Positions 1 to 64,000 of a stretch of 64,000 nucleotides of DNA are shown one piece after another. The DNA lies in assembly GCA_945861535.1 (NCBI GenBank), contig CAMAUZ010000008.1, positions 1-64,000 of the forward strand. Direction: 5' to 3'. This DNA is from Akkermansia muciniphila. GTDB lineage: Bacteria; Verrucomicrobiota; Verrucomicrobiia; Limisphaerales; BJHT01. Position 1 is the first letter of the stretch; the number at the start of each line of letters is the position of its first letter. The position numbers and the translations under genes are program-made. The notes beneath the pieces are model-generated. The model was not told where the DNA came from. It saw only the letters and a list, made by a program, of their open reading frames with translations, and did no database searches.

Positions 1-420
1 CCCGACATCCGGTGGATTCAACGCTTCGACAACTTCAAGCGGGCCTTTGCGCGATTGAGCGAGGCCTCCGCGTTGGCGAAGGAGCGTGGGCTTTCGGATT
101 TGGAACGACAGGGGCTGATCCAGGCATTTGAGTTCACGCATGAGCTGGCTTGGAACACGCTGAAGGATTTCCTGACTGCGCGAGGCAGTTCCGACAAGCT
201 CTACGGATCCAGAGACGCCACACGGGCGGCCTTTGCGGTGGAACTCATCGAGGACGGGGACGCATGGATGAAGATGATCGAGCATCGCAACGAGTCCTCC
301 CACACTTACAACGACGACGTGGCCGGGAAGATCATGGCGGCGGTGCAGACGCGCTACGTTCCGGCCTTTGCGACGTTTCAACGCCGGTTCTTGGAGCTGG
401 AGAAGGAGGAGACGGCATGA
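1..420 (+). CDS. HEPN-domain protein, HI0074 family (nucleotidyltransferase substrate-binding / toxin), 5' partial
   Basis: The reading frame is open to the left edge, and the residues before the first internal TTG (DIRWIQRFDNFKRAF) match the usual N-terminus of the HI0074 family, so the gene starts at or just before the window edge. About 139 residues are visible, close to full family length. The HEPN signature R-x4-H is present near the C-terminus as RNESSH followed by TY, the catalytic/AMPylation-target motif of HepT-like RNases. The stop overlaps the start of the downstream MNT gene by 4 bases (ATGA), the classic arrangement of HEPN/MNT toxin-antitoxin pairs. The role as an RNase toxin controlled by the partner is known for the family and inferred here. 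Confidence 0.85.
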   Translation, partial: PDIRWIQRFDNFKRAFARLSEASALAKERGLSDLERQGLIQAFEFTHELAWNTLKDFLTARGSSDKLYGSRDATRAAFAVELIEDGDAWMKMIEHRNESSHTYNDDVAGKIMAAVQTRYVPAFATFQRRFLELEKEETA

Positions 421-749
421 ACCACGGTCTGACGACGACCACGGTGGCACGCCTCCAAAGCGTGCTGGCCCATTATCCAGAGGTGGAGAAGGCGGTGCTG
501 TATGGCTCGCGCGCCAAGGGGACGTATCGCCCCGGCTCAGACATCGACCTGACGCTTTGCGGCGGGGAGTTGAACCACACCCTGCTGACGCGGATTAGCA
601 ACGAGCTGGATGACCTGCTGCTGCCCTACCAAATCGATTTATCCCTGATGTCATCATTGAGCCATCCGGCCCTGCTCGACCACATCCGCCGCGTGGGCGT
701 AGTGCTGTATGAAAAGAGTGCGGCGCCACTGGAAGCCCTGCCCGCGTGA
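417..749 (+). CDS. MNT-type nucleotidyltransferase (HI0073-like), antitoxin of the HEPN/MNT pair
   Basis: This 110-residue protein contains the minimal nucleotidyltransferase motif GSRAKGTYRPGSDIDL (residues about 29-44), in which the two Asp residues of SDIDL bind metal. Known MNT partners mono- or poly-AMPylate the HEPN toxin at or next to its R-x4-6-H motif and thereby silence it. The ATG overlaps the stop codon of the HEPN gene (ATGA), so the two are translationally coupled. A longer reading frame begins upstream in the same frame, but it would overlap the HEPN gene extensively; the internal ATG at 417 is the sensible start. Confidence 0.88.
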   Translation: MNHGLTTTTVARLQSVLAHYPEVEKAVLYGSRAKGTYRPGSDIDLTLCGGELNHTLLTRISNELDDLLLPYQIDLSLMSSLSHPALLDHIRRVGVVLYEKSAAPLEALPA

Positions 750-851
750 ACGTGGCCGAAACCCAACGCCTCGCCCGCCTCGCCGAGCAGAAGCCCGCCG
801 CGCTGGACTGATAACTGGACCCATACTTGCCCCATCCCGATGTGTCGCCGG

Positions 852-899
852 TTTCGACACGTCCGGCCAACGTGTCGAAATATTCCTCTTTTTTATACA
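852..899 (+). promoter_or_regulatory. Palindromic operator and probable promoter of the Fic gene
   Basis: A perfect inverted repeat TTTCGACAC-N11-GTGTCGAAA spans 852-880. A -10-like TATACA lies at 894-899. Further half-sites (GTCGAA and CGACAC) sit at 914-930, just before the ATG at 942. The spacing suggests a dimeric repressor covering the -35 region. The Fic protein has a C-terminal winged-helix-like segment, so autoregulation is a reasonable guess; the binding protein is not identified by the sequence. Confidence 0.5.
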
Positions 900-941
900 T
901 ATGCAATTGACGGGTCGAACGGCTCGACACAGCGTCCCGTC

Positions 942-2075
942 ATGGCGTCCACCGGCAAATCTTCCCAACGTCCCAGCGTTTGGCATCCCGCGGAGCCGTT
1001 CAATGCGCTGCCGCCGTTGCCGCCCAAGGCGGACTTGGAAACCAAGGCCATTCTCAAGCGCTGCATCGCCGCCCGCGCCGCGTTGGCCGAATTGAAACAG
1101 GCGGCGGAACTCATCCCGAATCAGGCGGTGCTCATCAACTCGCTGCCACTGCTGGAGGCGCAAGCCAGCTCGGAGATCGAGAATATCGTCACCACCACGG
1201 ACCGGCTGTTCCAGTTCCGGGAGGCGGATGTCGCGGCGGATGCGGCGACGAAGGAAGCGCTGCGCTACCGGCGGGCATTGCTGGAGGGATTCCAAACCTT
1301 GCGGGACCGTCCGCTCGTCACGGGGACGGCGGAGGAGATTTGCAGCCTCATCAAAGGGCGGGAGATGCGGGTGCGGAAGATTCCCGGCACGGCGCTGGCG
1401 CGACAGTCGGGGGAGATTGTCTATACGCCGCCGGTGGGCGAGGATCTGCTGTGCTCGTTGCTGGCCAACTGGGAAAAGTTTTTGCACGAAGCCACGGAGA
1501 TTGACCCGCTCATCCGCATGGCGGTGGCGCACTATCAATTTGAGGCGATTCATCCGTTCACGGACGGCAACGGTCGCACGGGGCGGGTACTGAACAGTTT
1601 GTTTTTCATCAGCGAGGGTTTGCTGACGCTGCCGATTCTCTACTTGAGCCGCTACATCATCCAGCACAAGGCGGACTATTACCGGCTGCTGCGCAAGGTG
1701 ACGCAGACGGACGTGTGGGAAGACTGGGTGATGTTCATGCTCCAAGGGGTGGAAGAAACGGCGCGCTGGACGGTGGCGAAGATTGCGGCCATCCGGACGT
1801 TGCAGGCGCACACGGTGGAGCATGTTCGTGAGGCCGCACCGAAGATTTACAGCCATGAGTTGGTGAACCTGATTTTTGAGCTGCCGTATTGCCGAATTCA
1901 GAACGTGACCGAGCACGAGATTGCCGGCCGGCAGACGGCCTCGGTCTATCTGAAGGAACTGGTAAGAATCGGCGTGCTGGAGGAAAAAGCAGTCGGGCGG
2001 GAAAAGCTTTTCATTCATCCCAAGCTCATGCGCTTGCTCACACGCGAATCAAATGACTTTGCGCCCTACGCATGA
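942..2075 (+). CDS. Fic/DOC family protein (AMP transferase) with N-terminal inhibitory motif
   Basis: Fic enzymes transfer AMP from ATP to a hydroxyl side chain of a target protein. The catalytic motif [12 protein letters not shown] is complete. An upstream segment SSEIEN (about residue 73) fits the inhibitory helix motif S/T-x3-E-G/N, making this a self-inhibited class II Fic. The C-terminal about 80 residues (from SHELVNLIF to the end) look like a winged helix, as in SoFic-type proteins. An in-frame ATG at 840 exists, but it lies upstream of the operator and -10 box; the ATG at 942 gives [16 protein letters not shown], typical for the family. The stop overlaps a following ATG (ATGA), which opens a probable type I restriction gene remnant; Fic genes are often found inside type I R-M loci. 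Confidence 0.9.
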
Positions 2076-2269
2076 ACGAAGCCGAGGCACCCGCCGAGCG
2101 CATTGAAGCCGCGTTGCAAGCGGCGGGCTGTGGCGAAGCAACTGATACTCGCTCCAGCCCCCGCTTCCCGCCACGGCTACGGAGCGGTGCCCGGAACTAC
2201 GCAGGTCATGGTATTGACCGGGGCGGAGCAAAAAGGTTTTCTAGCACGCAGACAGTTGGCGTGGGGTGA
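2072..2269 (+). pseudogene. Probable 5' remnant of a type I restriction subunit gene (hsdR-like)
   Basis: The ORF starts at an ATGA overlap with the Fic stop. Its first about 20 residues ([19 protein letters not shown]) resemble the conserved N-terminus of HsdR proteins as I remember it (MNEAETRAE-x-I-x-P-A-L-x-A-A-G-W-G). After that the similarity stops and the reading frame becomes compositionally random and ends at 65 residues. I infer a truncated hsdR whose body was lost, leaving only the coupled start. The alternative is a chance small ORF. Confidence 0.4.
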
Positions 2270-2370
2270 CGCGGGACCGGTTGGCGGTCAGGGCATCTCA
2301 ATCCGGCTGAAGTTCCGCCGTTGTGCGGCAGACCTACAACTAACGAAACCAAACCTATCCAAGTCATCGT

Positions 2371-2643
2371 ATGATTAAACAAACTCTCCGCGCGGTCGCG
2401 GTCGCCTCCGTCCTGCTCTCGCTCTCCGCCTTCGCGGCCCCGGGCGTTAAAACCTATCAGGTCACCGGTCCGGTGCTCGAAGTCACCGAGACCACCATCA
2501 CCGTCCAGAAGGGTGAAGAGAAGTGGACGGTGCAACGCAGCAAGAAGACCAAGGTGCGCGGTGATCTCAAGGTCGGCGCCAAGGTCACCATCGAGTATCA
2601 GATGGTGGCTGACGACATTGAAGTGAAGGACGGCAAGAAGTAA
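2371..2643 (+). CDS. Small exported protein of unknown function (DUF5666-like beta fold)
   Basis: The 90-residue product has a signal peptide (MIKQTLRAVAVASVLLSLSAFAAPG, cleavage probably after AFA). The mature part, about 65 residues, has alternating Val/Thr strands (VTGPVLEVTETTITVQ, KWTVQRSKKTKVRG, VGAKVTIEYQ) consistent with a small beta-barrel/OB-like domain of the DUF5666 kind; this is a fold impression, not a firm family call. It is a single-gene unit: a strong terminator follows within 40 bases. Confidence 0.75.
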   Translation: MIKQTLRAVAVASVLLSLSAFAAPGVKTYQVTGPVLEVTETTITVQKGEEKWTVQRSKKTKVRGDLKVGAKVTIEYQMVADDIEVKDGKK

Positions 2644-2680
2644 GGGCGGTGTTCGTAAGCGATCTCTATCGGTGCTGGTG

Positions 2681-2718
2681 AAACCGGCCGGGCGTGCATT
2701 CCCGGCCGGTTTCTTTTT
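2681..2718 (+). terminator. Rho-independent terminator
   Basis: A perfect 12-bp stem AAACCGGCCGGG / CCCGGCCGGTTT with an 8-nt loop is followed by CTTTTTG. It lies 38 bases after the stop of the small exported protein gene. Confidence 0.88.
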
Positions 2719-2751
2719 GTCCTGCGCAGCCCGTTGGGCCTGCTCCTAAAT

Positions 2752-2893
2752 TAAACCACCGATAAATAGGAACCACTAATCGGCACTAACTGGCACCAAT
2801 GAAAAATAAGAACAATTCTATCCGACACTATTCCCGCGGTGTGGGTTCGATTGGTTCCCATTAGTGTCGGTTAGTGCCGGTCAGTGGTTTTTA
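2752..2893. repeat. Imperfect inverted repeat of CCACTAA/GGCACTAA units
   Basis: The left arm (about 2752-2799) and right arm (about 2852-2893) are imperfect reverse complements, 20 of 24 bases matching over the core. Each arm repeats the unit (A/G)CACTAA(C/T) several times. No coding potential is seen. It lies downstream of the minus-strand threonine aldolase gene. Confidence 0.6.
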
Positions 2894-2929
2894 GTCTCCT
2901 GCCTTGCAATTGGAGGCAGTCTTCCCCGT

Positions 2930-4012
2930 TCACGGTTTCTTCCGGATTTCGCGGGTGCTTTTCTTGGGGGTGAGGACGGAACGGATGTCGGCGAGGAAGG
3001 CGTCGATGTCTTCGGGGCGGGTGTCCCAGGAGCAGACCAGGCGCGCTTCGTCGGGCTGGGCGTGGGCGTAGAAGAGCCAGCCTTTGGCCCAGAGGGTCGG
3101 GACCAGGCCGGGGGGCAGGCGGACGAAGACCATGTTGGCCTCACATGGATGGAGGATTTGCACGCCGGGGAGGACCTTGAGCTTGCTCTCGAGGATGCGG
3201 GCCATGCGGTTGGCGTGGCGGGCGTGGAGTTTCCAGGCGTCGTTTTTGAGCACCCCGACCCAGGGCGCGGACAGGAACCGCATCTTTGAGGCGAGCTGTC
3301 CGGCCTGTTTGCAGCGGTAGTCGAACTCGCGGGCCATCTCGAGGTTGAAGAACACCACGGCGTCGCCCACCGCCATGCCGTTCTTGGTGCCGCCGAAGCA
3401 GAGGACATCGACGCCGGCCTCCCACGTGATCTCGCGGGGGCGGCAGTTCAGGGACACCAGCGCGTTGGCGAACCGCGCGCCATCCATGTGAACCCGCAGG
3501 TCGAGTTTGCGCGCCACCTCGCCGATCGCCTGCAGCTCCGCGACGGAGTACACGGTGCCCAGTTCGGTCGCCTGCGTGAGGCTCACCGCGCGGGGTTTGG
3601 GATAATGGATGTCGCTGCGGCGTTTGACGGCGCGCTCGATGGCGTCGGGCGTGATGCGTCCGTGCTCGCCGGGCAGCAGCAGGACCTTGGTGCCGTTGGA
3701 AAAAAACTCGGGCGCGCCGCACTCGTGGGTCTCGATGTGCGCGGTCTCGTGGCAGAGGATGCTGTGATAGGACTGGCAGGTGGCGGCGAGGGCGAGCGAG
3801 TTGGCGGCGGTGCCGTTGAAGACGAAGAACACCTCGCACTGTTTCTCGAAGAAATCGCGGAGGAGGTTGGCGGCGGCGGCGGTCCACGGATCGTCACCGT
3901 AGCCTTGCACGTGGCCGGAGTTGCAGTCGGCCAGCGCCTGCCAGGCTTCGGGGCAGACCCCGGCGTAGTTGTCGCTCGCGAAATGGCGGGGGCGTTTGGG
4001 GGGATGACTCAT
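2930..4012 (-). CDS. Low-specificity threonine aldolase family, PLP-dependent
   Basis: A 360-residue fold-type I PLP enzyme of the threonine aldolase / beta-eliminating lyase family, expected to split threonine or allo-threonine into glycine and acetaldehyde. It has the family opening FASDNYAGVCPEAWQAL, the GT-containing PLP-phosphate loop (VFNGTAANSLAL), the catalytic His in CHETAHIETHECGAPEF, the Asp of HMDGARFANAL that binds the PLP pyridine nitrogen, and the Schiff-base Lys in CFGGTKNGM (about residue 208). Length is normal. The ATG at 4012 has no obvious operon partner. Substrate specificity cannot be read from sequence. Confidence 0.9.
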   Translation of the reverse strand: MSHPPKRPRHFASDNYAGVCPEAWQALADCNSGHVQGYGDDPWTAAAANLLRDFFEKQCEVFFVFNGTAANSLALAATCQSYHSILCHETAHIETHECGAPEFFSNGTKVLLLPGEHGRITPDAIERAVKRRSDIHYPKPRAVSLTQATELGTVYSVAELQAIGEVARKLDLRVHMDGARFANALVSLNCRPREITWEAGVDVLCFGGTKNGMAVGDAVVFFNLEMAREFDYRCKQAGQLASKMRFLSAPWVGVLKNDAWKLHARHANRMARILESKLKVLPGVQILHPCEANMVFVRLPPGLVPTLWAKGWLFYAHAQPDEARLVCSWDTRPEDIDAFLADIRSVLTPKKSTREIRKKP

Positions 4013-4370
4013 AAATTCGTGCGGCGATACTCCCCATCGGTGTTGGAGAAAAGAAGCTCAAAGCGCATTCGGAGGCGCATCCCGAGCGCTGCCCGGTTTG
4101 GAGTTCCGCCGTTGGACCGGATAGTTCGTGCTCAATTTTTTGCGCCGGCTTCCAAGCCTGCTGGGGCGCGGGTTTCCAAACCCGGCGCGCGCTTGGCGAG
4201 GCCGACACCCTGCCGCCTTGGAAGTCGGCGACACCGCAGGTTTGGAAACCTGCGCCACAAGCGCGGCCGGCCGGCGGCTCCGATCGGACTATGAAATATC
4301 CGCGTTAGGCGGCCGGCGGCGCGGGTGCGTCCGAACCGCCGGGAGGCGGAACTCAAATCGGCCCGGCGCG
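4013..4370. repeat. Intergenic palindromic repeats
   Basis: No gene is seen here. The stretch holds hairpin-forming palindromes such as CGCGGGTTTCCAAACCCG (about 4166-4183) and CAGGTTTGGAAACCTG (about 4237-4252), separated by GC-rich filler. Short ORFs here simply translate the repeats. Confidence 0.6.
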
Positions 4371-5969
4371 CTATTTCTTCGCGGCGGCGGGCCGCGTCGT
4401 GAGGGGAAAATCATCCGTGCGAAAGGGCGAGGCCGGCAGGCCGATGCGGTTCCAGAGATTGCCCGTCGGATAGTCCGCCCAGCCGTAGCGGACGGCGACC
4501 GGGCGCTTGATGTCGGGATGGCTCACGGTGACGACGTTGGTGCCGGTGATGAGCGCCTTGCCCCAGACGAACTTCTGATCGTCGCCGCAAATGGCGAAGC
4601 CGCGGAGCGGGCCGCCGCGCGCGTCGAGGCCGGTGCCGAAGTAGTTGAAGGTGACCAGCGCCTTGTCGTTTTTGACTGAGAGACTGCGCAAGGTGGGACC
4701 GGAGAAAATCAGCCGCTCGCCGTACGCGATGCCGCGCGCCGCAATGGCCAGGCGCGCGCCGACCGGTTCCTTTTGCACGGGATGGACGTCGTTCTCATCA
4801 CCCGCGTCGGTGATGACCACGGTGCCGGCTTTGGGCAGGCGGGCGGCAAGAATCTGGGCCTCGCGAAGTTCCGCCCAGGCGCTCGGGCCGGGCTGCTCCT
4901 GGATTTTGCCGAAGGGCGCGAGCTGGACGGTGAGGAACGTGAAGTTGCCCTGCTCGACGACCTTGCTGGCATTGCGCCAGTCGGTGCGCCAGGTGCGGAT
5001 CAGCTCGGGCAGCAGCGTGCGGTATTGCCAGGCCCGGCTGACGTTGGCCTCGCCCTGGTACCACACGGCGCCGCGCAGGGCGACGGGGACCAAGGGGGAG
5101 ATCATGCCGTGGTACAGTTCGCCGACTTTCCACGGCGGCGTGGGCGCGGGTTGCGCGGGTTTACGGCCGTCGCGTGCGAGTTCGTCGGCCTCGCGGTCGT
5201 AGCGGGCCTTGGCTTCTTTGTAGCGCTGATACAACTGCGGATAGGCGTCGATCAGCTCGCGGGCGAGTTCGGGCTGGCCCTCGAGGGCCTTGCGGTTCAT
5301 CCACGCCTCCGCCGTGGAGCCGCCCCACGAGGCCTGGATCAAGCCGACCGGCGTGTTGAGCGACTTCTGCAAATCGCGCCCGAAGAAAAAGGCGACGGCG
5401 GAAAAATTACTCGTCGTCAGCGCGTTGGCCGGCACCCACTGGGAACTGATCTCGCTGAGCGGCGCGTCGGCCTTGACGCGGGGCACGAAGAAGAGGCGGA
5501 GATTGGGAATGGGATTGGTGGCGGCCTCGATGGCGGCGGGGCCGTTTTCGGCGCGATGGAGGGGAAAATCCATGTTGGACTGCCCGCTGCACAACCAGAC
5601 TTCGCCGACGACGACGTTCTGCACCTGCACTTTGTTTTTGCCCTCGGCGGTGAGGACATCGGGCGTGGCGTTGCCGAGCAGCGGGGAGAGTTTCACCGAC
5701 CATTTGCCGTCCTTGGCCGTGGCCTTGACCGTCTGCCCCTGAAACTTGACGACGATATTTTCCCCGGTCTCGGCGGTGCCCCAGACGGTCACGGGCATCC
5801 CGCGTTGCAGCACCATGTTGTCCGTGAAGAGCGCGTGAAGCCGCACATCGGCGCGGGCGGCGGGCGCGGCGACCGCGAGGATTCCCAAGGCGAGCAGCAA
5901 CGCGCAAACCGTGCCGACGGCCCGCGGCAGACGGCGTCGGCGGTGGAGATGAGGTGGAGAAAGACTCAT
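4371..5969 (-). CDS. Secreted sialate O-acetylesterase-like SGNH esterase
   Basis: The 532-residue product carries a signal peptide (MSLSPPHLHRRRRLPRAVG then a hydrophobic stretch, cleavage near AARA-DVRL). The domain has the SASA/SGNH features: Ser nucleophile in GEVWLCSGQSNMDFPL, the WYQGEANVSR block, and the Asp/His pair in a DAGDENDVHPVQKEPVG block. The N-terminal LHALFTDNMVLQRGMPVTVWGTAE is the usual beta-domain start of these enzymes, which remove acetyl groups from sugars in polysaccharide degradation. A longer in-frame start at 6092 would put 41 charged residues before the signal peptide; the ATG at 5969 is preferred. It belongs with the second sialate-type esterase at 51.4 kb and the DUF4838 protein as a glycan-degradation theme. 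Confidence 0.9.
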   Translation of the reverse strand: MSLSPPHLHRRRRLPRAVGTVCALLLALGILAVAAPAARADVRLHALFTDNMVLQRGMPVTVWGTAETGENIVVKFQGQTVKATAKDGKWSVKLSPLLGNATPDVLTAEGKNKVQVQNVVVGEVWLCSGQSNMDFPLHRAENGPAAIEAATNPIPNLRLFFVPRVKADAPLSEISSQWVPANALTTSNFSAVAFFFGRDLQKSLNTPVGLIQASWGGSTAEAWMNRKALEGQPELARELIDAYPQLYQRYKEAKARYDREADELARDGRKPAQPAPTPPWKVGELYHGMISPLVPVALRGAVWYQGEANVSRAWQYRTLLPELIRTWRTDWRNASKVVEQGNFTFLTVQLAPFGKIQEQPGPSAWAELREAQILAARLPKAGTVVITDAGDENDVHPVQKEPVGARLAIAARGIAYGERLIFSGPTLRSLSVKNDKALVTFNYFGTGLDARGGPLRGFAICGDDQKFVWGKALITGTNVVTVSHPDIKRPVAVRYGWADYPTGNLWNRIGLPASPFRTDDFPLTTRPAAAKK

Positions 5970-6059
5970 GCGGGCGATTGAATCGGCGGGGTGAAAAAGG
6001 TCAACAGGAAAGCCGGACGGCGCGCCGGAAGCGCGGCGTTTGCGGCGCGGCAGCAGGGG

Positions 6060-6620
6060 GCGCGGCGGGCCGGTGCGAAGGCCGCACCCCACGGAGCGCG
6101 GCTGTGTCCGCCGAGGACCAGCCGCAGCGGCCCCTAAACCGTAACTATGCAGTGAGGGCGACAGGAGCGCGGCCTTCAGGCCGCAGCAACGTTCATCCGC
6201 AGCGAACGTTCCAAACCACCCGAACGCGGACCTCCACTCACCCTATAGTGAGTCAGAGAAGGAGTCTGGAAATTCGCTCGCCCCAGACAGTATCCACGCT
6301 TCTGCGGCCTGAAGGCCGCGCTCCTGCTGCATAGTCACGGCTAAACGTCGTGGGCGCCCGTTGGAATCGGAGGCTTCCTGTGCGCCCAACCCGCTGCGGC
6401 TGGTGCTCCGCGCACACAGCCGCGCTCCGGGAAAAAGCCTCCCGGCGCGCGAGGATTCCGCAGAGTTGCAGTGCGGTGCGGCGGAGCCGCACCCCACGGA
6501 GCGCGGCCGTCCCGGCCGCAGCGGCAACATCGGAGCCGGGGTGCTGAGAATTTCCGGCGTTGTCGCGTGTGCGGAGCCGCTGCGGGCGGGGAACGCCCGC
6601 GCGCCGACCGCAGAGCTGCG
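6060..6620. repeat. Dispersed modular palindromic repeat block, copy 1
   Basis: No gene is seen in 5970-6622. The block contains several modules found elsewhere in the window: the inverted GGAGCGCGGCTGTGTCCGCC module (about 6097-6135) shared with 29.68 and 49.86 kb; GGAGCGCGGCCTTCAGGCCGC palindromes at about 6169 and in reverse at about 6300, also at 7289; a GCGCGAGGATT...GAGTTGCAGTGC unit at about 6457-6476 related to the inverted repeat at 29.5 kb; and a CGGAGCCGC...GGCAACATCGGAGCC stretch (about 6483-6600) nearly repeated at 49.61-49.74 kb. Confidence 0.75.
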
Positions 6621-6622
6621 GT

Positions 6623-7573
6623 TCAAATCTGGTTGGAAAACTCCGGCGTCGGCGGGTCCTGGCCCTCGGCGGCGCGCAGGGTCAGGAGGATGTCGTTTAA
6701 GGCGTGGCGATTTTGTTCAAAGGACGCGGGCGCGGAGGTGAGCGTGAGTTCCACCCAGTGCGCGCCGAAGCGGAGCAGGGTGGCGCGCAGCTTCAGTTCG
6801 CCGCCGCCGGCGTTGGTCCAGAGCAGATCGCAGGCCGGACCGGCGGCCCCGGCGGCCGTCTCGGTGAATTCTTCGAGGAGTTTGGCGTTGGGATAGCGCG
6901 CCAGCAGGCTCGCGCGCCAGCGGGCGGCGAGCTCGGCCCTGACCTCCTCGGGGTTGGCGGTCGCAGCGGGCGCGGCTTCGGCGGGGCGAAACACGAGTCT
7001 GAGGGAGCAGGAATCATCGGCGCTGATGAACCGGATTTCGGAACGATCCTCGTGATTGCGAAAGCGAAAGTGGCGGGGCGCGACGAACACGACGCGCGTG
7101 TCGCCGGCGCGCACGCGCACCAAGGTGATCGGCGGCAGGGGGGCGAGACTTTGCTCGGTGATTTTTACGCTGAACGAGTTCGGTGGCGGGGTCTGGGCGC
7201 GGGCGGCGTCGCAGACGATCAGCGCCAGGGCCAGCAGGACCAGGCCGAGGCTAACTGTCGAACGCTGAAATAGATTTCGCGGCGCGGCCCGGAGCGCGGC
7301 CTTCAGGCCGCAGAAACATACGCTGGTCGGGAGAGTTTGAGGCACCCAGTTCCAAGCGTGGCGTTCCGCGCGTGTGGGGCAGGCATCCTTGCCTGCCGGT
7401 TGGCGGGGCATCCTTGCCCCGTCTTCCCGCTTCCGCCATGCCGCGCGTCCGCCAAAGGAACGGGCGGCTGGGATGCCGCCCGAACTGTCAGGCTGGAAGC
7501 CTGACTCACACGAACCGGCGTGCCCGCGCTTCTGGTGGGTGGCGTTCACAGGCTCGCGACGGGGTTGGACCAC
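6623..7573 (-). CDS. Exported protein of unknown function
   Basis: The convincing part of this frame starts at a hydrophobic signal sequence (TVSLGLVLLALALIVCDAARA, about residues 107-126 of the open frame) and continues as a roughly 190-residue mature protein (QTPPPNSFSVKITEQSLAPLPPITLVRVRAGD onward) without a family I recognise. The upstream about 100 residues merely translate palindromic repeats (GGCAGGCATCC and GGCCTTCAGGCC modules). No ATG, GTG or TTG lies close before the signal sequence, so the start is uncertain: either the true start was displaced by repeat insertion, or a rare codon near 7250-7270 is used. It lies downstream of the pseudopilin genes on the same strand. Confidence 0.6.
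   Translation of the reverse strand: MVQPRREPVNATHQKRGHAGSCESGFQPDSSGGIPAARSFGGRAAWRKREDGARMPRQPAGKDACPTRAERHAWNWVPQTLPTSVCFCGLKAALRAAPRNLFQRSTVSLGLVLLALALIVCDAARAQTPPPNSFSVKITEQSLAPLPPITLVRVRAGDTRVVFVAPRHFRFRNHEDRSEIRFISADDSCSLRLVFRPAEAAPAATANPEEVRAELAARWRASLLARYPNAKLLEEFTETAAGAAGPACDLLWTNAGGGELKLRATLLRFGAHWVELTLTSAPASFEQNRHALNDILLTLRAAEGQDPPTPEFSNQI
7376..7425. repeat. Double-hairpin repeat (GGCAGGCATCC / CGGGGCATCC), copy 1
   Basis: Two consecutive hairpins, GGCAGGCATCCTTGCCTGCC and CGGGGCATCCTTGCCCCG, follow each other. The same pair is present at 31.05 kb. A Rep-like structural element is inferred. Confidence 0.7.
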
Positions 7574-9477
7574 GCGGAGCGCAGCAGCACGCGCAACTCG
7601 GGCGTGGCGGGCGGCTGGCTGGTCGCGCGGAGCAGGTTGGGATCAAAATTAAAATTGCGCGTCGGGGCGTAGTAATAATTGCCCGGCGTGCGCCACGGGG
7701 CCGTGGCGCGGGCGCTGGTGAAGAGGCTGATGAGCGAACCATTGATCGTGAGCTTGTCCGCGCCATTGCCCCAGTCCTCGAGCAGGCGTGGGAGGTTCAT
7801 CACGCCGCCGCTGAACGGGGAGGAGCCGTCCGACCCACCCGAGGCGACCATGCCCGCGATGATCGCGGCATTGATGGTGGTGTCGGTGGCGGCGCGGTCG
7901 CGGAGATTGCCGACGCTCCGGGCGTCGAGCCAGTTGCCCGACTGCAAGGTCAGCGCGTCAGCGACCAGCGACGCGGGGAGCGCGCCCGCGGTGTTGGTGG
8001 TGCCGAGCGCGGCGGGGTTGGGGCAGTTGTAATGACCCTGCACGTAGAGCGGATTGGGCGTGGCCACGGTGAGCCCGCGGTTGGGCAGCGTCTGCCCGTT
8101 GACCAGCCGCACGCCGGCGAGGAACGACGCGCCTTGCGAGCGGTCATTGGAGATATAGATCGTATTGGGCGGGGTCGCCGGACCCAGCTTCGCACGCACG
8201 ATGCTGTTGGTGGCGGCCCACTGCGTGAACTTGCCCACATCGATCTCGGCGACCTGCACGGTCTTGTTTTCGCGCGAATCCCTGAAGGATTTGTTCGTGC
8301 TGAGAAAGGCCGTGAGCTGCGCGGCGGGGATCGCGAGCGGCGCGCCATCATACGGCTGCTTCACGCTGGCGGTGATGGTGGAATTGCTCACGAGGATCAG
8401 CAGTTCCGCCTTGTTGTAGAAACGCTCGTGGCCCATCGCCGAACTGATCAGTTCGCTGGCGGGCGGCTTCTGGATGATCTCGCGCACGGCCGCGTCGGTG
8501 TTGTTGGTGCCGATGGGCAGCGAGACGGCGACGGCGTTGGTGGCGCGTTTGCCCGAGTAGGTGAGGGAACCGCTGAACGAGGAAACATCGTACCCGCCCC
8601 ACGAACGGGTCGTCTGCACCCCGACCGACGTCACATCGCCCACAAAGGTCAGCGGCTGCGCGGAGCCGGTGTAGATGTGGTTGTTCCCATGCACCCGGCC
8701 GCGCACGGTGAAGGGGGCGGCCCAGGTGAACTCCATCAGCCCGTTGAAAAACACCGCGAACTGATACACCGGGATCGAGGCCAGTTGGATGCGTTGCTCG
8801 ACGGCGTTGCCCGGGTTGTAGCGTCCGTCGGTTGAGCGCGCGTGCGAGGCGACCACGTATTCGGAGATGAAACCGTTCAGCCCGGTGAAGCGCGACTCCA
8901 GCGGCTTGTAAACGCGGGTGGAAATCCGCTGCACATGGGTCGCTCCGCTGTTCCCCCGGCCATCGGCGAACTGGAAGTTCTGCCAGTGCGGATTCTCCGC
9001 CGCGGTCGGGAGCAGCGCCGCGTAGGCCGGGGTGTTGGCGTGGACCAGCGTCTCCCCGCCGCGCTGGAAATCGGCGGAGATCGCGGCGGCGACCTTTTCC
9101 GTGGTGGCCTCCGCGGCCATGAGCGCGGCGCGGTGTTCGGTGGCGCGCTCGTTGAGCATGGCCGACTGGTTGGTCCACTGCATCGCCGTGCCCAGCGCCA
9201 ACAGGCCGATGCTGGAGAAAATCATGACCGTCAGCAGCGCGTAGCCGGAGGAACCTCTGGGTGTGACCCGACCTCCGCATTCGGGGGAGCACACGCGCCC
9301 TCGCGTGTCGCCGGATGCGCCCTCGCATCCGGCGTCGGGGCGCGTACTCCGAACCCAGAAACTCCGCACGCTCTCGTGCCACCCCGGTTTTCCGCGAGGG
9401 CGCGGAAAACTGCACCCGAGGGCGGGTGCGCTCCCCATTCCCACTGCCGCGTTCCCATTGCCCGGGTGAAGTCTCAT
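7546..9477 (-). CDS. PilX/GspK-like minor pseudopilin with repeat-derived leader
   Basis: The core starts with a type IV pilin-like segment GSSGYALLTVMIFSSIGLLALGTAM (about residues 74-98) followed by an amphipathic helix (NERATEHRAALMAAEATTEKVAAAI), then a large beta-rich domain of about 500 residues. The position corresponding to pilin Glu5 is Thr, as allowed in PilX/GspK-type minor subunits. Unusually, the open frame runs 73 residues further upstream to an ATG at 9477, and this leader translates a palindromic repeat element also found at 62.4 and 63.4 kb. It is the third gene of an operon with two other pilin-like genes (10561 to 7546). Role: minor component or tip of a type II secretion / type IV pilus-like apparatus (inference). 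Confidence 0.75.
   Translation of the reverse strand: MRLHPGNGNAAVGMGSAPALGCSFPRPRGKPGWHESVRSFWVRSTRPDAGCEGASGDTRGRVCSPECGGRVTPRGSSGYALLTVMIFSSIGLLALGTAMQWTNQSAMLNERATEHRAALMAAEATTEKVAAAISADFQRGGETLVHANTPAYAALLPTAAENPHWQNFQFADGRGNSGATHVQRISTRVYKPLESRFTGLNGFISEYVVASHARSTDGRYNPGNAVEQRIQLASIPVYQFAVFFNGLMEFTWAAPFTVRGRVHGNNHIYTGSAQPLTFVGDVTSVGVQTTRSWGGYDVSSFSGSLTYSGKRATNAVAVSLPIGTNNTDAAVREIIQKPPASELISSAMGHERFYNKAELLILVSNSTITASVKQPYDGAPLAIPAAQLTAFLSTNKSFRDSRENKTVQVAEIDVGKFTQWAATNSIVRAKLGPATPPNTIYISNDRSQGASFLAGVRLVNGQTLPNRGLTVATPNPLYVQGHYNCPNPAALGTTNTAGALPASLVADALTLQSGNWLDARSVGNLRDRAATDTTINAAIIAGMVASGGSDGSSPFSGGVMNLPRLLEDWGNGADKLTINGSLISLFTSARATAPWRTPGNYYYAPTRNFNFDPNLLRATSQPPATPELRVLLRSAWSNPVASL
9260..9425. 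repeat. Palindromic repeat element inside the 5' end of the pseudopilin-like gene
   Basis: The stretch contains GAGCACACGCGCCC..., then GGATGCGCCCTCGCATCC, and a GCGGAAAAC/CGGGTGCGCTCCCC module. The GGATGCG-CCCTCGCATCC part and flanks recur at 62.44-62.50 and 63.44-63.50 kb and the GGAAAACnGCACCCGAGGGCGGGTGCG part at 54.80-54.84 kb. Here it is translated without a stop as the leader of the downstream gene. Confidence 0.75.
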
Positions 9478-9488
9478 ACGTCAATTCC

Positions 9489-10112
9489 TCAATCCGTCAG
9501 CCGCCGCGTCGCGCGGGCCAGCAGTTGGAAGCTCTCAAAAAAATTCGTCGTGCCGACGTTCACGCGCGGATAGGTCAGTTGCGTAAAGGTCAGCAACACC
9601 CGCACCACGGTCGCGTCATTCTCCCCCGTCTGCGGCGTGCCCAGGTAATCCTCGCCGAGAAATATTTTCGGATCGGCCAGCTTGCGGGCGATCACCCGCG
9701 GGCGGGCCTCCCACGAGAGCTGGCGGTTGAGTTCCCCGGTGGTGGCATCCACGAAATAGCGCACATAGATCGCGCTGTTCGTGGTGAAGCTGAGCTGGAG
9801 CGCGTTGCCCTGCTGAATGGCGCCCGTCACCGCCGGCGCGAAGCTCGCCGCCGAGCCGGTCCCGATGTCCAGCAACCGCGCCGCGCGCACGTCCGACTCG
9901 ATCCACGTCACCGCCCGCCGCGCCTCGTCCGTGCCGCCCAGTTTGGCCAGCGTCAATTGATACAGCCGCCCGCCCATGACATGGCTGTAGATCACCCCGC
10001 CGATCACGAGCGTGAAAATCGCCGCGGCGAGCACGAACTCCGGCAGCGTGAAACCGCCGCGCCGGCGCGTGCGCCGCGTCTGGTGCGAAGAGGGTGCGAG
10101 CGTTCTCATCAT
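9489..10112 (-). CDS. Prepilin-like protein (PilW/GspJ-type) with N-methylation motif
   Basis: A 207-residue protein with a basic leader (SSHQTRRTRRRGG) and a classical prepilin cleavage site G|FTLPEFVLAAAIFTLVIGG, with Glu at +5, followed by a single helix and a beta-rich head. Expected to be cleaved and N-methylated by a prepilin peptidase and inserted in the inner membrane. The start codon overlaps the stop of the upstream PilV-like gene (TGATG), so both are translationally coupled. The large head and gene order (V-, W-, X-like) match minor pilin operons. Confidence 0.85.
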   Translation of the reverse strand: MMRTLAPSSHQTRRTRRRGGFTLPEFVLAAAIFTLVIGGVIYSHVMGGRLYQLTLAKLGGTDEARRAVTWIESDVRAARLLDIGTGSAASFAPAVTGAIQQGNALQLSFTTNSAIYVRYFVDATTGELNRQLSWEARPRVIARKLADPKIFLGEDYLGTPQTGENDATVVRVLLTFTQLTYPRVNVGTTNFFESFQLLARATRRLTD

Positions 10113-10561
10113 CAGTTGTCACTCGTGCGGTACGAGACCATCGAGTTGGTGTAAATCCGGCCCGTGCGCGGGAAGCGCCACACACAATCCACGCGCACCA
10201 GTTTCAGCGCCGGATTCACCGAGAGATCGGTGATGGTCGTGTAGTTCGTGCCGGTCATCGGCTGCCCGCTCACCGGCAAATCCAGTGGCAGGACCACGGG
10301 GGGAAAACTGGCTGTCCGCAGCAAGTTGGTGAGCGCCTCGCGATCCCAGCGGCAGCCGCGCGTCTGCTCGAACCGCTCCGCCGCCAGGCTCTGCGCGGCG
10401 AAATTAAACCCCGCCCACTCCGCCCGGTTACACGACTGCGTGTAGCCCGCGAGGATGCCGCCGATCACCAGCGCCGCCAGCGCCGCCGCGGCCATCACCT
10501 CCATCAGGGCCATGCCCTGCGTGGCGTTTCGAGTTTTTGAATGAGAGCAATGCACAAGCAT
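10112..10561 (-). CDS. Prepilin-like protein (PilV/GspI-type)
   Basis: A 149-residue protein with prepilin site G|MALMEVMAAAALAALVIGGILAGY (Glu at +5) after a 16-residue leader. First gene of the three-gene pseudopilin operon; its TGA overlaps the next ATG. The head contains two Cys (CNRAEW, RGCRWDRE), possibly a disulfide. No assembly ATPase or secretin is in the window, so the machine it serves is encoded elsewhere. Confidence 0.85.
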   Translation of the reverse strand: MLVHCSHSKTRNATQGMALMEVMAAAALAALVIGGILAGYTQSCNRAEWAGFNFAAQSLAAERFEQTRGCRWDREALTNLLRTASFPPVVLPLDLPVSGQPMTGTNYTTITDLSVNPALKLVRVDCVWRFPRTGRIYTNSMVSYRTSDN

Positions 10562-10687
10562 CCTTTCGGGTTATCGGCAGATTCCGACGCGGCATGATAG
10601 CCCGGGTGCGAAAGCGGGGCGCGGCGCGGGGGACGGGCGGGGCGGAAGCAGGGGTGAGCGGGCGGACGGGGAAACGGGGAAACGGGG

Positions 10688-10935
10688 AGGGGAACGCTCA
10701 ACGCTCAACGTTGAACGTTGAACGTTGAATGGGGGAAAGGGAACGCGGCGGGCGGAGGAAGGTCACGGACGCGCGCAACGCGTCCCTGACCTTTTTCCAG
10801 GTGCGGCGGGCGACGGAAGGGAGAACGGGGAATGGGGAACGCTCAACGCTCAACGCTCAACGTTGAACGTTGAGCGTTGAACGATGAGCGTTGAGCGTTG
10901 AGCGTTGAGCGTTGAACGTTGAGCGTTGAACAGGG
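10688..10935. repeat. Heptamer repeat arrays (GCTCAAC)n / (GTTGARC)n with flanking palindromes
   Basis: Two arrays (about 10696-10729 and 10837-10930) consist of 7-base units: a few GCTCAAC units followed by many GTTGAAC/GTTGAGC units, so each array can fold back on itself. Palindromic GGTCACGGACGCGCGCAACGCGTCCCT modules lie at about 10760-10795 and 10961-10990, and a related one at 13155-13180. No gene is seen in 10562-11010. Confidence 0.8.
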
Positions 10936-11010
10936 GAAAGGAAACGCGTCCGGCCAAGGTAGGTCACGGACGCGCGCAACGCGTCCCTCCTCACACCCCG
11001 GTCGGTACGC

Positions 11011-11042
11011 AAAAAGGGGGGAGCCGTTGTCCGGCTCCCCCC
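11011..11042 (-). terminator. Rho-independent terminator of the cytochrome c peroxidase-like gene
   Basis: Read on the minus strand: GGGGGGAGCCG, 5-nt loop, CGGCTCCCCCC, then TTTTT. The stem is 11 bp and perfect. It sits 30 bases past the stop codon. Confidence 0.9.
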
Positions 11043-11071
11043 GTTGCTACCACTTACGCGGTGCGCGCGGG

Positions 11072-13069
11072 TTACTCGAGGAAGTTGCGCAGGGGCGTGA
11101 TGCCGTTGCGCCCGGCGGCCGGCAACACCGTGATCTGATCCGTCGCCTTGCCGGTCCCGTCGTTGGTGACGTAGGACTCGGTCCCAACGTGACCGTTGAT
11201 GATCAAGAGCTGGGGATGATCGAAGGGCGCGCGATGATAGCGGACCCGTTCGTCGGTCAGGGACTTCATGAAGGCCACCAGCGCCTCCTTTTCGTAATCC
11301 GTGAGGCGCAGGTTCTCGATGTCGGGATCGAGATCGTTGATGTTCTGTTCATGGAAGTCGCCGCCGCGATTGTAGAAATCCACGACCTCGCGGAGCGTGC
11401 GCTTGCCGCCGTTGTGGAAGTAGGGCGCGGTCAGTTCGACATTCCGCAGGCCCGGCGTCTTGAAGGCGCCGTTGACCGCGACGCGTTCGCCGGGCTTGAC
11501 CTTGAGGTTGGGAGCCACGCCGATCACGTCTTCAAACACCTTCTCACCGAAGTCGCGGGCCAGGCGGGATTCGGCCAGCGGAAAGCCGAAGGGATCTTTG
11601 CCGCCAACCCCGAGGTCATCGAGCGTGGGGCGGACGCCGATGTTGTAGAAGCCGTTGTCATACACCGCCAGCGCCCCATTGCCCATGATCATGCGTTCCA
11701 ATCGCTCGTTCTTGATGTGACTCACGGTGGCCTTGGTGAATTCCGCGCCGCCATGGCAGTTGGCGCAGTTGGCGCGGCCGAAGAACAGCTCGAGACCCTG
11801 TTGCTGTAGGGAGGTCAGGGCGTGGGCGTTGCCTTCCGCGTAGCTGTCGAAGGGGGTCTGATCCGACACGAGCGTCGCCTCGTAGAGCTGAATGGCGAGG
11901 CCGAAGTAGAGGCTGAAGTTGGACTCCATGTGCGTGAAGTCGATCGGCATGGGGCGGGGCTTCTTGGGATGCTTGAGCGCCTTGGACAGCGCGGCCAATC
12001 CGATCGTGTCGGCCGCATTGTCGGCGGCCGTCGCGGGGGCGGGGCCAAGATTCACCACGCCCTGCCACCATTCCGGGCGGAAGGCCTGTTGAATCAGCGC
12101 CGCGTAAGTGGGCACCCGCAGACCGGGGTTCGGGGCCTGGCTGACGGCTCCCAGCACGCTGTCCTCGCGATGCACCTGCTGGGTCGAGAGCGGCCGGCGA
12201 TAGAGGAGTTTCCGGCCCAACTCGGGGAACAGCCGGCCCGTGGCGGACATCTCGAAGTTGCTCAACGGCGGCCCGACCGCCTGGGAGGCCAGACTGGAAT
12301 GATCGAGGTCGATGGGCACCTGGGTGAACTGGTTTTTGCTATTGGCCTTCCAGACGAAGGCGGTCTGGTCGCGCAGACCGAAGGGGTTGATGCCATTGAA
12401 GCTCTCCTGCGCGCGGCCATCCCAGAAATTGCGGAGATTGAAGACCGCATTGATGACCGTGGGGGTGTTGCGCGGTTCCACGCGCCGGGTGTTCACGCCG
12501 CGGACGTTGAAGATCGGGTCGAAGACAAAGGTGCCGCGCTCGACGAGCGTGTGCGGATTGATCCCCGCAAAGTCCGTGAGCGTGACGCCCTGCGAACTCA
12601 CGACGTCATTCACGCTCGACAGCACCCGGGATTGCCGGTTGTTCACGTCGGCCAGCTTGTGGAAGGGGAAATCGCGTTGCTTGAGCGTGTAGTTCGGGCC
12701 GCCCAGTTGGAACGTCGTGTCGGGGTTGGCCGCGCCCGCGCTGGTGAAGCGCAGCAGTCCGGGACTGAGCTGATTCTTGCTGCGGTTGTCCGCGCCGGCA
12801 TGGAAATGGCAACTGGCGCAGGCCGTCCGCCCGTCACTGCCCACCTGCATGTCCCAAAAAAGCGCTTTGCCGAGCAGGATGGCCGCCTGCTTGTCGCGGA
12901 TGAAGTCCTTGAGATTTGAAGGCTCGGGAACTTTCAATTTCCTTAACGATTCCAGCTTCGGCGCTGGCTCAGGTTTGATCTGGCCGAAGGCCGGATGATG
13001 GATGGTGGAGGCGAGGGTCAGCAACGCGACAACACGCGCGGCGCGACGGTACGAATTGGATGTTTTCAC
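11072..13069 (-). CDS. Di-heme cytochrome c peroxidase / MauG family protein
   Basis: The 665-residue exported protein (signal peptide ending near HPAFG-QIKP) has two heme-binding motifs: CASCH (residues 84-88) and CANCH (about 435-439). Distal blocks typical of the family are visible: FWDMQVGSDGRTACASCHFHAG, FFGRANCANCHGGAEFT, FKTPGLRNVELTAPYFHNGGKRTLREVVDFYNRGG. Family members reduce hydrogen peroxide in the periplasm with electrons from small cytochromes, or perform long-range protein oxidation (MauG). It is longer than classical CcpA enzymes (about 330-380 residues), with extra segments between the hemes. It is a single transcription unit ending in a strong terminator. Confidence 0.88.
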   Translation of the reverse strand: MKTSNSYRRAARVVALLTLASTIHHPAFGQIKPEPAPKLESLRKLKVPEPSNLKDFIRDKQAAILLGKALFWDMQVGSDGRTACASCHFHAGADNRSKNQLSPGLLRFTSAGAANPDTTFQLGGPNYTLKQRDFPFHKLADVNNRQSRVLSSVNDVVSSQGVTLTDFAGINPHTLVERGTFVFDPIFNVRGVNTRRVEPRNTPTVINAVFNLRNFWDGRAQESFNGINPFGLRDQTAFVWKANSKNQFTQVPIDLDHSSLASQAVGPPLSNFEMSATGRLFPELGRKLLYRRPLSTQQVHREDSVLGAVSQAPNPGLRVPTYAALIQQAFRPEWWQGVVNLGPAPATAADNAADTIGLAALSKALKHPKKPRPMPIDFTHMESNFSLYFGLAIQLYEATLVSDQTPFDSYAEGNAHALTSLQQQGLELFFGRANCANCHGGAEFTKATVSHIKNERLERMIMGNGALAVYDNGFYNIGVRPTLDDLGVGGKDPFGFPLAESRLARDFGEKVFEDVIGVAPNLKVKPGERVAVNGAFKTPGLRNVELTAPYFHNGGKRTLREVVDFYNRGGDFHEQNINDLDPDIENLRLTDYEKEALVAFMKSLTDERVRYHRAPFDHPQLLIINGHVGTESYVTNDGTGKATDQITVLPAAGRNGITPLRNFLE

Positions 13070-13384
13070 GACTTATTTTTGCATTGGGTTAATTCGGGCC
13101 GGACAGGATAGCACTGCTCGTGGAGTTTTTCAGAGAAAGGCTTCGGGGGGGGGCAGGTCACGGACGCGCGCAACACGTTCTTACCACGATGCGACCACGC
13201 GGCGGGGCCGCGCTGGGACTGGCTGCCGCCAATCCGGGGTGAAGCGGAGGAAACGGCGCGGCAGCTCTCAACCCGGCGGCACCCTGAGCCGATAGGGCAG
13301 GTACTCTTGTTCGGGTTGGTGTGGTCCCGGGGCGTTCGCGCGAATGGCCGGCCGGGTTTGCTCTCCGCCCGCGCGACGAGGTGT

Positions 13385-16300
13385 ATGGCTGGCGGATTGG
13401 CATTTTGTTTCACGCGGGATGGGTGGCGCGGCGCGGCCGGCTGGCTGACGCTGGGCCTGCTGCTGGCCGTGTTCCTTGCGAGTACGACTCCGTCCGCGCG
13501 CGCCGCCACCGCCGACATCCAGACGTCGGTCTCCGGTCCGGACACGGTGGGCGCGGGCGGCTCGGTGGCCTACACCGTCACCATCACCAATCTCGGCTCC
13601 GGCACCGCCTCCAGTGTCATCCTGCGGGACACGCTGCCGGCCGGGGTGACGTTCGTGAGCGCGACGGGCGGCGGCACGAACAGCGGCGGGGTGGTGACAT
13701 GGCCGACCTTCGCCTCGATCGCCAACGGGGTGGGGTTCTCCTACACCGTCACGGTCACCGCGCCCGCCAGCGGCACGTTCACCAACACCGTTTCCAGCAC
13801 GGCCGCGAGCACCGATCCGGATGCGACCAACAACAACGGCACCGGGGGCGATGGCACCGTCGAGACCACGGTCACGGCGCAGGCCGACGTGCGGACCACC
13901 CTCAGCGCCGCGGCGAGCGTCATGGCCGGGTCCACGCTCATTTACTCGATTTCCGTCACCAACGCCGGGCCGGACACCGCCACCAATGTCGCGGTGCGCA
14001 CCACCTTGATCCCGACGACGGCGACCTTTTACAGCGCGTCCGGGGGGGGCGTGGATGCCGGCGGCGGCGTGGTGAATTGGCCCGCCTTCAACCTTGCCAG
14101 TGGCACCGCCACCAACCTGACCCTGACGGTCGTCGCGCCGACCAGCGGTTCGCTGACCAACACCGTGACCAGCACGGCGACGACGGAGGACCCGGTTGCC
14201 ACCAACAACGATGGCTCGGCCGCGGGCGCCAAAGCGGTCACCAGCATCACCCCCAATATCCCGGTCGCCGACTTCACCGGCTGCGCCACCGCGACCAACG
14301 TGGCCACCACGACCTGGTCGCACACCGTCGGCACCGGCGCCAACCGGCTCCTGCTGGTGGGCGTCGCCTTCGCCGGCACCGACCGGTCGATCTCCAGCAT
14401 TTCCTTCGGGGGTGCGAATTTTACCTACGTCGGCAGCTCGGGCGTCAACCGGCGGGTGGAAGTGTGGAAACTGGTCAACCCCACCGCGGGCACCGCCAGC
14501 ATCATTGCCAACTGGAACGGCAGCAAAGACGCCGTGTTCTGGTCCGGCTCCTTCACCAACGTGGATCAGAGCACGCCGCTCGGCACCTTCCAGTCCGCCA
14601 GCGGGAGCAGCACGACCCCGAGTGTGACCGTGAGCAGTGCCACGGGGGAACTGGTGGTGGACATCCTGGCGGCGGCGGGTGACGCCGGGGCCATCAGTCC
14701 CGGCGGGGGCCAGACGCTGATTTGTTCGGGCAATACGGGAACCGGGAGCGGCGATGCCCGGGGCGGCGGCAGCTCCGAACCCGGCGCCAGTTCGGTGACC
14801 ATGTCCTGGTCGTTGGGCAATTCCAAAAACTGGGACCTCGGCGCGGTCGCCCTGCGGGCCGCTCCCGCCTTGTCGGCCGACGTCGTCACCCTCGCCAGCG
14901 GGCCGGCGACCGTGGTGGCCGGGGCCAATCTGAACTACACCATCGCCGTGACGAACCTGGGTCCGGTGGCCGCCACCAACATCGTCGTGAGAGATACGCT
15001 GGCCACCGGGGCGACGTTTTATTACGCCTCCGACGGCGGCACCCACAGCGCCGGGGTGGTGACGTGGCCGGCGTTCTCGCTCGCCAGCGGCGCGGTGAAA
15101 ATCCTGACCCTGACCGTGACGTCCCCCGGCAGCGGGACGCTGACCAACTCCGTCCTGAGCACGGCGACGACCTACGACCCGGTCGCGAGCAACAACAACG
15201 GCGCGAGCGGGGCGGTGGTGACCACGGTCACGTCGGCCGGTCCGCCGGGCGTGGCCGGGACCAGTTGTGTCACTGCCAACTCGGTGGCCACCCGGACGTG
15301 GTCGCACACCGTCCCCAGCGGCAACAACCGGTTGCTCGTGGTCGGCCTCTCCTTGCGCGACCGGACGCGCACCGTGACGAGCCTGACCTACGGCGGCACG
15401 GCGCTGACCAAGATCGGCTCCTCCAACGTCCGCTACGGCGTCGAGCTGTGGCGGCTGGTGGGACCGACGGTGGGCACCGCCAACCTCGTCGCCAATTGGA
15501 GCGGCAGTTCGGACATGGTCGGCTGGTCCGGTTCCTTTACGAACGTGAACCAAACCACTCCGCACGGGGCGATCGCCGTCGCCAATAATACGTCCTCCTT
15601 CGCCCCGTCCGTCACGATCGGATCCGCGCCTGGCGAACTGGTCATCGACACCCTCGCCACCCGCGGCAGTGCCAACTCCACGACCGCGGGCGCTGGCCAG
15701 ACCTTGATTTGCAGCGGGGCCTTGGGGAACGGCGGAACGGATGGTCGCGGGGCCTCGAGCTCGGAAGCCGGCGCGGCCAGCGTCACGATGTCCTGGACGC
15801 TGGGCACGGCCCGCAGCTGGGAAATGGCGGCGGTCTCCCTGAAACCGGGGACGCCCGTCCAGGCCGACGTCGCCACCACGCAAACCGGGCCGTCCGTCGC
15901 CAACGTCGGCGCGAACATCACCTACACGATCACCGTGACGAACCAAGGCCCGGCCACCGCCACCAACGTCATCGCCACGGACACCCTCCCCACCGGCGTC
16001 ACCTTCGTCAGCGCGTCCAGCGGCGGCACGCTCAGCGCCGGGGTGATTACCTGGCCGACGATCAGCGCCCTCGCGGCGGGGGCTTCGACTTCCTACACCG
16101 CGGTTGTCACTCTCCCCACGCTCGGCTCCTACACCAACGTCGTCCGCAACACCGCCACCACGAGCGACCCGGACGCCGCGAACAACAACGGCACCGCGGC
16201 CGCAGCCAAGGTCATCACCACCGTGTCCGCGGTGAACCTTTCCGGCTTCGTCTATCTCGACGCGAACCGCAACGGCTTCAAGGACGGCGCGGAAGCCGGC

Positions 16301-17641
16301 ACCGCCCTGACGTTGTACGCCAAGCTCTTCCCGACCAGCTCGCCCGCGGGTCCGGCGACGCAGGCCGCGGCGGTGAACAGCGCAACCGGCGCCTTCGTGC
16401 TGACCAACGTCGGCGCCGGCAGCTACACCGTGATCATTGATAACAACAACACGCTCGCCGACGTGACGCCCACGCTGCCCGCGGGCTGGAGCGGCGCGCA
16501 GATGCCCACGCAAACCCGCACGGTCGTGGTGACGACCTTCGACGTGGGCAACCTGAACTTCGGCCTCGTCAACGCCATCACGCTCTCCGGCAAAGTCTTT
16601 CTCGACACCGGCACCGGCGGCGGCACCGCCAACGACGGCGTGAGCAACGGCACCGAGGCCGGCAAACAGGGCGTCGTCGTGCGCTTGACCGACACCACCG
16701 GCGCGACGACCCACGACACGGCGACGACCGATGGCGCGGGCAATTACAGCCTGCTCGTGCCCTCGACCTTGACCACCGGCACGGTGCTGAAAGTGGTGGA
16801 AGTAAACGCGACCGGCTTCCTCTCGACCGGCGCGGGCGTGGGCAACACGGGCGGCACCTATGACCGCACGACCGACACGGTGACCTTCACGCTGGTGGCG
16901 GCGACGGTGTACACGGCGGTGAACTTTGGTGACGTGCCCGTGAACACGTTCCCGAACGACAGCCAGCAAAACGGCGCGGCGGGAAATTTCGTGCTGCACT
17001 CGCACACCTTCACCGCCGGCTCGGCGGGCACGGTGACCTTCAGCGTGACCAACTCGCCCCGGCCCGTGATCGCGGGCTGGAGCGTGGTGCTCATGCGGGA
17101 TACGAGCAACAACGGCCAGCTCGACGCGGGCGACAACATGATCACCGGCGCAATCACCGTGGCCGCGGGCGACAAGGTGAGCATTCTCGTGAAGGACTTC
17201 ATCCCGCCGATCGCGCCCTTCAACGCGCAGGACCAGATCATCGTCACCGCGCTCTTCACCTACACCGGCGCGAGTCCGGCGTTGACGGCGACGGCGACCC
17301 GCACGGCGTTGACGACCGTCGGGAAACCCGCCGGCGCGGCGCTCACACTGCTCAAGGCGGCGGACCGCGACACCGCACTGCCCGGCCAGACGATCACCTA
17401 CACCGTGACCTACGCGAACCGCAGTTCCGAGCTGCTGGGGAACGTGGTGATCTACGATGAAGTGCCGGCGTTCACGACCTTCGCCAGCGCCCTCGCGAGC
17501 ACGCTCGGCAGCGGCCTCACGGGCGTGACCATCACCGCGCCCAGCATCGGCTCCACGGGGCCGATGCGGTGGACCTTCGCCGGCTCGCTGAACCCCGGCG
17601 CCTCGGGGAGCGTGAGCTTCGCCGTGACGCTGGCGCAGTGA
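13385..17641 (+). CDS. Giant secreted DUF11-repeat surface protein with SdrD_B-like domains
   Basis: About 1418 residues. A signal peptide (hydrophobic WLTLGLLLAVFLAS, cleavage near ARAATAD) is followed by alternating DUF11 repeats (blocks such as YTVTITNLGSG-TASSVILRDTLPAGVTFVSA) and two copies of a roughly 180-residue domain starting TWSHTV-x4-NRLLLVG (from about 14300 and about 15299). Two SdrD_B-like domains follow (LSGFVYLDANRNGFKDGAEAG and LSGKVFLDTG). The last about 200 residues match the end of the 887-residue protein at 19340: a GWSVVLMRDTSNNGQLDAGD block and a terminal LNPG-x-SGSVSFAV-x-LAQ. Start: a TTG at 13307 is in frame, but ATG 13385 gives a better signal peptide. No sortase or PEP-CTERM signal. 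Likely displayed on the cell surface; function unknown. Confidence 0.85.
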   Translation: MAGGLAFCFTRDGWRGAAGWLTLGLLLAVFLASTTPSARAATADIQTSVSGPDTVGAGGSVAYTVTITNLGSGTASSVILRDTLPAGVTFVSATGGGTNSGGVVTWPTFASIANGVGFSYTVTVTAPASGTFTNTVSSTAASTDPDATNNNGTGGDGTVETTVTAQADVRTTLSAAASVMAGSTLIYSISVTNAGPDTATNVAVRTTLIPTTATFYSASGGGVDAGGGVVNWPAFNLASGTATNLTLTVVAPTSGSLTNTVTSTATTEDPVATNNDGSAAGAKAVTSITPNIPVADFTGCATATNVATTTWSHTVGTGANRLLLVGVAFAGTDRSISSISFGGANFTYVGSSGVNRRVEVWKLVNPTAGTASIIANWNGSKDAVFWSGSFTNVDQSTPLGTFQSASGSSTTPSVTVSSATGELVVDILAAAGDAGAISPGGGQTLICSGNTGTGSGDARGGGSSEPGASSVTMSWSLGNSKNWDLGAVALRAAPALSADVVTLASGPATVVAGANLNYTIAVTNLGPVAATNIVVRDTLATGATFYYASDGGTHSAGVVTWPAFSLASGAVKILTLTVTSPGSGTLTNSVLSTATTYDPVASNNNGASGAVVTTVTSAGPPGVAGTSCVTANSVATRTWSHTVPSGNNRLLVVGLSLRDRTRTVTSLTYGGTALTKIGSSNVRYGVELWRLVGPTVGTANLVANWSGSSDMVGWSGSFTNVNQTTPHGAIAVANNTSSFAPSVTIGSAPGELVIDTLATRGSANSTTAGAGQTLICSGALGNGGTDGRGASSSEAGAASVTMSWTLGTARSWEMAAVSLKPGTPVQADVATTQTGPSVANVGANITYTITVTNQGPATATNVIATDTLPTGVTFVSASSGGTLSAGVITWPTISALAAGASTSYTAVVTLPTLGSYTNVVRNTATTSDPDAANNNGTAAAAKVITTVSAVNLSGFVYLDANRNGFKDGAEAGTALTLYAKLFPTSSPAGPATQAAAVNSATGAFVLTNVGAGSYTVIIDNNNTLADVTPTLPAGWSGAQMPTQTRTVVVTTFDVGNLNFGLVNAITLSGKVFLDTGTGGGTANDGVSNGTEAGKQGVVVRLTDTTGATTHDTATTDGAGNYSLLVPSTLTTGTVLKVVEVNATGFLSTGAGVGNTGGTYDRTTDTVTFTLVAATVYTAVNFGDVPVNTFPNDSQQNGAAGNFVLHSHTFTAGSAGTVTFSVTNSPRPVIAGWSVVLMRDTSNNGQLDAGDNMITGAITVAAGDKVSILVKDFIPPIAPFNAQDQIIVTALFTYTGASPALTATATRTALTTVGKPAGAALTLLKAADRDTALPGQTITYTVTYANRSSELLGNVVIYDEVPAFTTFASALASTLGSGLTGVTITAPSIGSTGPMRWTFAGSLNPGASGSVSFAVTLAQ

Positions 17642-17693
17642 GGACGGGTGGGGTGGCGACAGCTTGTCGCCACCAATTTGTCCCCGCTTGTTT

Positions 17694-17891
17694 AGCCCCA
17701 ACGGGGCGGTGCCATCCCAGCCCAGGGCAGCGCCCTGGGTTGGCTTCGGCGAAGCACCACAGCCCTGAAGGGGCGTTCCATTTCCCCGCGCCGCTCCGCC
17801 CATGGTTCGCCCCTTCAGGGCTGCGCGGGCGATCAACGCCAAGAACCTAGGGCGATGCCCTAGGCTGAAATGGCACCGCCCCGTTGGGGCT
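17694..17891. repeat. Nested perfect inverted repeat, 198 bp
   Basis: The outer 21-bp arms (17694-17714 and 17871-17891) are exact reverse complements, beginning AGCCCCAACGGGG. Inside are a second pair of arms, AGCCCTGAAGGGGCG and its exact reverse complement, and related CCCAGGGC-GCCCTGGG palindromes. No ORF. It looks like a MITE-like or REP-like hairpin element, without a transposase nearby. Confidence 0.85.
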
Positions 17892-18068
17892 AATCAGGTA
17901 CGAGGTGCCGGCCTATTTTCGATCCTCCCTGCGGAAGTTCATTGATCAATCGTTGCGAAAGATCATGCCGTCCGCACCGGGGCCTCCGTCCCCCTTCTAA
18001 GAAACACAGGTGCCGACGTGGCCGCCGCAACGCCGGGTCGATCAGGCTTCCTCGGTTCCGGCCGCCCA

Positions 18069-18314
18069 CGGACGAACCCCGGCGGGGTTCCCGGTGAATA
18101 GCCGGGGGTGGAGCGAGGCACGAGCGAGACCCCCGGAAACCCGCCGCCGCGTTCCAGAACCCCGGCGGGGTTCCCCTCGCACCGGACCGTCCGCAACTCC
18201 CGGGATGGGGCTACCCCGCCGGGGTAGATTCTGCTTCCCGCCCCGTTTCCGGGGGTGCGCTCGTGCCTCGCGCACCCCCGGCTATTCATTGGGAACCCCG
18301 CCGGGGTTCGTCCG
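18069..18314. repeat. Large inverted repeat with about 67-bp arms
   Basis: Arms at about 18069-18136 and 18249-18314 are near-perfect reverse complements (CGGACGAACCCCGGCGGGG... and ...CCCCGCCGGGGTTCGTCCG), each itself made of smaller palindromes. This and the element at 17694 fill most of the 1.1-kb gap 17642-18736, in which no gene is seen. A short CTTCAACG direct repeat follows at about 18438-18461. Confidence 0.8.
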
Positions 18315-18600
18315 CCTCCTCCCGTCGGCGGCTACCGGGGGGAGACGGCGGCGCTGCCGGTTATCACGGTTCCGGCCCGAACTTTCGCAGCGATTGATAC
18401 CCGGCCGGGTCGTTGTCAGAAACTGAACTGCGCCCCGCTTCAACGCTTCAACGCTTCAACGTCGCAATTTTTTTCTTCCCGCCTTCCCCTCCTTCCCCCG
18501 CCCCCGGCTCCCACTCACCCCTGCTCGCCGCCGGTTCGCCCCAAAGCTCTGGACCCGCCCTTCCCGGCCGTCGCGGGTCGCGTTAAGTCCCCACCCGCCA

Positions 18601-18690
18601 AGCCGATAGCAAGGAATCATGAAGGGAAGAGACCGGCTGAAATCCGGCGCTCTTCGGCAGGTCGAGCCGTCCGCATGGATGCGGTCTGCC
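18601..18690 (+). ncRNA. Possible structured 5' leader of the DUF11 operon
   Basis: Two hairpins stack directly: GAAGAG (18626-18631) pairs with CTCTTC (18650-18655) around an inner CCGG/CCGG stem, then GGCAG (18656-18660) pairs with CTGCC (18686-18690) around CCGCA-TGGA-TGCGG. The stretch is 47 bases before the start codon of the 179-residue gene. A GGGAA...GGCTGAAATCCGG string is reminiscent of part of a cobalamin riboswitch core, but the B12 box is not recognisable, so no class is assigned. Confidence 0.3.
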
Positions 18691-18736
18691 AACCCTGTTC
18701 CCGCAGCAGAGTAGCAACCACGCAGAAGCAAAAAGT

Positions 18737-19276
18737 ATGAAAGCCAATCGAACCGTCCTCACCCACTCCCGCCGTTCCGCGCTGGCGGGGGGCATCGCCG
18801 CCGTGTGTGTGGCGTTGTCACTTGCGTGGACCGAACCCGCCGCCGCCCAGAGCAAGGGCGATGTGCAAATCTCGCTGCTCGCCCGCAAGGTCACGGCCGC
18901 CGCCGACGGCAAGGAGCAACTGATCGCCGCCGACACCGCGCGCCCCGGCGAAGTGATCCAGTACGACGCGGTGTACAGCAACACGGGCAAAAAGGAGGTC
19001 CGCAATCTCGCGCCCACTCTGCCCATTCCCGCGGGCATGGAATTCGTCGCCGAGAGCGCCAAGCCCGCCGCCACGCAGGCCAGCCTCGATGGCCGCACCT
19101 TCGAAGCCTTCCCCCTCGTCCGCAAAATCAAGCGCCCCGACGGCCGCGTCGAGGAAGTGCCCGTGCCCTTCTCCGAGTACCGCGCGCTCCGCTGGAATGC
19201 GGGCGAACTGAAAGCCGGCGCCACCACGCGCATCATCGCCCGCGCCCGCCTCCAGACCAACGTCGCCAGCCGCTGA
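18737..19276 (+). CDS. Small exported DUF11-like protein, first gene of the surface operon
   Basis: 179 residues: signal peptide (SRRSALAGGIAAVCVALSLAWTEPAAAQ) and a single domain that reads as one DUF11 unit (ARPGEVIQYDAVYSNTGKKEVRNLAPTLPIPAGMEFVAESAKP). The pattern I/T-Y-x4-N-x-G ... P-x2-P-x-G-x3-V is the DUF11 hallmark. It is followed after 63 bases by the 887-residue DUF11 protein, same strand. Role unknown; a small periplasmic partner or chaperone of the larger proteins is a guess from position only. Confidence 0.8.
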   Translation: MKANRTVLTHSRRSALAGGIAAVCVALSLAWTEPAAAQSKGDVQISLLARKVTAAADGKEQLIAADTARPGEVIQYDAVYSNTGKKEVRNLAPTLPIPAGMEFVAESAKPAATQASLDGRTFEAFPLVRKIKRPDGRVEEVPVPFSEYRALRWNAGELKAGATTRIIARARLQTNVASR

Positions 19277-19339
19277 ACCGCCTCCGCCATTTTTCGGTAA
19301 ACCATTTTCCAACCGCAGCCACCGCAACTTTCCCTCGTT

Positions 19340-22003
19340 ATGATTCGCAACTTTCTCCACCTCACCCGCCGGTTCGCCCGTGCCACGCAGGCCGTCGCCG
19401 GCCCGCATCGCGGCGCGCTCCGCATCGCGTTCCTCGCGCTCGCGCTCGTCGCGCTCGCGCCGAACCCGCTCGAATCCGCCGCGCCGCCCGCCGGCACGAG
19501 CATCGGCAACCAGGCCAGCGCCAGCTACACCGACTCGAGCAACACGCCGCGCACCGCGACCTCGAATGTCGCGCTCACGATCGTGCAACAGGTCTCGAGC
19601 TTCGCGCTTACGACCGACGCCCAGACGAAGCAATCGGCGGCGGGCGGCCAGGTGTTCTTCCCGCACACCATTTCGAACACCGGCAACGGCACGGACACGT
19701 TCACGTTGAGCGTGACCAATGCCACCGGGGATAATTTCGACCTCACCTCGCTCGCGCTCTACGCCGACCTCAACGGCGACGGCCTGCCCGACAACAACAC
19801 CGCCATCACCAGCTCCGGTCCCTTGGTGGCGGGCGCGACGTTCAAGTTCGTCGCCGTCGGCACCGTGCCCAGCTCGGCCACCGCGGCCCAGAGTGGCAAT
19901 ATCACCATCACGGCGGCGGGCACGGCCACGGCCAGCCCGGCCGCCGCGGCGAGCAACACGGACACGGTCACGGTCACCGCCAACGGCGTCGTCACCGTCA
20001 CGCAGTCGCTCAGCTCGAACTCGGGCGCGGCCGGCAGCGGCCCCTACACCGTCACGATCAATTACAACAACATCGGCAACGTGACGGTCACCAACGTCAA
20101 CCTCCTGAACGTCATTCCCGCCGGCTTCTCCTACGTCACCAACAGCGCGCGCTGGAGCGTGCTTGGTGCGGGCACGGCGCTGACCGATGCCGCGGGCGGC
20201 GCGCAGGGCACCTCGCCGGACACGATCACCTACGACTACGGCGCCACGGTGGCGGGACGCGTCACGGCGGTCATCGCCCGCGTGCTGCCCGGCCAGTCCG
20301 GCACCTTGACCTTCACGGTGACGATCACCGCCGGGACGCAGGCGGGCAAAATCCAGAACCCTGTGACCTACACCTACGATCCCGGCACGGGTACGGCGCT
20401 CGGACCGTTGAGCGCGAACACGACGGAATTCACCGTCACGCAAAGCACGGGCGTATCGATTTCCGGTCAGACGGTCGCCTCGGCCACGCAGGGCAGCACG
20501 GTGACTTTCACCAACACGGTGCAGAACACGGGCAACGGCACCGACTCGTTCGACATCACCATCGCCAACACCAGCTTCCCGGCGGGCACGACCTTCACGC
20601 TCTACCAGAGCGACGGCAACACGCCGCTGGTGGACGTCAACGGCAACGGCATTCCTGACACCGGCCCGCTCACGACCAACGCGACCTACAATGTGGTTGT
20701 GAAGGCCGTGCTGCCCACCGGCAGCTCCGGCACCGGCGTGAACTACACCGTGGCCGTGACCGCGACCTCCAAGACAAGTTCCGCCACCACCGCCAGCGCC
20801 AACGACGTCCTCACCTCCGTGGTGGGCAACACCGTCGATCTGACCAACGGCGCGTCCGGCGGCGGCGGGGCCGGCCCCGAAGTCAGCGCCGTGGTGTCCC
20901 AGAGCGCCAATCCGAACACGACCACGCGCTTCACGCTCGGCATCACCAACACCAGCGGCGTCGCTGACATCTACAATCTCGCGGCGAGCACCAACTCGGG
21001 CTTCTCGACCACGACCTTCCCGGCCGGCTGGAGCGTGGTCTTCCGCGACACCGCCGAGGCGATCATCACCTCGTCGGGCGTGCTCAACGCCGGCGCCGAC
21101 AAAACGGTGTACGTCGATGTGACCGTGCCGACGGGGCAGGCGCCGGGGACCAACCACCTCTACTTCCGGGTTACCTCGCCGACCTCCGCCGCGACGGACA
21201 CGCTGCACGACGCCCTGATCATCAACACCGTCCGCAGCCTCTCGTTCACGGGCAATCACAACGGCCAGGTCACGCCCGGCGGCTTCGTGGTCTTCGCGCA
21301 CACGATCGTCAACAACGGCAACGTCCTCGAAGGCGACGGCACGCTTAGTTCCATCAACCTCACCCGCGCCGATTCGCTCTCCGGCTGGAGCTCGGTCATC
21401 TACTACGACTTGGATGGCGACGGCGCGATCGGGGCGAGCGATCCGATCATCACCAGCCTCAGTTTCGTCAGCGACGGCGGGGCCGGCCTGGCGGTCGGTG
21501 AGAGCGTGCGCCTCCTGGTGAAGGTCTATTCCCCGCCCGGCACGCCGGTCGGCACCATCGACGCGACCACCGTCACGGCGACCACCGCCAACGGCACCTA
21601 CGTGACCACCGTGCCCAGCGTGGTGCTGGTGGCCAACAACTCGACGGTGATCTCCGGCGACCTCCAGCTCACCAAGGAGCAGGCGCTCGATGCGAACCTC
21701 GATGGCACGCCCGACACGGCCTACACCACCGCCGATCTCTCGACCGGTGCGCTGCCCGGCAAGGCCATCCGCTACCGCATCACCGTGAAGAACAACGGCA
21801 GCACGCCGGCCACCAGCGTGAAAATCTACGACACCACGCCGGCCTACACGCTCTACACGAGCACCAGCCCCGCGGCGACCACCGTGGGTTCCGTGACCAC
21901 CGTGCCGAGCAATGGGGCCGCGGGTGCGCTCCAGTTTGACATCGGCACGCTCAACCCCGGTCAAAGCGCCGTGGTGACCTTCGGCGTCATCATTCAGCAG
22001 TAA
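19340..22003 (+). CDS. Large secreted DUF11-repeat protein
   Basis: 887 residues with a signal peptide (hydrophobic IAFLALALVALAPNPLESA, cleavage near ESAAPPAG). The mature start GTSIGNQASASYTDSSNTPRTATSN is typical of DUF11 surface proteins. DUF11-like units repeat along the chain (VTNVNLLNVIPAGFSYVTNSA; PGQSGTLTFTVTITAGTQAG). The C-terminal roughly 200 residues (from GHTV-like GGFVVFAHTIVNNG through GWSSVIYYDLDGDGAIGASD to LNPGQSAVVTFGVIIQQ) match the end of the 1418-residue protein at 13385, suggesting a shared anchoring or assembly module. Many Asp/Asn-rich DxDGDG loops suggest Ca binding. Ends just before a strong terminator. Confidence 0.85.
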   Translation: MIRNFLHLTRRFARATQAVAGPHRGALRIAFLALALVALAPNPLESAAPPAGTSIGNQASASYTDSSNTPRTATSNVALTIVQQVSSFALTTDAQTKQSAAGGQVFFPHTISNTGNGTDTFTLSVTNATGDNFDLTSLALYADLNGDGLPDNNTAITSSGPLVAGATFKFVAVGTVPSSATAAQSGNITITAAGTATASPAAAASNTDTVTVTANGVVTVTQSLSSNSGAAGSGPYTVTINYNNIGNVTVTNVNLLNVIPAGFSYVTNSARWSVLGAGTALTDAAGGAQGTSPDTITYDYGATVAGRVTAVIARVLPGQSGTLTFTVTITAGTQAGKIQNPVTYTYDPGTGTALGPLSANTTEFTVTQSTGVSISGQTVASATQGSTVTFTNTVQNTGNGTDSFDITIANTSFPAGTTFTLYQSDGNTPLVDVNGNGIPDTGPLTTNATYNVVVKAVLPTGSSGTGVNYTVAVTATSKTSSATTASANDVLTSVVGNTVDLTNGASGGGGAGPEVSAVVSQSANPNTTTRFTLGITNTSGVADIYNLAASTNSGFSTTTFPAGWSVVFRDTAEAIITSSGVLNAGADKTVYVDVTVPTGQAPGTNHLYFRVTSPTSAATDTLHDALIINTVRSLSFTGNHNGQVTPGGFVVFAHTIVNNGNVLEGDGTLSSINLTRADSLSGWSSVIYYDLDGDGAIGASDPIITSLSFVSDGGAGLAVGESVRLLVKVYSPPGTPVGTIDATTVTATTANGTYVTTVPSVVLVANNSTVISGDLQLTKEQALDANLDGTPDTAYTTADLSTGALPGKAIRYRITVKNNGSTPATSVKIYDTTPAYTLYTSTSPAATTVGSVTTVPSNGAAGALQFDIGTLNPGQSAVVTFGVIIQQ

Positions 22004-22013
22004 GCCAGACGCA

Positions 22014-22047
22014 CGGGGGGGCGGCTCGCCGCTCCCCCTTTTTTTTT
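22014..22047 (+). terminator. Rho-independent terminator between two DUF11 genes
   Basis: A GGGGGCGGC / GCCGCTCCCCC type stem is followed by a run of nine T. It separates the 887-residue gene from the 2249-residue gene, so the latter is at least partly expressed on its own or by read-through. Confidence 0.85.
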
Positions 22048-22119
22048 GCGACGACGGCCCGCGCCATCTCCGGCGCCCGGCGTCTCCCGCTCAGGGAGCC
22101 AGCTCCGCATGGTGATGGC

Positions 22120-25100
22120 ATGGAAAACAAGTGGCAGACATTCCCGCTCCGTTGCTGGCGGGCCGGGGGGCGTTGCGCCCTGCTGGCGCTCGTCGGCGCG
22201 GCGCTCGTCCCCGCCCCGGTCGCGCGCGCGGTGGACATCGTCAACCGCGCCACGGCCCAGCTCACGCTCCCCTCGCTGGCGCAGCCCGTGACGCTCACGA
22301 GCGAGTCGGTGACGACCCGGGTCGAGGTGCCGGTCGGCGTCCCCTTCCAAGTCACGCAGCAGGTCTCCCCCACCGCCGCGGTGCCCGGCCAGGAGGTCAT
22401 CTTCACCCTCACCGTCACGCGCCTGTCCAACAGCGTGGCCGCCCCGTTCGCCCTCACCGTCAACGGCCAGCCGCAGTCGTCGCTGCTGCTGAAGGTCATG
22501 ATCCCCGCCAACACCACCTTCGTGCGGGCCACGGCTCATGTCCCCAGGGTGCGCGGCGCCACCCCGACCACCGACCAGATTCTTTACCATCGGGTCGGGG
22601 ACGCGGAGCACGCCTACTACACCACCGCGCCGACCGAGTTGCTCCGGGTGGACAAGGTCGCGTGGGGTTATCCCAGCCTGCCCGCGGGCACCAACGTCAC
22701 GGTGACGTTCGCGGTGAAAGTCAACGCGAACGCCGACGGCCCCGTGCGGAACACGGCGCAGGTGGTGTACGCGGAGACCGCCAACGGCCCGCCGAAAACT
22801 CTCGCGTCCAATCCCGTCCAGTTCGAGGTCGCCGGCACTCCGTCGGCGATTCGCAGTTTTCGGGACGGCGGATTTTCCACGCCCATCAACAGCACCGTCC
22901 TGAGCCAGCCCATCTTCCTTCAGGCTGACTCCGCCCCGTGCAACGCCGTCCCCGACGTCATCGAGACCAACGTCGTCGTGATCACGTCGGCCCGGACCGG
23001 CGATCGCGAGAGCATGATGGTCGTCGAGACCGGGCCGAACACCGGCGTCTTCCGCGTGCTGCGCGGCCTGCCCACGCGCGACGCGGGGCAGTTCCCCATG
23101 GGCGTGGAAAACGGCTTCATCGAAACCACCCGCGACGACACGCTCACCGTGGAATTCCTCGGCTGCGGTTCGCGCCGCGTGGTGACGCTGATCCTCATCG
23201 ATCCCTCGGGCGTGGTGTTCGACAGCCTCAGCAACACGCCCGTCGCCGGCGCGCGCGTCACGCTCCAGGACGCCGCCAGCGGCAGTCCCGCCGCGGTGTT
23301 CGGCCCGGATGGTATCACGCCCGCGCCCAACTCGGTCATCACCGCCGGGGATGGTCGCTACGTGTTTCCGACCGTGCGCCCGGGCAGCTACCGCCTGCAG
23401 GTGACGCCGCCGCCCGGCTATCAGGGGCCGAGCACGCTGCCCGCCAACCGCCTGCCGGCGGGGCGCGCGATTCATGCGCCCGGTTCCTTCGGCGGCAGCT
23501 TCCCGGTGAGCGCGCTCACCGGCGCGGTGACGATTGATTATCCGCTCGATCCGCTGGCGATTGGCGGCGTCGGGATGTTCCTCCAGAAAACCGGGTCGCG
23601 CGCCACGGCGGAGATTGGCGACTTCATCGACTACACGGTACGCGTGCGCAATGTCAGCGGCCTGGCGCTGTTCGGCGTGCGCATCATGGATTCGCTGCCC
23701 GCGGGCTTCGCCTATCAAACCGGCACCGCAAAATTCGCGGGCGCGGCGATTCAACCCGCCACGGCGGGCGGCGGTCCGCGCCTCGATTTCGCCGTCGGCA
23801 TGATCGACCGCGATGCGACCGTGACGCTGACCTACCGCGTGCGCATCGGCCCCGGCGCGCTCCAGGGCAATGGCATCAACTCGGCCGCGGCCGCCAGCAC
23901 CGGCGCGCCGGTCTTCACCAGCAACGTCGCCAGCCATCGCGTGCAATTGCAGGGCGGCGTCTTCACCGACAAGGCTTTCATCATCGGCAAGGTGTTCGTC
24001 GATGCGAATGGCAATCACCTCCAGGACGCGGGCGAGCCGGGCATTCCCGGCGTGCGGATTTTCCTCGAGGACGGCACCTACGCCATCACCGATGGCGCGG
24101 GCAAATACAGCTTCTACGGCCTCAGCCCGCGCACGCACGTCGTGAAGCTCGACGGCACCACGCTGCCCGCAGGCGCGAAAATGCTGGTGCTCTCGACCCG
24201 CCACGCCGGCGTCGGCACCTCGCGCTTCGCCGACCTCAAGCGCGGCGAATTGCACAAGGCCGATTTTGCGGAAGGCTCGGCCACACCCGCCATCCTCGCC
24301 GAGGTGCAGGCGCGGCGAAAAAAAGCTGGCGCGCTGAACGGTGAAATCGAGGCGCAGCTCAAGAGTGAACTCACGCGCGACGGCCTGCCCGTGCCCGCCG
24401 GCGACCTCCGCGCCCAGCCCGCCAGCGGCCTCATCGGCGGGCCGCGCACGGTGCCCGCAACGCCCGCCGCTGATCCCGGTGCCGGCGCGCGCCGCGGCCG
24501 CACCAACACCGTCCCGACCGTCCCGAGCGACCCATTGCCGCCGTCGGCCGCCGTGCCCGCCGCTGATTCGGCAGTGCCCGCGGGTCGCACAATCCCCATC
24601 ACCCTCCCGACCCTCACGAGCGACCCGTTGCCGACATCTGCTGCCGTGCCCCGCGTCATCACCAACACCGTCCCAACCGTGACGTTCACCCCGTCGCCGC
24701 CGTCGCCGCCCGCGCCCGCCCGCCCACGCAAAATCGCCAGCACCGTGCCGACCGTCACCTACAGCGTGGTTCCTGCGGCGAAATCGGCGAGCGCCGCGCC
24801 GCGCACGATCACCAACACCGTCCCGACCCTCACGTTCAACACGTCGCCACCGTCGCCGCCGTCGCCGCCCGTGAGCGCCCGCCCGCGCAAAATCGCCAGC
24901 ACCGTGCCCACCGTCGCGTTCGGCGTGGTCCCCGCACCGCCCGCCGCGAGCGCCCGGCCGGGTGCAACGACCACCGCCGTCAGCGGCGCGACGAGCAATC
25001 GTCCCGGTGCCGCCGCTGCCGTCGCGCTCCCGCTGCGCACGATCACCAACACCGCCGCCACCCTCACGTTCAGCGCGTCGGCGGCCACTCCGCCAGCGGA

Positions 25101-28100
25101 CGACCTCGAGAACGACGAGGAGAACGCAACCAGCGACGCCGTCAGTGGTGCGGCGAGCAACAGCCCGGTCGCGGCCATCGAGCCGCGTGCGACTGCGCAA
25201 CGGTCCATCACCAACACCGTCGCGACCGCCACCTTCAGCGCCTCCCCGGCGATCATGCCCGTGCGCGACGAGCGGCGTGAAATCATCCCCACCGTCAAGG
25301 TCGCAGGAGCCAACCGCCCGCGCACGACGCCAGCACCCGTCGCGCCCGCCCCGCGCACGATTCCCATCACGCTCCCGACGCTCACGAGCGGCACATTCGC
25401 TCCCGCTGCCACCGCGCCCGCCGCTGTTCCCGTCGCGTCCGCACCTCGCACCATTTCCATCGCCGCTCCGACCGTCACGAGCGATGCGCAGCCGCCCGCC
25501 GCGCCCGCGCCGCGCCCGATCGCCCCCACCGTCCCGACCCTCACGTTCGCCGCCGCCCCGGCCCCTGCGCCCGCCGCGCCTGCTCGGCCTGCCACCGCGC
25601 CGGTTGCGGCACCCGCTCCCGCGCCCGTCGCCGCACCGGTCACCACCCTGACCACCAACGACATTTTCACCACGCTCCTGCCCGCCAACTCGCTGACCGC
25701 CGACACCTCCGGCCTGCCGCCCGCGCCCGCCGGCCCGGCCCCCTTGCTCAATCTCAGCGTCGCCCTCACCAACCTCGACAACACGCTCGGCTTCGTGGAC
25801 CTCAAGGACCGCGACACGCTCCCGATGCCGCAGGCCACCGTGCGCGTGAAGGGCACCCAGGGCGCGAAGTTTTCCCTCACCGTCAACGGCGTCGAAGTCC
25901 CCGTCGCGCGCGTCGGCAAGCGCACCGAAATCGCCGACCTGAAACTGCAGGTCTGGGACTACATCGGCGTGAGTTTCAAGCCCGGCGAAAACGCCCTCGA
26001 GCTGGCGCAGCGCGACCCGTTCGGCAACGTGCGCGGCACCCGCCGGATCACGCTCATCGCCCCGGATCGATTGGGTATTATTCGCATTCTGCTGCCGAAG
26101 GAACTGCCCGCCGCCGACGGCCGCACGCCGGTCACCGTCCGCGTCGAACTGGTCGATGCCAAAGGCGTGCCCGTCACCGCCCGCACCGCCCTGACCCTCG
26201 AGAGCAGCCTCGGCCGCTGGGAGGTCGAGGACCTCGACAAAAAGGAGCCGGGCATCCAGGTCTTCCTCGAAGGCGGCCGCGGCGAATACCCGCTCGTGCC
26301 GCCGATGGAACCCGGCGACGCGCAGCTCACGATCAGCAGCGGCGTGCTGCGTGGGGAGGCCAAGCTGTCCTTCCTCCCCGAGCTGCGGCCGCTGATTGCG
26401 GTCGGCATCATCGAAGGCCAGATCAATGTGAACCGGCTCGACTTCCGGGCATTGGCGCCGACCCGTTCACGCGATGGTTTCGACGAGGAACTGCGCGGCT
26501 TCGCCCTCAGCAGCCGCGACGGCAAAGTGAACGGCGGCGGGCGCACGGCGTTTTTCCTGAAAGGCAAAATCAAGGGCGATATGCTCCTCACCGCCTCCTA
26601 CGATTCCGACAAACTCACGCGCGAACGCCTCTTCCGCGACATCCAGCCCGACGAGTTTTATCCGGTGTACGGCGACTCCTCGGTGCGCGGCTTCGATGCG
26701 CAAACCACCGGCAAATTTTTCGTTCGCGTGGACAAAAAGAAATGCTACGTGCTCTACGGCGACTACGTCACGCAGTCGAACAACGAGGCCCGCTCGCTCG
26801 GCAATTACAACCGCAGCCTTACCGGCGTCCGCACGCATCTCGAACAAGGCTGGCTCAACGCCAACGCCTGGGTCGCCCACGACAGCACCCGCCAGATCAT
26901 CGAGGAACTCCCCGCCAACGGCACCTCCGGCCCGTATCTCTTCCACATCAGAGACGGCCTGGTGAACAGCGAGAAAGTCGAAATCCTCACGCGCGACCGC
27001 CAGCAGCCGGCGGTCATTCTCAAGACCGTGGCGCTGGTGCGGTTCAGTGATTACGAGTTTGAACCTTTCACCGGTCGCATCCTCTTCAAAGCCCCGGTCC
27101 CCAGCCTCGACGCGAACCTGAACCCCGTCTCCATCCGCGTGACCTACGAGGCCGATCAGGGCGGCGACAAATTCTGGGTCTTCGGCGCGGACGCCCAGGT
27201 CAAGCTCCACGAACGCATCGAGGTCGGTGTGTCCATCGCGCGCGACCAGAACCCCGTCGCGCCGTACCAGCTCCACGGTGCCAACGCCACGGTGAAGCTC
27301 GCGCCCAAAACCTTCCTGCTCGCCGAAGTCGCGCAGAGCGATGCCGCCGGCGTCACGGGCAACGCCGGCCGCATCGAGCTACGCCACCAAGACGACAAGA
27401 ACGAAGTGCGCGCCTACGTGGGCCGCGCCGAAAACACCTTCAGCAACTCGGCCGCGATCCTCTCCGCGGGCCGCGTCGAGTCCGGCATCAAGGCCGTCCG
27501 CAAACTCGGCCCGAGCACGCGCCTGCTCGCCCAGGCCATCGACACCGCGGCCGCCGGCGGTGGCAGCCGGCGCGGCGTGGTGGTGGGCGTCGAGCACACC
27601 TTCACGAACCAGGTGCGCATCGAGGTCGGCGCGCGCTACAGCACCGAAACCGCCGCGCCCGCCGGCCCCGTCACCGCGTTTCCCGGACTGAGCCAGGACG
27701 ACGTGACGAGCCTGCGTGCCAAGGTGACCGCGCCGATTCCGTTCGTGAAAAACGGCTTCATCTATTCGGAATACGAGAACGATGTTCAGCGCACCGAACG
27801 CCGCATGGCCGCCATCGGCGCGGATTTTCAGGTCAACAGCAAAACCAAGATCTATGCCCGCCACGAGTTCCTCTCTGCGGTCGGCAGCCCCTTTGATCTC
27901 AACTCCGTGCAGCAGCAGAACATCACCGTCTTCGGCGTGGACTCGGCCTATTTGAAGGACGGCAAATTCTTCAACGAATACCGCATGCGCAACGCCCTCA
28001 CCGGGCGCGAGGCCGAGACCGCCACCGGCCTGCGCAACGGCTGGAGCATCGCCGAGGGCCTGCGGATCAACACCACCCTCGAGCGCGTCTCGCCGCTCGT

Positions 28101-28869
28101 CCGCGGCGGCCAGGCCGAAGCCACCGCCGGCACCGCGGCCATCGAGTACACGCGCAGCCCCGATTGGAAGGCCACCACGCGCCTCGAACTGCGCACCAGC
28201 CGGCAGAACGACAGCCTGCTCCACACCTTCGCCTACGCGCAGCGCCTCACCGACGACTGGACCTTCCTCGGCCGCACCATCCTGCACGTGCTCCAGAACA
28301 GCGGCGCGACCGGCGGCGAGAGAACCCAAGGCCGCATCCAGGCCGGCTTCGCGTGGCGGCAGACCGAGATCAGCGTGTGGAACGCGCTGCTGAAGACCGA
28401 ATACAAACGGGAAGACGACTCAACCCAGCCCGCGCAGCAGCTCGCGCGCGACGTGGCGATCGTGTCCGTCCACGCGCACTACCAGCCTTCCGCGAAGTGG
28501 TTTGCCAGCGCGCATTACGCCGGGAAAGCCGTCTGGGAAAACTCGCTCGGCCGCAACAGCACCTATCTCGCCCACCTGATCGCCGGCCGCGCCTCCTACG
28601 AGATCACCAAGCGCTGGGACCTTGGCATCAACGCCAGCGCCCTGGTGAGCGGCAACCTCAAGGGCGTGCAGTTCGGTTTCGGTCCCGAACTCGGCTACGT
28701 CCTCAAAGACAACTTCCGTTTCGGCGTCGGCTACAACCTCTTCGGCTTCCGCGACCGCGACCTCGGCGCCGAAGATTACACCAGCCACGGCGCCTACCTC
28801 GCCCTCCGCATGAAGTTCGACGAGACCCTCCTCCACCGCCTGAAACCCGACGCCAAAAAGCCGGACTGA
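22120..28869 (+). CDS. Giant DUF11/SdrD_B protein with Pro-rich repeat stalk and C-terminal outer-membrane beta-barrel
   Basis: 2249 residues in order: signal peptide (LLALVGAALVPAPVARA); DUF11-like domains to about residue 600, with a Cys-containing domain (SAPCNAVPDVIETN ... EFLGCGSRR); an SdrD_B-like domain (IIGKVFVDANGNHLQDAGEPGIPGVRIFLEDG, about 625-700); a Pro/Ala/Thr-rich stalk (about 770-1205) carrying some 11 copies of a short motif of the form I-x-N/S-T-V-P-T-L/V-T-F; a further beta domain; then from about residue 1420 (RPLIAVGIIEGQINVNRLD) an about 820-residue region of alternating beta strands with DxDK/RxxxR loops, ending in GAYLALRMKFDETLLHRLKP, read as an outer-membrane barrel. 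It probably anchors the two DUF11 proteins encoded upstream (inference). Confidence 0.85.
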   Translation: MENKWQTFPLRCWRAGGRCALLALVGAALVPAPVARAVDIVNRATAQLTLPSLAQPVTLTSESVTTRVEVPVGVPFQVTQQVSPTAAVPGQEVIFTLTVTRLSNSVAAPFALTVNGQPQSSLLLKVMIPANTTFVRATAHVPRVRGATPTTDQILYHRVGDAEHAYYTTAPTELLRVDKVAWGYPSLPAGTNVTVTFAVKVNANADGPVRNTAQVVYAETANGPPKTLASNPVQFEVAGTPSAIRSFRDGGFSTPINSTVLSQPIFLQADSAPCNAVPDVIETNVVVITSARTGDRESMMVVETGPNTGVFRVLRGLPTRDAGQFPMGVENGFIETTRDDTLTVEFLGCGSRRVVTLILIDPSGVVFDSLSNTPVAGARVTLQDAASGSPAAVFGPDGITPAPNSVITAGDGRYVFPTVRPGSYRLQVTPPPGYQGPSTLPANRLPAGRAIHAPGSFGGSFPVSALTGAVTIDYPLDPLAIGGVGMFLQKTGSRATAEIGDFIDYTVRVRNVSGLALFGVRIMDSLPAGFAYQTGTAKFAGAAIQPATAGGGPRLDFAVGMIDRDATVTLTYRVRIGPGALQGNGINSAAAASTGAPVFTSNVASHRVQLQGGVFTDKAFIIGKVFVDANGNHLQDAGEPGIPGVRIFLEDGTYAITDGAGKYSFYGLSPRTHVVKLDGTTLPAGAKMLVLSTRHAGVGTSRFADLKRGELHKADFAEGSATPAILAEVQARRKKAGALNGEIEAQLKSELTRDGLPVPAGDLRAQPASGLIGGPRTVPATPAADPGAGARRGRTNTVPTVPSDPLPPSAAVPAADSAVPAGRTIPITLPTLTSDPLPTSAAVPRVITNTVPTVTFTPSPPSPPAPARPRKIASTVPTVTYSVVPAAKSASAAPRTITNTVPTLTFNTSPPSPPSPPVSARPRKIASTVPTVAFGVVPAPPAASARPGATTTAVSGATSNRPGAAAAVALPLRTITNTAATLTFSASAATPPADDLENDEENATSDAVSGAASNSPVAAIEPRATAQRSITNTVATATFSASPAIMPVRDERREIIPTVKVAGANRPRTTPAPVAPAPRTIPITLPTLTSGTFAPAATAPAAVPVASAPRTISIAAPTVTSDAQPPAAPAPRPIAPTVPTLTFAAAPAPAPAAPARPATAPVAAPAPAPVAAPVTTLTTNDIFTTLLPANSLTADTSGLPPAPAGPAPLLNLSVALTNLDNTLGFVDLKDRDTLPMPQATVRVKGTQGAKFSLTVNGVEVPVARVGKRTEIADLKLQVWDYIGVSFKPGENALELAQRDPFGNVRGTRRITLIAPDRLGIIRILLPKELPAADGRTPVTVRVELVDAKGVPVTARTALTLESSLGRWEVEDLDKKEPGIQVFLEGGRGEYPLVPPMEPGDAQLTISSGVLRGEAKLSFLPELRPLIAVGIIEGQINVNRLDFRALAPTRSRDGFDEELRGFALSSRDGKVNGGGRTAFFLKGKIKGDMLLTASYDSDKLTRERLFRDIQPDEFYPVYGDSSVRGFDAQTTGKFFVRVDKKKCYVLYGDYVTQSNNEARSLGNYNRSLTGVRTHLEQGWLNANAWVAHDSTRQIIEELPANGTSGPYLFHIRDGLVNSEKVEILTRDRQQPAVILKTVALVRFSDYEFEPFTGRILFKAPVPSLDANLNPVSIRVTYEADQGGDKFWVFGADAQVKLHERIEVGVSIARDQNPVAPYQLHGANATVKLAPKTFLLAEVAQSDAAGVTGNAGRIELRHQDDKNEVRAYVGRAENTFSNSAAILSAGRVESGIKAVRKLGPSTRLLAQAIDTAAAGGGSRRGVVVGVEHTFTNQVRIEVGARYSTETAAPAGPVTAFPGLSQDDVTSLRAKVTAPIPFVKNGFIYSEYENDVQRTERRMAAIGADFQVNSKTKIYARHEFLSAVGSPFDLNSVQQQNITVFGVDSAYLKDGKFFNEYRMRNALTGREAETATGLRNGWSIAEGLRINTTLERVSPLVRGGQAEATAGTAAIEYTRSPDWKATTRLELRTSRQNDSLLHTFAYAQRLTDDWTFLGRTILHVLQNSGATGGERTQGRIQAGFAWRQTEISVWNALLKTEYKREDDSTQPAQQLARDVAIVSVHAHYQPSAKWFASAHYAGKAVWENSLGRNSTYLAHLIAGRASYEITKRWDLGINASALVSGNLKGVQFGFGPELGYVLKDNFRFGVGYNLFGFRDRDLGAEDYTSHGAYLALRMKFDETLLHRLKPDAKKPD

Positions 28870-28892
28870 GCGTCGGGAGCGCGGGTGGGCAG

Positions 28893-28923
28893 AAGCTCAA
28901 AGCTCAAAGCCCAAAGCTCAAGG
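28893..28923. repeat. Heptamer repeat (AGCTCAA)n, copy 1
   Basis: Consecutive AGCTCAA units (one as AGCCCAA) end in GGGAAG. The same element occurs at 33657-33680, 51148-51167, and inverted at 51282-51320 and 52309-52345. Confidence 0.8.
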
Positions 28924-28979
28924 GAAGGTCCAAGCACCAAGCTCCATCGCCGCGCGTCCAGCCGCGCCTCTGCGTCGTG

Positions 28980-29420
28980 CCGGAGGCACGCAAGAAATTA
29001 GCCGGTGGTGCAGCGCAGCGGAACCACCGGACCACCCACCCCCACCGAACCCTGCGCCCCAGCGGGGCGCGAGAGTCGTGGAACTTCCCCGACGCTTCTT
29101 CCGTCGCTCCGCCGTCTGGACGACGCGCCGTTCCCGTCCCGGAGGGACGCCGGAGGAAATTAGCCGGGGGCAAGTCCGCCCCAGCGGACGCCGCCCCCGG
29201 AACGGGTGCCGCGTGGCTCCGTGCCCCAACGGGGCATCGAAGAAAAGGGCCGTGGCGACGAGTGCCGGCGGCATTGCCGCGGGGAGGCCGCCGCCAAAAA
29301 CTTCTTCGATGCCCCGCTGGGGCATGGCCCGTTCGGCTGCGCGACCGGGGGCCGCGCCCGCGGCGCGGGCTTGCCCCCGGCTAATCTCCTGCGGCGTCCC
29401 TCCGGGACGAAGAGCGAGGC
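28980..29420. repeat. Nested inverted-repeat cluster
   Basis: The modules CGTCCCGGAGGGACGCCGGAGGAAATTAGCCGGGGGCAAG (about 29133-29172) and its reverse complement form (about 29365-29411) bracket an inner pair, GCCCCAACGGGGCATCGAAG (about 29222) and its counterpart CTTCGATGCCCCGCTGGGGC (about 29303). Further GCCGG-hairpins lie before. The space 28870-29775 shows no gene. Confidence 0.75.
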
Positions 29421-29486
29421 GTCGGCGACCATCCTCCGGTGCTCTGATGGTTGCCAACGCAACGGCAAAACCCTCGTGGTGCGCGA

Positions 29487-29765
29487 GGATTTTGAAGAGT
29501 TGCAGTACCGAGGCTCCCTTTCCCGGCCTTTCTCTGTACTACAACTCTTCAGAATCCTCGCGCGCCGCGAGGATTTTTCTTGGAGCGCGGCTGTGTGCGC
29601 GGAGCACCAGCCGCAGCAGGTTGGCCGCAGCGGACGCCTCTAATTCCAACAAGTGTCGGCGAGGTTTCGGGGCTGCTGCGGCTGGTCCTCGGCGGACACA
29701 GCCGCGCTCCGTGGGTTGCGGCCCCGCCGCGCTGTGTCCATCGCGTCTCTGTGGTCCAACTCCCC
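29487..29765. repeat. Dispersed repeat block, copy 2, with 28-bp inverted repeat
   Basis: GCGCGAGGATTTTGAAGAGT... at 29487-29514 is the reverse complement of 29543-29570 with two mismatches. It is followed by the GGAGCGCGGCTGTGTGCGCGGAGCACCAG module, and the block to about 29765 closely matches 49745-49940 (CGAGGTTTCGGGGC, GCTGGTCCTCGGCGGACACAGCCG). Confidence 0.8.
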
Positions 29766-29775
29766 TGTCCCGCTT

Positions 29776-30897
29776 TTACTTCGTCGCCTTTTTCAACGCC
29801 GCCAGATACTCCACCAGATCCACCAGCTCCTGCGTGGTCATCGTCTGTTGCAGCCCCGTGGGCATGATCGAAAGCTTCGATTGCTGCCGGCGCGCGAGGT
29901 CCGTTTTCTTCACGCGATTGATCGCGCCGCCGAGCAGCTTCACCGACAGTTCCTCGGTCGTCTCGCTCGTGATCAGCCCGAACAACTCGTCGCCATTTTT
30001 CAGTTCGAGCTGCCACGCCTCGAAGCCAAACGAGATGCCCGCGCTCGGATCGATGATCGATTCGTACAGCGCATCCTTCCCCAGCTTCGTGCCGATCTCG
30101 GACAAGCCCGGGCCAAAGTCGATCCCCTCGCCATTGACCACATGACACTTGGCGCACCCGACCGTCTCGCGCCGGAAAACCTCCGCGCCACGCTTCACAT
30201 CACCGCTGCGTTTCACCAATTCGGCGACCGGCGGCAGCACCTCGGTGCCCTGTCCTGGCGGCGGCGGGAGCAGGCGCGCGGCGGTGGCTTTCAGGTCGGG
30301 CCAGCGCACGGCGTTGAGTTCGGCGGTCGCCGTGAACCGCACATCGGCGGGCAACTTGTCCTCGCCCGCCAGTTTCAAGAGTCCCGCCGCGCCGTCCTGC
30401 GACCGCGCCAGCGCGCGGACCGCCTGCTTGCGCACCGCAACATCACGCTGCGCATCGGCCACGAGCGGCAGCAGCAGACCGGGCAGCGCCTTGCCCCCGG
30501 CGTTGCCCAGCGCCTCGACCAAACGCGCCGCGACCGGCGCATTCGTGCCCGTCAGCAGCGCGCGCACGCTGGCCAGATCGCCGCCCTCGAGCACGAGCCG
30601 CGCAGCGGTGACGCCGGCCTCATCGGTGGGATTTTTGGCCGCCACCTCGAGCAACCCGGCGTTCTGTCCCGAGATCCGAAACTGCGTGACCAGTTGTACA
30701 AACTGCGGCGTCCCGCGCGTCGCCTCGAGCACCTTGCCCAGTGCCTCGGTGAGTCGCGGGTTCGCCTTCACCTGCTCCGGCCCGAGCCGCGACAGCGCCG
30801 CGATCATCGTGGCCAGCCGGTCCGGATCAATCGGCTCGGCCCCGACGGCGAGGCTGGCCGCCGCGGCCAGAAGACAAAAAATGAGGCGCAATTTCAT
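29776..30897 (-). CDS. Secreted heme-binding-domain protein (HEAT-like repeats + c-type cytochrome domain)
   Basis: 373 residues: signal peptide (MKLRLIFCLLAAAASLAVGAEP), an alpha-helical HEAT-like half (about 25-215; ARLVEALGNAGGKALPGLL, VRKQAVRALARSQDGAAGLLKLA), and a C-terminal cytochrome-like domain with one heme motif CAKCH (in RRETVGCAKCHVVNGEGIDFGPGLSEIGTKLGKDALYESIIDPSAGISFGFEAW). The latter is the pattern of the putative heme-binding domain abundant in Planctomycetes and Verrucomicrobia. Usually this domain is attached to a glucose-dehydrogenase-like beta-propeller; here only HEAT repeats precede it, so it may be a partner electron carrier. No adjacent redox gene was seen. Confidence 0.85.
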   Translation of the reverse strand: MKLRLIFCLLAAAASLAVGAEPIDPDRLATMIAALSRLGPEQVKANPRLTEALGKVLEATRGTPQFVQLVTQFRISGQNAGLLEVAAKNPTDEAGVTAARLVLEGGDLASVRALLTGTNAPVAARLVEALGNAGGKALPGLLLPLVADAQRDVAVRKQAVRALARSQDGAAGLLKLAGEDKLPADVRFTATAELNAVRWPDLKATAARLLPPPPGQGTEVLPPVAELVKRSGDVKRGAEVFRRETVGCAKCHVVNGEGIDFGPGLSEIGTKLGKDALYESIIDPSAGISFGFEAWQLELKNGDELFGLITSETTEELSVKLLGGAINRVKKTDLARRQQSKLSIMPTGLQQTMTTQELVDLVEYLAALKKATK

Positions 30898-31042
30898 AGT
30901 GGTTTCGCGAGTGGCGGATTCATGCGTGCCGATGGAACGCTACGACCACCCCCCGACGCTGGGCAATTCCCTTTGCTCTGCCGAACTGAACCCGGGCGCA
31001 TCGCAGTTTCTTGCAAGCGGCATGGTGTCCGCGCCAGCCGGG

Positions 31043-31165
31043 TGGGGCAGGCATCCTTGCCTGCCAGTTGGCGGGGCATCCCTGCCCCGTGTTCCCAGTT
31101 CCGCGGTGCTGCTCGGCCAGGGAAACGGGCGGCAGGGATGCCTGCCCCACCGCGCCCGCGAGAAG
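31043..31165. repeat. Double-hairpin repeat (GGCAGGCATCC / CGGGGCATCC), copy 2
   Basis: The same two hairpins as at 7376 (GGCAGGCATCC and CGGGGCATCC), followed by an inverted GGCAGGGATGCCTGCCC at about 31131. An ACACAGCCGCGCTCC module follows at about 31230. No gene is seen in 30898-31259. Confidence 0.7.
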
Positions 31166-31259
31166 AGGGCCGTCCAAGAAAAAAACAAAGCCCCTGAGCA
31201 GCAGGTGCGTGCTGTGGCTGGTCGTGGCGACACAGCCGCGCTCCGGGGGGGCGCTGTCG

Positions 31260-31745
31260 TCACTCCGCCGCGAGGCCGAGCGCGGTGGTGAGGCGGTCGA
31301 GAAAGGGAATCTGGCGGTCCTTGATTTTGCGGCGGGCGGCGGGCAGCGAGAAAAAGGCGGCGCGATCGATCTCAGGGACGGGAACGAATCGGCCGGAGCC
31401 GAGCGGGTATTCGACCTCGAAGGTGTTGCTCTGGATTGGCTGCGATTCGTCCCAGTCGCCGGCAAAGGCCCAGGCGTGGACGGTCTTGCCGCCTTTCTGG
31501 AGGATGGATTCCAGCGGAATAAAGGGGCCATGCACGGGCAGGCCGGTCTCCTCTTGGAACTCACGAATGGCGGTGGTGAGCAGGTCTTCGCCGGGTTCGA
31601 TTTCCCCCTTGGGAATGGTCCAGTGGCCGTCGTCGCGATGGGCGAAGAACGGGCCGCCGGGATGCCCGAGGAAGACTTCCAGTCTTTCGTCGCGCAGGCG
31701 GTACATCAGCAGGCCGGCGCTGAGGCGGGTGGATTTTCGTTTCAT
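31260..31745 (-). CDS. Nudix hydrolase
   Basis: A 161-residue protein with a complete Nudix box, GEIEPGEDLLTTAIREFQEETGL (about residues 48-70), which binds Mg and hydrolyses nucleoside-diphosphate-linked compounds. The opening STRLSAGLLMYRLRDERLEVFLGHPGG is typical of Ap4A-hydrolase/MutT-like members with an adenylated substrate. Its ATG overlaps the stop codon of the upstream ligase gene (ATGA), so the two are co-translated. A longer in-frame ORF to 32309 only shadows the ligase gene. Confidence 0.9.
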   Translation of the reverse strand: MKRKSTRLSAGLLMYRLRDERLEVFLGHPGGPFFAHRDDGHWTIPKGEIEPGEDLLTTAIREFQEETGLPVHGPFIPLESILQKGGKTVHAWAFAGDWDESQPIQSNTFEVEYPLGSGRFVPVPEIDRAAFFSLPAARRKIKDRQIPFLDRLTTALGLAAE

Positions 31746-33589
31746 GGCCGGACGGTGGCGCGCTCGCGCAGGAGCTCGAGATAGGCCGTGGCGATGGGGT
31801 TGAACTGGCGGGCGTTGGAGGCTTCGAACAGCTCCTTGGCGCGCGCCTCGTTGCCGCGCTGGAGCTGATGCCAGCCGCGGTGGGCCAGCGTGTGGTGGCC
31901 CTCGGGATCGAGGCGGGCGGCCTGCGCGAAGGCGCGCTCGGCCTCGTCGTTGCGCCCGAGCCAGTCGAGGCTCATGCCGCGGCCGATGGCGGCGTATCCG
32001 TAGTGGGGATTGGCGGCAAGGCAGCGGTCGAACCACGCGAGCGCCGCGGTGACCTGCGCCTCGTTGCGGCTCTCGACGCCGACGCGGCGGGAGATTTCGC
32101 CGAGCTGGTAGGCGGTCTCGTAATTGCGCGGCTCGACGGCGTGGGCCTGTTCGAGCAGCGCGAAACTGTTGTCGCCGGGGCGCGGCTGGAGGGCGCGCGC
32201 GAGCAGGGAATCCTCGCGCCAACGCCGCACGCCGGTCGCGCCAAGCCAGGCGATGGCGGCGAGGAGGGCGAGCGTGAGCGCGGCGCGGGCGGGCGGCGCG
32301 CATTTCCACCAGTGCTGCTCGCCGGAGTAACGCGCCAGGCCGGCCATCAGCGCCGCTAGGGTTGTCGCGACGAGGGCGTTGGCGGGGATGTGGAAATTAA
32401 AATCGGTCACGGCGTGTAGCAGCAACGTGATAAGGCCGATGGTGGTGCCGAGCACGATGGCCGAGCGCGTGCCATACTGCGCCGAAGCCTCGTCGCGGCC
32501 GTGTTGCACAAATTTCCACGTCCGCGCGATGCCGGCGAAGAGCAGTATCCATACGGTCAGGGCGAGCGCCGCGCCCACCACGCCCCAGTCGGCGAGGAGA
32601 TTGAGGTAGTCGTTGTGCGCGCGGTCCGGGCGAAGCTGGATGAAGGGCGGGCGATACTCGGGAAACCGATGGTCGAAATGCGCGGGGCCGACGCCGAGCC
32701 AAACGTGATCGCGCCACATTGCGACCGTGGGCTTCCAAAGCTGGAACCGGACGTCGTCGAGCCGGCCCCCGGCGAGTATGCGTTCAAAGCGCTGGTGGGC
32801 TTGCTGGGCGTTGACCACGAGAAATCCGCCCACGCCCGCGACCAGCAGGAAGAAGCTCAGCGCCGCGATGCGATAGCCGCGGCGGCTCGCCAGCACCGCG
32901 AAAAACAGCAGCACGCCCAGCACCGTCGCGATCCAGCCGCCGCGCGAGACGGTGAACCCGATGCCCGCGAGAATCACCAGCGCGGCGTAACCCGTCAGCA
33001 CGCGCGTCGCGTGGCCCAGGCGCGACATGAGGGTGCAGGCCAGGGCCAGCGGGAGGATGAGTTCGAGAAAGCCGGCGAGATGGTTGGGATTAAAAAAAGT
33101 GCCGCTGCCGCGCTTGAGATACTGCTCGGGCCGGAGCAGATGCCAGACGGCCCGTTCGCCGGTGAAAAACTGATAGCCGGCGTAAAACGACAAGCCGGTG
33201 GCGACGAGAATCAGCGCGAGCACGATGGCCTGCGGTCCCTCGACGCGGTGCAGATTGTTCACCACGACCAGGAAGAGTGCCGCATAGACCGCGATGCGGA
33301 GCAGTTCCTCGCGCGCAACATATTCGATGTCCGCCTGCCCGTAACGCACGACGGCCAGCACGACGAACGCCGCCACGCCCCACGCGACCGGCGGCCAGAG
33401 CAGCGCGCCATCACGTTGAATCCACAGGCGCACCACCCAGAGCGCGAGCGTCACCACGGTCAGCGCCTGCACGACGACGAACTCCGTCGAGCGCACCGCG
33501 CCGAGGGCGAGCGGGGCGAAAATCAGCAGTGCCAGCACCGCGGCGAGGATCCCCCGCTCCAGTCCGGCATCGACACGCTCGCGATTCAT
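31742..33589 (-). CDS. O-antigen ligase/polymerase family membrane protein with C-terminal TPR
   Basis: 615 residues. About ten transmembrane segments occupy residues 10-450 (for example GILAAVLALLIFAPLALGAV, VILAGIGFTVSRGGWIATVLGVLLFFAVL). The large periplasmic loop carries the Wzy_C pattern, including GVGPAHFDHRFPEYRP and RAHNDYLNLLADWGVVGAAL, where the Arg/His are conserved in O-antigen ligases and polymerases. The last about 130 residues form TPR-like helices (AYQLGEISRRVGVESRN, AAIGRGMSLDWLGRNDEAERAFAQAARLDPEG). Expected to join polysaccharide to lipid A-core or polymerise it at the periplasmic face of the inner membrane. Coupled to the Nudix gene. Confidence 0.88.
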   Translation of the reverse strand: MNRERVDAGLERGILAAVLALLIFAPLALGAVRSTEFVVVQALTVVTLALWVVRLWIQRDGALLWPPVAWGVAAFVVLAVVRYGQADIEYVAREELLRIAVYAALFLVVVNNLHRVEGPQAIVLALILVATGLSFYAGYQFFTGERAVWHLLRPEQYLKRGSGTFFNPNHLAGFLELILPLALACTLMSRLGHATRVLTGYAALVILAGIGFTVSRGGWIATVLGVLLFFAVLASRRGYRIAALSFFLLVAGVGGFLVVNAQQAHQRFERILAGGRLDDVRFQLWKPTVAMWRDHVWLGVGPAHFDHRFPEYRPPFIQLRPDRAHNDYLNLLADWGVVGAALALTVWILLFAGIARTWKFVQHGRDEASAQYGTRSAIVLGTTIGLITLLLHAVTDFNFHIPANALVATTLAALMAGLARYSGEQHWWKCAPPARAALTLALLAAIAWLGATGVRRWREDSLLARALQPRPGDNSFALLEQAHAVEPRNYETAYQLGEISRRVGVESRNEAQVTAALAWFDRCLAANPHYGYAAIGRGMSLDWLGRNDEAERAFAQAARLDPEGHHTLAHRGWHQLQRGNEARAKELFEASNARQFNPIATAYLELLRERATVRP

Positions 33590-33656
33590 CCGCGAAACCC
33601 TGCGGGGCGCGTGACGGAGGAGGCAAGGCGAAATTCGGAGAAGCGCAGGGTGCGAA

Positions 33657-33790
33657 GCTCAAAGCTCAAAGCTCAAGGGAAGCTCCGAGCGCCAAGCGGG
33701 CACGTCCGGGCGCGGCTCCCAACGAGTTGCCGCGGGCATCCGCGGTCCGCACCGGGGCGTAGGTCGCGGCTCACCGCGACGGACCTCGAG
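33657..33790. repeat. Heptamer repeat (AGCTCAA)n, copy 2, and CCGCGACGGACCT hairpin
   Basis: Three AGCTCAA units then GGGAAG at 33657-33678. An AGGTCGCGG...CCGCGACGGACCT hairpin follows at about 33761-33788. The remaining bases up to about 33940 show no gene, although one frame (about 33790-33890) reads as protein-like sequence and may be a decayed coding fragment. Confidence 0.6.
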
Positions 33791-33941
33791 CCGTTGGACC
33801 TAACATGGCAAGGGGCGCCCGAAGCATTCGGTTTGCCGCGCACGCGCTGGGACGGCGTGCTGGTGGTGGATGGTGGAGCATCTGCGGCGGTTCCAGCGCA
33901 TCGAACCCGAGGTGCGCCAGGGGCAATGCCAGCAGATCGGG

Positions 33942-34100
33942 CGGCTACTTCACCGCCGCCAGCTCCCGCGCCTTCGCCTTCGCGTCGGCCAGCGGGAGTT
34001 CGCCTTTGTCGATTTTGGCGAGGAAGGATTTCTGGGCGGTGTAGTCCTTGTTCACCACGCCGGCCTTGCTTTGCAGGATGCGCCCAGCTTCGCACCGTCG
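33942..34100 (-). pseudogene. Truncated second copy of the nifJ 3' end
   Basis: The encoded tail ILQSKAGVVNKDYTAQKSFL...KARELAAVK repeats the C-terminus of the pyruvate:ferredoxin oxidoreductase at 34786, minus five residues (MTAEL) near the end. DNA similarity starts abruptly at GCTACTTCACCGCCGCC and ends around 34095. The stop codon is included; nothing of the rest of nifJ is present. It lies 0.7 kb beyond the true nifJ end, with a toxin-antitoxin pair in between. Confidence 0.85.
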
Positions 34101-34104
34101 CCAT

Positions 34105-34492
34105 TCACCACAACCGCTGAACCCCGTAGGCATCCAATAACTCGTCACTGCTCACCACCGGCAGTTCTTCAACCAGACACTGCGCGACCAGCATCCGGCC
34201 GAAGGGATCGCGATGATGCAGCGGGAGCGTCGCGACCCGCGCTGCGTGTTCGATGGTAAGCCCAGAAACCTGAAAACCGTTTTGCGCCAGTTGCTCGGGG
34301 ATGAATTGGGCGAATGGTTTCGCCAGCGGAAGCTTGCCGAGGTTGGTCTTGATCGCGATTTCCCACAGGCTGGCGAGACTGACCAGCTTTTCGTTGGTGT
34401 CGTCCTCGATCAGCGAACGACCGCGCGCGCTCAATGCGTCGTCCCCGGCGACAAACCAGAGGAAGGCGTGGGTGTCGAGCCAGCAGCCTCAC
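34105..34492 (-). pseudogene. VapC-like PIN-domain toxin, frameshifted and missing an active-site Asp
   Basis: Starting from the GTG at 34492, the expected PIN N-terminus would be M-R-L-L-L-D-T-H-A-F-L-W. The DNA reads GTG AGG CTG CTG G CTC GAC ACC: one extra G shifts the frame. The second frame then gives LDTHAFLWFVAGDDALSARG... SLASLWEIAIKTNLGKL ... to the stop at 34105. In the usual HRDPFDRMLIAQ block the second Asp is Gly (HRDPFGRMLVAQ), also unfavourable for metal binding. Both changes suggest an inactive RNase toxin; a sequencing error could explain the extra base only. Confidence 0.75.
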
Positions 34493-34698
34493 TCCATGTA
34501 GGGTTTGAATTCTTCCAACGGCTCATCGAAATCCGGGCCGATGGTGATCAAGCCTTTCGCGCTGCCAAATTGGGGCTTGGGCTTGGCTGGTATTGCTTCG
34601 GGCGCTGCCGCCAGCGCCTCGACAAACTGCAGCAAGGCCACCTGCGTTGACTCGGGCAGAACCCGCGCTTTCTCGAACAATTTTTCCGCTGTGCTCAT
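34489..34698 (-). CDS. Antitoxin of the VapC-like toxin (DUF2281-like)
   Basis: A 69-residue protein with C-terminus PKPQFGSAKGLITIGPDFDEPLEEFKPYME, the usual toxin-wrapping tail of DUF2281-type antitoxins. The N-terminal 35 residues form helices (EKLFEKARVLPESTQVALLQFVEALA). Its stop overlaps the GTG of the broken toxin by 4 bases (GTGA). The antitoxin frame is intact while the toxin is damaged, the expected order of decay. Confidence 0.8.
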   Translation of the reverse strand: MSTAEKLFEKARVLPESTQVALLQFVEALAAAPEAIPAKPKPQFGSAKGLITIGPDFDEPLEEFKPYME

Positions 34699-34785
34699 GG
34701 AGCGAGAGTATCGCGGCTGACGGCGGTTTCAAGGCGCGGGGCCGCCCCGTGCTCCGGGTGCTTCGACTCGGAGATTGGTGCTCCG

Positions 34786-37700
34786 CTACTTCACCGCCGC
34801 CAGTTCCGCTGTCATCAGTTCTCGCGCCTTCGCCTTCGCATCCGCCAGCGGGAGTTCGCCTTTGTCGATCTTGGCGAGGAAGGATTTCTGGGCGGTGTAG
34901 TCTTTGTTCACCACGCCGGCTTTGCTTTGCAACATGCGCCAGGCTTTGCGGCGCTCGACGGCGAAGAGGACCATCTGCCGGGTGACGGCGTAGTATTTCA
35001 TTTTCCCACGGACCTCGGCCTTGATGTAGCTGCCGAAGTTCGGAACGAAGCTGCGGTGCTTGGGATCAAACACGCGGCGGTGGATGACGTCGTCCTGGGT
35101 GATGAAGAGGAGCAGGTCGTCGAAGTGGACAAGCTGCTGCGCCTCGGCCTCGGTGATGCTCTTGACGTGCTTGCGGAAGCGGCCCTCGGTGATGGCCCAG
35201 TGCGCGACGCCAAAGTTGTACTCCTCGCCGGTGGTCGAGTATTTGGTGCGCCACCAGTCGCGGTCGGTGCTCGGGTTGCCCTTGAGATCGAAGGCTTCCT
35301 GCTGGGTCTCGCCGCGGCGGGGGTTGAAGACGAACTCGGGCATGCCGCGCGCGTCGCGGACCATCTTGGCCTGGTCGGCGCTCATGTTGTCGCCCACGCC
35401 GTGCTCGGGCTGGCAGGTGGTGTAGCACTGGTAGAAGGCGGTGCCGCGGTATTCGAGGCCGTCGAGCATGGCCTTGTAGAGCTTGGCGGAATTGGCGACG
35501 GAAACCTGCGCGACGAAGGGCGAGCCGTGGCCGCTGGTGAAGGCCTCGGCGACGTTTTTCTTCTCGATCAGTTTGCCCTGCGACGCGACGCCGAACTGGT
35601 TCATGTCGTAGCCGCCGAGCATCGTGGAGGAGTCGGAGTTCTGGCCGCCGGTGTTGGAATAGACCTGCGTGTCGAGCATCAGAATTTTGATGTTCGGTCG
35701 GTTCTGCAACATGACCTTCGAGACGTTCTGGAAGCCGATGTCGCCCAGCGCGCCGTCGCCGCCGACGACCCAGACCTTCGGCAGTTCCTTGATTTCCTGT
35801 TCGGTCATCAACGCGTCGTCGAGGTGCGTGAGGGTGAAGTAATCGGCCTCGTTCACCACGTTCTCCGCGCGGTCCAGCAGCGCGTCGGAGAGGCGCTCGG
35901 GCACCACGGAACTGCGGGCGTGGGTGAGGATGACCGACTCGGCCATGAGCCAGGAAATGGTCGAGCCGTCCTGGAAGAGCGAGTTCATCCACGGATACGG
36001 ATGCGGGTTCGCCGGTGGCGTCGAGCCATAGACCGTGTTACAGCCAGTGCTCGCGCCCATCATCATCACGGACATGCCGTTGGCGCGGCGGCCGTCGATG
36101 GACTGGAGTTCCTTGTGATTGAAGGCGTTTTGCCGCAGCACGGCGACGAGTCCGCCGATGAGCTGCTCGTCGGTGATCGGGCCGTGCTTCGCTTCGTAAT
36201 CAGCGATGCGCTTGGCGGTGTCGGCGTCATTCTCGCCGCCGAGGCCGATGATGACGTGGGCAAACGTTTTGCGGAACAACTGATACTCGGCCTCGTTGCG
36301 GCCCTTGAGCGCGGCCAGTTTCGTCGCGCCTTCCTTGTCGAGGCGGTCGGCCTTGGCGCGGATGCGGTCGGCCTTGCGGTGATAGAGCGGGCGCATGTAG
36401 GCCTCGGTCACGCTGGCGGCGGCGCGGAGGATGGACTTCTCGCCGCAGCCGGCGCACGCGCCGTCGCCGGAGACGAGCGCCTCGTAATTGCGCCGCACCA
36501 TGAGGTGATTTCGCAGCGCGGCCTCGCGCGAGGCGGCGGCATCGGCGTCGTTGTAGAGGCCGAGGTATTTCTGCGCGGTGTCGGGCAGCAGACGGGAGAA
36601 AATCTGCGCCGTGGTCAGGTCGGCGTTCAGCTCCTCGGTCTCGCGCGTCATGCGCAGCGCATCGTGGTCGCCGCAAACCTGCACGCATTCGCCGCAGCCT
36701 TTGCAGAGGTCGCTGACGAAGATCGAGAAGAGGCCGCCCGCGCCGGGCGTTTTGGTTTCGAGCGAACGGAAGATCGCCGGGACGTTCGAGTAGGCCAGCG
36801 GCAGCTTGGCGATGATGCCGATGAACTGGGCTTTCGCGGCGTCGGCCAGGTCGGCGAGCGCGTTGACCTCAGTGGCGATGATGTCCTTGAAGGGCACGTT
36901 GGTCCGGGCTTTCGCGGACTCGGTCATCTTCACGCGGGCGCGCTGTTCGAGCGCGGGGAGTTCGTTCAGCAGCTTCTTCCGCTCGGCGGTGTCAGTGAGG
37001 TAATTGATCGCGGCGGTCTTGAGCACGGTCCCCACGTCTTGCGCGGTGTTGGGCAGCGCGGTGTCGGGGCAGGCGGTGATGCACTCCATGCACTGGGTGC
37101 AGTTTTCCGCAATGTACACAGGCGTCTCGCGCCGCGCGACGTACTTGGATTGCGTGGCGCCCGTGCCCGCGCCCATCACGCCGACCGAGGCGAACGCGCC
37201 GGCCGGTTGGTGGTAGCCGAGGCCCGCGCGGAATTCGCTGTCGAACTTGCCGAGCGTCTGAAACGGCGCGCGGAATTGCGCGGCTGGCGCGACCGGCGCG
37301 GGCACGCCGCCGCACGCGGAACCGCAGCCCGCGGTGGGCAGCAGGTGATGCTCGCCGAGCGGCGCGATGGGCGGGTTGCGCATCGAGGAGCGGTCGGCTT
37401 CGGCCAGTTCGCCGCACTTGATTTCCACCACGCGCGAAAAGCCCTCGGTCATCACCGTCATGTTCGATGCGACCACGGCGTCGCCGAAGCGGCTGAATTT
37501 TTTCTTATACTGCTTCTCCACGCTCTCGAGGAACTTTTCCTCGCTGATGCGGAATTCCTTGAGGAACGGACTGACGCGGAAGAATGCGCCGAGGAAGGAG
37601 TTGCCCTGCATGCGCAGTTGCAGCTCGGTCTGGTTCGTCGCCTTGCGCGCGATTTCGAAGCCGGGGAGAATGAACACACGGATGCCATTCTCCTTCACGA

Positions 37701-39555
37701 ACTGGCGATACTTGGCCGGGATGCGCGTCCACGCCGTCTCCGGCGAGTCGCTCGATTCCCAGACGAACGCGCCGCCTTTCTTGAGGCCGTCGAGCGGGTT
37801 CGTGTGCGTGAAGGCCTTCGGGTCGCAGCACAGGACCACGTCTACGTGGTTAAGCTCGCAGTTCACCTTGATGCGCTGCGGCGCGACGGTGAGGTAGTAA
37901 TTGGTGGGCGCGCCTTTTTTCTCCGAGCCGTATTTCGGATTCGCCATGATGAACAACTTCTCCACGAGAAAACCATCGTCGTCCCGCACGGCGTCGCGCT
38001 CGGAAATGTATTGGCCAAACTCGCCAACGAGTTCGCCGAGGTTCTTGCCCGTGGTGATCATGCCCCAGCCGCCGATCGAGTGGAACCGCACCGCGATGGC
38101 CTTGTCGGGCAGCAACGACGGCGTGTCCTTGCTGATGACCGCGTAGGGATGGTTCACGCCGAGCACGAAGAATGTCTCGCCGTCCGCCGCGCTCCGGCCG
38201 TCCGCGCGCTTGCCCTGGCCGGTGGCGAACTCGTACGCGCCGAGCGTGTGTTCCGGCCGGAAGTCGCGCGAGCCGATGCCATACGCGCCGCGGAACAAAC
38301 GCGGCGTCTCCTCCTGCGTGAGCGACGGCACCGCACCGCCAAATTTCAGCGCCTCATTCGCTTTGCCCAGGGCCACGCGAATGTCGCGCGCCAGCGGATT
38401 GTCGCCCGCGAGACCTTCATCCGTGCGCTCGAGGATGATGACATTCTTTTTGCCGCGCAGCGCATTGATGACCGCGGCCTCGGGGAAGGGGCGGATGACG
38501 TTGATGTGAATCGAGCCGACCTTCGCATTGCGCTGCTCGCGCAGGTAATCGCACGCGGCCTCGATGTTCTCGGCCCCGCAGCCCAGCGAGATGAACACCG
38601 TGTCCGCGTCCTCGGTGCGATATTCCGAAAGCAGCCCGTAGTAGCGGCCCGTGAGCCGGCCGAACTCGGCGAACGCGGCCTCGAGCATTCCGAGAATCGG
38701 TTCGTTGAAATTGTTCCGGCGCGCGACCACGCCGTTCATGTGATGCTCCTGGTTCTGCACCGGGCCGAGCAGCAGCGGATTTTTCAAATCCATCATCGCC
38801 GGCACGCGGCGGCGCTTCGGGCCGAACAGTTCGCGCTGCGCCGGGGTGGGGCAATCAATCTGGTCATCCGGCGCGCCGAGAAACTCGCGGAGCAGCTCGG
38901 CCTCGGGCGCGAGATACATGCGCTCCGAGTGCGTCGTCAACATGCCGTCCTGAATGTTCATGCCGGGATTGAGCGCCAGCTCGTTGACCTTGCGCAGGAT
39001 GATGCCTTGGTCGGACGCCTGCTGCGCATCCTTGGCCATCAGCATCGTCCAGCCCGTGTCGAGCGCGGCGTAGAAATCGTCGTGGCCGCAATGAACGTTC
39101 AGCGCGTGCTTCGTCAGCGCCCGCGCGCCGACCTGGATGACCATCGTCGAGAGCTTCCCCGGCGCGTGATAATACTGCTCCATCGCGTACACGATGCCCT
39201 GGCCCGAGGTAAAATTAACCGTGCGCCGGCCCGTGACCGCGAAGGCCGTCGCGCCGCCCTGCGCCGCATGTTCGCCCTCGGTCTCGACCGCGACCTTCTG
39301 CTGACCCCACACGTTCAGTTCGCCCGTCGCGTACGAGTTCTGATAAATCTCCCCGCCCTCGGTGCTCGGCGTGATGGGGTAAAAAACGCCGCCCTCGGTG
39401 ATGCGCGTCTCGACGTGCTGCGTGACGAGCTGGTTGCCGTTGCAGGTGACGCGGATGCCGGGGTACTTCGGCTTGTGATGGGACCGGGCCGGTGCGGGGG
39501 TGGTGGTGGCGGTTGAATCCAAGGGGGTGGGGTCAATTTTCGCGTCAGCAATCAT
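34786..39555 (-). CDS. nifJ: Pyruvate:ferredoxin (flavodoxin) oxidoreductase, long single-chain form
   Basis: A 1589-residue single-chain 2-oxoacid oxidoreductase: pyruvate + CoA + oxidised ferredoxin to acetyl-CoA + CO2 + reduced ferredoxin. Domains in order: the N-terminal pyrimidine-binding part (GVFYPITPSTEGGEIYQ), the domain II region, the gamma-type domain (VRFHSIGGWGMITTGKNLGELVGEF), two 4Fe-4S clusters (CTQCMECITACP and CKGCGECVQVCG), then the TPP domain with CAGCGEKS and the GDGALGDIGFQNVSKV...NTGGQNSDSST signature. Usual NifJ proteins are about 1170-1200 residues, so about 400 extra residues are present, largely in the middle. ATG 39555 is chosen; an in-frame codon at 39630 adds 25 unlikely residues. 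Suggests anaerobic or fermentative capability. Confidence 0.92.
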   Translation of the reverse strand: MIADAKIDPTPLDSTATTTPAPARSHHKPKYPGIRVTCNGNQLVTQHVETRITEGGVFYPITPSTEGGEIYQNSYATGELNVWGQQKVAVETEGEHAAQGGATAFAVTGRRTVNFTSGQGIVYAMEQYYHAPGKLSTMVIQVGARALTKHALNVHCGHDDFYAALDTGWTMLMAKDAQQASDQGIILRKVNELALNPGMNIQDGMLTTHSERMYLAPEAELLREFLGAPDDQIDCPTPAQRELFGPKRRRVPAMMDLKNPLLLGPVQNQEHHMNGVVARRNNFNEPILGMLEAAFAEFGRLTGRYYGLLSEYRTEDADTVFISLGCGAENIEAACDYLREQRNAKVGSIHINVIRPFPEAAVINALRGKKNVIILERTDEGLAGDNPLARDIRVALGKANEALKFGGAVPSLTQEETPRLFRGAYGIGSRDFRPEHTLGAYEFATGQGKRADGRSAADGETFFVLGVNHPYAVISKDTPSLLPDKAIAVRFHSIGGWGMITTGKNLGELVGEFGQYISERDAVRDDDGFLVEKLFIMANPKYGSEKKGAPTNYYLTVAPQRIKVNCELNHVDVVLCCDPKAFTHTNPLDGLKKGGAFVWESSDSPETAWTRIPAKYRQFVKENGIRVFILPGFEIARKATNQTELQLRMQGNSFLGAFFRVSPFLKEFRISEEKFLESVEKQYKKKFSRFGDAVVASNMTVMTEGFSRVVEIKCGELAEADRSSMRNPPIAPLGEHHLLPTAGCGSACGGVPAPVAPAAQFRAPFQTLGKFDSEFRAGLGYHQPAGAFASVGVMGAGTGATQSKYVARRETPVYIAENCTQCMECITACPDTALPNTAQDVGTVLKTAAINYLTDTAERKKLLNELPALEQRARVKMTESAKARTNVPFKDIIATEVNALADLADAAKAQFIGIIAKLPLAYSNVPAIFRSLETKTPGAGGLFSIFVSDLCKGCGECVQVCGDHDALRMTRETEELNADLTTAQIFSRLLPDTAQKYLGLYNDADAAASREAALRNHLMVRRNYEALVSGDGACAGCGEKSILRAAASVTEAYMRPLYHRKADRIRAKADRLDKEGATKLAALKGRNEAEYQLFRKTFAHVIIGLGGENDADTAKRIADYEAKHGPITDEQLIGGLVAVLRQNAFNHKELQSIDGRRANGMSVMMMGASTGCNTVYGSTPPANPHPYPWMNSLFQDGSTISWLMAESVILTHARSSVVPERLSDALLDRAENVVNEADYFTLTHLDDALMTEQEIKELPKVWVVGGDGALGDIGFQNVSKVMLQNRPNIKILMLDTQVYSNTGGQNSDSSTMLGGYDMNQFGVASQGKLIEKKNVAEAFTSGHGSPFVAQVSVANSAKLYKAMLDGLEYRGTAFYQCYTTCQPEHGVGDNMSADQAKMVRDARGMPEFVFNPRRGETQQEAFDLKGNPSTDRDWWRTKYSTTGEEYNFGVAHWAITEGRFRKHVKSITEAEAQQLVHFDDLLLFITQDDVIHRRVFDPKHRSFVPNFGSYIKAEVRGKMKYYAVTRQMVLFAVERRKAWRMLQSKAGVVNKDYTAQKSFLAKIDKGELPLADAKAKARELMTAELAAVK

Positions 39556-39747
39556 ACAAGGCTCGTTTTGGTTTCGATCCCGGGATCCCTGCCGAATCGG
39601 CGATAAAGTTTTATTTCGCCAGCGGGCCAAGTCTCGGGGTCTGCGAAAACCGTAAGGGCCGCCTTTTCAATACTCAAAGGAAATCAGCATCGCTGGCAGG
39701 TGTGATCCAATGCGGGTGCGGGCCGCGGCCCGCCCGGCCCCCAACGC

Positions 39748-39835
39748 CCAGGTGGGGCGCGCCTGTCCTCAGCGCGCCGTGGAACGTGCGGACGCGCAAC
39801 CGGCGCGCTGCGGACAGCCGCGCCCCACCTCCTGC
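39748..39835. repeat. Nested inverted repeat between nifJ and cheA
   Basis: AGGTGGGGCGCGCCTGTCC...GGCGCGCTGCGGACAGCCGCGCCCCACCT makes a long hairpin. It sits between two divergent genes; the surrounding 39556-39991 must also hold their promoters, which I cannot place with confidence. Confidence 0.6.
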
Positions 39836-39991
39836 GGTTCCTTCGGTCCCGCGGCGGCCTCGCGGCCGGATAAAATCACTCGCCTGTCCGGCGGCCGGGC
39901 GGCTAGGCTGCGGTCTCTCTGGTGGTGGCAAAGACTCCGGGACACTACGCGGGGTTATGACGACTGCCGAGCGAACCGATGACCGACGCCG

Positions 39992-42811
39992 ATGGAAGCC
40001 CTGGATGAAATCGTGAAAGAATTTCTGGTCGAGAGTTACGAGAACCTCGACCGGCTGGACCAGGACTTTGTACGACTGGAAAAATCCCCCGCCGACCGTG
40101 AGACCTTGGGGAACCTCTTCCGCGTCCTCCACACGCTCAAGAGCAGCGCCGGGATGTTCGGCTTCCAGCGCCTCGAAAAACTCGGACACGCGGGCGAGCA
40201 TTTGCTCGGGCGGTTGCGCGACGGCCGGCTGGCCCTGAACTCCGCCATGGTGACCGCCCTGCTGGCCGACGCGGACACCATCCGGGGCATCCTGCGCCAG
40301 CTCGAGACCTCGCCGACCGAGACCGCCGGCGACGACCGCACCTTGATCGAAACCCTGCACCTGCTGGCGGATGGCAAGCCGGCACCGGCACTGCCCGCCC
40401 GGTCCGTCCCGCCCGCCTCGCCCAACCCACCGCCCCTGCCATCGCCCGTCCCCAAGTCCCTGCCCGCCGCGCCGGCTTCGTCCACCGCCGCCGGCGCACC
40501 CGCAGCCCGGGGCGACGCTCCGGAAGTGGACGAGCTGACGCGGGAGTTCGTGCTCGAAACCCAGGAAAATCTCGCGCAACTGGTGCGCCATCTCGGCAAG
40601 CTCGAAGACGCGCCGGGCGACCACGCGTTGATCTCCGCCGTCTTCCGCACCCTCCACACGCTGCGGGGCAACAGCAGCTTTTTCGGCTTCACCAAACTGG
40701 AGCGGATCGCCCGGGCGGCCGAGGATTTGCTCGAGCGCCTGCGTTCCGGCGCGCTGACGCTCACGCTCGAGATGACCGAAGTGCTCCACGACATGGTCGA
40801 GGTCGTCCGCGAGCTGCTTGCCGCCATCCAGTCCACCGGCCGGGAGACCCCGCACGAGTACCGCGACCTGATCGCGTGCCTCGCGCAGCTCACGGGCGTG
40901 ACAGCGGGGTCGCCGAGCCGCGCGCCGAACAAGGCCGCCTGGCCGGGACCGGCGGCGGTGCCAAATCTCCAGTCGCAACTGCAAGAGTTCCCTTCGCCCA
41001 CGGCCGCCGGGCTGTCGGCCACGGCCACCGCGGCGGCGCCACCGGCGGACTTCCAATCGCAACTGGGCGATTTCCAGCCGCCCGCCGCCGCCGCGCCGGC
41101 GAACAGCGAACCGCGCGCCCCGGACCTCGCCGAGTCCACCGTGCGCGTGGACGTGGGCCTGCTCGATTCGCTGATGACGCTCGTGGGCGAACTGGTGCTG
41201 GCGCGCAACCGCCTGCTGCCCTTCGCCGCCGACCATGCCGAGACGGCGTACGTCGCGGCCACCCAGCGGCTGGACACGATCACGACGGAGTTGCAGGAGC
41301 GGGTGATGAAGACCCGCATGCAGCCGATCAGCGCCATCTGGAGCAAATTCCCGCGCCTGGTCCGCGACCTCGCGCACGCGTGCGGCAAGCAGGTCAATCT
41401 CGTGCTCGAAGGCCAGGGCACCGAGCTGGACCGCACCCTGCTCGAGGCGGTCAAGGACCCGCTCACGCACCTCATCCGCAACTCCGTGGATCACGGCATC
41501 GAACCCCCTGCGGCGCGCGTGGCGGCGGGCAAACCGCCGGCCGGACGCCTCCTGCTCCGCGCCTGCCACGAGGGCGGGCTGGTCATCATCGAGATCACCG
41601 ACGACGGCCGCGGCATCGACCTGGCGCGCGTCCGGGCGAAGGCCGTCGAGCGCGGGCTGATGTCCGCCGCGCAGGCCGCGGGGCTGAACGATCGCGAGGC
41701 GATGGACCTGATTTTTCTCCCCGGCTTTTCCACGGCCGAAAAGACCACGCACGTCTCCGGCCGCGGGGTCGGGATGGACGTGGTGAAGACGAACCTCGAG
41801 AACATCGGCGGCACGCTCGACCTCCGCAGCCGCGACGGCGCGGGCACGACGTTGCGGCTCAAGGTGCCGCTCACCTTGGCGATCATTCCCGCGCTGCTGG
41901 CCAGTTGCGGCGGCGAGCGGTTCGCCATTCCGCAGACGAGCCTGCTGGAGTTGCTCCGGCTGGAGCCGGGGCCGGACGGCAACGGCATCGAACTGATTTA
42001 CGGCGCGCCGGTGTGCCGGTTGCGGGGCCAGTTGCTGCCGCTGGTGTTGCTCAGCCGCGAGTTGCGGCTGGCGGCGGAGCCGGGGGAGCCGGGCCTGCCG
42101 TCCGGGCCGGCGAGCATCGTCGTCGTGCAGGCCGAAGGCCACCGCTTCGGCCTGGTGGTGGATCAGATTCACGACCCGGAGGAGATCGTGGTGAAGCCGC
42201 TGGGCCGGCTGCTCCAAGGCGTCCCGTGTTTCGCCGGCGCGACGATTCTCGGCGATGGCCGCGTGGCGTTGATCTTGGACGTGGTGGGCCTGGCGCTGCA
42301 CTCGGGGGTGGTCGAGAGAATCCGCGAACGTCCGCCCGCCGAGGAAACCGCCCCGGCGGGCACCACGACCGAGCCGGAGCAAACGCTGCTCGTTTTCGAG
42401 CTGGGTGGCGCCGAGCGGATGGCGGTGCCGCTGGACGTGGTGGCGCGCCTGGAGCAATTCCCGCGCGCCAGCATCGAGCGCACCGGGGGCCAGGAGGTCG
42501 TACAATACCAGTCCCGCATTCTCCCGCTGGTCCGCGTCGCGGCTTTTGTCGCGGGCTGCCCGGCACCGGAGGAAAACCCCGACGGCTCGGTGGATGTCGT
42601 GGTGTACGCGGCCCACGGTCGCAGCATCGGCCTGCTGGTCGGGCGGATCCGTGACATCGTGCGCGTGCCGCTGAAGTTGCAACCCTCGCCCGGCCGGCGC
42701 GGCCTGCTCGGGTCGGCCATTGTGCAGCACCACGTCACGGGGTTGCTCGACCTGCCGGGCATCCTCCAGGAGGCGCAGCCCTCGCTGGCCGGGGCGGGGG
42801 AAATTTCTTGA
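39992..42811 (+). CDS. cheA: CheA-type histidine kinase with two HPt and two CheW-like domains
   Basis: 939 residues. HPt domain 1 has its phospho-accepting His47 in FRVLHTLKSSAGMFGF, HPt domain 2 has His222 in FRTLHTLRGNSSFFGF. They are joined by a Pro/Ala linker. The dimerisation/ATPase core shows the N box HLIRNSVDHGIE, the G1 box DDGRGID and the G2 box GFSTAEKTTHVSGRGVGMDVV. Two CheW-like domains close the protein (from about residues 635 and 790). There is no recognisable CheY-docking P2 domain. Multi-HPt CheA proteins are typical of chemosensory systems with alternative outputs (for example ChpA-like). First gene of cheA-cheW-mcp-cheB-cheR. Confidence 0.92.
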   Translation: MEALDEIVKEFLVESYENLDRLDQDFVRLEKSPADRETLGNLFRVLHTLKSSAGMFGFQRLEKLGHAGEHLLGRLRDGRLALNSAMVTALLADADTIRGILRQLETSPTETAGDDRTLIETLHLLADGKPAPALPARSVPPASPNPPPLPSPVPKSLPAAPASSTAAGAPAARGDAPEVDELTREFVLETQENLAQLVRHLGKLEDAPGDHALISAVFRTLHTLRGNSSFFGFTKLERIARAAEDLLERLRSGALTLTLEMTEVLHDMVEVVRELLAAIQSTGRETPHEYRDLIACLAQLTGVTAGSPSRAPNKAAWPGPAAVPNLQSQLQEFPSPTAAGLSATATAAAPPADFQSQLGDFQPPAAAAPANSEPRAPDLAESTVRVDVGLLDSLMTLVGELVLARNRLLPFAADHAETAYVAATQRLDTITTELQERVMKTRMQPISAIWSKFPRLVRDLAHACGKQVNLVLEGQGTELDRTLLEAVKDPLTHLIRNSVDHGIEPPAARVAAGKPPAGRLLLRACHEGGLVIIEITDDGRGIDLARVRAKAVERGLMSAAQAAGLNDREAMDLIFLPGFSTAEKTTHVSGRGVGMDVVKTNLENIGGTLDLRSRDGAGTTLRLKVPLTLAIIPALLASCGGERFAIPQTSLLELLRLEPGPDGNGIELIYGAPVCRLRGQLLPLVLLSRELRLAAEPGEPGLPSGPASIVVVQAEGHRFGLVVDQIHDPEEIVVKPLGRLLQGVPCFAGATILGDGRVALILDVVGLALHSGVVERIRERPPAEETAPAGTTTEPEQTLLVFELGGAERMAVPLDVVARLEQFPRASIERTGGQEVVQYQSRILPLVRVAAFVAGCPAPEENPDGSVDVVVYAAHGRSIGLLVGRIRDIVRVPLKLQPSPGRRGLLGSAIVQHHVTGLLDLPGILQEAQPSLAGAGEIS

Positions 42812-42817
42812 GCCGTG

Positions 42818-43291
42818 ATGGACCGCACCCATCCCTACACCACGTTCCGCCTGGCCGGGCTGCTCTTTGGCCTCCGCGCGTCCGCCGTGCTGGAGCTGAC
42901 CCGCCACCGGGAGCTGACCCGCGTGCCGCTCGCGCCCCCGACGGTGGCCGGGTTGATGAACTTGCGCGGTCGGCTCGTGACGGTTCTGGATCTGCGGCGG
43001 CGGCTGGACTTGCCCCCCGGCCCGGCGGACGCCCGGCCGATGCACGTCGTCCTGAACACCCCGGATGGACCGCTGAGTTTGCTGGTGGATGAAGTCGGCG
43101 AAGTCACCGAACTGAGCGAGGCCGACTTCGAGCCGCCGCCCGAATCAGTGCGCGGCGTGGCGCGCGAGCTGATCCTGGGCGTGTGCCAGCTTCCCGGCAG
43201 CCTGCTGCTCATCCTGAATCCCGCCACGGTCGCGAACCTGCCCCCGCCCCCCGCCGCCCCCCGTCCCCACCCAACCCCCGCCCGCCTATGA
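42818..43291 (+). CDS. cheW: CheW coupling protein
   Basis: 157 residues with the CheW fold motifs: [54 protein letters not shown], then the [20 protein letters not shown] block. It bridges the MCP and CheA. The start ATG 42818 follows a GTG at 42815 that could also be used. The stop overlaps the MCP start (ATGA at 43288-43291). Confidence 0.9.
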
Positions 43292-45423
43292 AAACCCTGC
43301 TCGCCTCCCTCCGCATCTCCCGAAAGCTCGCGCTCATCGCCGTCGCGTTCCTCCTCCCGCTGCTCTTCACCGCGTATTTCATGGTGGCCAACAAGAGCGA
43401 GGCCATCCGCTTCGCCGCGCAGGAAATCCGGGGCAACGAATTCCAACGCCCGCTCGCCGACCTCCTCGAGGCCGCGGGCCGGCACCAGCTCTTTGCCCAG
43501 CGCGTCGCGGCGGGCGAGAGCACGGCCGCCGGCCAGCTCGCGCAGGCGCAAGGGCAGGTGGACCGCGCGTTCGAGGCGCTGGACGCCGTGGACGCGCAGC
43601 TCGGCGTCGAGCTCCAGTTCACCGCCGCGGGCCTCGGCAAACGCCAGCGGGAACAGGCGCGCCCCGCCACCGTGAAGCGCAAATGGCAGGATCTGAAAGC
43701 CCGCCTCGCCACGCTCCCCGCCGCTGAATCCGCCAAGGAGCACGCCGCCCTCGTCACCGCCATCCGCGCCATGATCGCCCATGCCGGCGACACCTCGAAC
43801 CTCATCCTCGATCCCGACCTCGATAGCTATTACGTCATGGATGCCACGCTCGGGAAACTGCCGCAGCTCCAGCAGCGCCTCGCCGACCTGCTGCTCGCCG
43901 CCGATCCCGTGCTCCAGAAAAAGACCCTCACGCCCGACGAGCGCATCCAGTTCGCCATCTTCGCCTCGCAACTCCAGGAAGCCGACCTGGACGCCGTGCG
44001 CACGGATCTCCAGACGGCGTTCAACGAAGACCCGGACCCCAAGTTCCACGGCCCCAGCCCGACGCTCACGGCCAACGTGGGACCGGCGCTGAAGGAGCTG
44101 AACCGCGCGGCGGATCCCCTCCTCGTGCTCGTCAAAAAACTGGGCGCCAGCGACGGCGAGCTGCCCGATCGCGACGCCTTCTTCGCCGCCGCCAGCACGG
44201 CGCGCGCGGCCAGCTTCAGCCTCTGGCGCGCGGCCGTGGGTGAACTGGACGTGCTCTTGCGCATCCGCATCGCCCACCACAAACGCGAGCGCGCCACCCA
44301 GGCGTGGAGCGTGCTCGGCGTCCTCGCGCTGGCGTTGCTTCTGGTCTGGGCCATCTCGACCACCATCACGCAGTCGCTCCGCCAGGCGGTGGGCCTGGTC
44401 GAGAGCGTCGCGCGGCGCGATCTGACCCTGCGCGTCGCGGCCCCGGCCCGCGACGAGGCCGGCCAGATTTGCACCGCGCTCAACGGCATGGTCGAGCAAC
44501 TGCGCCGCAGCATTCATTCCATCAGCATGAACGCGCAGTCGGTCGCCGGCGCCTCCGAGGAATTGAGCGCCGTCAGCAGCGAGGTCAGCGCCACCGCCGA
44601 GGAAACCGCCACCCAGGGCCGCGTGGTGGCGGACGCCGCCACACAGGTCAGCCGCAACGTGCAGAGCGTGGCCGTCGCCTCCGAGGAGATGACCGCCAGC
44701 ATCCACGAGATCGCCCGCAACGCCCACCAGTCCTCGAAGGTCGCCGGCCAGGCCGTCACGATGGCCGAGCGGGCCAACGCCAGCGTGACCAAGCTCGGCG
44801 TCAGCTCCGCCGAGATCGGCAACGTCATCAAGGTCATCACCGGCATCGCCAGCCAGACCAACCTGCTCGCGCTCAACGCCACCATCGAGGCCGCCCGCGC
44901 GGGCGAGGCCGGCAAGGGCTTCGCCGTCGTCGCCCACGAGGTCAAGGAGCTGGCCCGCCAGACCGCCAAGGCCACCGACGAGATCAGCCAAAAGATTGCC
45001 GCCATCCAGGACGACACGCACAGCGCCGTCGCCGCCATCAAGGAGATCACCGCCATCATCCGCGAGATCAGCGACCTCCAGACCGTCATCGCCGGCGCGG
45101 TCGAGGAGCAGGCCTCGGTGACCAACGAGATCGCCAACAACACCCAGCAGGCCGCCAAGGGCAGCGCCGAGATCGCCCGCAACGTCACCAGCGTCGCGGA
45201 CGCCGCGCGCGGCACCACCTCCGGCGCGTCGCAGACGGCCCTGGCCGCGGGCGAACTGGCCCGCCTGGCCACCGACTTGCAGCGCGTGGTGGATGAATTC
45301 CGCCTCGAGGCTCCGGCGGCTCCGACCGTGGCCGGCACCAGCCCCGGCGGGCTGGGGAAACCCGGCCCCGTCCGGGCGCTGTCCGCCGCGTCCGTATCCG
45401 GCCCGGGGATCACCCGCGCCTAA
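43288..45423 (+). CDS. Methyl-accepting chemotaxis protein
   Basis: 711 residues. Two transmembrane helices (about residues 14-31 and 338-357) enclose a roughly 300-residue helical periplasmic sensor region. After TM2 comes a HAMP domain ([41 protein letters not shown]) and the methyl-accepting signalling domain with the invariant hairpin tip [37 protein letters not shown]. Stimulus unknown; no known ligand-binding motif was recognised. The start overlaps cheW. Followed by cheB after 36 bases. Confidence 0.92.
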
Positions 45424-45459
45424 CCACAACCCAGAGGTGCCCCGGGCGCCGGGAATTTC

Positions 45460-46599
45460 ATGCGACGAATCCGAGTTCTAGTGGTGGAAGATTCCATCGT
45501 GATGCGCCGGGCCATCACCACGGTGCTGGGCAAGGATTCCGGCTTGGAGGTGGTCGGCGCGGCGGTCAACGGCCGCGTGGGGCTGGAGTTGTTTGCCCAG
45601 CTCAAGCCTGACCTCCTCACGCTGGACATCGAGATGCCGGAGCTGGACGGCCTGGCCGTGCTCCGCGAAATCCGCAAGGTGGACCGCCACCTCCCCGTGG
45701 TCATGTTCAGCTCGCTGACGCAGCGCGGCGCGCGCGCGACCATCCTCGCGCTCACGCTGGGCGCGACGGATTACGTCGGCAAACCCACCAACGTCAGCAG
45801 CCTCGAGGAAGCCTGGCGATGCCTCGAAGCCGAGCTGTTGCCCAAGGTCCGGCTGCACGGCGAACGCGCGTTGCAGCGGACCGCGGGCACTTCGCCCACC
45901 AGTCTGCCCGGCGTTCCCGCCAGCACTCCGGCCCGCCCCTCGCCGGCCGTGTCTGGCGGTCCGCGCCCGCTGACGCGTCCACCCGTCAAAGTGGTCTGCA
46001 TCGGCGTCTCCACCGGCGGGCCGAACGCGCTCGCGCAAATCCTCGGGGCCATGACCGAGCCGCCGCCGGTGCCGATCCTGATCGTGCAACACATGCCCGC
46101 CGCCTTTACCCGCCTGCTCGCCGAACGCCTGAGCGCGGTGGCGCCCTTCGATGTGACCGAGGCCGAGCCGGGCCAGCTTATCACGGCGGGCCGGGCCTAC
46201 GTGGCCGCCGGGGGACGGCACCTGATCGTGCGCCCCGACCACGGCGGGGTGTGCCTGCAACTGAACGACGAGCCACCGGAGAACTCCTGCCGGCCCGCGG
46301 TGGACGTGCTGCTCCGCAGCGCCGCCGCCGTGTATGGCAACGGCGTGCTGGCGCTCATCCTGACCGGCATGGGCAAGGACGGCTTGCGCGGCTGCGAGGC
46401 CGTGCGCGCCCAGGGCGGTGCGGTTTTTGCCCAAGACGAGGCCAGCAGCGTGGTGTGGGGCATGCCCGGTGCGGTGGTGGCGGCGAACCTCGCCGACGCC
46501 GTGTGGCCGCTGGACCAGGTCGCCGTCGAGCTGGCGCGCATCACGCGGTTCCGGCCGTCGCGGCCCGTGGGCGGCGCCGCCGGGGAGATCGGGAAATGA
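45460..46599 (+). CDS. cheB: CheB-type protein-glutamate methylesterase with receiver domain
   Basis: 379 residues. Receiver domain with phospho-acceptor Asp56 (LTLDIEMPELDG) and the conserved Lys in GATDYVGKP. After a Pro-rich linker comes the methylesterase domain with the catalytic Ser in GVSTGGPNAL, His in VQHMP, and Asp in MGKDG. It removes methyl groups from MCP glutamates when phosphorylated by CheA. Its TGA overlaps the ATG of cheR. Confidence 0.93.
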   Translation: MRRIRVLVVEDSIVMRRAITTVLGKDSGLEVVGAAVNGRVGLELFAQLKPDLLTLDIEMPELDGLAVLREIRKVDRHLPVVMFSSLTQRGARATILALTLGATDYVGKPTNVSSLEEAWRCLEAELLPKVRLHGERALQRTAGTSPTSLPGVPASTPARPSPAVSGGPRPLTRPPVKVVCIGVSTGGPNALAQILGAMTEPPPVPILIVQHMPAAFTRLLAERLSAVAPFDVTEAEPGQLITAGRAYVAAGGRHLIVRPDHGGVCLQLNDEPPENSCRPAVDVLLRSAAAVYGNGVLALILTGMGKDGLRGCEAVRAQGGAVFAQDEASSVVWGMPGAVVAANLADAVWPLDQVAVELARITRFRPSRPVGGAAGEIGK

Positions 46600-47423
46600 C
46601 GGCGGACGATTACGTTTATGTGCGCGCCCTGGTCGAGCGGCACACCGGGATCGTTCTTGAGGCGGACAAGGCGTACTTGATCGAGGCCCGGCTCGGCACG
46701 CTCGCGCGGCGGCAGGGGCTGCCCTCGCTGGAGGCGCTCGTGACCCAGCTCCGGCAGTCGCCCGGAGACGCCCTGCAGCCGCTGGTGCTGGAGGCGCTGA
46801 CCACGCAGGAGACTTCCTTTTTTCGCGACGGACATCCGTTCGCGGCCTTGCGCCAGACGATCCTGCCCGCGCTGCTCGCCAGCCGGGAGACGACGCGGCG
46901 GCTGGTGATCTGGTGCGGCGCGGCCTCGACCGGCCAGGAGCCGTACAGCGTGGCGATGCTGCTGCGCGAACACTTCCCCCAACTCGCCGGCTGGCAGGTG
47001 CGGATCATCGCCACGGATTTCTCGGAGGCGGCCTTGAACCGCGCGCGCGCCGGTCATTTCAACCCGACGGAAGCCGGCCGCGGCCTGGACGAACGGCTGC
47101 GCGCCCGGCATTTCCACGCGGCGGCGGACGGCTGGCGCATCCGCGAAGAGCTGCGCCGCATGGTGGAATTCCGGCGGTTAAACCTGATCGAGCCGTGGAC
47201 CGACCTGCCAGAACTCGACCTGGTCCTGCTGCGCAACGTGCTGATCTACCTCGGCACCGAGACCAAGAAAGGCATCCTCCGGCGCATCCACCGGCAGTTG
47301 CGCCCGGATGGCTTCCTCCTGCTCGGCGCGGCCGAGACGACGATGAATCTGGAGGCCGCCTTCGCCGTGACGCACCTGGAGGGGACCACCTGCTACCGCC
47401 CCGGCCCGCCGCCCGCCGCGTAG
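46596..47423 (+). CDS. cheR: CheR-type chemoreceptor glutamate methyltransferase
   Basis: 275 residues. CheR N-terminal helices (YVYVRALVERHTGIVLEADKAYLIEARLGTLARRQG), then the methyltransferase domain with the EALTTQETSFFRDGHPF block, the SAM-binding WCGAASTGQEPYSVAMLL block and the VLLRNVLIYLG block. It uses S-adenosylmethionine to methylate the MCP. Start coupled to cheB. Ends at the tandem repeat at 47421. Confidence 0.93.
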   Translation: MTADDYVYVRALVERHTGIVLEADKAYLIEARLGTLARRQGLPSLEALVTQLRQSPGDALQPLVLEALTTQETSFFRDGHPFAALRQTILPALLASRETTRRLVIWCGAASTGQEPYSVAMLLREHFPQLAGWQVRIIATDFSEAALNRARAGHFNPTEAGRGLDERLRARHFHAAADGWRIREELRRMVEFRRLNLIEPWTDLPELDLVLLRNVLIYLGTETKKGILRRIHRQLRPDGFLLLGAAETTMNLEAAFAVTHLEGTTCYRPGPPPAA

Positions 47424-47664
47424 CGCGACATTCCAATGTCGAGCTTCAGCGGCCACGCGCGCGGCCGAACTCGACATTGGAATGTCGAGCTACCACTCAG
47501 CCCGCGGTCACCGCGGTCGCCGTCGGCGCACCGCCCTCCGCGTAGCTCGACATTCCATGGTCGAGCTCCGGCGGCCACGCGCGCGGCCGAACTCGCCATT
47601 GGAATGCCGAGCTACCACTCAGCCCGCGGTCACCGCGGTCGCCGCCGGCGCGTCGTGGGCCAGG
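47421..47664. repeat. Tandem duplication (122-bp unit, two copies) between cheR and the cyclase gene
   Basis: The unit starting at 47421 and the unit starting at 47543 are almost identical: both start with the cheR stop context TAG, contain CGACATTCCAATGTCG-type hairpins and GGCCACGCGCGCGGCC, and end with CAGCCCGCGGTCACCGCGGTCGCCG. The second unit's end is coding: it is the 3' end of the converging cyclase gene. The palindromes may serve as a bidirectional terminator. Confidence 0.85.
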
Positions 47665-48854
47665 TGCCCGTGCAGAAAATACGTGTGGACCTCGCCCACG
47701 CCCTTGCAGGTGATCACGCCCCGCTCGCTGAATCGAAAGCGCTCCCGCGCCGCCTCGTAGGTGCTCGCCGAGACATGGACGCGGCCCGCCTGCCCGGCCG
47801 CCTCGATGCGGCTGGCGAGGTTCACGGTGGCACCCCAGAGATCGTAGCTGAACTTCTTCCGCCCGATGATCCCGGCGACCACCGGACCGGTGTTGATGCC
47901 GATGCGGATGGAAAACTCGCTGCGATTGGCTTGGTTGATGACGGCGATGGCCTCGAGCATCTCCAGCGCCATCTGGGACACCACCACCGCGTGATCGGTC
48001 CGCGCCACCGGCAGGCCGCCGACGAGCATGTAGCTGTCGCCGATGGTCTTGATTTTCTCGAGGCCGTGCTGCTCCGCCAGCCGGTCGAAGGCGGTGAAGA
48101 TTTCGTTCAGCATCGTCACCAGTTGCTCGGGCTGGGTGTGGCTCGACAACTGCGTGAAGCCGACCAGATCCGCGAACAGGACGGTCACCGAGGCGTAATT
48201 GTCCGCGATGGTCCGCTCGCCGCCCTTGAGCCGCTCGGCGATCGGCCGGGGCAGGATGTTCAACAGGAGCCGCTCGGACTTCTCCTTCTCGATCTGGAGC
48301 ATTTCCTTTTCGAGCTGCAGTTCATGCAGGCGCAGCCGGTCCAGGTCGCGCAGCCGCTTCTTCTCCAGCGAGGAACTGATGCGCGCGCGCAGCAGGACGG
48401 GATTGTACGGCTTGGGCAGATAATCCTCCGCGCCCATCTCGATGCAGCGCACCGCGCCCTCCTCCTGTTCCTGCCCGGATATGACAATCACCGGGACGCC
48501 GCGCAGGAGCGGATCCCCCTTCAAGGTCGCCAGCACCTCGAAGCCGTTCATCACTGGCATTTCGAGGTCGAGCAGGATCAGGTCGAACTCCTGCCGGGCG
48601 ACGAGTTCGAGCGCCTCGCGCCCATCGGCCGCCTCCGTGAGGTTCCGGTAGCCGAGCTGCTCCAGCGAACGGGCGAGCAGTTTGCGCAACGTGCGGCTGT
48701 CATCCACCACCAGGATGGCGGCGGACTTGCCCTGGGTGTCCGCCGTGATCGATTGAATCCGGGCCGCGTGATCGGCTGCCAATGGGCCGGTGGCACCATG
48801 TCCGCCGCCGGTTCCTACCAGAAAAGTTGGCTTGTTGTCGTCCTCGGGATTCAT
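47619..48854 (-). CDS. Response regulator fused to class III adenylate cyclase
   Basis: 411 residues. Receiver domain (residues about 40-160): VVDDSRTLRKLL, phospho-Asp in LILLDLEMPVMNGFE, and Lys in GAEDYLPKP. A coiled helix (LDRLRLHELQLEKEMLQIEKEKSERLLLNILP) links to the class III cyclase: metal-binding Asp in VLFADLVGFT and IGDSYM; a Lys in EKIKTIGDSYM and an Asp in FSYDLWGATVNLASRIE, positions that specify adenine, so cAMP is predicted. The ATG at 48854 is chosen; a longer frame exists to 49013. It converges on the chemosensory operon and is the only receiver-output protein nearby, so CheA may phosphorylate it. Confidence 0.9.
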   Translation of the reverse strand: MNPEDDNKPTFLVGTGGGHGATGPLAADHAARIQSITADTQGKSAAILVVDDSRTLRKLLARSLEQLGYRNLTEAADGREALELVARQEFDLILLDLEMPVMNGFEVLATLKGDPLLRGVPVIVISGQEQEEGAVRCIEMGAEDYLPKPYNPVLLRARISSSLEKKRLRDLDRLRLHELQLEKEMLQIEKEKSERLLLNILPRPIAERLKGGERTIADNYASVTVLFADLVGFTQLSSHTQPEQLVTMLNEIFTAFDRLAEQHGLEKIKTIGDSYMLVGGLPVARTDHAVVVSQMALEMLEAIAVINQANRSEFSIRIGINTGPVVAGIIGRKKFSYDLWGATVNLASRIEAAGQAGRVHVSASTYEAARERFRFSERGVITCKGVGEVHTYFLHGHLAHDAPAATAVTAG

Positions 48855-49048
48855 TCGCGTCGCACCAGCGGACGGTATTCCCCGCCACCGCCTTCGGTAT
48901 CGTTTCCGCGCAACCGCTATTGATCGCGAGGAGGCCAACCCGGTACCGCAGGCGTCCTCGCCGGCGAGTTGCGGGGCATTCTCGCCCCAGCAATCGGTCC
49001 GGCAGCCAGACACCGCCCGCGCCCGGGGCCGCCGGAATTACCCACGCG

Positions 49049-49507
49049 TCACCGCGCCCCACCCTGCTGCGTCTGCGGATGGGCGCTCTCGGCGACGGCG
49101 GCATGGCTCGCCGCAAACGCCCGGATCATCCCGACAACGCGCCCGAGGCCGTTGCGGCGATTGGGCGAGAGGTGCTCGGTGATCCCAGCGGCGCGCAGCA
49201 AATCCTCCGGTTGCGCCAGGATTTCCGTCGGCGACGCCCCGCTGTAAAAATCGCACAGCAAACCGGCGACGGCCTTCACGATGAGCGAATCCGACTCGGA
49301 CTGGAACTGGCAGCGACCCTCGCGAAACGCCGGGACCAACCACAACCGAGCGAGACAACCGGGAACGAGATTGGCCTCCGTGCGCAACTCCACCGGCAGC
49401 AACGGACGCGCGCGGGCCTGCTCGATCAACCACGCCAGCCGCTGCTGCGGATCCTTCACGGCCCGCAGCGCGGAGAGCAGTTGCTGTTGTTTGTCGGCCA
49501 GCGTCAC
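49049..49507 (-). CDS. SufE-like sulfur acceptor / Fe-S cluster assembly protein
   Basis: 152 residues from a GTG at 49507. The family block is visible: LPVELRTEANLVPGCLARLWLVPAFREGRCQFQSESDS, with the active Cys51 in VPGC that accepts persulfide from a cysteine desulfurase, and SGASPTEILAQPEDLLRAAGITEHLSPNRRNGL near the end. The open frame extends 146 residues upstream to 49945, but that part only translates palindromic repeats. No sufS or sufBCD is next to it. Confidence 0.85.
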   Translation of the reverse strand: MTLADKQQQLLSALRAVKDPQQRLAWLIEQARARPLLPVELRTEANLVPGCLARLWLVPAFREGRCQFQSESDSLIVKAVAGLLCDFYSGASPTEILAQPEDLLRAAGITEHLSPNRRNGLGRVVGMIRAFAASHAAVAESAHPQTQQGGAR

Positions 49508-49609
49508 GGGCGCGCACCGTAGCCGTCGATTCGCGCGGCGGGAAGCGGCGAGTCCCGTAGCCGCCGACCCGTCATCACAACGTGGCCACAGCCGCCGGGC
49601 TGAACACCG

Positions 49610-49950
49610 GGCGGCAGAGCCGCAACCCTTGGAGCGCGGCCGTCCCGGCCGCAGCGGCAACATCGGAGCCAGGGTGCGGAGATTTTCTGGCGGCGTCGCA
49701 GGTGCGGAGCCGCTGCGGGCGGGGACCGTCCGCGCGCCGAAATCCTCGCGCGCCGCGAGGATTTTTCGCGGAGCCCGGCTATGTGCGCGGGGCACCAGTC
49801 GCAGCAGGTTGACCGCAATGGACGCCTCGGATTCGGAAGGGTGGCGCGAGGTTTCGGGGCCGCTGCGGCTGGTCCTCGGCGGACACAGCCGCGCTCCTTG
49901 GTTCCGGCTCCGCCGCGCTGTGTTCATCGCGTCTCCGTGGTGCAAAAGGA
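49610..49950. repeat. Dispersed modular repeat block, copy 3
   Basis: CGGAGCGCGGCCGTCCCGGCCGCAGCGGCAACATCGGAGCC-type sequence (about 49618-49672) as at 6.5 kb; an inverted GCGCGAGGATTTTTCGCGG unit (about 49745-49770); and the long module to about 49945 as at 29.58-29.76 kb. Together with 50045-50090 this leaves no gene in 49508-50240. Confidence 0.8.
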
Positions 49951-50044
49951 TCAGCCCGACTGAATGTTTTGGCTTGGCGTGGTCGCGGATGCGGGCGCGT
50001 GGGACAAAGCTGCGGCCGGCTTCCGTTCACCTAATAACGGCAGT

Positions 50045-50093
50045 TCAACCACGGATCGGCACGGATGAACACGGATCGGAACGGGAATTCCAC
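50045..50093. repeat. ACGGATnnnCACGGAT repeat, copy 1
   Basis: Tandem-like CCACGGATCGGCACGGATGAACACGGATCGGAACGGGAATTCC. The same unit family is at 54911-54942 and, inverted, at 54990-55035 (GTTCCTATCCGTGTTAATCCGTGTCCATCCGTGG). Confidence 0.75.
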
Positions 50094-50240
50094 AAGTCCT
50101 GCGTTCACCCGGCAAGCGCGGCGGCGAAAACCGGTTTCCATCCGTATTTATCGGGGTCTCTCCGTGCCTTCGCAGCTTCAACTGTTTTTTCCGGGTTAAT
50201 GGTTTGCCAGCATGATGCCGCCACGGTAAACACCCGCCGC

Positions 50241-51026
50241 ATGAAAACTTCTCTGAAAAACAAATGGGTTTTGATCACCGGCGCTTCCAGTGGTTTTGGC
50301 GCGGCGACGGCGCGGGCGTTTGGTGCCGAGGGCGCGAATGTCATCCTCGGCGCACGGCGCGTGGACCGGTTGGCGCAGGTGGCGGAAGAGACCAAAAAGG
50401 CGGGTGCGGCGGCCGTGCATTTCCACGGACTGGATGTCACCACCACCCCGAGCACGAACGTGTTTGCGGACTGGGTGCGCGGCCTTACGCCCAAGATTGA
50501 TGTGCTCGTCAACAACGCCGGCGGCGCGCATGGCGCGGACACGGTGGCCAACGGCCGCGATGAGGACTGGGAGGCGATGGTGCAGGTGAATCTGCTCGGT
50601 CTGATGCGCGTAACGCGCGCGATTCTGCCGCTGATGACGGGCAATCCCGGCTCGAGCATTTTGAACATCGGCTCGATCGCCGGGCGCGTGGCGTATGAGG
50701 GCGGCTCAGTTTATTGCGGGGTGAAGGCGGCGGAATTGCAGATCACCAAATCGCTGCGGCTCGAGCTGTGCGGCACGGGCGTGCGGGTCGGAACGATCGA
50801 TCCGGGGTTTGCCGAGACGGAGTTTTCCATGGTCCGTTTCAAGGGCGACAAGGGCCGGTCGGACAAAGTGTACGAGGGCACCGAACCGCTCACCGCGGAC
50901 GATATCGCCGAGACGCTGGTGTGGTGCGCGAGCCGTCCGCCGCATGTGTGCATCGACGAGATTCTGATCAAATGCACGGATCAGGCGGCGATCCACAAGG
51001 TGCATCGCCGGACCGCGAAGGCGTGA
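50241..51026 (+). CDS. Short-chain dehydrogenase/reductase (SDR)
   Basis: 261 residues. NAD(P)-binding motif TGASSGFG (residues about 13-20), NNAGG stretch (DVLVNNAGGAHGAD), catalytic Ser (ILNIGSIAGR) and YCGVK as the Y-x3-K pair, and a C-terminal TDQAAIHKVHRRT. The Arg in GARRVDR after strand 2 suggests NADP use. This is of the YdfG-like type (L-allo-threonine / 3-hydroxy acid dehydrogenase); the substrate is not determined. Ends at a terminator. Confidence 0.9.
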   Translation: MKTSLKNKWVLITGASSGFGAATARAFGAEGANVILGARRVDRLAQVAEETKKAGAAAVHFHGLDVTTTPSTNVFADWVRGLTPKIDVLVNNAGGAHGADTVANGRDEDWEAMVQVNLLGLMRVTRAILPLMTGNPGSSILNIGSIAGRVAYEGGSVYCGVKAAELQITKSLRLELCGTGVRVGTIDPGFAETEFSMVRFKGDKGRSDKVYEGTEPLTADDIAETLVWCASRPPHVCIDEILIKCTDQAAIHKVHRRTAKA

Positions 51027-51068
51027 GGAGCGCAGTCTGAGCCGGGCGTTTTTTCTCAATCCAACAAG

Positions 51069-51101
51069 ACGGCCGTCTCCGCGAGGGGGCGGCCGTTTTT
51101 C
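51069..51101 (+). terminator. Rho-independent terminator of the SDR gene
   Basis: ACGGCCG (51069-51075) pairs with CGGCCGT (51090-51096) and is followed by TTTT. Confidence 0.75.
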
Positions 51102-51138
51102 GTGCCATCACCGCGCGAGCGAGAACTGGGGAAAAGAA

Positions 51139-51322
51139 TTCCAAGGTCAAAGCTCAAAGCTCAAGGGAAGGGACAAGGCTCAAACTCCAAAACGGGGTCG
51201 AGTGTCAGTTCCGTGTGTTGCCCGGACTTCAATGCAACCGGCGAGAATCAAAAAGCCTCTGGTGGACCTTGGTGCTTGAACCTTCCCTTGAGCTTTGAGC
51301 TTTGAGTCTTTGAGCTTATCCC
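51139..51322. repeat. Heptamer repeats (AGCTCAA)n, copies 3 and 4, inverted pair
   Basis: AGCTCAA units (51150-51163) and the reverse form TTGAGCT (51281-51320) face each other across about 120 bp. The space 51027-51355 between the SDR gene and the esterase gene shows nothing else. Confidence 0.75.
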
Positions 51323-51355
51323 TGTCCCCGCGCGCGACCAAGAATCGCCGCAAAA

Positions 51356-52165
51356 CTATTTGCTCCCGGCCGCGCCAGTCGTTTGCAATTTCACCATCGC
51401 CGCGGCGTAGCGCTTGCCAAACTCGCGGTAGCTGGCGGCGTCGAAGTGGACTTTGTCGCCCTTGTGGTTGAGGTCGGTGGCGGGCGCAAAACCCGTGTGG
51501 GGCACGCGGCTGGGCAGCGTTTGCAAGCTCTCGCGCACGAGCTTCAGGCCCGCGCCGCCCGCGAAGAATTCCCCGAGCTGGCCGGCGACGACCGGGAGGT
51601 CCGGTTGTTCCAAATCCTTGCGCCACGCGGCGATCATCGCGTCGAGCTTGGTGGCGTAAATTTTGGCGGTCTCTTCTTTTCCAGAATCGGCTTCGCCCTG
51701 GTGCCAGAGGATGCCTTTGAAAACGCCGTGGGGCGCGACGGCGCGGGCGCGTTTCAGTGCGGCCTCGTAAAGGTCCGCGTCCTTTTGCCAGCGCGCGATG
51801 GGTGTGCCGCCGACAGCGCAGGGGATCAGTCCGATGGTCACCGACGGGTCGCGCTCGGCCATGACTTTGCCGAAGGTGGTGCCCAGACCGACGCCCGCGA
51901 TGGGCTTGTCGAAATGGATCGGGTCAACGGCGGGAACCCACTTGCCCTCCTTGGTGAGCGTGAGGACGCGCGGGTGTGGCTGTTTGTCCTGCGCCTCGAC
52001 CAGTCCGCGCCCGGCCATGTTGGACTGCCCGATGAGAAGATAGAGATGGAATTTCTCGCGCGCCGGCCGGGAAACCGCCTCGGCGGCGCGGTTGGTGATG
52101 ACGGTGAGCAACAACGTCGCAGCGACGAGGCAGTTGCGGAGAACGGGGAGCAGTTTTGTTTTCAT
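51356..52165 (-). CDS. Secreted sialate O-acetylesterase/CE6-like SGNH esterase
   Basis: 269 residues with a signal peptide (hydrophobic LVAATLLLTVITNRAAEA). SGNH blocks: LLIGQSNMAGRG with the Ser nucleophile, GLIPCAVGGTPIARWQ, WHQGEADSGKEE, and the catalytic Asp/His in GDKVHFDAASYREFG. Size and motifs fit the SASA/CE6 family that removes acetyl groups from xylan or sialic acid. It is head-to-head with the DUF4838 gene. Confidence 0.9.
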   Translation of the reverse strand: MKTKLLPVLRNCLVAATLLLTVITNRAAEAVSRPAREKFHLYLLIGQSNMAGRGLVEAQDKQPHPRVLTLTKEGKWVPAVDPIHFDKPIAGVGLGTTFGKVMAERDPSVTIGLIPCAVGGTPIARWQKDADLYEAALKRARAVAPHGVFKGILWHQGEADSGKEETAKIYATKLDAMIAAWRKDLEQPDLPVVAGQLGEFFAGGAGLKLVRESLQTLPSRVPHTGFAPATDLNHKGDKVHFDAASYREFGKRYAAAMVKLQTTGAAGSK

Positions 52166-52308
52166 AGGAAATCGTCACCGACCATTGGCCGACCAATTCG
52201 AATTCGCAACCGCGGTCATTCCCCGGAAGCCGAACCGCCCGGCCGCGCCACCCGGCGCGAAATGCTTCTTCGCCCCGGCCGCCCTGGTGCTTGGCCCGGT
52301 TTGGTCCC

Positions 52309-52345
52309 TTCCCTTGAGCTTTGAGCTTTAATCTTGGAGCTTCCG
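52309..52345. repeat. Heptamer repeat (TTGAGCT)n, copy 5
   Basis: CCCTTGAGCTTTGAGCTTTAATCTTGGAGCTT lies directly before the start of the DUF4838 gene, in the divergent promoter region. Confidence 0.7.
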
Positions 52346-52367
52346 CGCAATCTGTTTCCCTCCCCCC

Positions 52368-54701
52368 ATGCACACCCGCCCCATCGCCCTCTCTCTCACC
52401 CTCACCCTCCTCACCCTGCTCTTGCTCCCTTCCGCACCCCTCCGCGCCGCCGTGCTCGTCAACAACCACCAACCCACCGCCATCCTCGCCCTGCCCGCTG
52501 ATCCGGACGCCACGGAGAAGCTCGCCGCGCGCGAACTCACCGACCACCTCGAAAAAATCTCCGGCGCGAAACTCGAGACCACCACCGTCAACGCCCCCGA
52601 CGTCACCACCTTCCTCGCCAAATCCAAAACCGCCGGACGCGTCCCCATTTTCCTCGGCCGCAATGTCCGCGACCGCCTCACCGCGCTGCTCCCGCCCACC
52701 GCCGTGCGCGGCGCGTTCGCCCTCGAAGTCACCGCCGCCGCCGTGCTGATCGCCGGCATCGAGGAAGGCACCCACTACGGCGTCATCGAACTCCTCGAAC
52801 AACTGGGCTGCCGCTGGTTCATGCCCGGCGACCTCGGCACCGTCACCCCGAAACTCGCCACCGTCGATGTCCGCACCCAGCAGACCGCGCAATCGCCCTC
52901 CTTCGCCTCGCGCCACTTCCAGATGCCCCACCGCGAATGGCAATCGCGCCTGCGCTGCGGCGGCGTTTCCTTCCCCGGCGGACACGGCCTCCCCGCGCCC
53001 AAAGTCTCCGTGGACAAAACCACACGCCAGATCGACAACCCCGAACTCGCCGAATTCTACGCCCTCGTCAAAGGCCAGCGCACCATCCGCCAGCACTGCG
53101 TCTCCAATCCCAAGCTCGTCCAATTCGCCATCGACCATGTCCGCCAGCAACGCAAAGCCGGCCGCGGCCCCGTCCTCGGCATGGGCCCCAACGATGGCGC
53201 GGGCTTCTGCGAATGCGCTCCCTGCCGCGCCCTCGACGGCGGCGACTTCGATCCCTTCTCCAACGAACTCTCCGTCACCGACCGCTACATCTGGTTCTTC
53301 AACCAGGTGCTCAAAGGCGTCGAGGCCGAGTACCCCGACACAAAGCTCGCCTTCTACATCTACCACTCCTACATGCGCCCCCCGAAGCGCTGGAAGCCCG
53401 ACCCGCGCATCATGGGCGCGCTCGCCCCCATCGCGCTCGACCGCGTCCACGGCTTCTCCAATCCCATCGCCCCAGAGAAAAGCTACGCCCGCTGGCTTTA
53501 TCAGGAATGGGGCAAGCTCCTCCCCGAACTCTACGACCGCGGCTACTGGAGCAACCTCGCCGACCCCGGCTTCCCCTTCATCATCGTCCACCGGCTCCGC
53601 GACGAAATCCCCGCCTGCCACGCCCTCGGCGTCAAAGGCTGGCGCGTCGAAACCTTCCCCAACTACGCCCCGCAATTCCCCTCCATGTACATCGCCGGCA
53701 AACTCATGTGGAACCACCGCGCCGACGTGGACGCCCTCCTCCAAGACTGCCACGAAAAATTCTTCGGCCCCGCCGCCGCACCCATGGGCGCGTATCTTAC
53801 CCTCATGGACGCCGCCCTGCGCGACGGCGATTTCACCACCGGCTCCGCCTGGGACATGCCCCACTTCTACCCGCCCGCCCTGCGCGCCCAAGCCCGCGCC
53901 CTCATTCAACAAGCCACGCAACTCGCCCCCGCCGGCACCGACTACGCCGCCCGCGTGCGCGTCATCGGCCAAACCCTTGCCATGCTCGACGCCTTCAACA
54001 CCATGCTCGACGCCCGCACCCGCGTGGACTTCCCCGCCGCCAAAACCGAACTCGAAAAACTCGACGCCATCGCCACCGAACTCATGGAAATCAAACCCGT
54101 CGCCATGGTCTCGTCCGGCCGCTTCAGCACTTACCTCAACTACATGAAACGCTTCTACCGCCCCTGCACCGAGCAAGGCTTCAGACGCGTCACCGACGGC
54201 AACCAGCTCGTCGCCACCGCCCCCGACGAATGGCAGTTCCAGATTGACCCCGTGAAAATCGGCGAAGATATCGGCCTCTGGCGCGCCGAGACCACCGGCG
54301 GCAACTGGCAGAAACTAAAAACCTCCAGTTCCTCTTGGAGCAACCAGGGCCTCCGCTACTACAAAGGCCTCGCGTGGTACCGCACCACCGTCGAAATCCC
54401 CGCCAAACACGCCGGCCAGCGCCTCTTTCTCTGGTGCGGCGGCGTGGACGAAGCCGCGAAAATCTGGCTCAACGGCCAGCACCTCGGCAACAGCCCCGGC
54501 GCGGCATTTTATCCCTTCGAGATGGACGCCACCGCCGCCGCCAAGCCCGGCAAGAACATCATTGTCATCTGCGTCTCCAACCAGATCGTCAACGAACTCG
54601 GCACCGGCGGCCTCGTCGCCCCCGTCCTCCTCTACGCCCCCGCCGCCGGCAAAGACGCCAAGCTGGAAAACATCCGCGACCTGAAGCCGACCTTCCCCTG
54701 A
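52368..54701 (+). CDS. Secreted DUF4838 (glycoside-hydrolase-like) protein
   Basis: 777 residues. Signal peptide (LSLTLTLLTLLLLPSAPLRA), an N-terminal beta/alpha domain as in GH67 alpha-glucuronidases (TEKLAARELTDHLEKISGAKLETTT ... IFLGRN ... YGVIELLEQLGCRWFMPGDLGTVTP), then the DUF4838 catalytic-like barrel (KLVQFAIDHVR, GMGPNDGAGFCECAPCRALDGGD, TKLAFYIYHSYMRPPK), and a C-terminal jelly-roll domain similar to the sugar-binding domain of GH2 enzymes (WYRTTVEIP ... RLFLWCGGVDEAAKIWLNGQHLG). The reaction is not established for the family. Its 3' end has a second, truncated copy at 63229. Confidence 0.88.
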   Translation: MHTRPIALSLTLTLLTLLLLPSAPLRAAVLVNNHQPTAILALPADPDATEKLAARELTDHLEKISGAKLETTTVNAPDVTTFLAKSKTAGRVPIFLGRNVRDRLTALLPPTAVRGAFALEVTAAAVLIAGIEEGTHYGVIELLEQLGCRWFMPGDLGTVTPKLATVDVRTQQTAQSPSFASRHFQMPHREWQSRLRCGGVSFPGGHGLPAPKVSVDKTTRQIDNPELAEFYALVKGQRTIRQHCVSNPKLVQFAIDHVRQQRKAGRGPVLGMGPNDGAGFCECAPCRALDGGDFDPFSNELSVTDRYIWFFNQVLKGVEAEYPDTKLAFYIYHSYMRPPKRWKPDPRIMGALAPIALDRVHGFSNPIAPEKSYARWLYQEWGKLLPELYDRGYWSNLADPGFPFIIVHRLRDEIPACHALGVKGWRVETFPNYAPQFPSMYIAGKLMWNHRADVDALLQDCHEKFFGPAAAPMGAYLTLMDAALRDGDFTTGSAWDMPHFYPPALRAQARALIQQATQLAPAGTDYAARVRVIGQTLAMLDAFNTMLDARTRVDFPAAKTELEKLDAIATELMEIKPVAMVSSGRFSTYLNYMKRFYRPCTEQGFRRVTDGNQLVATAPDEWQFQIDPVKIGEDIGLWRAETTGGNWQKLKTSSSSWSNQGLRYYKGLAWYRTTVEIPAKHAGQRLFLWCGGVDEAAKIWLNGQHLGNSPGAAFYPFEMDATAAAKPGKNIIVICVSNQIVNELGTGGLVAPVLLYAPAAGKDAKLENIRDLKPTFP

Positions 54702-54727
54702 GCCGCGAGGGCCTGGGTTTGGAGTTC

Positions 54728-54845
54728 CGCGTTTACGCGGTCCCCTAAGCACACGCCGCATGAGCCGCGTAAACGCGGAAATCCAAACCGGGGTTCCCAA
54801 ACCAGCGCGGAAAACCGCACCCGAGGGCGGGTGCGCTCCCCACCC
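54728..54845. repeat. Palindromic repeats CGCGTTTACGCGG and GCACCCGAGGGCGGGTGC
   Basis: TTCCGCGTTTACGCGGTCC (54727-54745) and its inverse GAGCCGCGTAAACGCGGAA (54762-54780) form a long stem; a CGGAAAACCGCACCCGAGGGCGGGTGCG module follows. The first part is repeated with the gene tail at 63.3 kb. Confidence 0.85.
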
Positions 54846-54910
54846 GACTGCGGAGTGCAGGTTGAGACATTAGCGGTTTCGTGACCCGCGAATCAGCAGT
54901 TGGAACTGAG

Positions 54911-55035
54911 AATCCACGGATAAACACCAACGAACACGGATGGACACCCGCTTTCGCTGCCTCACCGCCTAGGTGAATTCAGGCCTTTTGGAATTCCCGT
55001 TCCTATCCGTGTTAATCCGTGTCCATCCGTGGTTG
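54911..55035. repeat. ACGGATnnnCACGGAT repeats, copies 2 and 3 (inverted pair)
   Basis: CCACGGATAAACACCAACGAACACGGATGGACACC (54911-54945) and CCTATCCGTGTTAATCCGTGTCCATCCGTGG (55003-55033) point towards each other. No gene is seen in 54702-55139. Confidence 0.75.
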
Positions 55036-55139
55036 AAGCTCCCGTGAACAGCCTGTGAACAAACCACCAACAACATTTCCTCGCCAACCATCGGGAGACT
55101 GAGAGTCTCCGCCCGACAATACGAAAACCAAATTGACGA

Positions 55140-55802
55140 ATGGCAACTGAAGAAAGAGTGCTTTGTTTTCAACGGAAACTCCTCGAGGAACTCGGGGTGT
55201 TTCAAGGACTCAGCTTGGAAGTAGAGAGATACCTGCCGGTGGTGACCTCCGCCTCCCAGATTCTCTACTTGAACCGCAGCGACGCCGAACAGGACAAACG
55301 CTACAAACAGCTCATTCCTTACGTCCTGATACTCTGCCACGACAAGATACTGCGGTATCGACGCGGCAAAGGCGGCCAGGAAACGCGGTTGCACGGATTG
55401 TATTCGGTGGGCATCGGCGGGCACATTTCCGAGGAAGATCACGGGCTTTTTTCCAACCACCTTGGCTATCACGAGGGAATGCGGCGCGAACTGCTGGAAG
55501 AGGTTGCCATTGCCGAGGCGAACGAAGCCGCCGTCGCGGTGATCAACGATGACAGCACAGAAGTTGGGTTTGTGCATTTTGGCGTCGTCCATGTCATGTG
55601 CGTGGCCAATGAGGCCGTCGTGGGTCGGCGCAGCGGCATCGTCGCTCCCGAGTTTGTTCCCCTCACTGAAGCGGTGAAAGACCAATCCGGTTACGAATCC
55701 TGGTCCCGCTTCTGTCTCGAACATCTGGAGTTACTCATATCCAAAGCGGCTGAGTTAGGTGTCAAAATTCCCGAGCGGATGTCCGCCGGAGCACTCCGGT
55801 AA
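55140..55802 (+). CDS. Predicted phosphoesterase, MutT/Nudix-like (COG4112-type)
   Basis: 220 residues. A degenerate Nudix box is split by an insert: GLYSVGIGGHISEEDHGLFSNHLGYHEGMRRELLEEVAI. The blocks VLILCHDKILRYRRGKGGQETRLHG and VGFVHFGVVHVMCVANEAVV match the COG4112-type predicted phosphoesterases as I recall them. Its role and substrate are unknown. GC is already lower here than in flanking genes. It is separate from the peptide locus. Confidence 0.7.
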   Translation: MATEERVLCFQRKLLEELGVFQGLSLEVERYLPVVTSASQILYLNRSDAEQDKRYKQLIPYVLILCHDKILRYRRGKGGQETRLHGLYSVGIGGHISEEDHGLFSNHLGYHEGMRRELLEEVAIAEANEAAVAVINDDSTEVGFVHFGVVHVMCVANEAVVGRRSGIVAPEFVPLTEAVKDQSGYESWSRFCLEHLELLISKAAELGVKIPERMSAGALR

Positions 55803-56076
55803 GCGTGAGTGGGAAAACCCCGGCGACCGGCCGCGTGAGGGCACGCGGCTTACAAGATTAGGCCGAACAACCAGCCACCTGTCGGCCCGGAGCCCTCACC
55901 GGGCGAGCTTTCAAACAAGCGCTTAACTAAGGGCTATTCAGGTCTGCCCCCCTTTATGGGTACGACTTGGATTGGCTTTTCGCTGACGCCGTCAAACGGC
56001 AAAGCCTTCTAGCCAGCCGGTCGTGAACCCGCAAACGAAGTGCCGCAAGTCGTGATCGGTAGCGTGGGCGACTCAC

Positions 56077-57204
56077 TCAATAGGAATCTCCTTTGTAGGT
56101 TCGGGAAAACACCTTGCCGCTCAACGGATCGACGAAGTCGTTGCGGTCAACAGTGTATTCCCGACCTCCCTTTGACAAAGTGCGCCCACTCACCTTTCGA
56201 GGTGAGCCATGTCCCGTTGTCAAGATACCGCCGTGACCGCCCGCCAATTCCTCCGCAATCGCCTTGCCAATCGGCAAGCCAGTGAGGTTTTCTACCCAAA
56301 GCCACTGGCCGTTTGGGTTGCACTCAAAGAAGACCGCCTCGCCTGATTTCGTAATCGCGATGTCGAAACACCCGAAGTTCAATCCAAATGCCTCCATGTA
56401 TGCTTGTAGCTTTTCGTGAAGTTCCGGGCACTCGCACGCGACATGGTTGAGGCTCTGAATGTCGAAGCGACAGTCCTCATCGGTAAGTTGGCCGGGGCGT
56501 GGTTCGATGCGGCAGGTAAAGACCCGTTTGCCAACGCAGGTAATCCTCAACTCGTGACGCTTCTCCACAAACTCTTGGAACTGCGTTGGTAGGTGGCGAA
56601 CCTTGTCGCGGAACTCTTCAAGCTCGGCGCGGGTGATTCGGCGGGTGAAAATCCCAAACTGCCTTGTTTGTCCATCAACATCCTGCGTCACGTTCAGCGC
56701 GCCCAAACTCTTTATCGCCAAGTCCCCACCGATTTCATCGGCAAAGCGAAGCGCAGTCTCGGCGTCATTCGTCACCAGAGTTCGAGGTGTCTTGAAGCCG
56801 AGCCGGTTGGCAATTTGCAGTTGAAGCAGTTTGCGATGAGCGATCCGTGTTTCGAATGGGTCGTTGATCCAGCGGACATGGCGCAGCATGGCATAAACCC
56901 CTTGGAAGATTTCGTTGAACTCGGCCTCGACGTATTCGTGTGAACCTTCGTCCAGCGCGAGGTGGGAGAGATTCACCGGATCGGGTTTCCTGAACCAGAC
57001 ACAACTGATTTTTTGCAGGTTAACTGTCCTGCCGCTGTCCCGGAGGTGGATGATTCCAGAGCCGACCGTGGGCGTAATCGTGATGTCAGCATTGGTCGCC
57101 AGATCTTCCGTGTTGAGCCTGGTCCATTGGATGCCGGCGGCATCAAGATGTTGAGACACGGCTTCAACGTGTCCGTCCGTTTTGCTTGTGATGATTAAAA
57201 TCAT
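56077..57204 (-). CDS. ATP-grasp peptide maturase (MvdC/MvdD-like; graspetide synthetase)
   Basis: 375 residues. N-terminal domain MILIITSKTDGHVEAVSQHLDAAGIQWTRLNTEDL is typical of the MvdC/MvdD family that makes ester or amide macrocycles between Ser/Thr/Lys and Asp/Glu side chains of a precursor peptide. The ATP-grasp core shows HRKLLQLQIANRLGFKTPRTLVTND, the ATP-binding LAIKSLG block, and the Mg-binding FFECNPNGQWLWVE (E-x-N-P-x-G). It follows the candidate precursor gene by 84 bases with a strong hairpin between. ATG at 57204. The family assignment is firm at superfamily level; the product class depends on the precursor being real. Confidence 0.85.
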   Translation of the reverse strand: MILIITSKTDGHVEAVSQHLDAAGIQWTRLNTEDLATNADITITPTVGSGIIHLRDSGRTVNLQKISCVWFRKPDPVNLSHLALDEGSHEYVEAEFNEIFQGVYAMLRHVRWINDPFETRIAHRKLLQLQIANRLGFKTPRTLVTNDAETALRFADEIGGDLAIKSLGALNVTQDVDGQTRQFGIFTRRITRAELEEFRDKVRHLPTQFQEFVEKRHELRITCVGKRVFTCRIEPRPGQLTDEDCRFDIQSLNHVACECPELHEKLQAYMEAFGLNFGCFDIAITKSGEAVFFECNPNGQWLWVENLTGLPIGKAIAEELAGGHGGILTTGHGSPRKVSGRTLSKGGREYTVDRNDFVDPLSGKVFSRTYKGDSY

Positions 57205-57228
57205 AAAATTCGTGGCTGGTTGGAATTG

Positions 57229-57260
57229 CCTGCCGCTGCCGGAAATCCGGCAGCGGCAGG
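57229..57260 (-). terminator. Perfect hairpin between precursor and maturase genes (attenuator or processing site)
   Basis: CCTGCCGCTGCCGG and CCGGCAGCGGCAGG form a perfect 14-bp stem with a 4-base loop. No U-tract follows, so it is more likely a partial terminator, RNA stabiliser or processing site that lets the precursor be made in excess over the maturase. Confidence 0.7.
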
Positions 57261-57287
57261 GTTGGTTCTCAGGTGTCCTTCTTCAGA

Positions 57288-57515
57288 CTAGTCGTCTTTT
57301 TTGGTGTCGGACTTTGACGAGAAGAAGCGCGCGACTGATTCGTCTTCACGACTCGTCGAGAAGTCCCTGCCGCTTCGGAACGTGGCCAATTGTGTGGCCG
57401 GGTTGTAGTTGAACGACGCGCCCGTTTCCGCACTGCTTATCGCGAGTGCGAACGGAAGAGCCGCGATCAACGGGATCGCTGCGTCGGTTTTGATGGCGAG
57501 CTTGGTCGCATTCAT
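57288..57515 (-). CDS. Candidate graspetide (omega-ester peptide) precursor
   Basis: 75 residues from the ATG at 57515. The leader has IPLIAALPFALAISS, whose PFALA resembles the PF-x-L-R helix motif of graspetide leaders, then FNYNPATQLATF, which resembles the Y-D/N-P-x-x-Q element of ATP-grasp target peptides as I remember it. The C-terminal core (residues about 48-75) is rich in Ser/Thr/Lys donors and Asp/Glu acceptors: RDFSTSREDES and SSKSDTKKDD. No Cys. It is directly upstream of the ATP-grasp gene on the same strand. It lies inside a longer open frame to 58184 that mostly shadows the divergent gene. Confidence 0.7.
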   Translation of the reverse strand: MNATKLAIKTDAAIPLIAALPFALAISSAETGASFNYNPATQLATFRSGRDFSTSREDESVARFFSSKSDTKKDD

Positions 57516-57628
57516 GGTATTTACTTTTTGTGCTTTACGTTCTGAGCATTGTGCCCAGCTTGGGCGCACACGCGCTTCCAAGTGACACGACGATACGCCC
57601 CGTATGTGCGCTACGGCTACGGGCGACA

Positions 57629-57646
57629 TAGGCAAGTTTAGGCAAG
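57629..57646. promoter_or_regulatory. Direct repeat TAGGCAAG-TT-TAGGCAAG, candidate operator
   Basis: Two identical 8-mers are spaced 10 bases apart (one helical turn) in the divergent region between the precursor gene (minus) and the HTH-like gene (plus). A GCCC-AGCTT-GGGC hairpin (57552-57564) and an imperfect CGCCCCGTA...TACGGGCG palindrome (57595-57624) lie alongside. A binding site for the divergent HTH-like protein is inferred. Confidence 0.45.
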
Positions 57647-57674
57647 CAATTCGCCCACAAATGGGACGGTACCA

Positions 57675-58622
57675 ATGAGCCAGAATGAGCATGACAAAGT
57701 CAGTCTCCCGCCCGGTTGGTGGGGGAGGCTTCTTACTTTCTGTAAGAAAAAATGGGAACACAACCACAAGGCGGGCGATGCTTTCGATATTTACGAATTC
57801 ACGAAAATCAGTCGGAGGACAATTTCCACGGCGCGTAGATCCAATCAATTCACCGAAGCAATATTCACGATTTTGGTTAGTGAGGTTGGATGTGACACGC
57901 CTGACGATCTGCTTCGAATCTTGAGTCCTCCTCAACCCACTTCTGTTTTCTTTCCACCGCCAGCACCGATTGAAGAGAAAATCCCAGCCGACTTCGTTGG
58001 CGAGGCTCTCGCGAGCGTATCCTCTTTGCCGGATTATGTGGCACGTGACATTGCCACGCAAAATGAGCTTTACCGGCTTTGGCAAATTGACTGTGCAGCC
58101 TATGGAGAACGTTCGATAACTTTTGAACAATTCCTTGCTCAATGGCTGGCATTTCCGCATTTCCCAAAAGCCCTGTTTCATCAAAATGAAATTGCAGCTG
58201 CAATTGGAATCTTGCCCACAACGGAAGCGCGGATGAAAGATTTTGCGGAAGGCCGCGTCAGCGAAGCAAGCTTACAAGACGATCCTCTGGGTCAATTCAT
58301 GATTGGAAATGTCAACGCGTGGCTAATTGATGGCATGGTGCGAAATCCAAAGTTCCCAATGGTCGCGACGCGCGAGCTTGTCTGTGCCAGCATTCTCTCA
58401 TGGATTAACGACGGACTAATTAGTTACCCGCTGAATATTTACGCAATCGGACAAAACCGGCGTGGAATGAATTTGATAACTCGTGCCGGGTTCAAGTTGC
58501 TAAAAACAGCAGAATCTTTGCCTGATGGTATGCCATTTTATGTGATGAACGTGGAATCAGAAGCGAAGCTGCTTCGTTTGGTGCTTGAGCGGCTGCGGTA
58601 TTATGCGAGCATTGCGCCATGA
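57675..58622 (+). CDS. Unknown protein: N-terminal HTH-like part, C-terminal GNAT-like part
   Basis: 315 residues, no clear family. Residues about 35-83 (FDIYEFTKISRRTISTARRSNQFTEAIFTILVSEVGCDTPDDLLRIL) look like an XRE-type helix-turn-helix. A Pro-rich linker (PPQPTSVFFPPPAPIEE) follows. The C-terminal about 100 residues end in GMNLITRAGFKLLKTAESLPDGMPFYVMNV, a pattern like the last strands of acetyltransferases (G-x2-L-x2-RAGF). No acetyl-CoA R-x2-G-x-G/A loop is visible, so it could be a degenerate sensor domain. It is transcribed divergently from the peptide precursor and coupled to the next GNAT gene (ATGA). AT-richer than the chromosome, consistent with acquisition. Confidence 0.6.
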   Translation: MSQNEHDKVSLPPGWWGRLLTFCKKKWEHNHKAGDAFDIYEFTKISRRTISTARRSNQFTEAIFTILVSEVGCDTPDDLLRILSPPQPTSVFFPPPAPIEEKIPADFVGEALASVSSLPDYVARDIATQNELYRLWQIDCAAYGERSITFEQFLAQWLAFPHFPKALFHQNEIAAAIGILPTTEARMKDFAEGRVSEASLQDDPLGQFMIGNVNAWLIDGMVRNPKFPMVATRELVCASILSWINDGLISYPLNIYAIGQNRRGMNLITRAGFKLLKTAESLPDGMPFYVMNVESEAKLLRLVLERLRYYASIAP

Positions 58623-59113
58623 ATGTGCATCTCATCCAATCTCGCGACATCATGCTCTTTCTCCCCGTAATCCAAGAGGTTGAATTAGGCGACCGCTTTT
58701 TGCTTTCGATGTTGCATTGGTGTGGCATCGGAAAACGTGCGAGTGAACTCCAGCTTTGGGAAGTATATCTCACCATGGATGATGCAATCCCTGTTGGTGT
58801 GTGTGGGTTGTATCAGAACCCGGGAATGCCGACTCATCTGGCTTGGCTGTCATGGCTCGGAATCCGGGAATCATTTCGTCAGCGCGGTGTCGGTTCTGCC
58901 ATGCTTGCATCGCTTGTAAACCTCGCGCAATCAAAGCATGGATTTTCAGAGCTTTGGGTATACACCGACGCCAAAGATAAAAGCGTCCACCGGTTCTACG
59001 AGCGCGCAGGATTTCAGTTTGTGGGGGACGGCGAAAGCATTGCTCCCGATGTCGTCATGTCTCCAACGGATAAAGTGTTCCGCTTAAGTCTTGATAGTGC
59101 CAGCACCGAATAG
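58619..59113 (+). CDS. GNAT-family N-acetyltransferase
   Basis: 164 residues with the acetyl-CoA binding loop FRQRGVGSAML (R/Q-x2-G-x-G/A) about residues 86-96, preceded by the strand AWLSWLGIRESFRQ and followed by ELWVYTDAKDKSVHRFYERAGFQFVG, all typical of GNAT. Substrate unknown. Its ATG overlaps the previous stop. Next to a graspetide locus it could modify the peptide or provide self-protection, but this is only position-based. Confidence 0.85.
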   Translation: MNVHLIQSRDIMLFLPVIQEVELGDRFLLSMLHWCGIGKRASELQLWEVYLTMDDAIPVGVCGLYQNPGMPTHLAWLSWLGIRESFRQRGVGSAMLASLVNLAQSKHGFSELWVYTDAKDKSVHRFYERAGFQFVGDGESIAPDVVMSPTDKVFRLSLDSASTE

Positions 59114-59261
59114 CGCGCCGTGACCCGCGTGTTGGGGCGACTGGCGCGGGTGCAAAGCGGGGGCGAAGGGGGGCGTGGACTACGGGTCAGACTATCGGGT
59201 CTATAATGGAGTCAGTTCTTGATATTGGAACATGAGACGTTCCGGCCCTGTCCAGTCCTGT

Positions 59262-59422
59262 AGAGAAGTCAGTCCCAAAAGCTGACATCAAGTCTTGCTT
59301 CCCGGCAGTCACCGCTGCTGTCGGGCTTTGATCAGCAGATTGGCCACCTTTGTCTCCATGCCAATGTGCGCTCCCGCGTCACCCACTCGTGCGTCATCGT
59401 CGTCGCCCGGCACGATTTGCCA
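59262..59422. repeat. Diverged long repeat, copy A
   Basis: GTCAGTCCCAAAAGCTGACATCAAGTCTTG...GGCAGTCACCG...GCGTCATCGTCGTCGCCCGGCACG-like sequence; copy B at 61023-61176 has the same order with many substitutions. No gene is seen in 59114-59524. Confidence 0.75.
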
Positions 59423-59524
59423 CGTCCCGAATCGCGGTCGCCGCGCCCGGCTTAATCTTCAAGGACGATCCCCGTTCAGCAGCGCTTTGGTGAGTCGTGA
59501 AGGCTGAAGCTGACGGGTGCTCCA

Positions 59525-59845
59525 TCACACCCAGCCGTGGCTGGCGATAATTTTGCGGATGATTTCACGCTGGCGCGCGAGCGACACCTTGCCTCGCAGG
59601 GCAGTCAGATCGTGGCGGGGAATCGAGTAAATGAGATCACAGCGGCAAAGGGTGCTCCAATCGAGGCCGTCCGCTCCATTGAGCACCACCTCGTGAGCAC
59701 CCGGTGTATGCCCCGCTCGCAGGGTGGTGCAGAGCAGCACCTCCACCGTTTCTTTGCGCTCCGCCCGCAGAGGATGGGAGACGATCACCGCCGGGTGTCC
59801 CCCGATCCCTGGAAAGGTATAGGTCCCAATCTCCCACTGGTTCAT
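59525..59845 (-). CDS. MazF/PemK-like type II toxin
   Basis: 106 residues: NQWEIGTYTFPGIGGHPAVIVSHPL at the N-terminus (the usual G-D/E-I-W-x-F ... G-H/R-P-x-V-I start of MazF/PemK folds), VEVLLCTTLRAG, EVVLNGADGLDWSTLCRCDLIYSIPRHDL, and a C-terminal helix. Members cleave mRNA. The start overlaps the antitoxin stop by 4 bases (ATGA). Confidence 0.8.
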   Translation of the reverse strand: MNQWEIGTYTFPGIGGHPAVIVSHPLRAERKETVEVLLCTTLRAGHTPGAHEVVLNGADGLDWSTLCRCDLIYSIPRHDLTALRGKVSLARQREIIRKIIASHGWV

Positions 59846-60084
59846 ACCTCAGGCCGCGCACGCCCGGCCACCGCCCGCTCCATCCGCTCCCATTTCGGGT
59901 CCGGCGCATAAACCAGCGCGGCCTCGGCGGTGGTCAAGGGCGCTGGGTTCAAGTAGCCCACCGCCTCGTCAGCCTCCAACCGTCGCACCGCCTCCGTGAC
60001 CGCTTCTTCTGGCGAAGCAAACCGCCCAGCACTGACGAGGCGGGAGAGGAAGCTGGTCTGTTCGGCTGGCAAGGAGATCGTCAT
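59842..60084 (-). CDS. Ribbon-helix-helix-like antitoxin
   Basis: 80 residues: MTISLPAEQTSFLSRLVSAGRFASPEEAVTEAVRRLEADE resembles ParD/CopG antitoxins (beta strand then two helices) and the C-terminal tail (APDPKWERMERAVAGRARP) should wrap the toxin. It is located immediately upstream of and coupled to the MazF-like toxin, an uncommon ParD + MazF mix. Confidence 0.8.
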   Translation of the reverse strand: MTISLPAEQTSFLSRLVSAGRFASPEEAVTEAVRRLEADEAVGYLNPAPLTTAEAALVYAPDPKWERMERAVAGRARPEV

Positions 60085-60382
60085 AACTCTAAATCGAATG
60101 ATCGGACGCTGCCATCAGCGAGAGATGTGGTCAAGAATCCCAGCGCAGCCCAAATCAGCGCAGTTCCCCAATCCAACGGGAGCGTGTGGCGGAAGAGCAC
60201 CCGGTCTCAATCCGTCGCCGCCAGTCGGAAGACATCGCGAATCTTGCTGCGGATGGCGCGACGTCTTTCTTGGCTCACGCGCCCGCGCCGGCCGAAAAGC
60301 TTCGCTGACTCGACGAGCTAGATGGTTTTGCAGTCACAAAAGGTTTCTCAATCGAACCCATCCCTGCCGTTAAGAGCGTGTT

Positions 60383-60739
60383 TTAAAAGGGGTAGCGCGG
60401 GCGACCCGCCCGCCCCGGTCGGCGACTCACCGACCGGAATGGCGGAGCGCAACTTGACGAAGCGGCCGTCTTTATTGGCTCGAAGCGTTTCTCCCGTTCC
60501 GTCGGGCGGGTCGCCCGCCGGCACAGGCAAGTCGCCCGTGCTGCCCGGAGACGACTTTCCAAACAGGCTCTAAACATTACCTCGTAGGGTCTGGGTGAGC
60601 GGCTTTGGCGGTGGCTCGTGCAATAGAGGACATTCCCAAACGAAGCGTGCGCACAGACGTCCGGGTGAGAAATCAGGATGACCGAATGCTCTCCTTTGCC
60701 GGGAAAATCAAAGCGCCAGATGTCAAACTGGTCTTTCAC
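60383..60739 (-). pseudogene. MazF/PemK-like toxin disrupted by a palindromic repeat element
   Basis: The first about 55 residues (MKDQFDIWRFDFPGKGEHSVILISHPDVCAHASFGNVLYCTSHRQSRSPRPYEVM) are a recognisable MazF/PemK-type N-terminal half. From about 60570 on, the frame reads a GC-rich palindromic element and ends without the second half of the domain. The GTG start at 60739 overlaps the antitoxin stop. The toxin is therefore inactive unless the tail is tolerated. Confidence 0.75.
60385..60575. repeat. Palindromic repeat element inserted in toxin gene
   Basis: Arms GCGGGCGACCCGCCCG (60398-60413) and CGGGCGGGTCGCCCGC (60503-60518) are exact reverse complements; CGGTCGGCGACTCACCGACCG lies inside. 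Ends are near AGAGC...TTTTAAAA and TTTCCAAACAGGCTCTAAAC, where GTTTTAAAA/GGAAA pieces may mark its edges. Confidence 0.75.
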
Positions 60740-60966
60740 TCCGGCAATTGCAGAGAACTGCTCCGGGCCAGCGCCGCCAGTTCAGCGTTGTTTTCCTCGG
60801 TGATATACTTGCGGAGGCTGCCCTTGGGGAAGGGTTCCTTGGTTACAGGCTCCACCAACGTCAGCGTGACATGGCCACCACCATGATTCTCGTAGGCGAA
60901 AACCTGCCGGGGTTTTGCGTCCGGCATCCGAATGCGCTGCTGGTCATCAACGGTCAGTGTTTTCAC
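60736..60966 (-). CDS. AbrB-like antitoxin of the disrupted toxin
   Basis: Starting at the GTG 60966 the product begins VKTLTVDDQQRIRMPDAKPRQVFAYENHGGGHVTLTLVEP, a swapped-hairpin AbrB-type DNA-binding domain, followed by a short tail to bind the toxin. About 76 residues. An open frame reaches 61068 but its extra N-terminus overlaps repeat copy B. The stop is coupled to the toxin start. Confidence 0.7.
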   Translation of the reverse strand: MKTLTVDDQQRIRMPDAKPRQVFAYENHGGGHVTLTLVEPVTKEPFPKGSLRKYITEENNAELAALARSSSLQLPE

Positions 60967-61022
60967 GCTGGCAAAATTCCATGGCGGCAGAATGACTTCA
61001 AGCGTGGAGGAATCCGACAACG

Positions 61023-61176
61023 GGTCAGTCCCAAAGGTTGACGTGAAGTCTTGATTCCGGGCAGTCACCGTCGCCGCCGGGCTTTGGCCCGCGGATTCGA
61101 CACATTCGTCCCCGCGCCCCTGCTAGCGCCCGCGCCACCCATTTGAGCGTCATCGTCGTCTCCCGGCACGCTTTGT
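61023..61176. repeat. Diverged long repeat, copy B
   Basis: GGTCAGTCCCAAAGGTTGACGTGAAGTCTTG...GCGTCATCGTCGTCTCCCGGCACG; see copy A at 59262. It lies in the upstream region of the AbrB-like antitoxin. Confidence 0.75.
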
Positions 61177-61323
61177 CTTCGGCGATACTTGGGGCGCAGG
61201 ATGACTTGCTATTTCTTCTACCAAAGTATCCCGGACCGGCGAATGCGGGTGCGGGAGTATCTCGATAACTGCGGGTAAACCCGCGCCCCGTGCGGGACGC
61301 GGGTTTTGCCCGCGGACTATCGA

Positions 61324-61551
61324 TTATCCGATGAACGGCCCATCGGCTGGCAACTGGAATTCCTTGCGGGCGGCGGCGTTGGCCTTGGTGGTGTAGGGAT
61401 ATTCCGCGTCGGCGGCGAACTGGATGGTGATGCGGGCGTCGGTGGCGGTCTTGACGAGGACGGTGAGGTCGGTGCGCTCATCGGTGGCGTCGGGTTGGGC
61501 ATCGCCCCCGCTAAACCGGATCCATGCAGTTGAAAACGCGAACGAAACCAC
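61324..61551 (-). other. Possible coding fragment, unrecognised
   Basis: The 75-residue frame ends in DLTVLVKTATDARITIQFAADAEYPYTTKANAAARKEFQLPADGPFIG and looks protein-like, but no start signal or family was recognised. It could be another gene-tail fragment. The rest of 61177-61563 shows nothing. Confidence 0.3.
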
Positions 61552-61563
61552 AGCCCGGAGTGG

Positions 61564-61992
61564 TTATGGCGGGACGGGAATCGTTCCTGTCCCGATCAAA
61601 TGGTACCCGACGACCTGCACGCCCGGCTCGTTCTCGAAATGCTTCACGTTGCGGGTGAGGACAGGGAGGTTTTCGAGGCGGGCGGTCGCGGCGAGCCAGA
61701 GGTCGGCGACGCCAATTGTGCGTCCGGCACGCTGGAGCGCGGCGGCAACCTCGGCGTAGGCGAGCAGGTGGCGGCGGACGAGGCGAAGTCGGGGGGACGG
61801 ACGGAGAAAGCGGTGTACGGCAGCGGGCGGAACGTGGAGATAGACGGCACCATGCAGGAACTCGGCCTCCATCATCCAGAGCAGCACCGGGCGGTAACCG
61901 GTGCGCTTGGCATCGAGATCGGCGAGGCGTTCCGGGTGCCGACGGCAGCGCCAGAGATCAATGAAGACCGTGGTGTCGGCTAGGATTTCCAG
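61564..61992 (-). CDS. VapC-like PIN-domain toxin, probable CTG start
   Basis: The normal PIN opening ADTTVFIDLWR lies upstream of the first GTG (61887), so the gene must start earlier; the best candidate is CTG at 61990-61992 (LEILADTTVFIDLW), giving 142 residues. Conserved acidic residues are present: Asp in ILADTTVFID, Glu in MMEAEF, Asp in GVADLWLAA, and NVKHFE near the end. It overlaps the antitoxin stop by 13 bases. An RNase role is known for the family. Confidence 0.7.
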   Translation of the reverse strand: MEILADTTVFIDLWRCRRHPERLADLDAKRTGYRPVLLWMMEAEFLHGAVYLHVPPAAVHRFLRPSPRLRLVRRHLLAYAEVAAALQRAGRTIGVADLWLAATARLENLPVLTRNVKHFENEPGVQVVGYHLIGTGTIPVPP

Positions 61993-62366
61993 GGATCGCG
62001 CGCCGGAATGGGGTGCGCAAGTTCGCGCTCCCAGGCGGCGAACTCGGCGTTGCTCAAGTCGGGAAGCGTGTCAGCGCAGGCGAGCAACTCAGCAAGCGTG
62101 GCTTTGCCCGCCGTCGGCACGCTTCCCCGCTCCCATTCGCGTTCCCGGTCGTAGTCTTCGCAATGCTCCCGATCTTCTTTGGTGGCCGGCGGGAGCGACG
62201 CGCGCATCTTCTCGGTCCCAGCCAATCCGCCGCTCTCGGATTTGGAACGCGGGACTTTCCCCAGCGTGGCGAGGGCCGCGCGGACCAGTTCATCGGGGTT
62301 GTGAATGTTCGTCGCCGCCTCCGCCGCGCGGAGCAGGGCTTCGTCAATTTCGACGGTGATGCTCAT
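61980..62366 (-). CDS. VapB-like antitoxin
   Basis: 128 residues from ATG 62366: MSITVEIDEALLRAAEAATNIHNPDELVRAALATLGKV has the strand-helix-helix look of VapB antitoxins. An acidic C-terminal tail (EHCEDYDREREWERG, LPDLSNAEFAAWERELAHP) would bind the PIN toxin. Upstream frame to 62429 is not needed. Coupled to the toxin by overlap. Confidence 0.75.
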   Translation of the reverse strand: MSITVEIDEALLRAAEAATNIHNPDELVRAALATLGKVPRSKSESGGLAGTEKMRASLPPATKEDREHCEDYDREREWERGSVPTAGKATLAELLACADTLPDLSNAEFAAWERELAHPIPARDPWKS

Positions 62367-62441
62367 GGCAGCAGGGTATCGCGCGGGCGCGGGCATTGCC
62401 AGCAGGGTTCCCATGGCTTTAATCCCCAACTACAAAATTGG

Positions 62442-62516
62442 AGAGCACACCCGCCCGCGGGTGTGGCTGGATGCGCCCTCGCATCCGGCCTCCGAGCCGC
62501 GCATCGGCTATAGTCC
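62442..62516. repeat. Palindromic repeat GAGCACAC-CGCCCGCGGGTGTGG / GGATGCGCCCTCGCATCC, copy 1 of duplicated block
   Basis: This repeat directly abuts the 3' end of the vapC gene at 62520. The whole unit, repeat plus gene tail, is copied at 63440-63708. Confidence 0.85.
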
Positions 62517-62519
62517 CGC

Positions 62520-62945
62520 CTACGTTTTCCTCGGCCGCAATATCAGCGGTATGGCCTGTCGTCCGTGCTGGCGATAGATGAGGAAATCCGAGTCCAACGT
62601 GAACACCGACATCCCCGGATGGAGTTCCGCCAGCCGCACCAGACAGGCGTCTGCCAGCGACATGGGAACATTGCGGTAGGACTGCATGAGCCGCGTCACC
62701 GCCACCACCTCATCCGCAAAAGAAAAATCCACCCGGATGAAACCTGCGACGAGGAATTTCTCCAGCTTTTCCAGCACCACTTCGCGGCCCGCCAGCAGGT
62801 GGATGGTTTCCGACAGCACTGCTTCACAGGTGATGAACGGCGGCTCCAACTCCTTGAAACGCGCGACCGCCCATTCGTGATCGTCATCATTCCGGTTCAG
62901 GAACGCGACCAGCGGACCGGTGTCCAGCAGGGCGGACCTATTCAC
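62520..62945 (-). CDS. VapC-like PIN-domain toxin
   Basis: 141 residues. PIN motifs: MNRSALLDTGPLVAFLNRND (first Asp), ITCEAVLSETIHLL (Glu), MSLADACLVRLAE (Asp) and VFTLDSDFLIYR (Asp). Start ATG 62945; it overlaps the antitoxin stop by 8 bases. Its 3' half is duplicated at 63518. Confidence 0.88.
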   Translation of the reverse strand: MNRSALLDTGPLVAFLNRNDDDHEWAVARFKELEPPFITCEAVLSETIHLLAGREVVLEKLEKFLVAGFIRVDFSFADEVVAVTRLMQSYRNVPMSLADACLVRLAELHPGMSVFTLDSDFLIYRQHGRQAIPLILRPRKT

Positions 62946-63177
62946 GACCGTAGTTCGTCAGGTGCCGTTTGTTGGCCGCCAGATCGCGCGGGGCGTCCGC
63001 CACCACGCCACACGCCTCCTGCATGACATCGTAGGCGGAAGGCCTTGGCCGCGCAGGTGCCAGCGAGGATTCCAGCAACTCGCGCGCGAGCGCTGCCTTG
63101 GACACGCGTCGTTTGGCCGCCACCGCCGCCAGTTCCGCCGCCAACTGGTTTGGCAATTTCAGGGAGATCGTTGTCAT
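62938..63177 (-). CDS. Ribbon-helix-helix antitoxin of the VapC toxin
   Basis: 79 residues: MTTISLKLPNQLAAELAAVAAKRRVSKAALARELLE is a typical RHH start, followed by a toxin-binding tail (DVMQEACGVVADAPRDLAANKRHLTNYGRE). It overlaps the toxin gene. Confidence 0.88.
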   Translation of the reverse strand: MTTISLKLPNQLAAELAAVAAKRRVSKAALARELLESSLAPARPRPSAYDVMQEACGVVADAPRDLAANKRHLTNYGRE

Positions 63178-63228
63178 CGGCGCAGACTACCTACCGACCG
63201 GCACCCGAACAAGCGCGCGGTTTTTTTT

Positions 63229-63283
63229 GGCAAAGACGTCAAACTCGAAAACCTCCGCACCTCAAGCCGACATTCCCCTGAAC
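63229..63283 (+). pseudogene. Truncated second copy of the DUF4838 gene 3' end
   Basis: GGCAAAGACGTCAAACTCG...ATTCCCCTGA parallels GGCAAAGACGCCAAGCTGG...CTTCCCCTGA at 54645-54701; the copy has lost one base, shifting the frame (GKDVKLENLRTSSR versus GKDAKLENIRDLKP). It is followed by the same CGCGTTTACGCGG palindromic pair as the original. Nothing of the preceding 700 codons is present. Confidence 0.8.
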
Positions 63284-63330
63284 CTGAGAGCCTGGTTGAA
63301 AGATCCCATGAGCCGCGAGCGACTGCGTTT

Positions 63331-63412
63331 GGAGTTCCGCGTTTACGCGGTCCGCTGGTCGTATCCCGCCTGAGCCGCGTAAACGCGGAACTCCAAACCG
63401 GGGTTTTCAAAA
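63331..63412. repeat. Palindromic repeat CGCGTTTACGCGG, copy 2
   Basis: TTTGGAGTTCCGCGTTTACGCGG ... GCCGCGTAAACGCGGAACTCCAAA: 54.73-kb counterpart, here with even longer perfect arms. Confidence 0.85.
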
Positions 63413-63436
63413 CAGCCTCTGAACTTCGCAGCGAAA

Positions 63437-63708
63437 CGGGGAGCACACCCGCCCACGGGTGTGGCTGGATGCGCCCTCGCATCCGGCCTCCGAGCCGCGC
63501 ATCGGCTATAGTCCCGCCTACGTTTTCCTCGGCCGCAAAATCAGCGGTATGGCCTGCCGTCCGTGCTGGCGATAGATGAGAAAGTCCGAGTCCAACGTGA
63601 ACACTGACATCCCCGGATGGAGTTCCGCCAATCGCACCAGGCAAGCGTCTGCCAGCGACATGGGAACGTCACGGTAGGACTGCATGAGCCGCGTCACCGC
63701 CACCGCCC
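63437..63708 (-). pseudogene. Truncated second copy of the vapC 3' end with its repeat
   Basis: 63441-63708 is about 93-94% identical by eye to 62442-62711: the palindromic repeat plus the C-terminal part of vapC (AVTRLMQSYRDVPMSLADACLVRLAELHPG...ILRPRKT, coding 63518-63708). Upstream of it the frame reads unrelated sequence (start at 63739), so the first half of the PIN domain is absent. Confidence 0.9.
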
Positions 63709-63835
63709 CGGGAAAACCGAGGCAAACAGTGGGGTGCATCCGGCCCGCTCGCGGGGAAATCCTGCACCGTTTGTCTGCCGCTTGCTCTCGACGATTCCAG
63801 AATACGAAGGTCTGCGAACCCGCTGAGGCTTGTGA

Positions 63836-64000
63836 TCACACGACCTCGAACTCCCGCACTTCAAGCGCGTTCCGGCCGGACTTTTGCAGGGGGCGCGGCT
63901 CGGGCTGGGCGAAGTCGTTGCCGTCCACGGCGCGGGCGCGCAGGGAGTATTTGCCGGGGGGCAGTCCGTTCAGCGCGGCGGACCAGGAGATCATGCTGTA
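63836..64000 (-). CDS. 3' end of a gene running off the right edge, possibly a molybdopterin oxidoreductase (Mo-co dimer domain)
   Basis: The visible 54 residues read YSMISWSAALNGLPPGKYSLRARAVDGNDFAQPEPRPLQKSG... and end at TGA 63836-63838. The pattern G-x-Y-x-L-x-A-R-A-x-D-G ... QPEPRP resembles the C-terminal dimerisation domain of sulfite-oxidase-like enzymes as I remember it, but the fragment is too short to be sure. Confidence 0.5.
   Translation of the reverse strand, partial: YSMISWSAALNGLPPGKYSLRARAVDGNDFAQPEPRPLQKSGRNALEVREFEVV

Follow-up and report, generated by a model that had tools for sequence, protein, structure and literature searches.

The window, by which we mean the whole 64,000-nucleotide stretch of DNA that was analysed, very probably carries a minimal graspetide operon, a reading drawn from sequence comparison in which synthetase family, structure homologues, synteny and precursor conservation all agree. 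The locus consists of two genes: a 75-residue precursor ORF comes first and an MvdC/MvdD-type ATP-grasp gene follows closely behind it, with a hairpin between them (Table 1). An earlier note on this DNA had proposed a compact graspetide locus from an ATP-grasp gene with an E-x-N-P-x-G motif, an adjacent 75-residue ORF with leader features, a perfect 14-bp hairpin between the two genes and AT-richer DNA than the surroundings, and each of these elements was borne out, the GC content being 0.49–0.59 over the locus and mostly 0.58–0.73 around it.

Table 1. Features of the locus and its divergent neighbours, with positions in the window.
Feature	Positions	Strand	Basis
ATP-grasp graspetide synthetase, 375 aa	56077..57204	-	TIGR04187 242 bits, PF21068 46.8 bits, PDB relatives
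Synthetase C-terminal tail, ~residues 320-375	56077..56247	-	pairwise alignment; absent from L013
E294-x-N-P-x-G motif of synthetase	56308..56325	-	aligned with structure-known relatives
Intergenic hairpin, precursor/synthetase	57229..57260	-	z -5.9; single genome copy; kept in L013
Graspetide precursor gene (probable), 75 aa, ATG start	57288..57515	-	homologous ORF upstream of synthetase in L013, L113, L014
Predicted core, residues 52-75	57291..57362	-	reactive S53, S55, D58, E59, S60, S67, D70, K73, D74, D75
Putative leader recognition region, residues 15-42 (P15 ... PFALA ... Y37-N-P-x2-Q42)	57390..57473	-	conservation in ten precursors
Divergent 315-aa protein, no family assigned	57675..58622	+	no Pfam, NCBIfam, PHROG match; G267 homologue beside GNAT, 27% identity
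GNAT acetyltransferase, start overlaps 315-aa gene stop	58619..59113	+	PF00583 49.9 bits; G267 homologue 46% identity

The synthetase motif reads E294-C-N-P-N-G299, and both the E-x-N-P-x-G and ELR motifs aligned with structure-known relatives, namely 5ig8 and 5ig9 (MdnB and MdnC), 7m4s (AMdnB), 7mgv (CdnC) and 9bou. Among profile models the best match was TIGR04187 (242 bits against a curated cut-off of 350 bits), followed by MvdC (182 bits) and MvdD (173 bits), each under its curated cut-off, while the Pfam MvdD pre-ATP-grasp domain (PF21068) was detected above cut-off. A synthetase of the MvdC/MvdD/TIGR04187 kind is present, its homology strong though below the named-subfamily cut-offs, and the enzyme groups with graspetide ligases and not with an unrelated ligase family. 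That the protein is instead a RimK-like ligase adding amino acids to another target, the small ORF being unrelated to it, is highly improbable, as a weak RimK family match (32 bits) stands against the three scores above and against the retention of the small ORF beside the enzyme in three other genomes. The synthetase gene is single copy in its own genome and did not turn up in G001, the only genome of the same genus that was searched; across 320 genomes of the order it was detected in four, a number that counts the window's own genome and one distant relative (31%).

The same gene pair was recovered elsewhere, close synthetase homologues having the neighbouring ORF as well. A homologous precursor lies directly upstream of an 89%-identical synthetase in L013 (MAG WY5.bin88; same order, another family), of a 58%-identical synthetase in L113 (genome G842; a third family of the same order) and of a 47%-identical synthetase in L014, an actinobacterial contig (Dietzia sp. 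E1). In the synthetase tree the window, L013 and L113 formed a clade with support of 100/98, which L014 joined at a weaker 82/55, and with L021 added the set reached 95/86. Since L014 belongs to another phylum, its presence in this group suggests transfer or a contaminating contig. The Dietzia synthetase is followed by a JmjC_2 cupin gene (L014 3684–4973; PF08007, 104.9 bits), a candidate hydroxylase for that peptide. Additionally, a precursor with a repeated core (GTxTxTxxxAExxDSD) was observed directly before a distant ATP-grasp gene in genome G034 (L097 8882–10215), a multi-core graspetide within the window's own class, and in G833, a genome from the window's order, an M43 metallopeptidase gene directly precedes a distant ATP-grasp gene (L114 4864–7344).

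Precursor comparisons gave further evidence of protein-level conservation. The leader features were located at residues 21–25 (PFALA) and 35–42 (FNYNPATQ), and the window precursor aligned with that of L014 at z 10.6, with 0 of 1000 shuffles equally good; the L013 precursor aligned with that of L019, a Chitinophagales MAG, at z 6.9, and the latter with cyanobacterial L016 at z 8.8. Between the window and L013 the dN/dS value was 0.073 for the enzyme and 0.35 for the precursor, the precursor value being based on few changes (14.5 synonymous and 18.5 non-synonymous). Residues M1, P15, L16, A18, A19, P21, F35, Y37, Q42, S60, D70, D74 and D75 were invariant in the four close precursors. Ten precursors, drawn from the order of the window and from five further named phyla, were also aligned, and here P15, Y37 and D70 were invariant and A18, Q42 and D74 nearly so; this alignment is to be read as a guide and not as proof of homology for every row, since some rows are weakly alike (L021 against the window, z 1.8). 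The role of graspetide leaders and a Pro-hydrophobic motif, Phhx(1,2)h, are described in a published survey (PMC8939145), and this motif is present in the window as P15-L-I and P21-F-A-L. From these residues we infer that the leader region binds the enzyme.

The earlier note had also described a core rich in Ser/Thr/Lys and Asp/Glu, and conservation of these residues was found. Of the 24 core columns, ten hold to one reactive class (S/T/C/K or D/E) across the four close precursors, one residue of the L113 core having been dropped to hold register in this count; in 20,000 core shuffles such columns averaged 0.6 and never exceeded 5. Because the shuffles take no account of common ancestry, the result is evidence of a conserved register and not of selection alone. 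At residue 55 the window has Ser and the three relatives have Cys, and the conserved pattern can be written as S-x-[SC]-x2-[DE]2-S-x6-[ST]-x2-D-x2-[KS]-D-D, in two blocks.

In graspetide chemistry, as set out in a recent survey (PMC13097080), an acid side chain is phosphorylated by the enzyme and a Ser, Thr or Lys is guided to attack it. For the window, the product of the precursor gene at 57515 would be bound by the ATP-grasp enzyme through its leader (P15 ... PFALA ... Y37-N-x3-Q42), core Asp/Glu residues would be phosphorylated (candidates D58, E59, D70, D74 and D75), and attack by core Ser/Thr/Lys residues (candidates S53, S60, S67 and K73) would close rings of the lactone or lactam type, of which there would probably be two or three. 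Leader removal and export would fall to proteins encoded elsewhere. Points against this reading are that the locus holds neither a protease gene nor a transporter gene, that few changes underlie the precursor dN/dS, and that the synthetase stays under the curated subfamily cut-offs and has an unusual C-terminal tail.

The C-terminus of the synthetase varies among close relatives, with a tail of ~55 residues in the window, none in the 89%-identical L013 enzyme and another tail in L113. An origin of this tail as repeated DNA was rejected, the repeated part covering only about 55.81–55.92 kb; the interspersed repeat there, of ~100 bases (55809–55923), is matched by four other genomic copies of 74–81% identity. 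An ISL3-family transposase gene (L013 1228–2330) abuts precursor codon 11 in L013, and for this reason the insertion sequence seems to have replaced the original precursor start on that contig. A formerly working graspetide operon that is decaying and being lost here would accord with homology between the window and L013 that starts only at precursor codon 11 and stops before the synthetase stop codon, with a tail that has no counterpart, with the interruption of the L013 copy and with the same-genus genome in which no copy was found. Such decay is nevertheless improbable, as the precursor and synthetase frames are both intact and their dN/dS values are 0.35 and 0.073, and the minimal operon remains our reading.

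The intergenic hairpin has a 14-bp stem and a 4-nt loop, and the folding energy of the intergenic region was -35.6 in comparison to -18.7 ± 2.9 in dinucleotide shuffles. It was rejected as a genome-wide repeat, with one copy in the 7.94-Mb genome, and an Rfam scan of 55–60.5 kb gave zero matches. L013 keeps the stem with one compensatory double change (T-A to C-G), and strong stems of unrelated sequence occupy the same place in L113 (-34.5 kcal/mol, a raw energy without shuffles), L019 (z -5.7), L021 (z -3.4) and L015 (z -4.3); no stem was found between precursor and synthetase in L014 and L018. A U-rich tract of the kind seen at intrinsic terminators comes after the L019 stem, whereas the window stem has no such tract. 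Because the hairpin recurs in place with unrelated stems, it may set the precursor/enzyme ratio, and its best reading, towards which we lean slightly, is an attenuator or stability element favouring precursor over enzyme. It would do so by lowering read-through or by protecting the upstream mRNA.

Two further genes lie divergently beside the operon, and the earlier note had described them as an HTH/GNAT-like gene and a GNAT gene with a possible part in tailoring or self-protection. Both genes are present and the second is a clear GNAT, but the first has no family match. One homologue of the 315-residue protein carries a sub-threshold HTH_3 match, and this is the sole HTH hint for it; no HTH match was found in the N-terminus of the window protein or in the 500-residue divergent gene of L113. 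A real HTH_3 gene does occur in L019, but in view of these two negative results the idea of a constant divergent HTH neighbour was set aside as no more than a hint. The predicted structure of the 315-residue protein (mean pLDDT 40) was too poor to use, and no such protein was found in the viral contigs or plasmids searched.

MdnD acetylates microviridin, and a comparable part for the window pair, with the GNAT acting on the modified peptide or shielding the host and the 315-residue protein as regulator of the shared promoter region, would agree with their adjacent, divergent position in the same AT-richer stretch, with a different GNAT gene between precursor and synthetase in L037 and with group 7 clusters, which often hold an acetyltransferase according to PMC13097080. 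We consider this unlikely, as the same pair lies side by side in genome G267 (27% and 46% identical), where the ATP-grasp search was empty, and no relative of either gene was found beside L113, L014 or the other ATP-grasp loci examined; L013 is uninformative here, its contig being short and IS-disrupted upstream. Its absence from the sister loci, together with its occurrence in G267 without an ATP-grasp match, means that a role of the pair in tailoring or self-protection is not supported, and the two genes are probably a separate unit outside the pathway. In L037, a Hyphomonadaceae MAG, the GNAT gene (4481–4996) separates a graspetide-like precursor from its synthetase, so that acetylation in the wider graspetide-like set is possible. 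Toxin-antitoxin pieces also cluster in the window (59525–62429), including a PemK/MazF-like gene (59525–59845, minus strand) preceded by a small gene, a PIN-domain gene (61564–61887, minus strand) and a VapB-like gene (61980–62429, minus strand).

Comparison with known systems placed the locus near several graspetide types. The best-scoring family for the synthetase was SAV_5884/tgmB (TIGR04187 synthetase, TIGR04186 precursor; mainly Actinomycetota), which shares the Pro-hydrophobic leader motif, Y-[DN]-x3-Q and an Asp-rich core end, but the synthetase reached only 242 of 350 bits, the precursor had no TIGR04186 match and the core pattern differs, so that the pair falls below the curated cut-offs of both models. 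Pairs from Arthrospira and Roseofilum (L015–L018) and from L019, whose synthetases form a clade neighbouring that of the window, share the leader LPFAM/LPFTL ... Y-[DN]-x3-Q and the core end D-x3-D-[DE], and in L019 and L015 the intergenic hairpin too; their synthetases, however, are only 32–34% identical and the cyanobacterial nucleophile region is TSTSxxxST. Microviridins (MdnB/MdnC) have homologous synthetases and a PF-type leader motif, but the window has one synthetase and not two, neither a transporter nor MdnD in conserved place, and no TxKxPSD in its precursor, which agrees with what was claimed earlier and separates it from the microviridins (group 1). In fuscimiditide, Asp18 and Asp22 are partnered by Thr7 and Thr3 (PMC12291112), and the window resembles the fuscimiditide/graspimiditide type (group 13) in having two core Asp residues four apart near the C terminus (D70/D74 against Asp18/Asp22; PMC12291112). 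It differs from fuscimiditide in nucleophile spacing (53, 60, 67) and from the graspimiditides in lacking an isoaspartyl methyltransferase gene beside the synthetase, none being found in 55.1–59.1 kb.

The window precursor gave zero matches to NCBIfam or Pfam models, and among three close precursor relatives NCBIfam coverage is confined to TIGR04186, for the actinobacterial tgm type. The core of the window precursor fits none of the patterns compared, namely TxKxPSD, the fuscimiditide spacing and TxxxTxxDxxxxDD (PMC8939145). Published surveys list 43 groups, with predicted graspetides numbering about 21,600 (PMC13097080), and 174 graspetide precursor families (PMC8939145). Since all NCBIfam and Pfam precursor models fail to match, the window precursor probably belongs to a small core group that is new, although this may already stand among those 43 groups or 174 families. 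The earlier proposal of a core pattern that is new and has two reactive clusters is supported as regards conservation and as regards the difference from the motifs compared. More tentatively, and with our expectation leaning somewhat against it, the locus may represent an unlisted group, known from three families within the order and from a single actinobacterial contig, whose two-block core would give a novel ring topology and whose synthesis would be balanced by the attenuator that recurs with unrelated stems.

With 43 groups and about 21,600 predictions already published (PMC13097080), a further group is a useful addition and not a surprise. The locus would add a small, cleanly conserved graspetide group with the acid and nucleophile candidates named above, and the recurring hairpin with unrelated stems is a clue to how the precursor/enzyme ratio may be set in minimal clusters.
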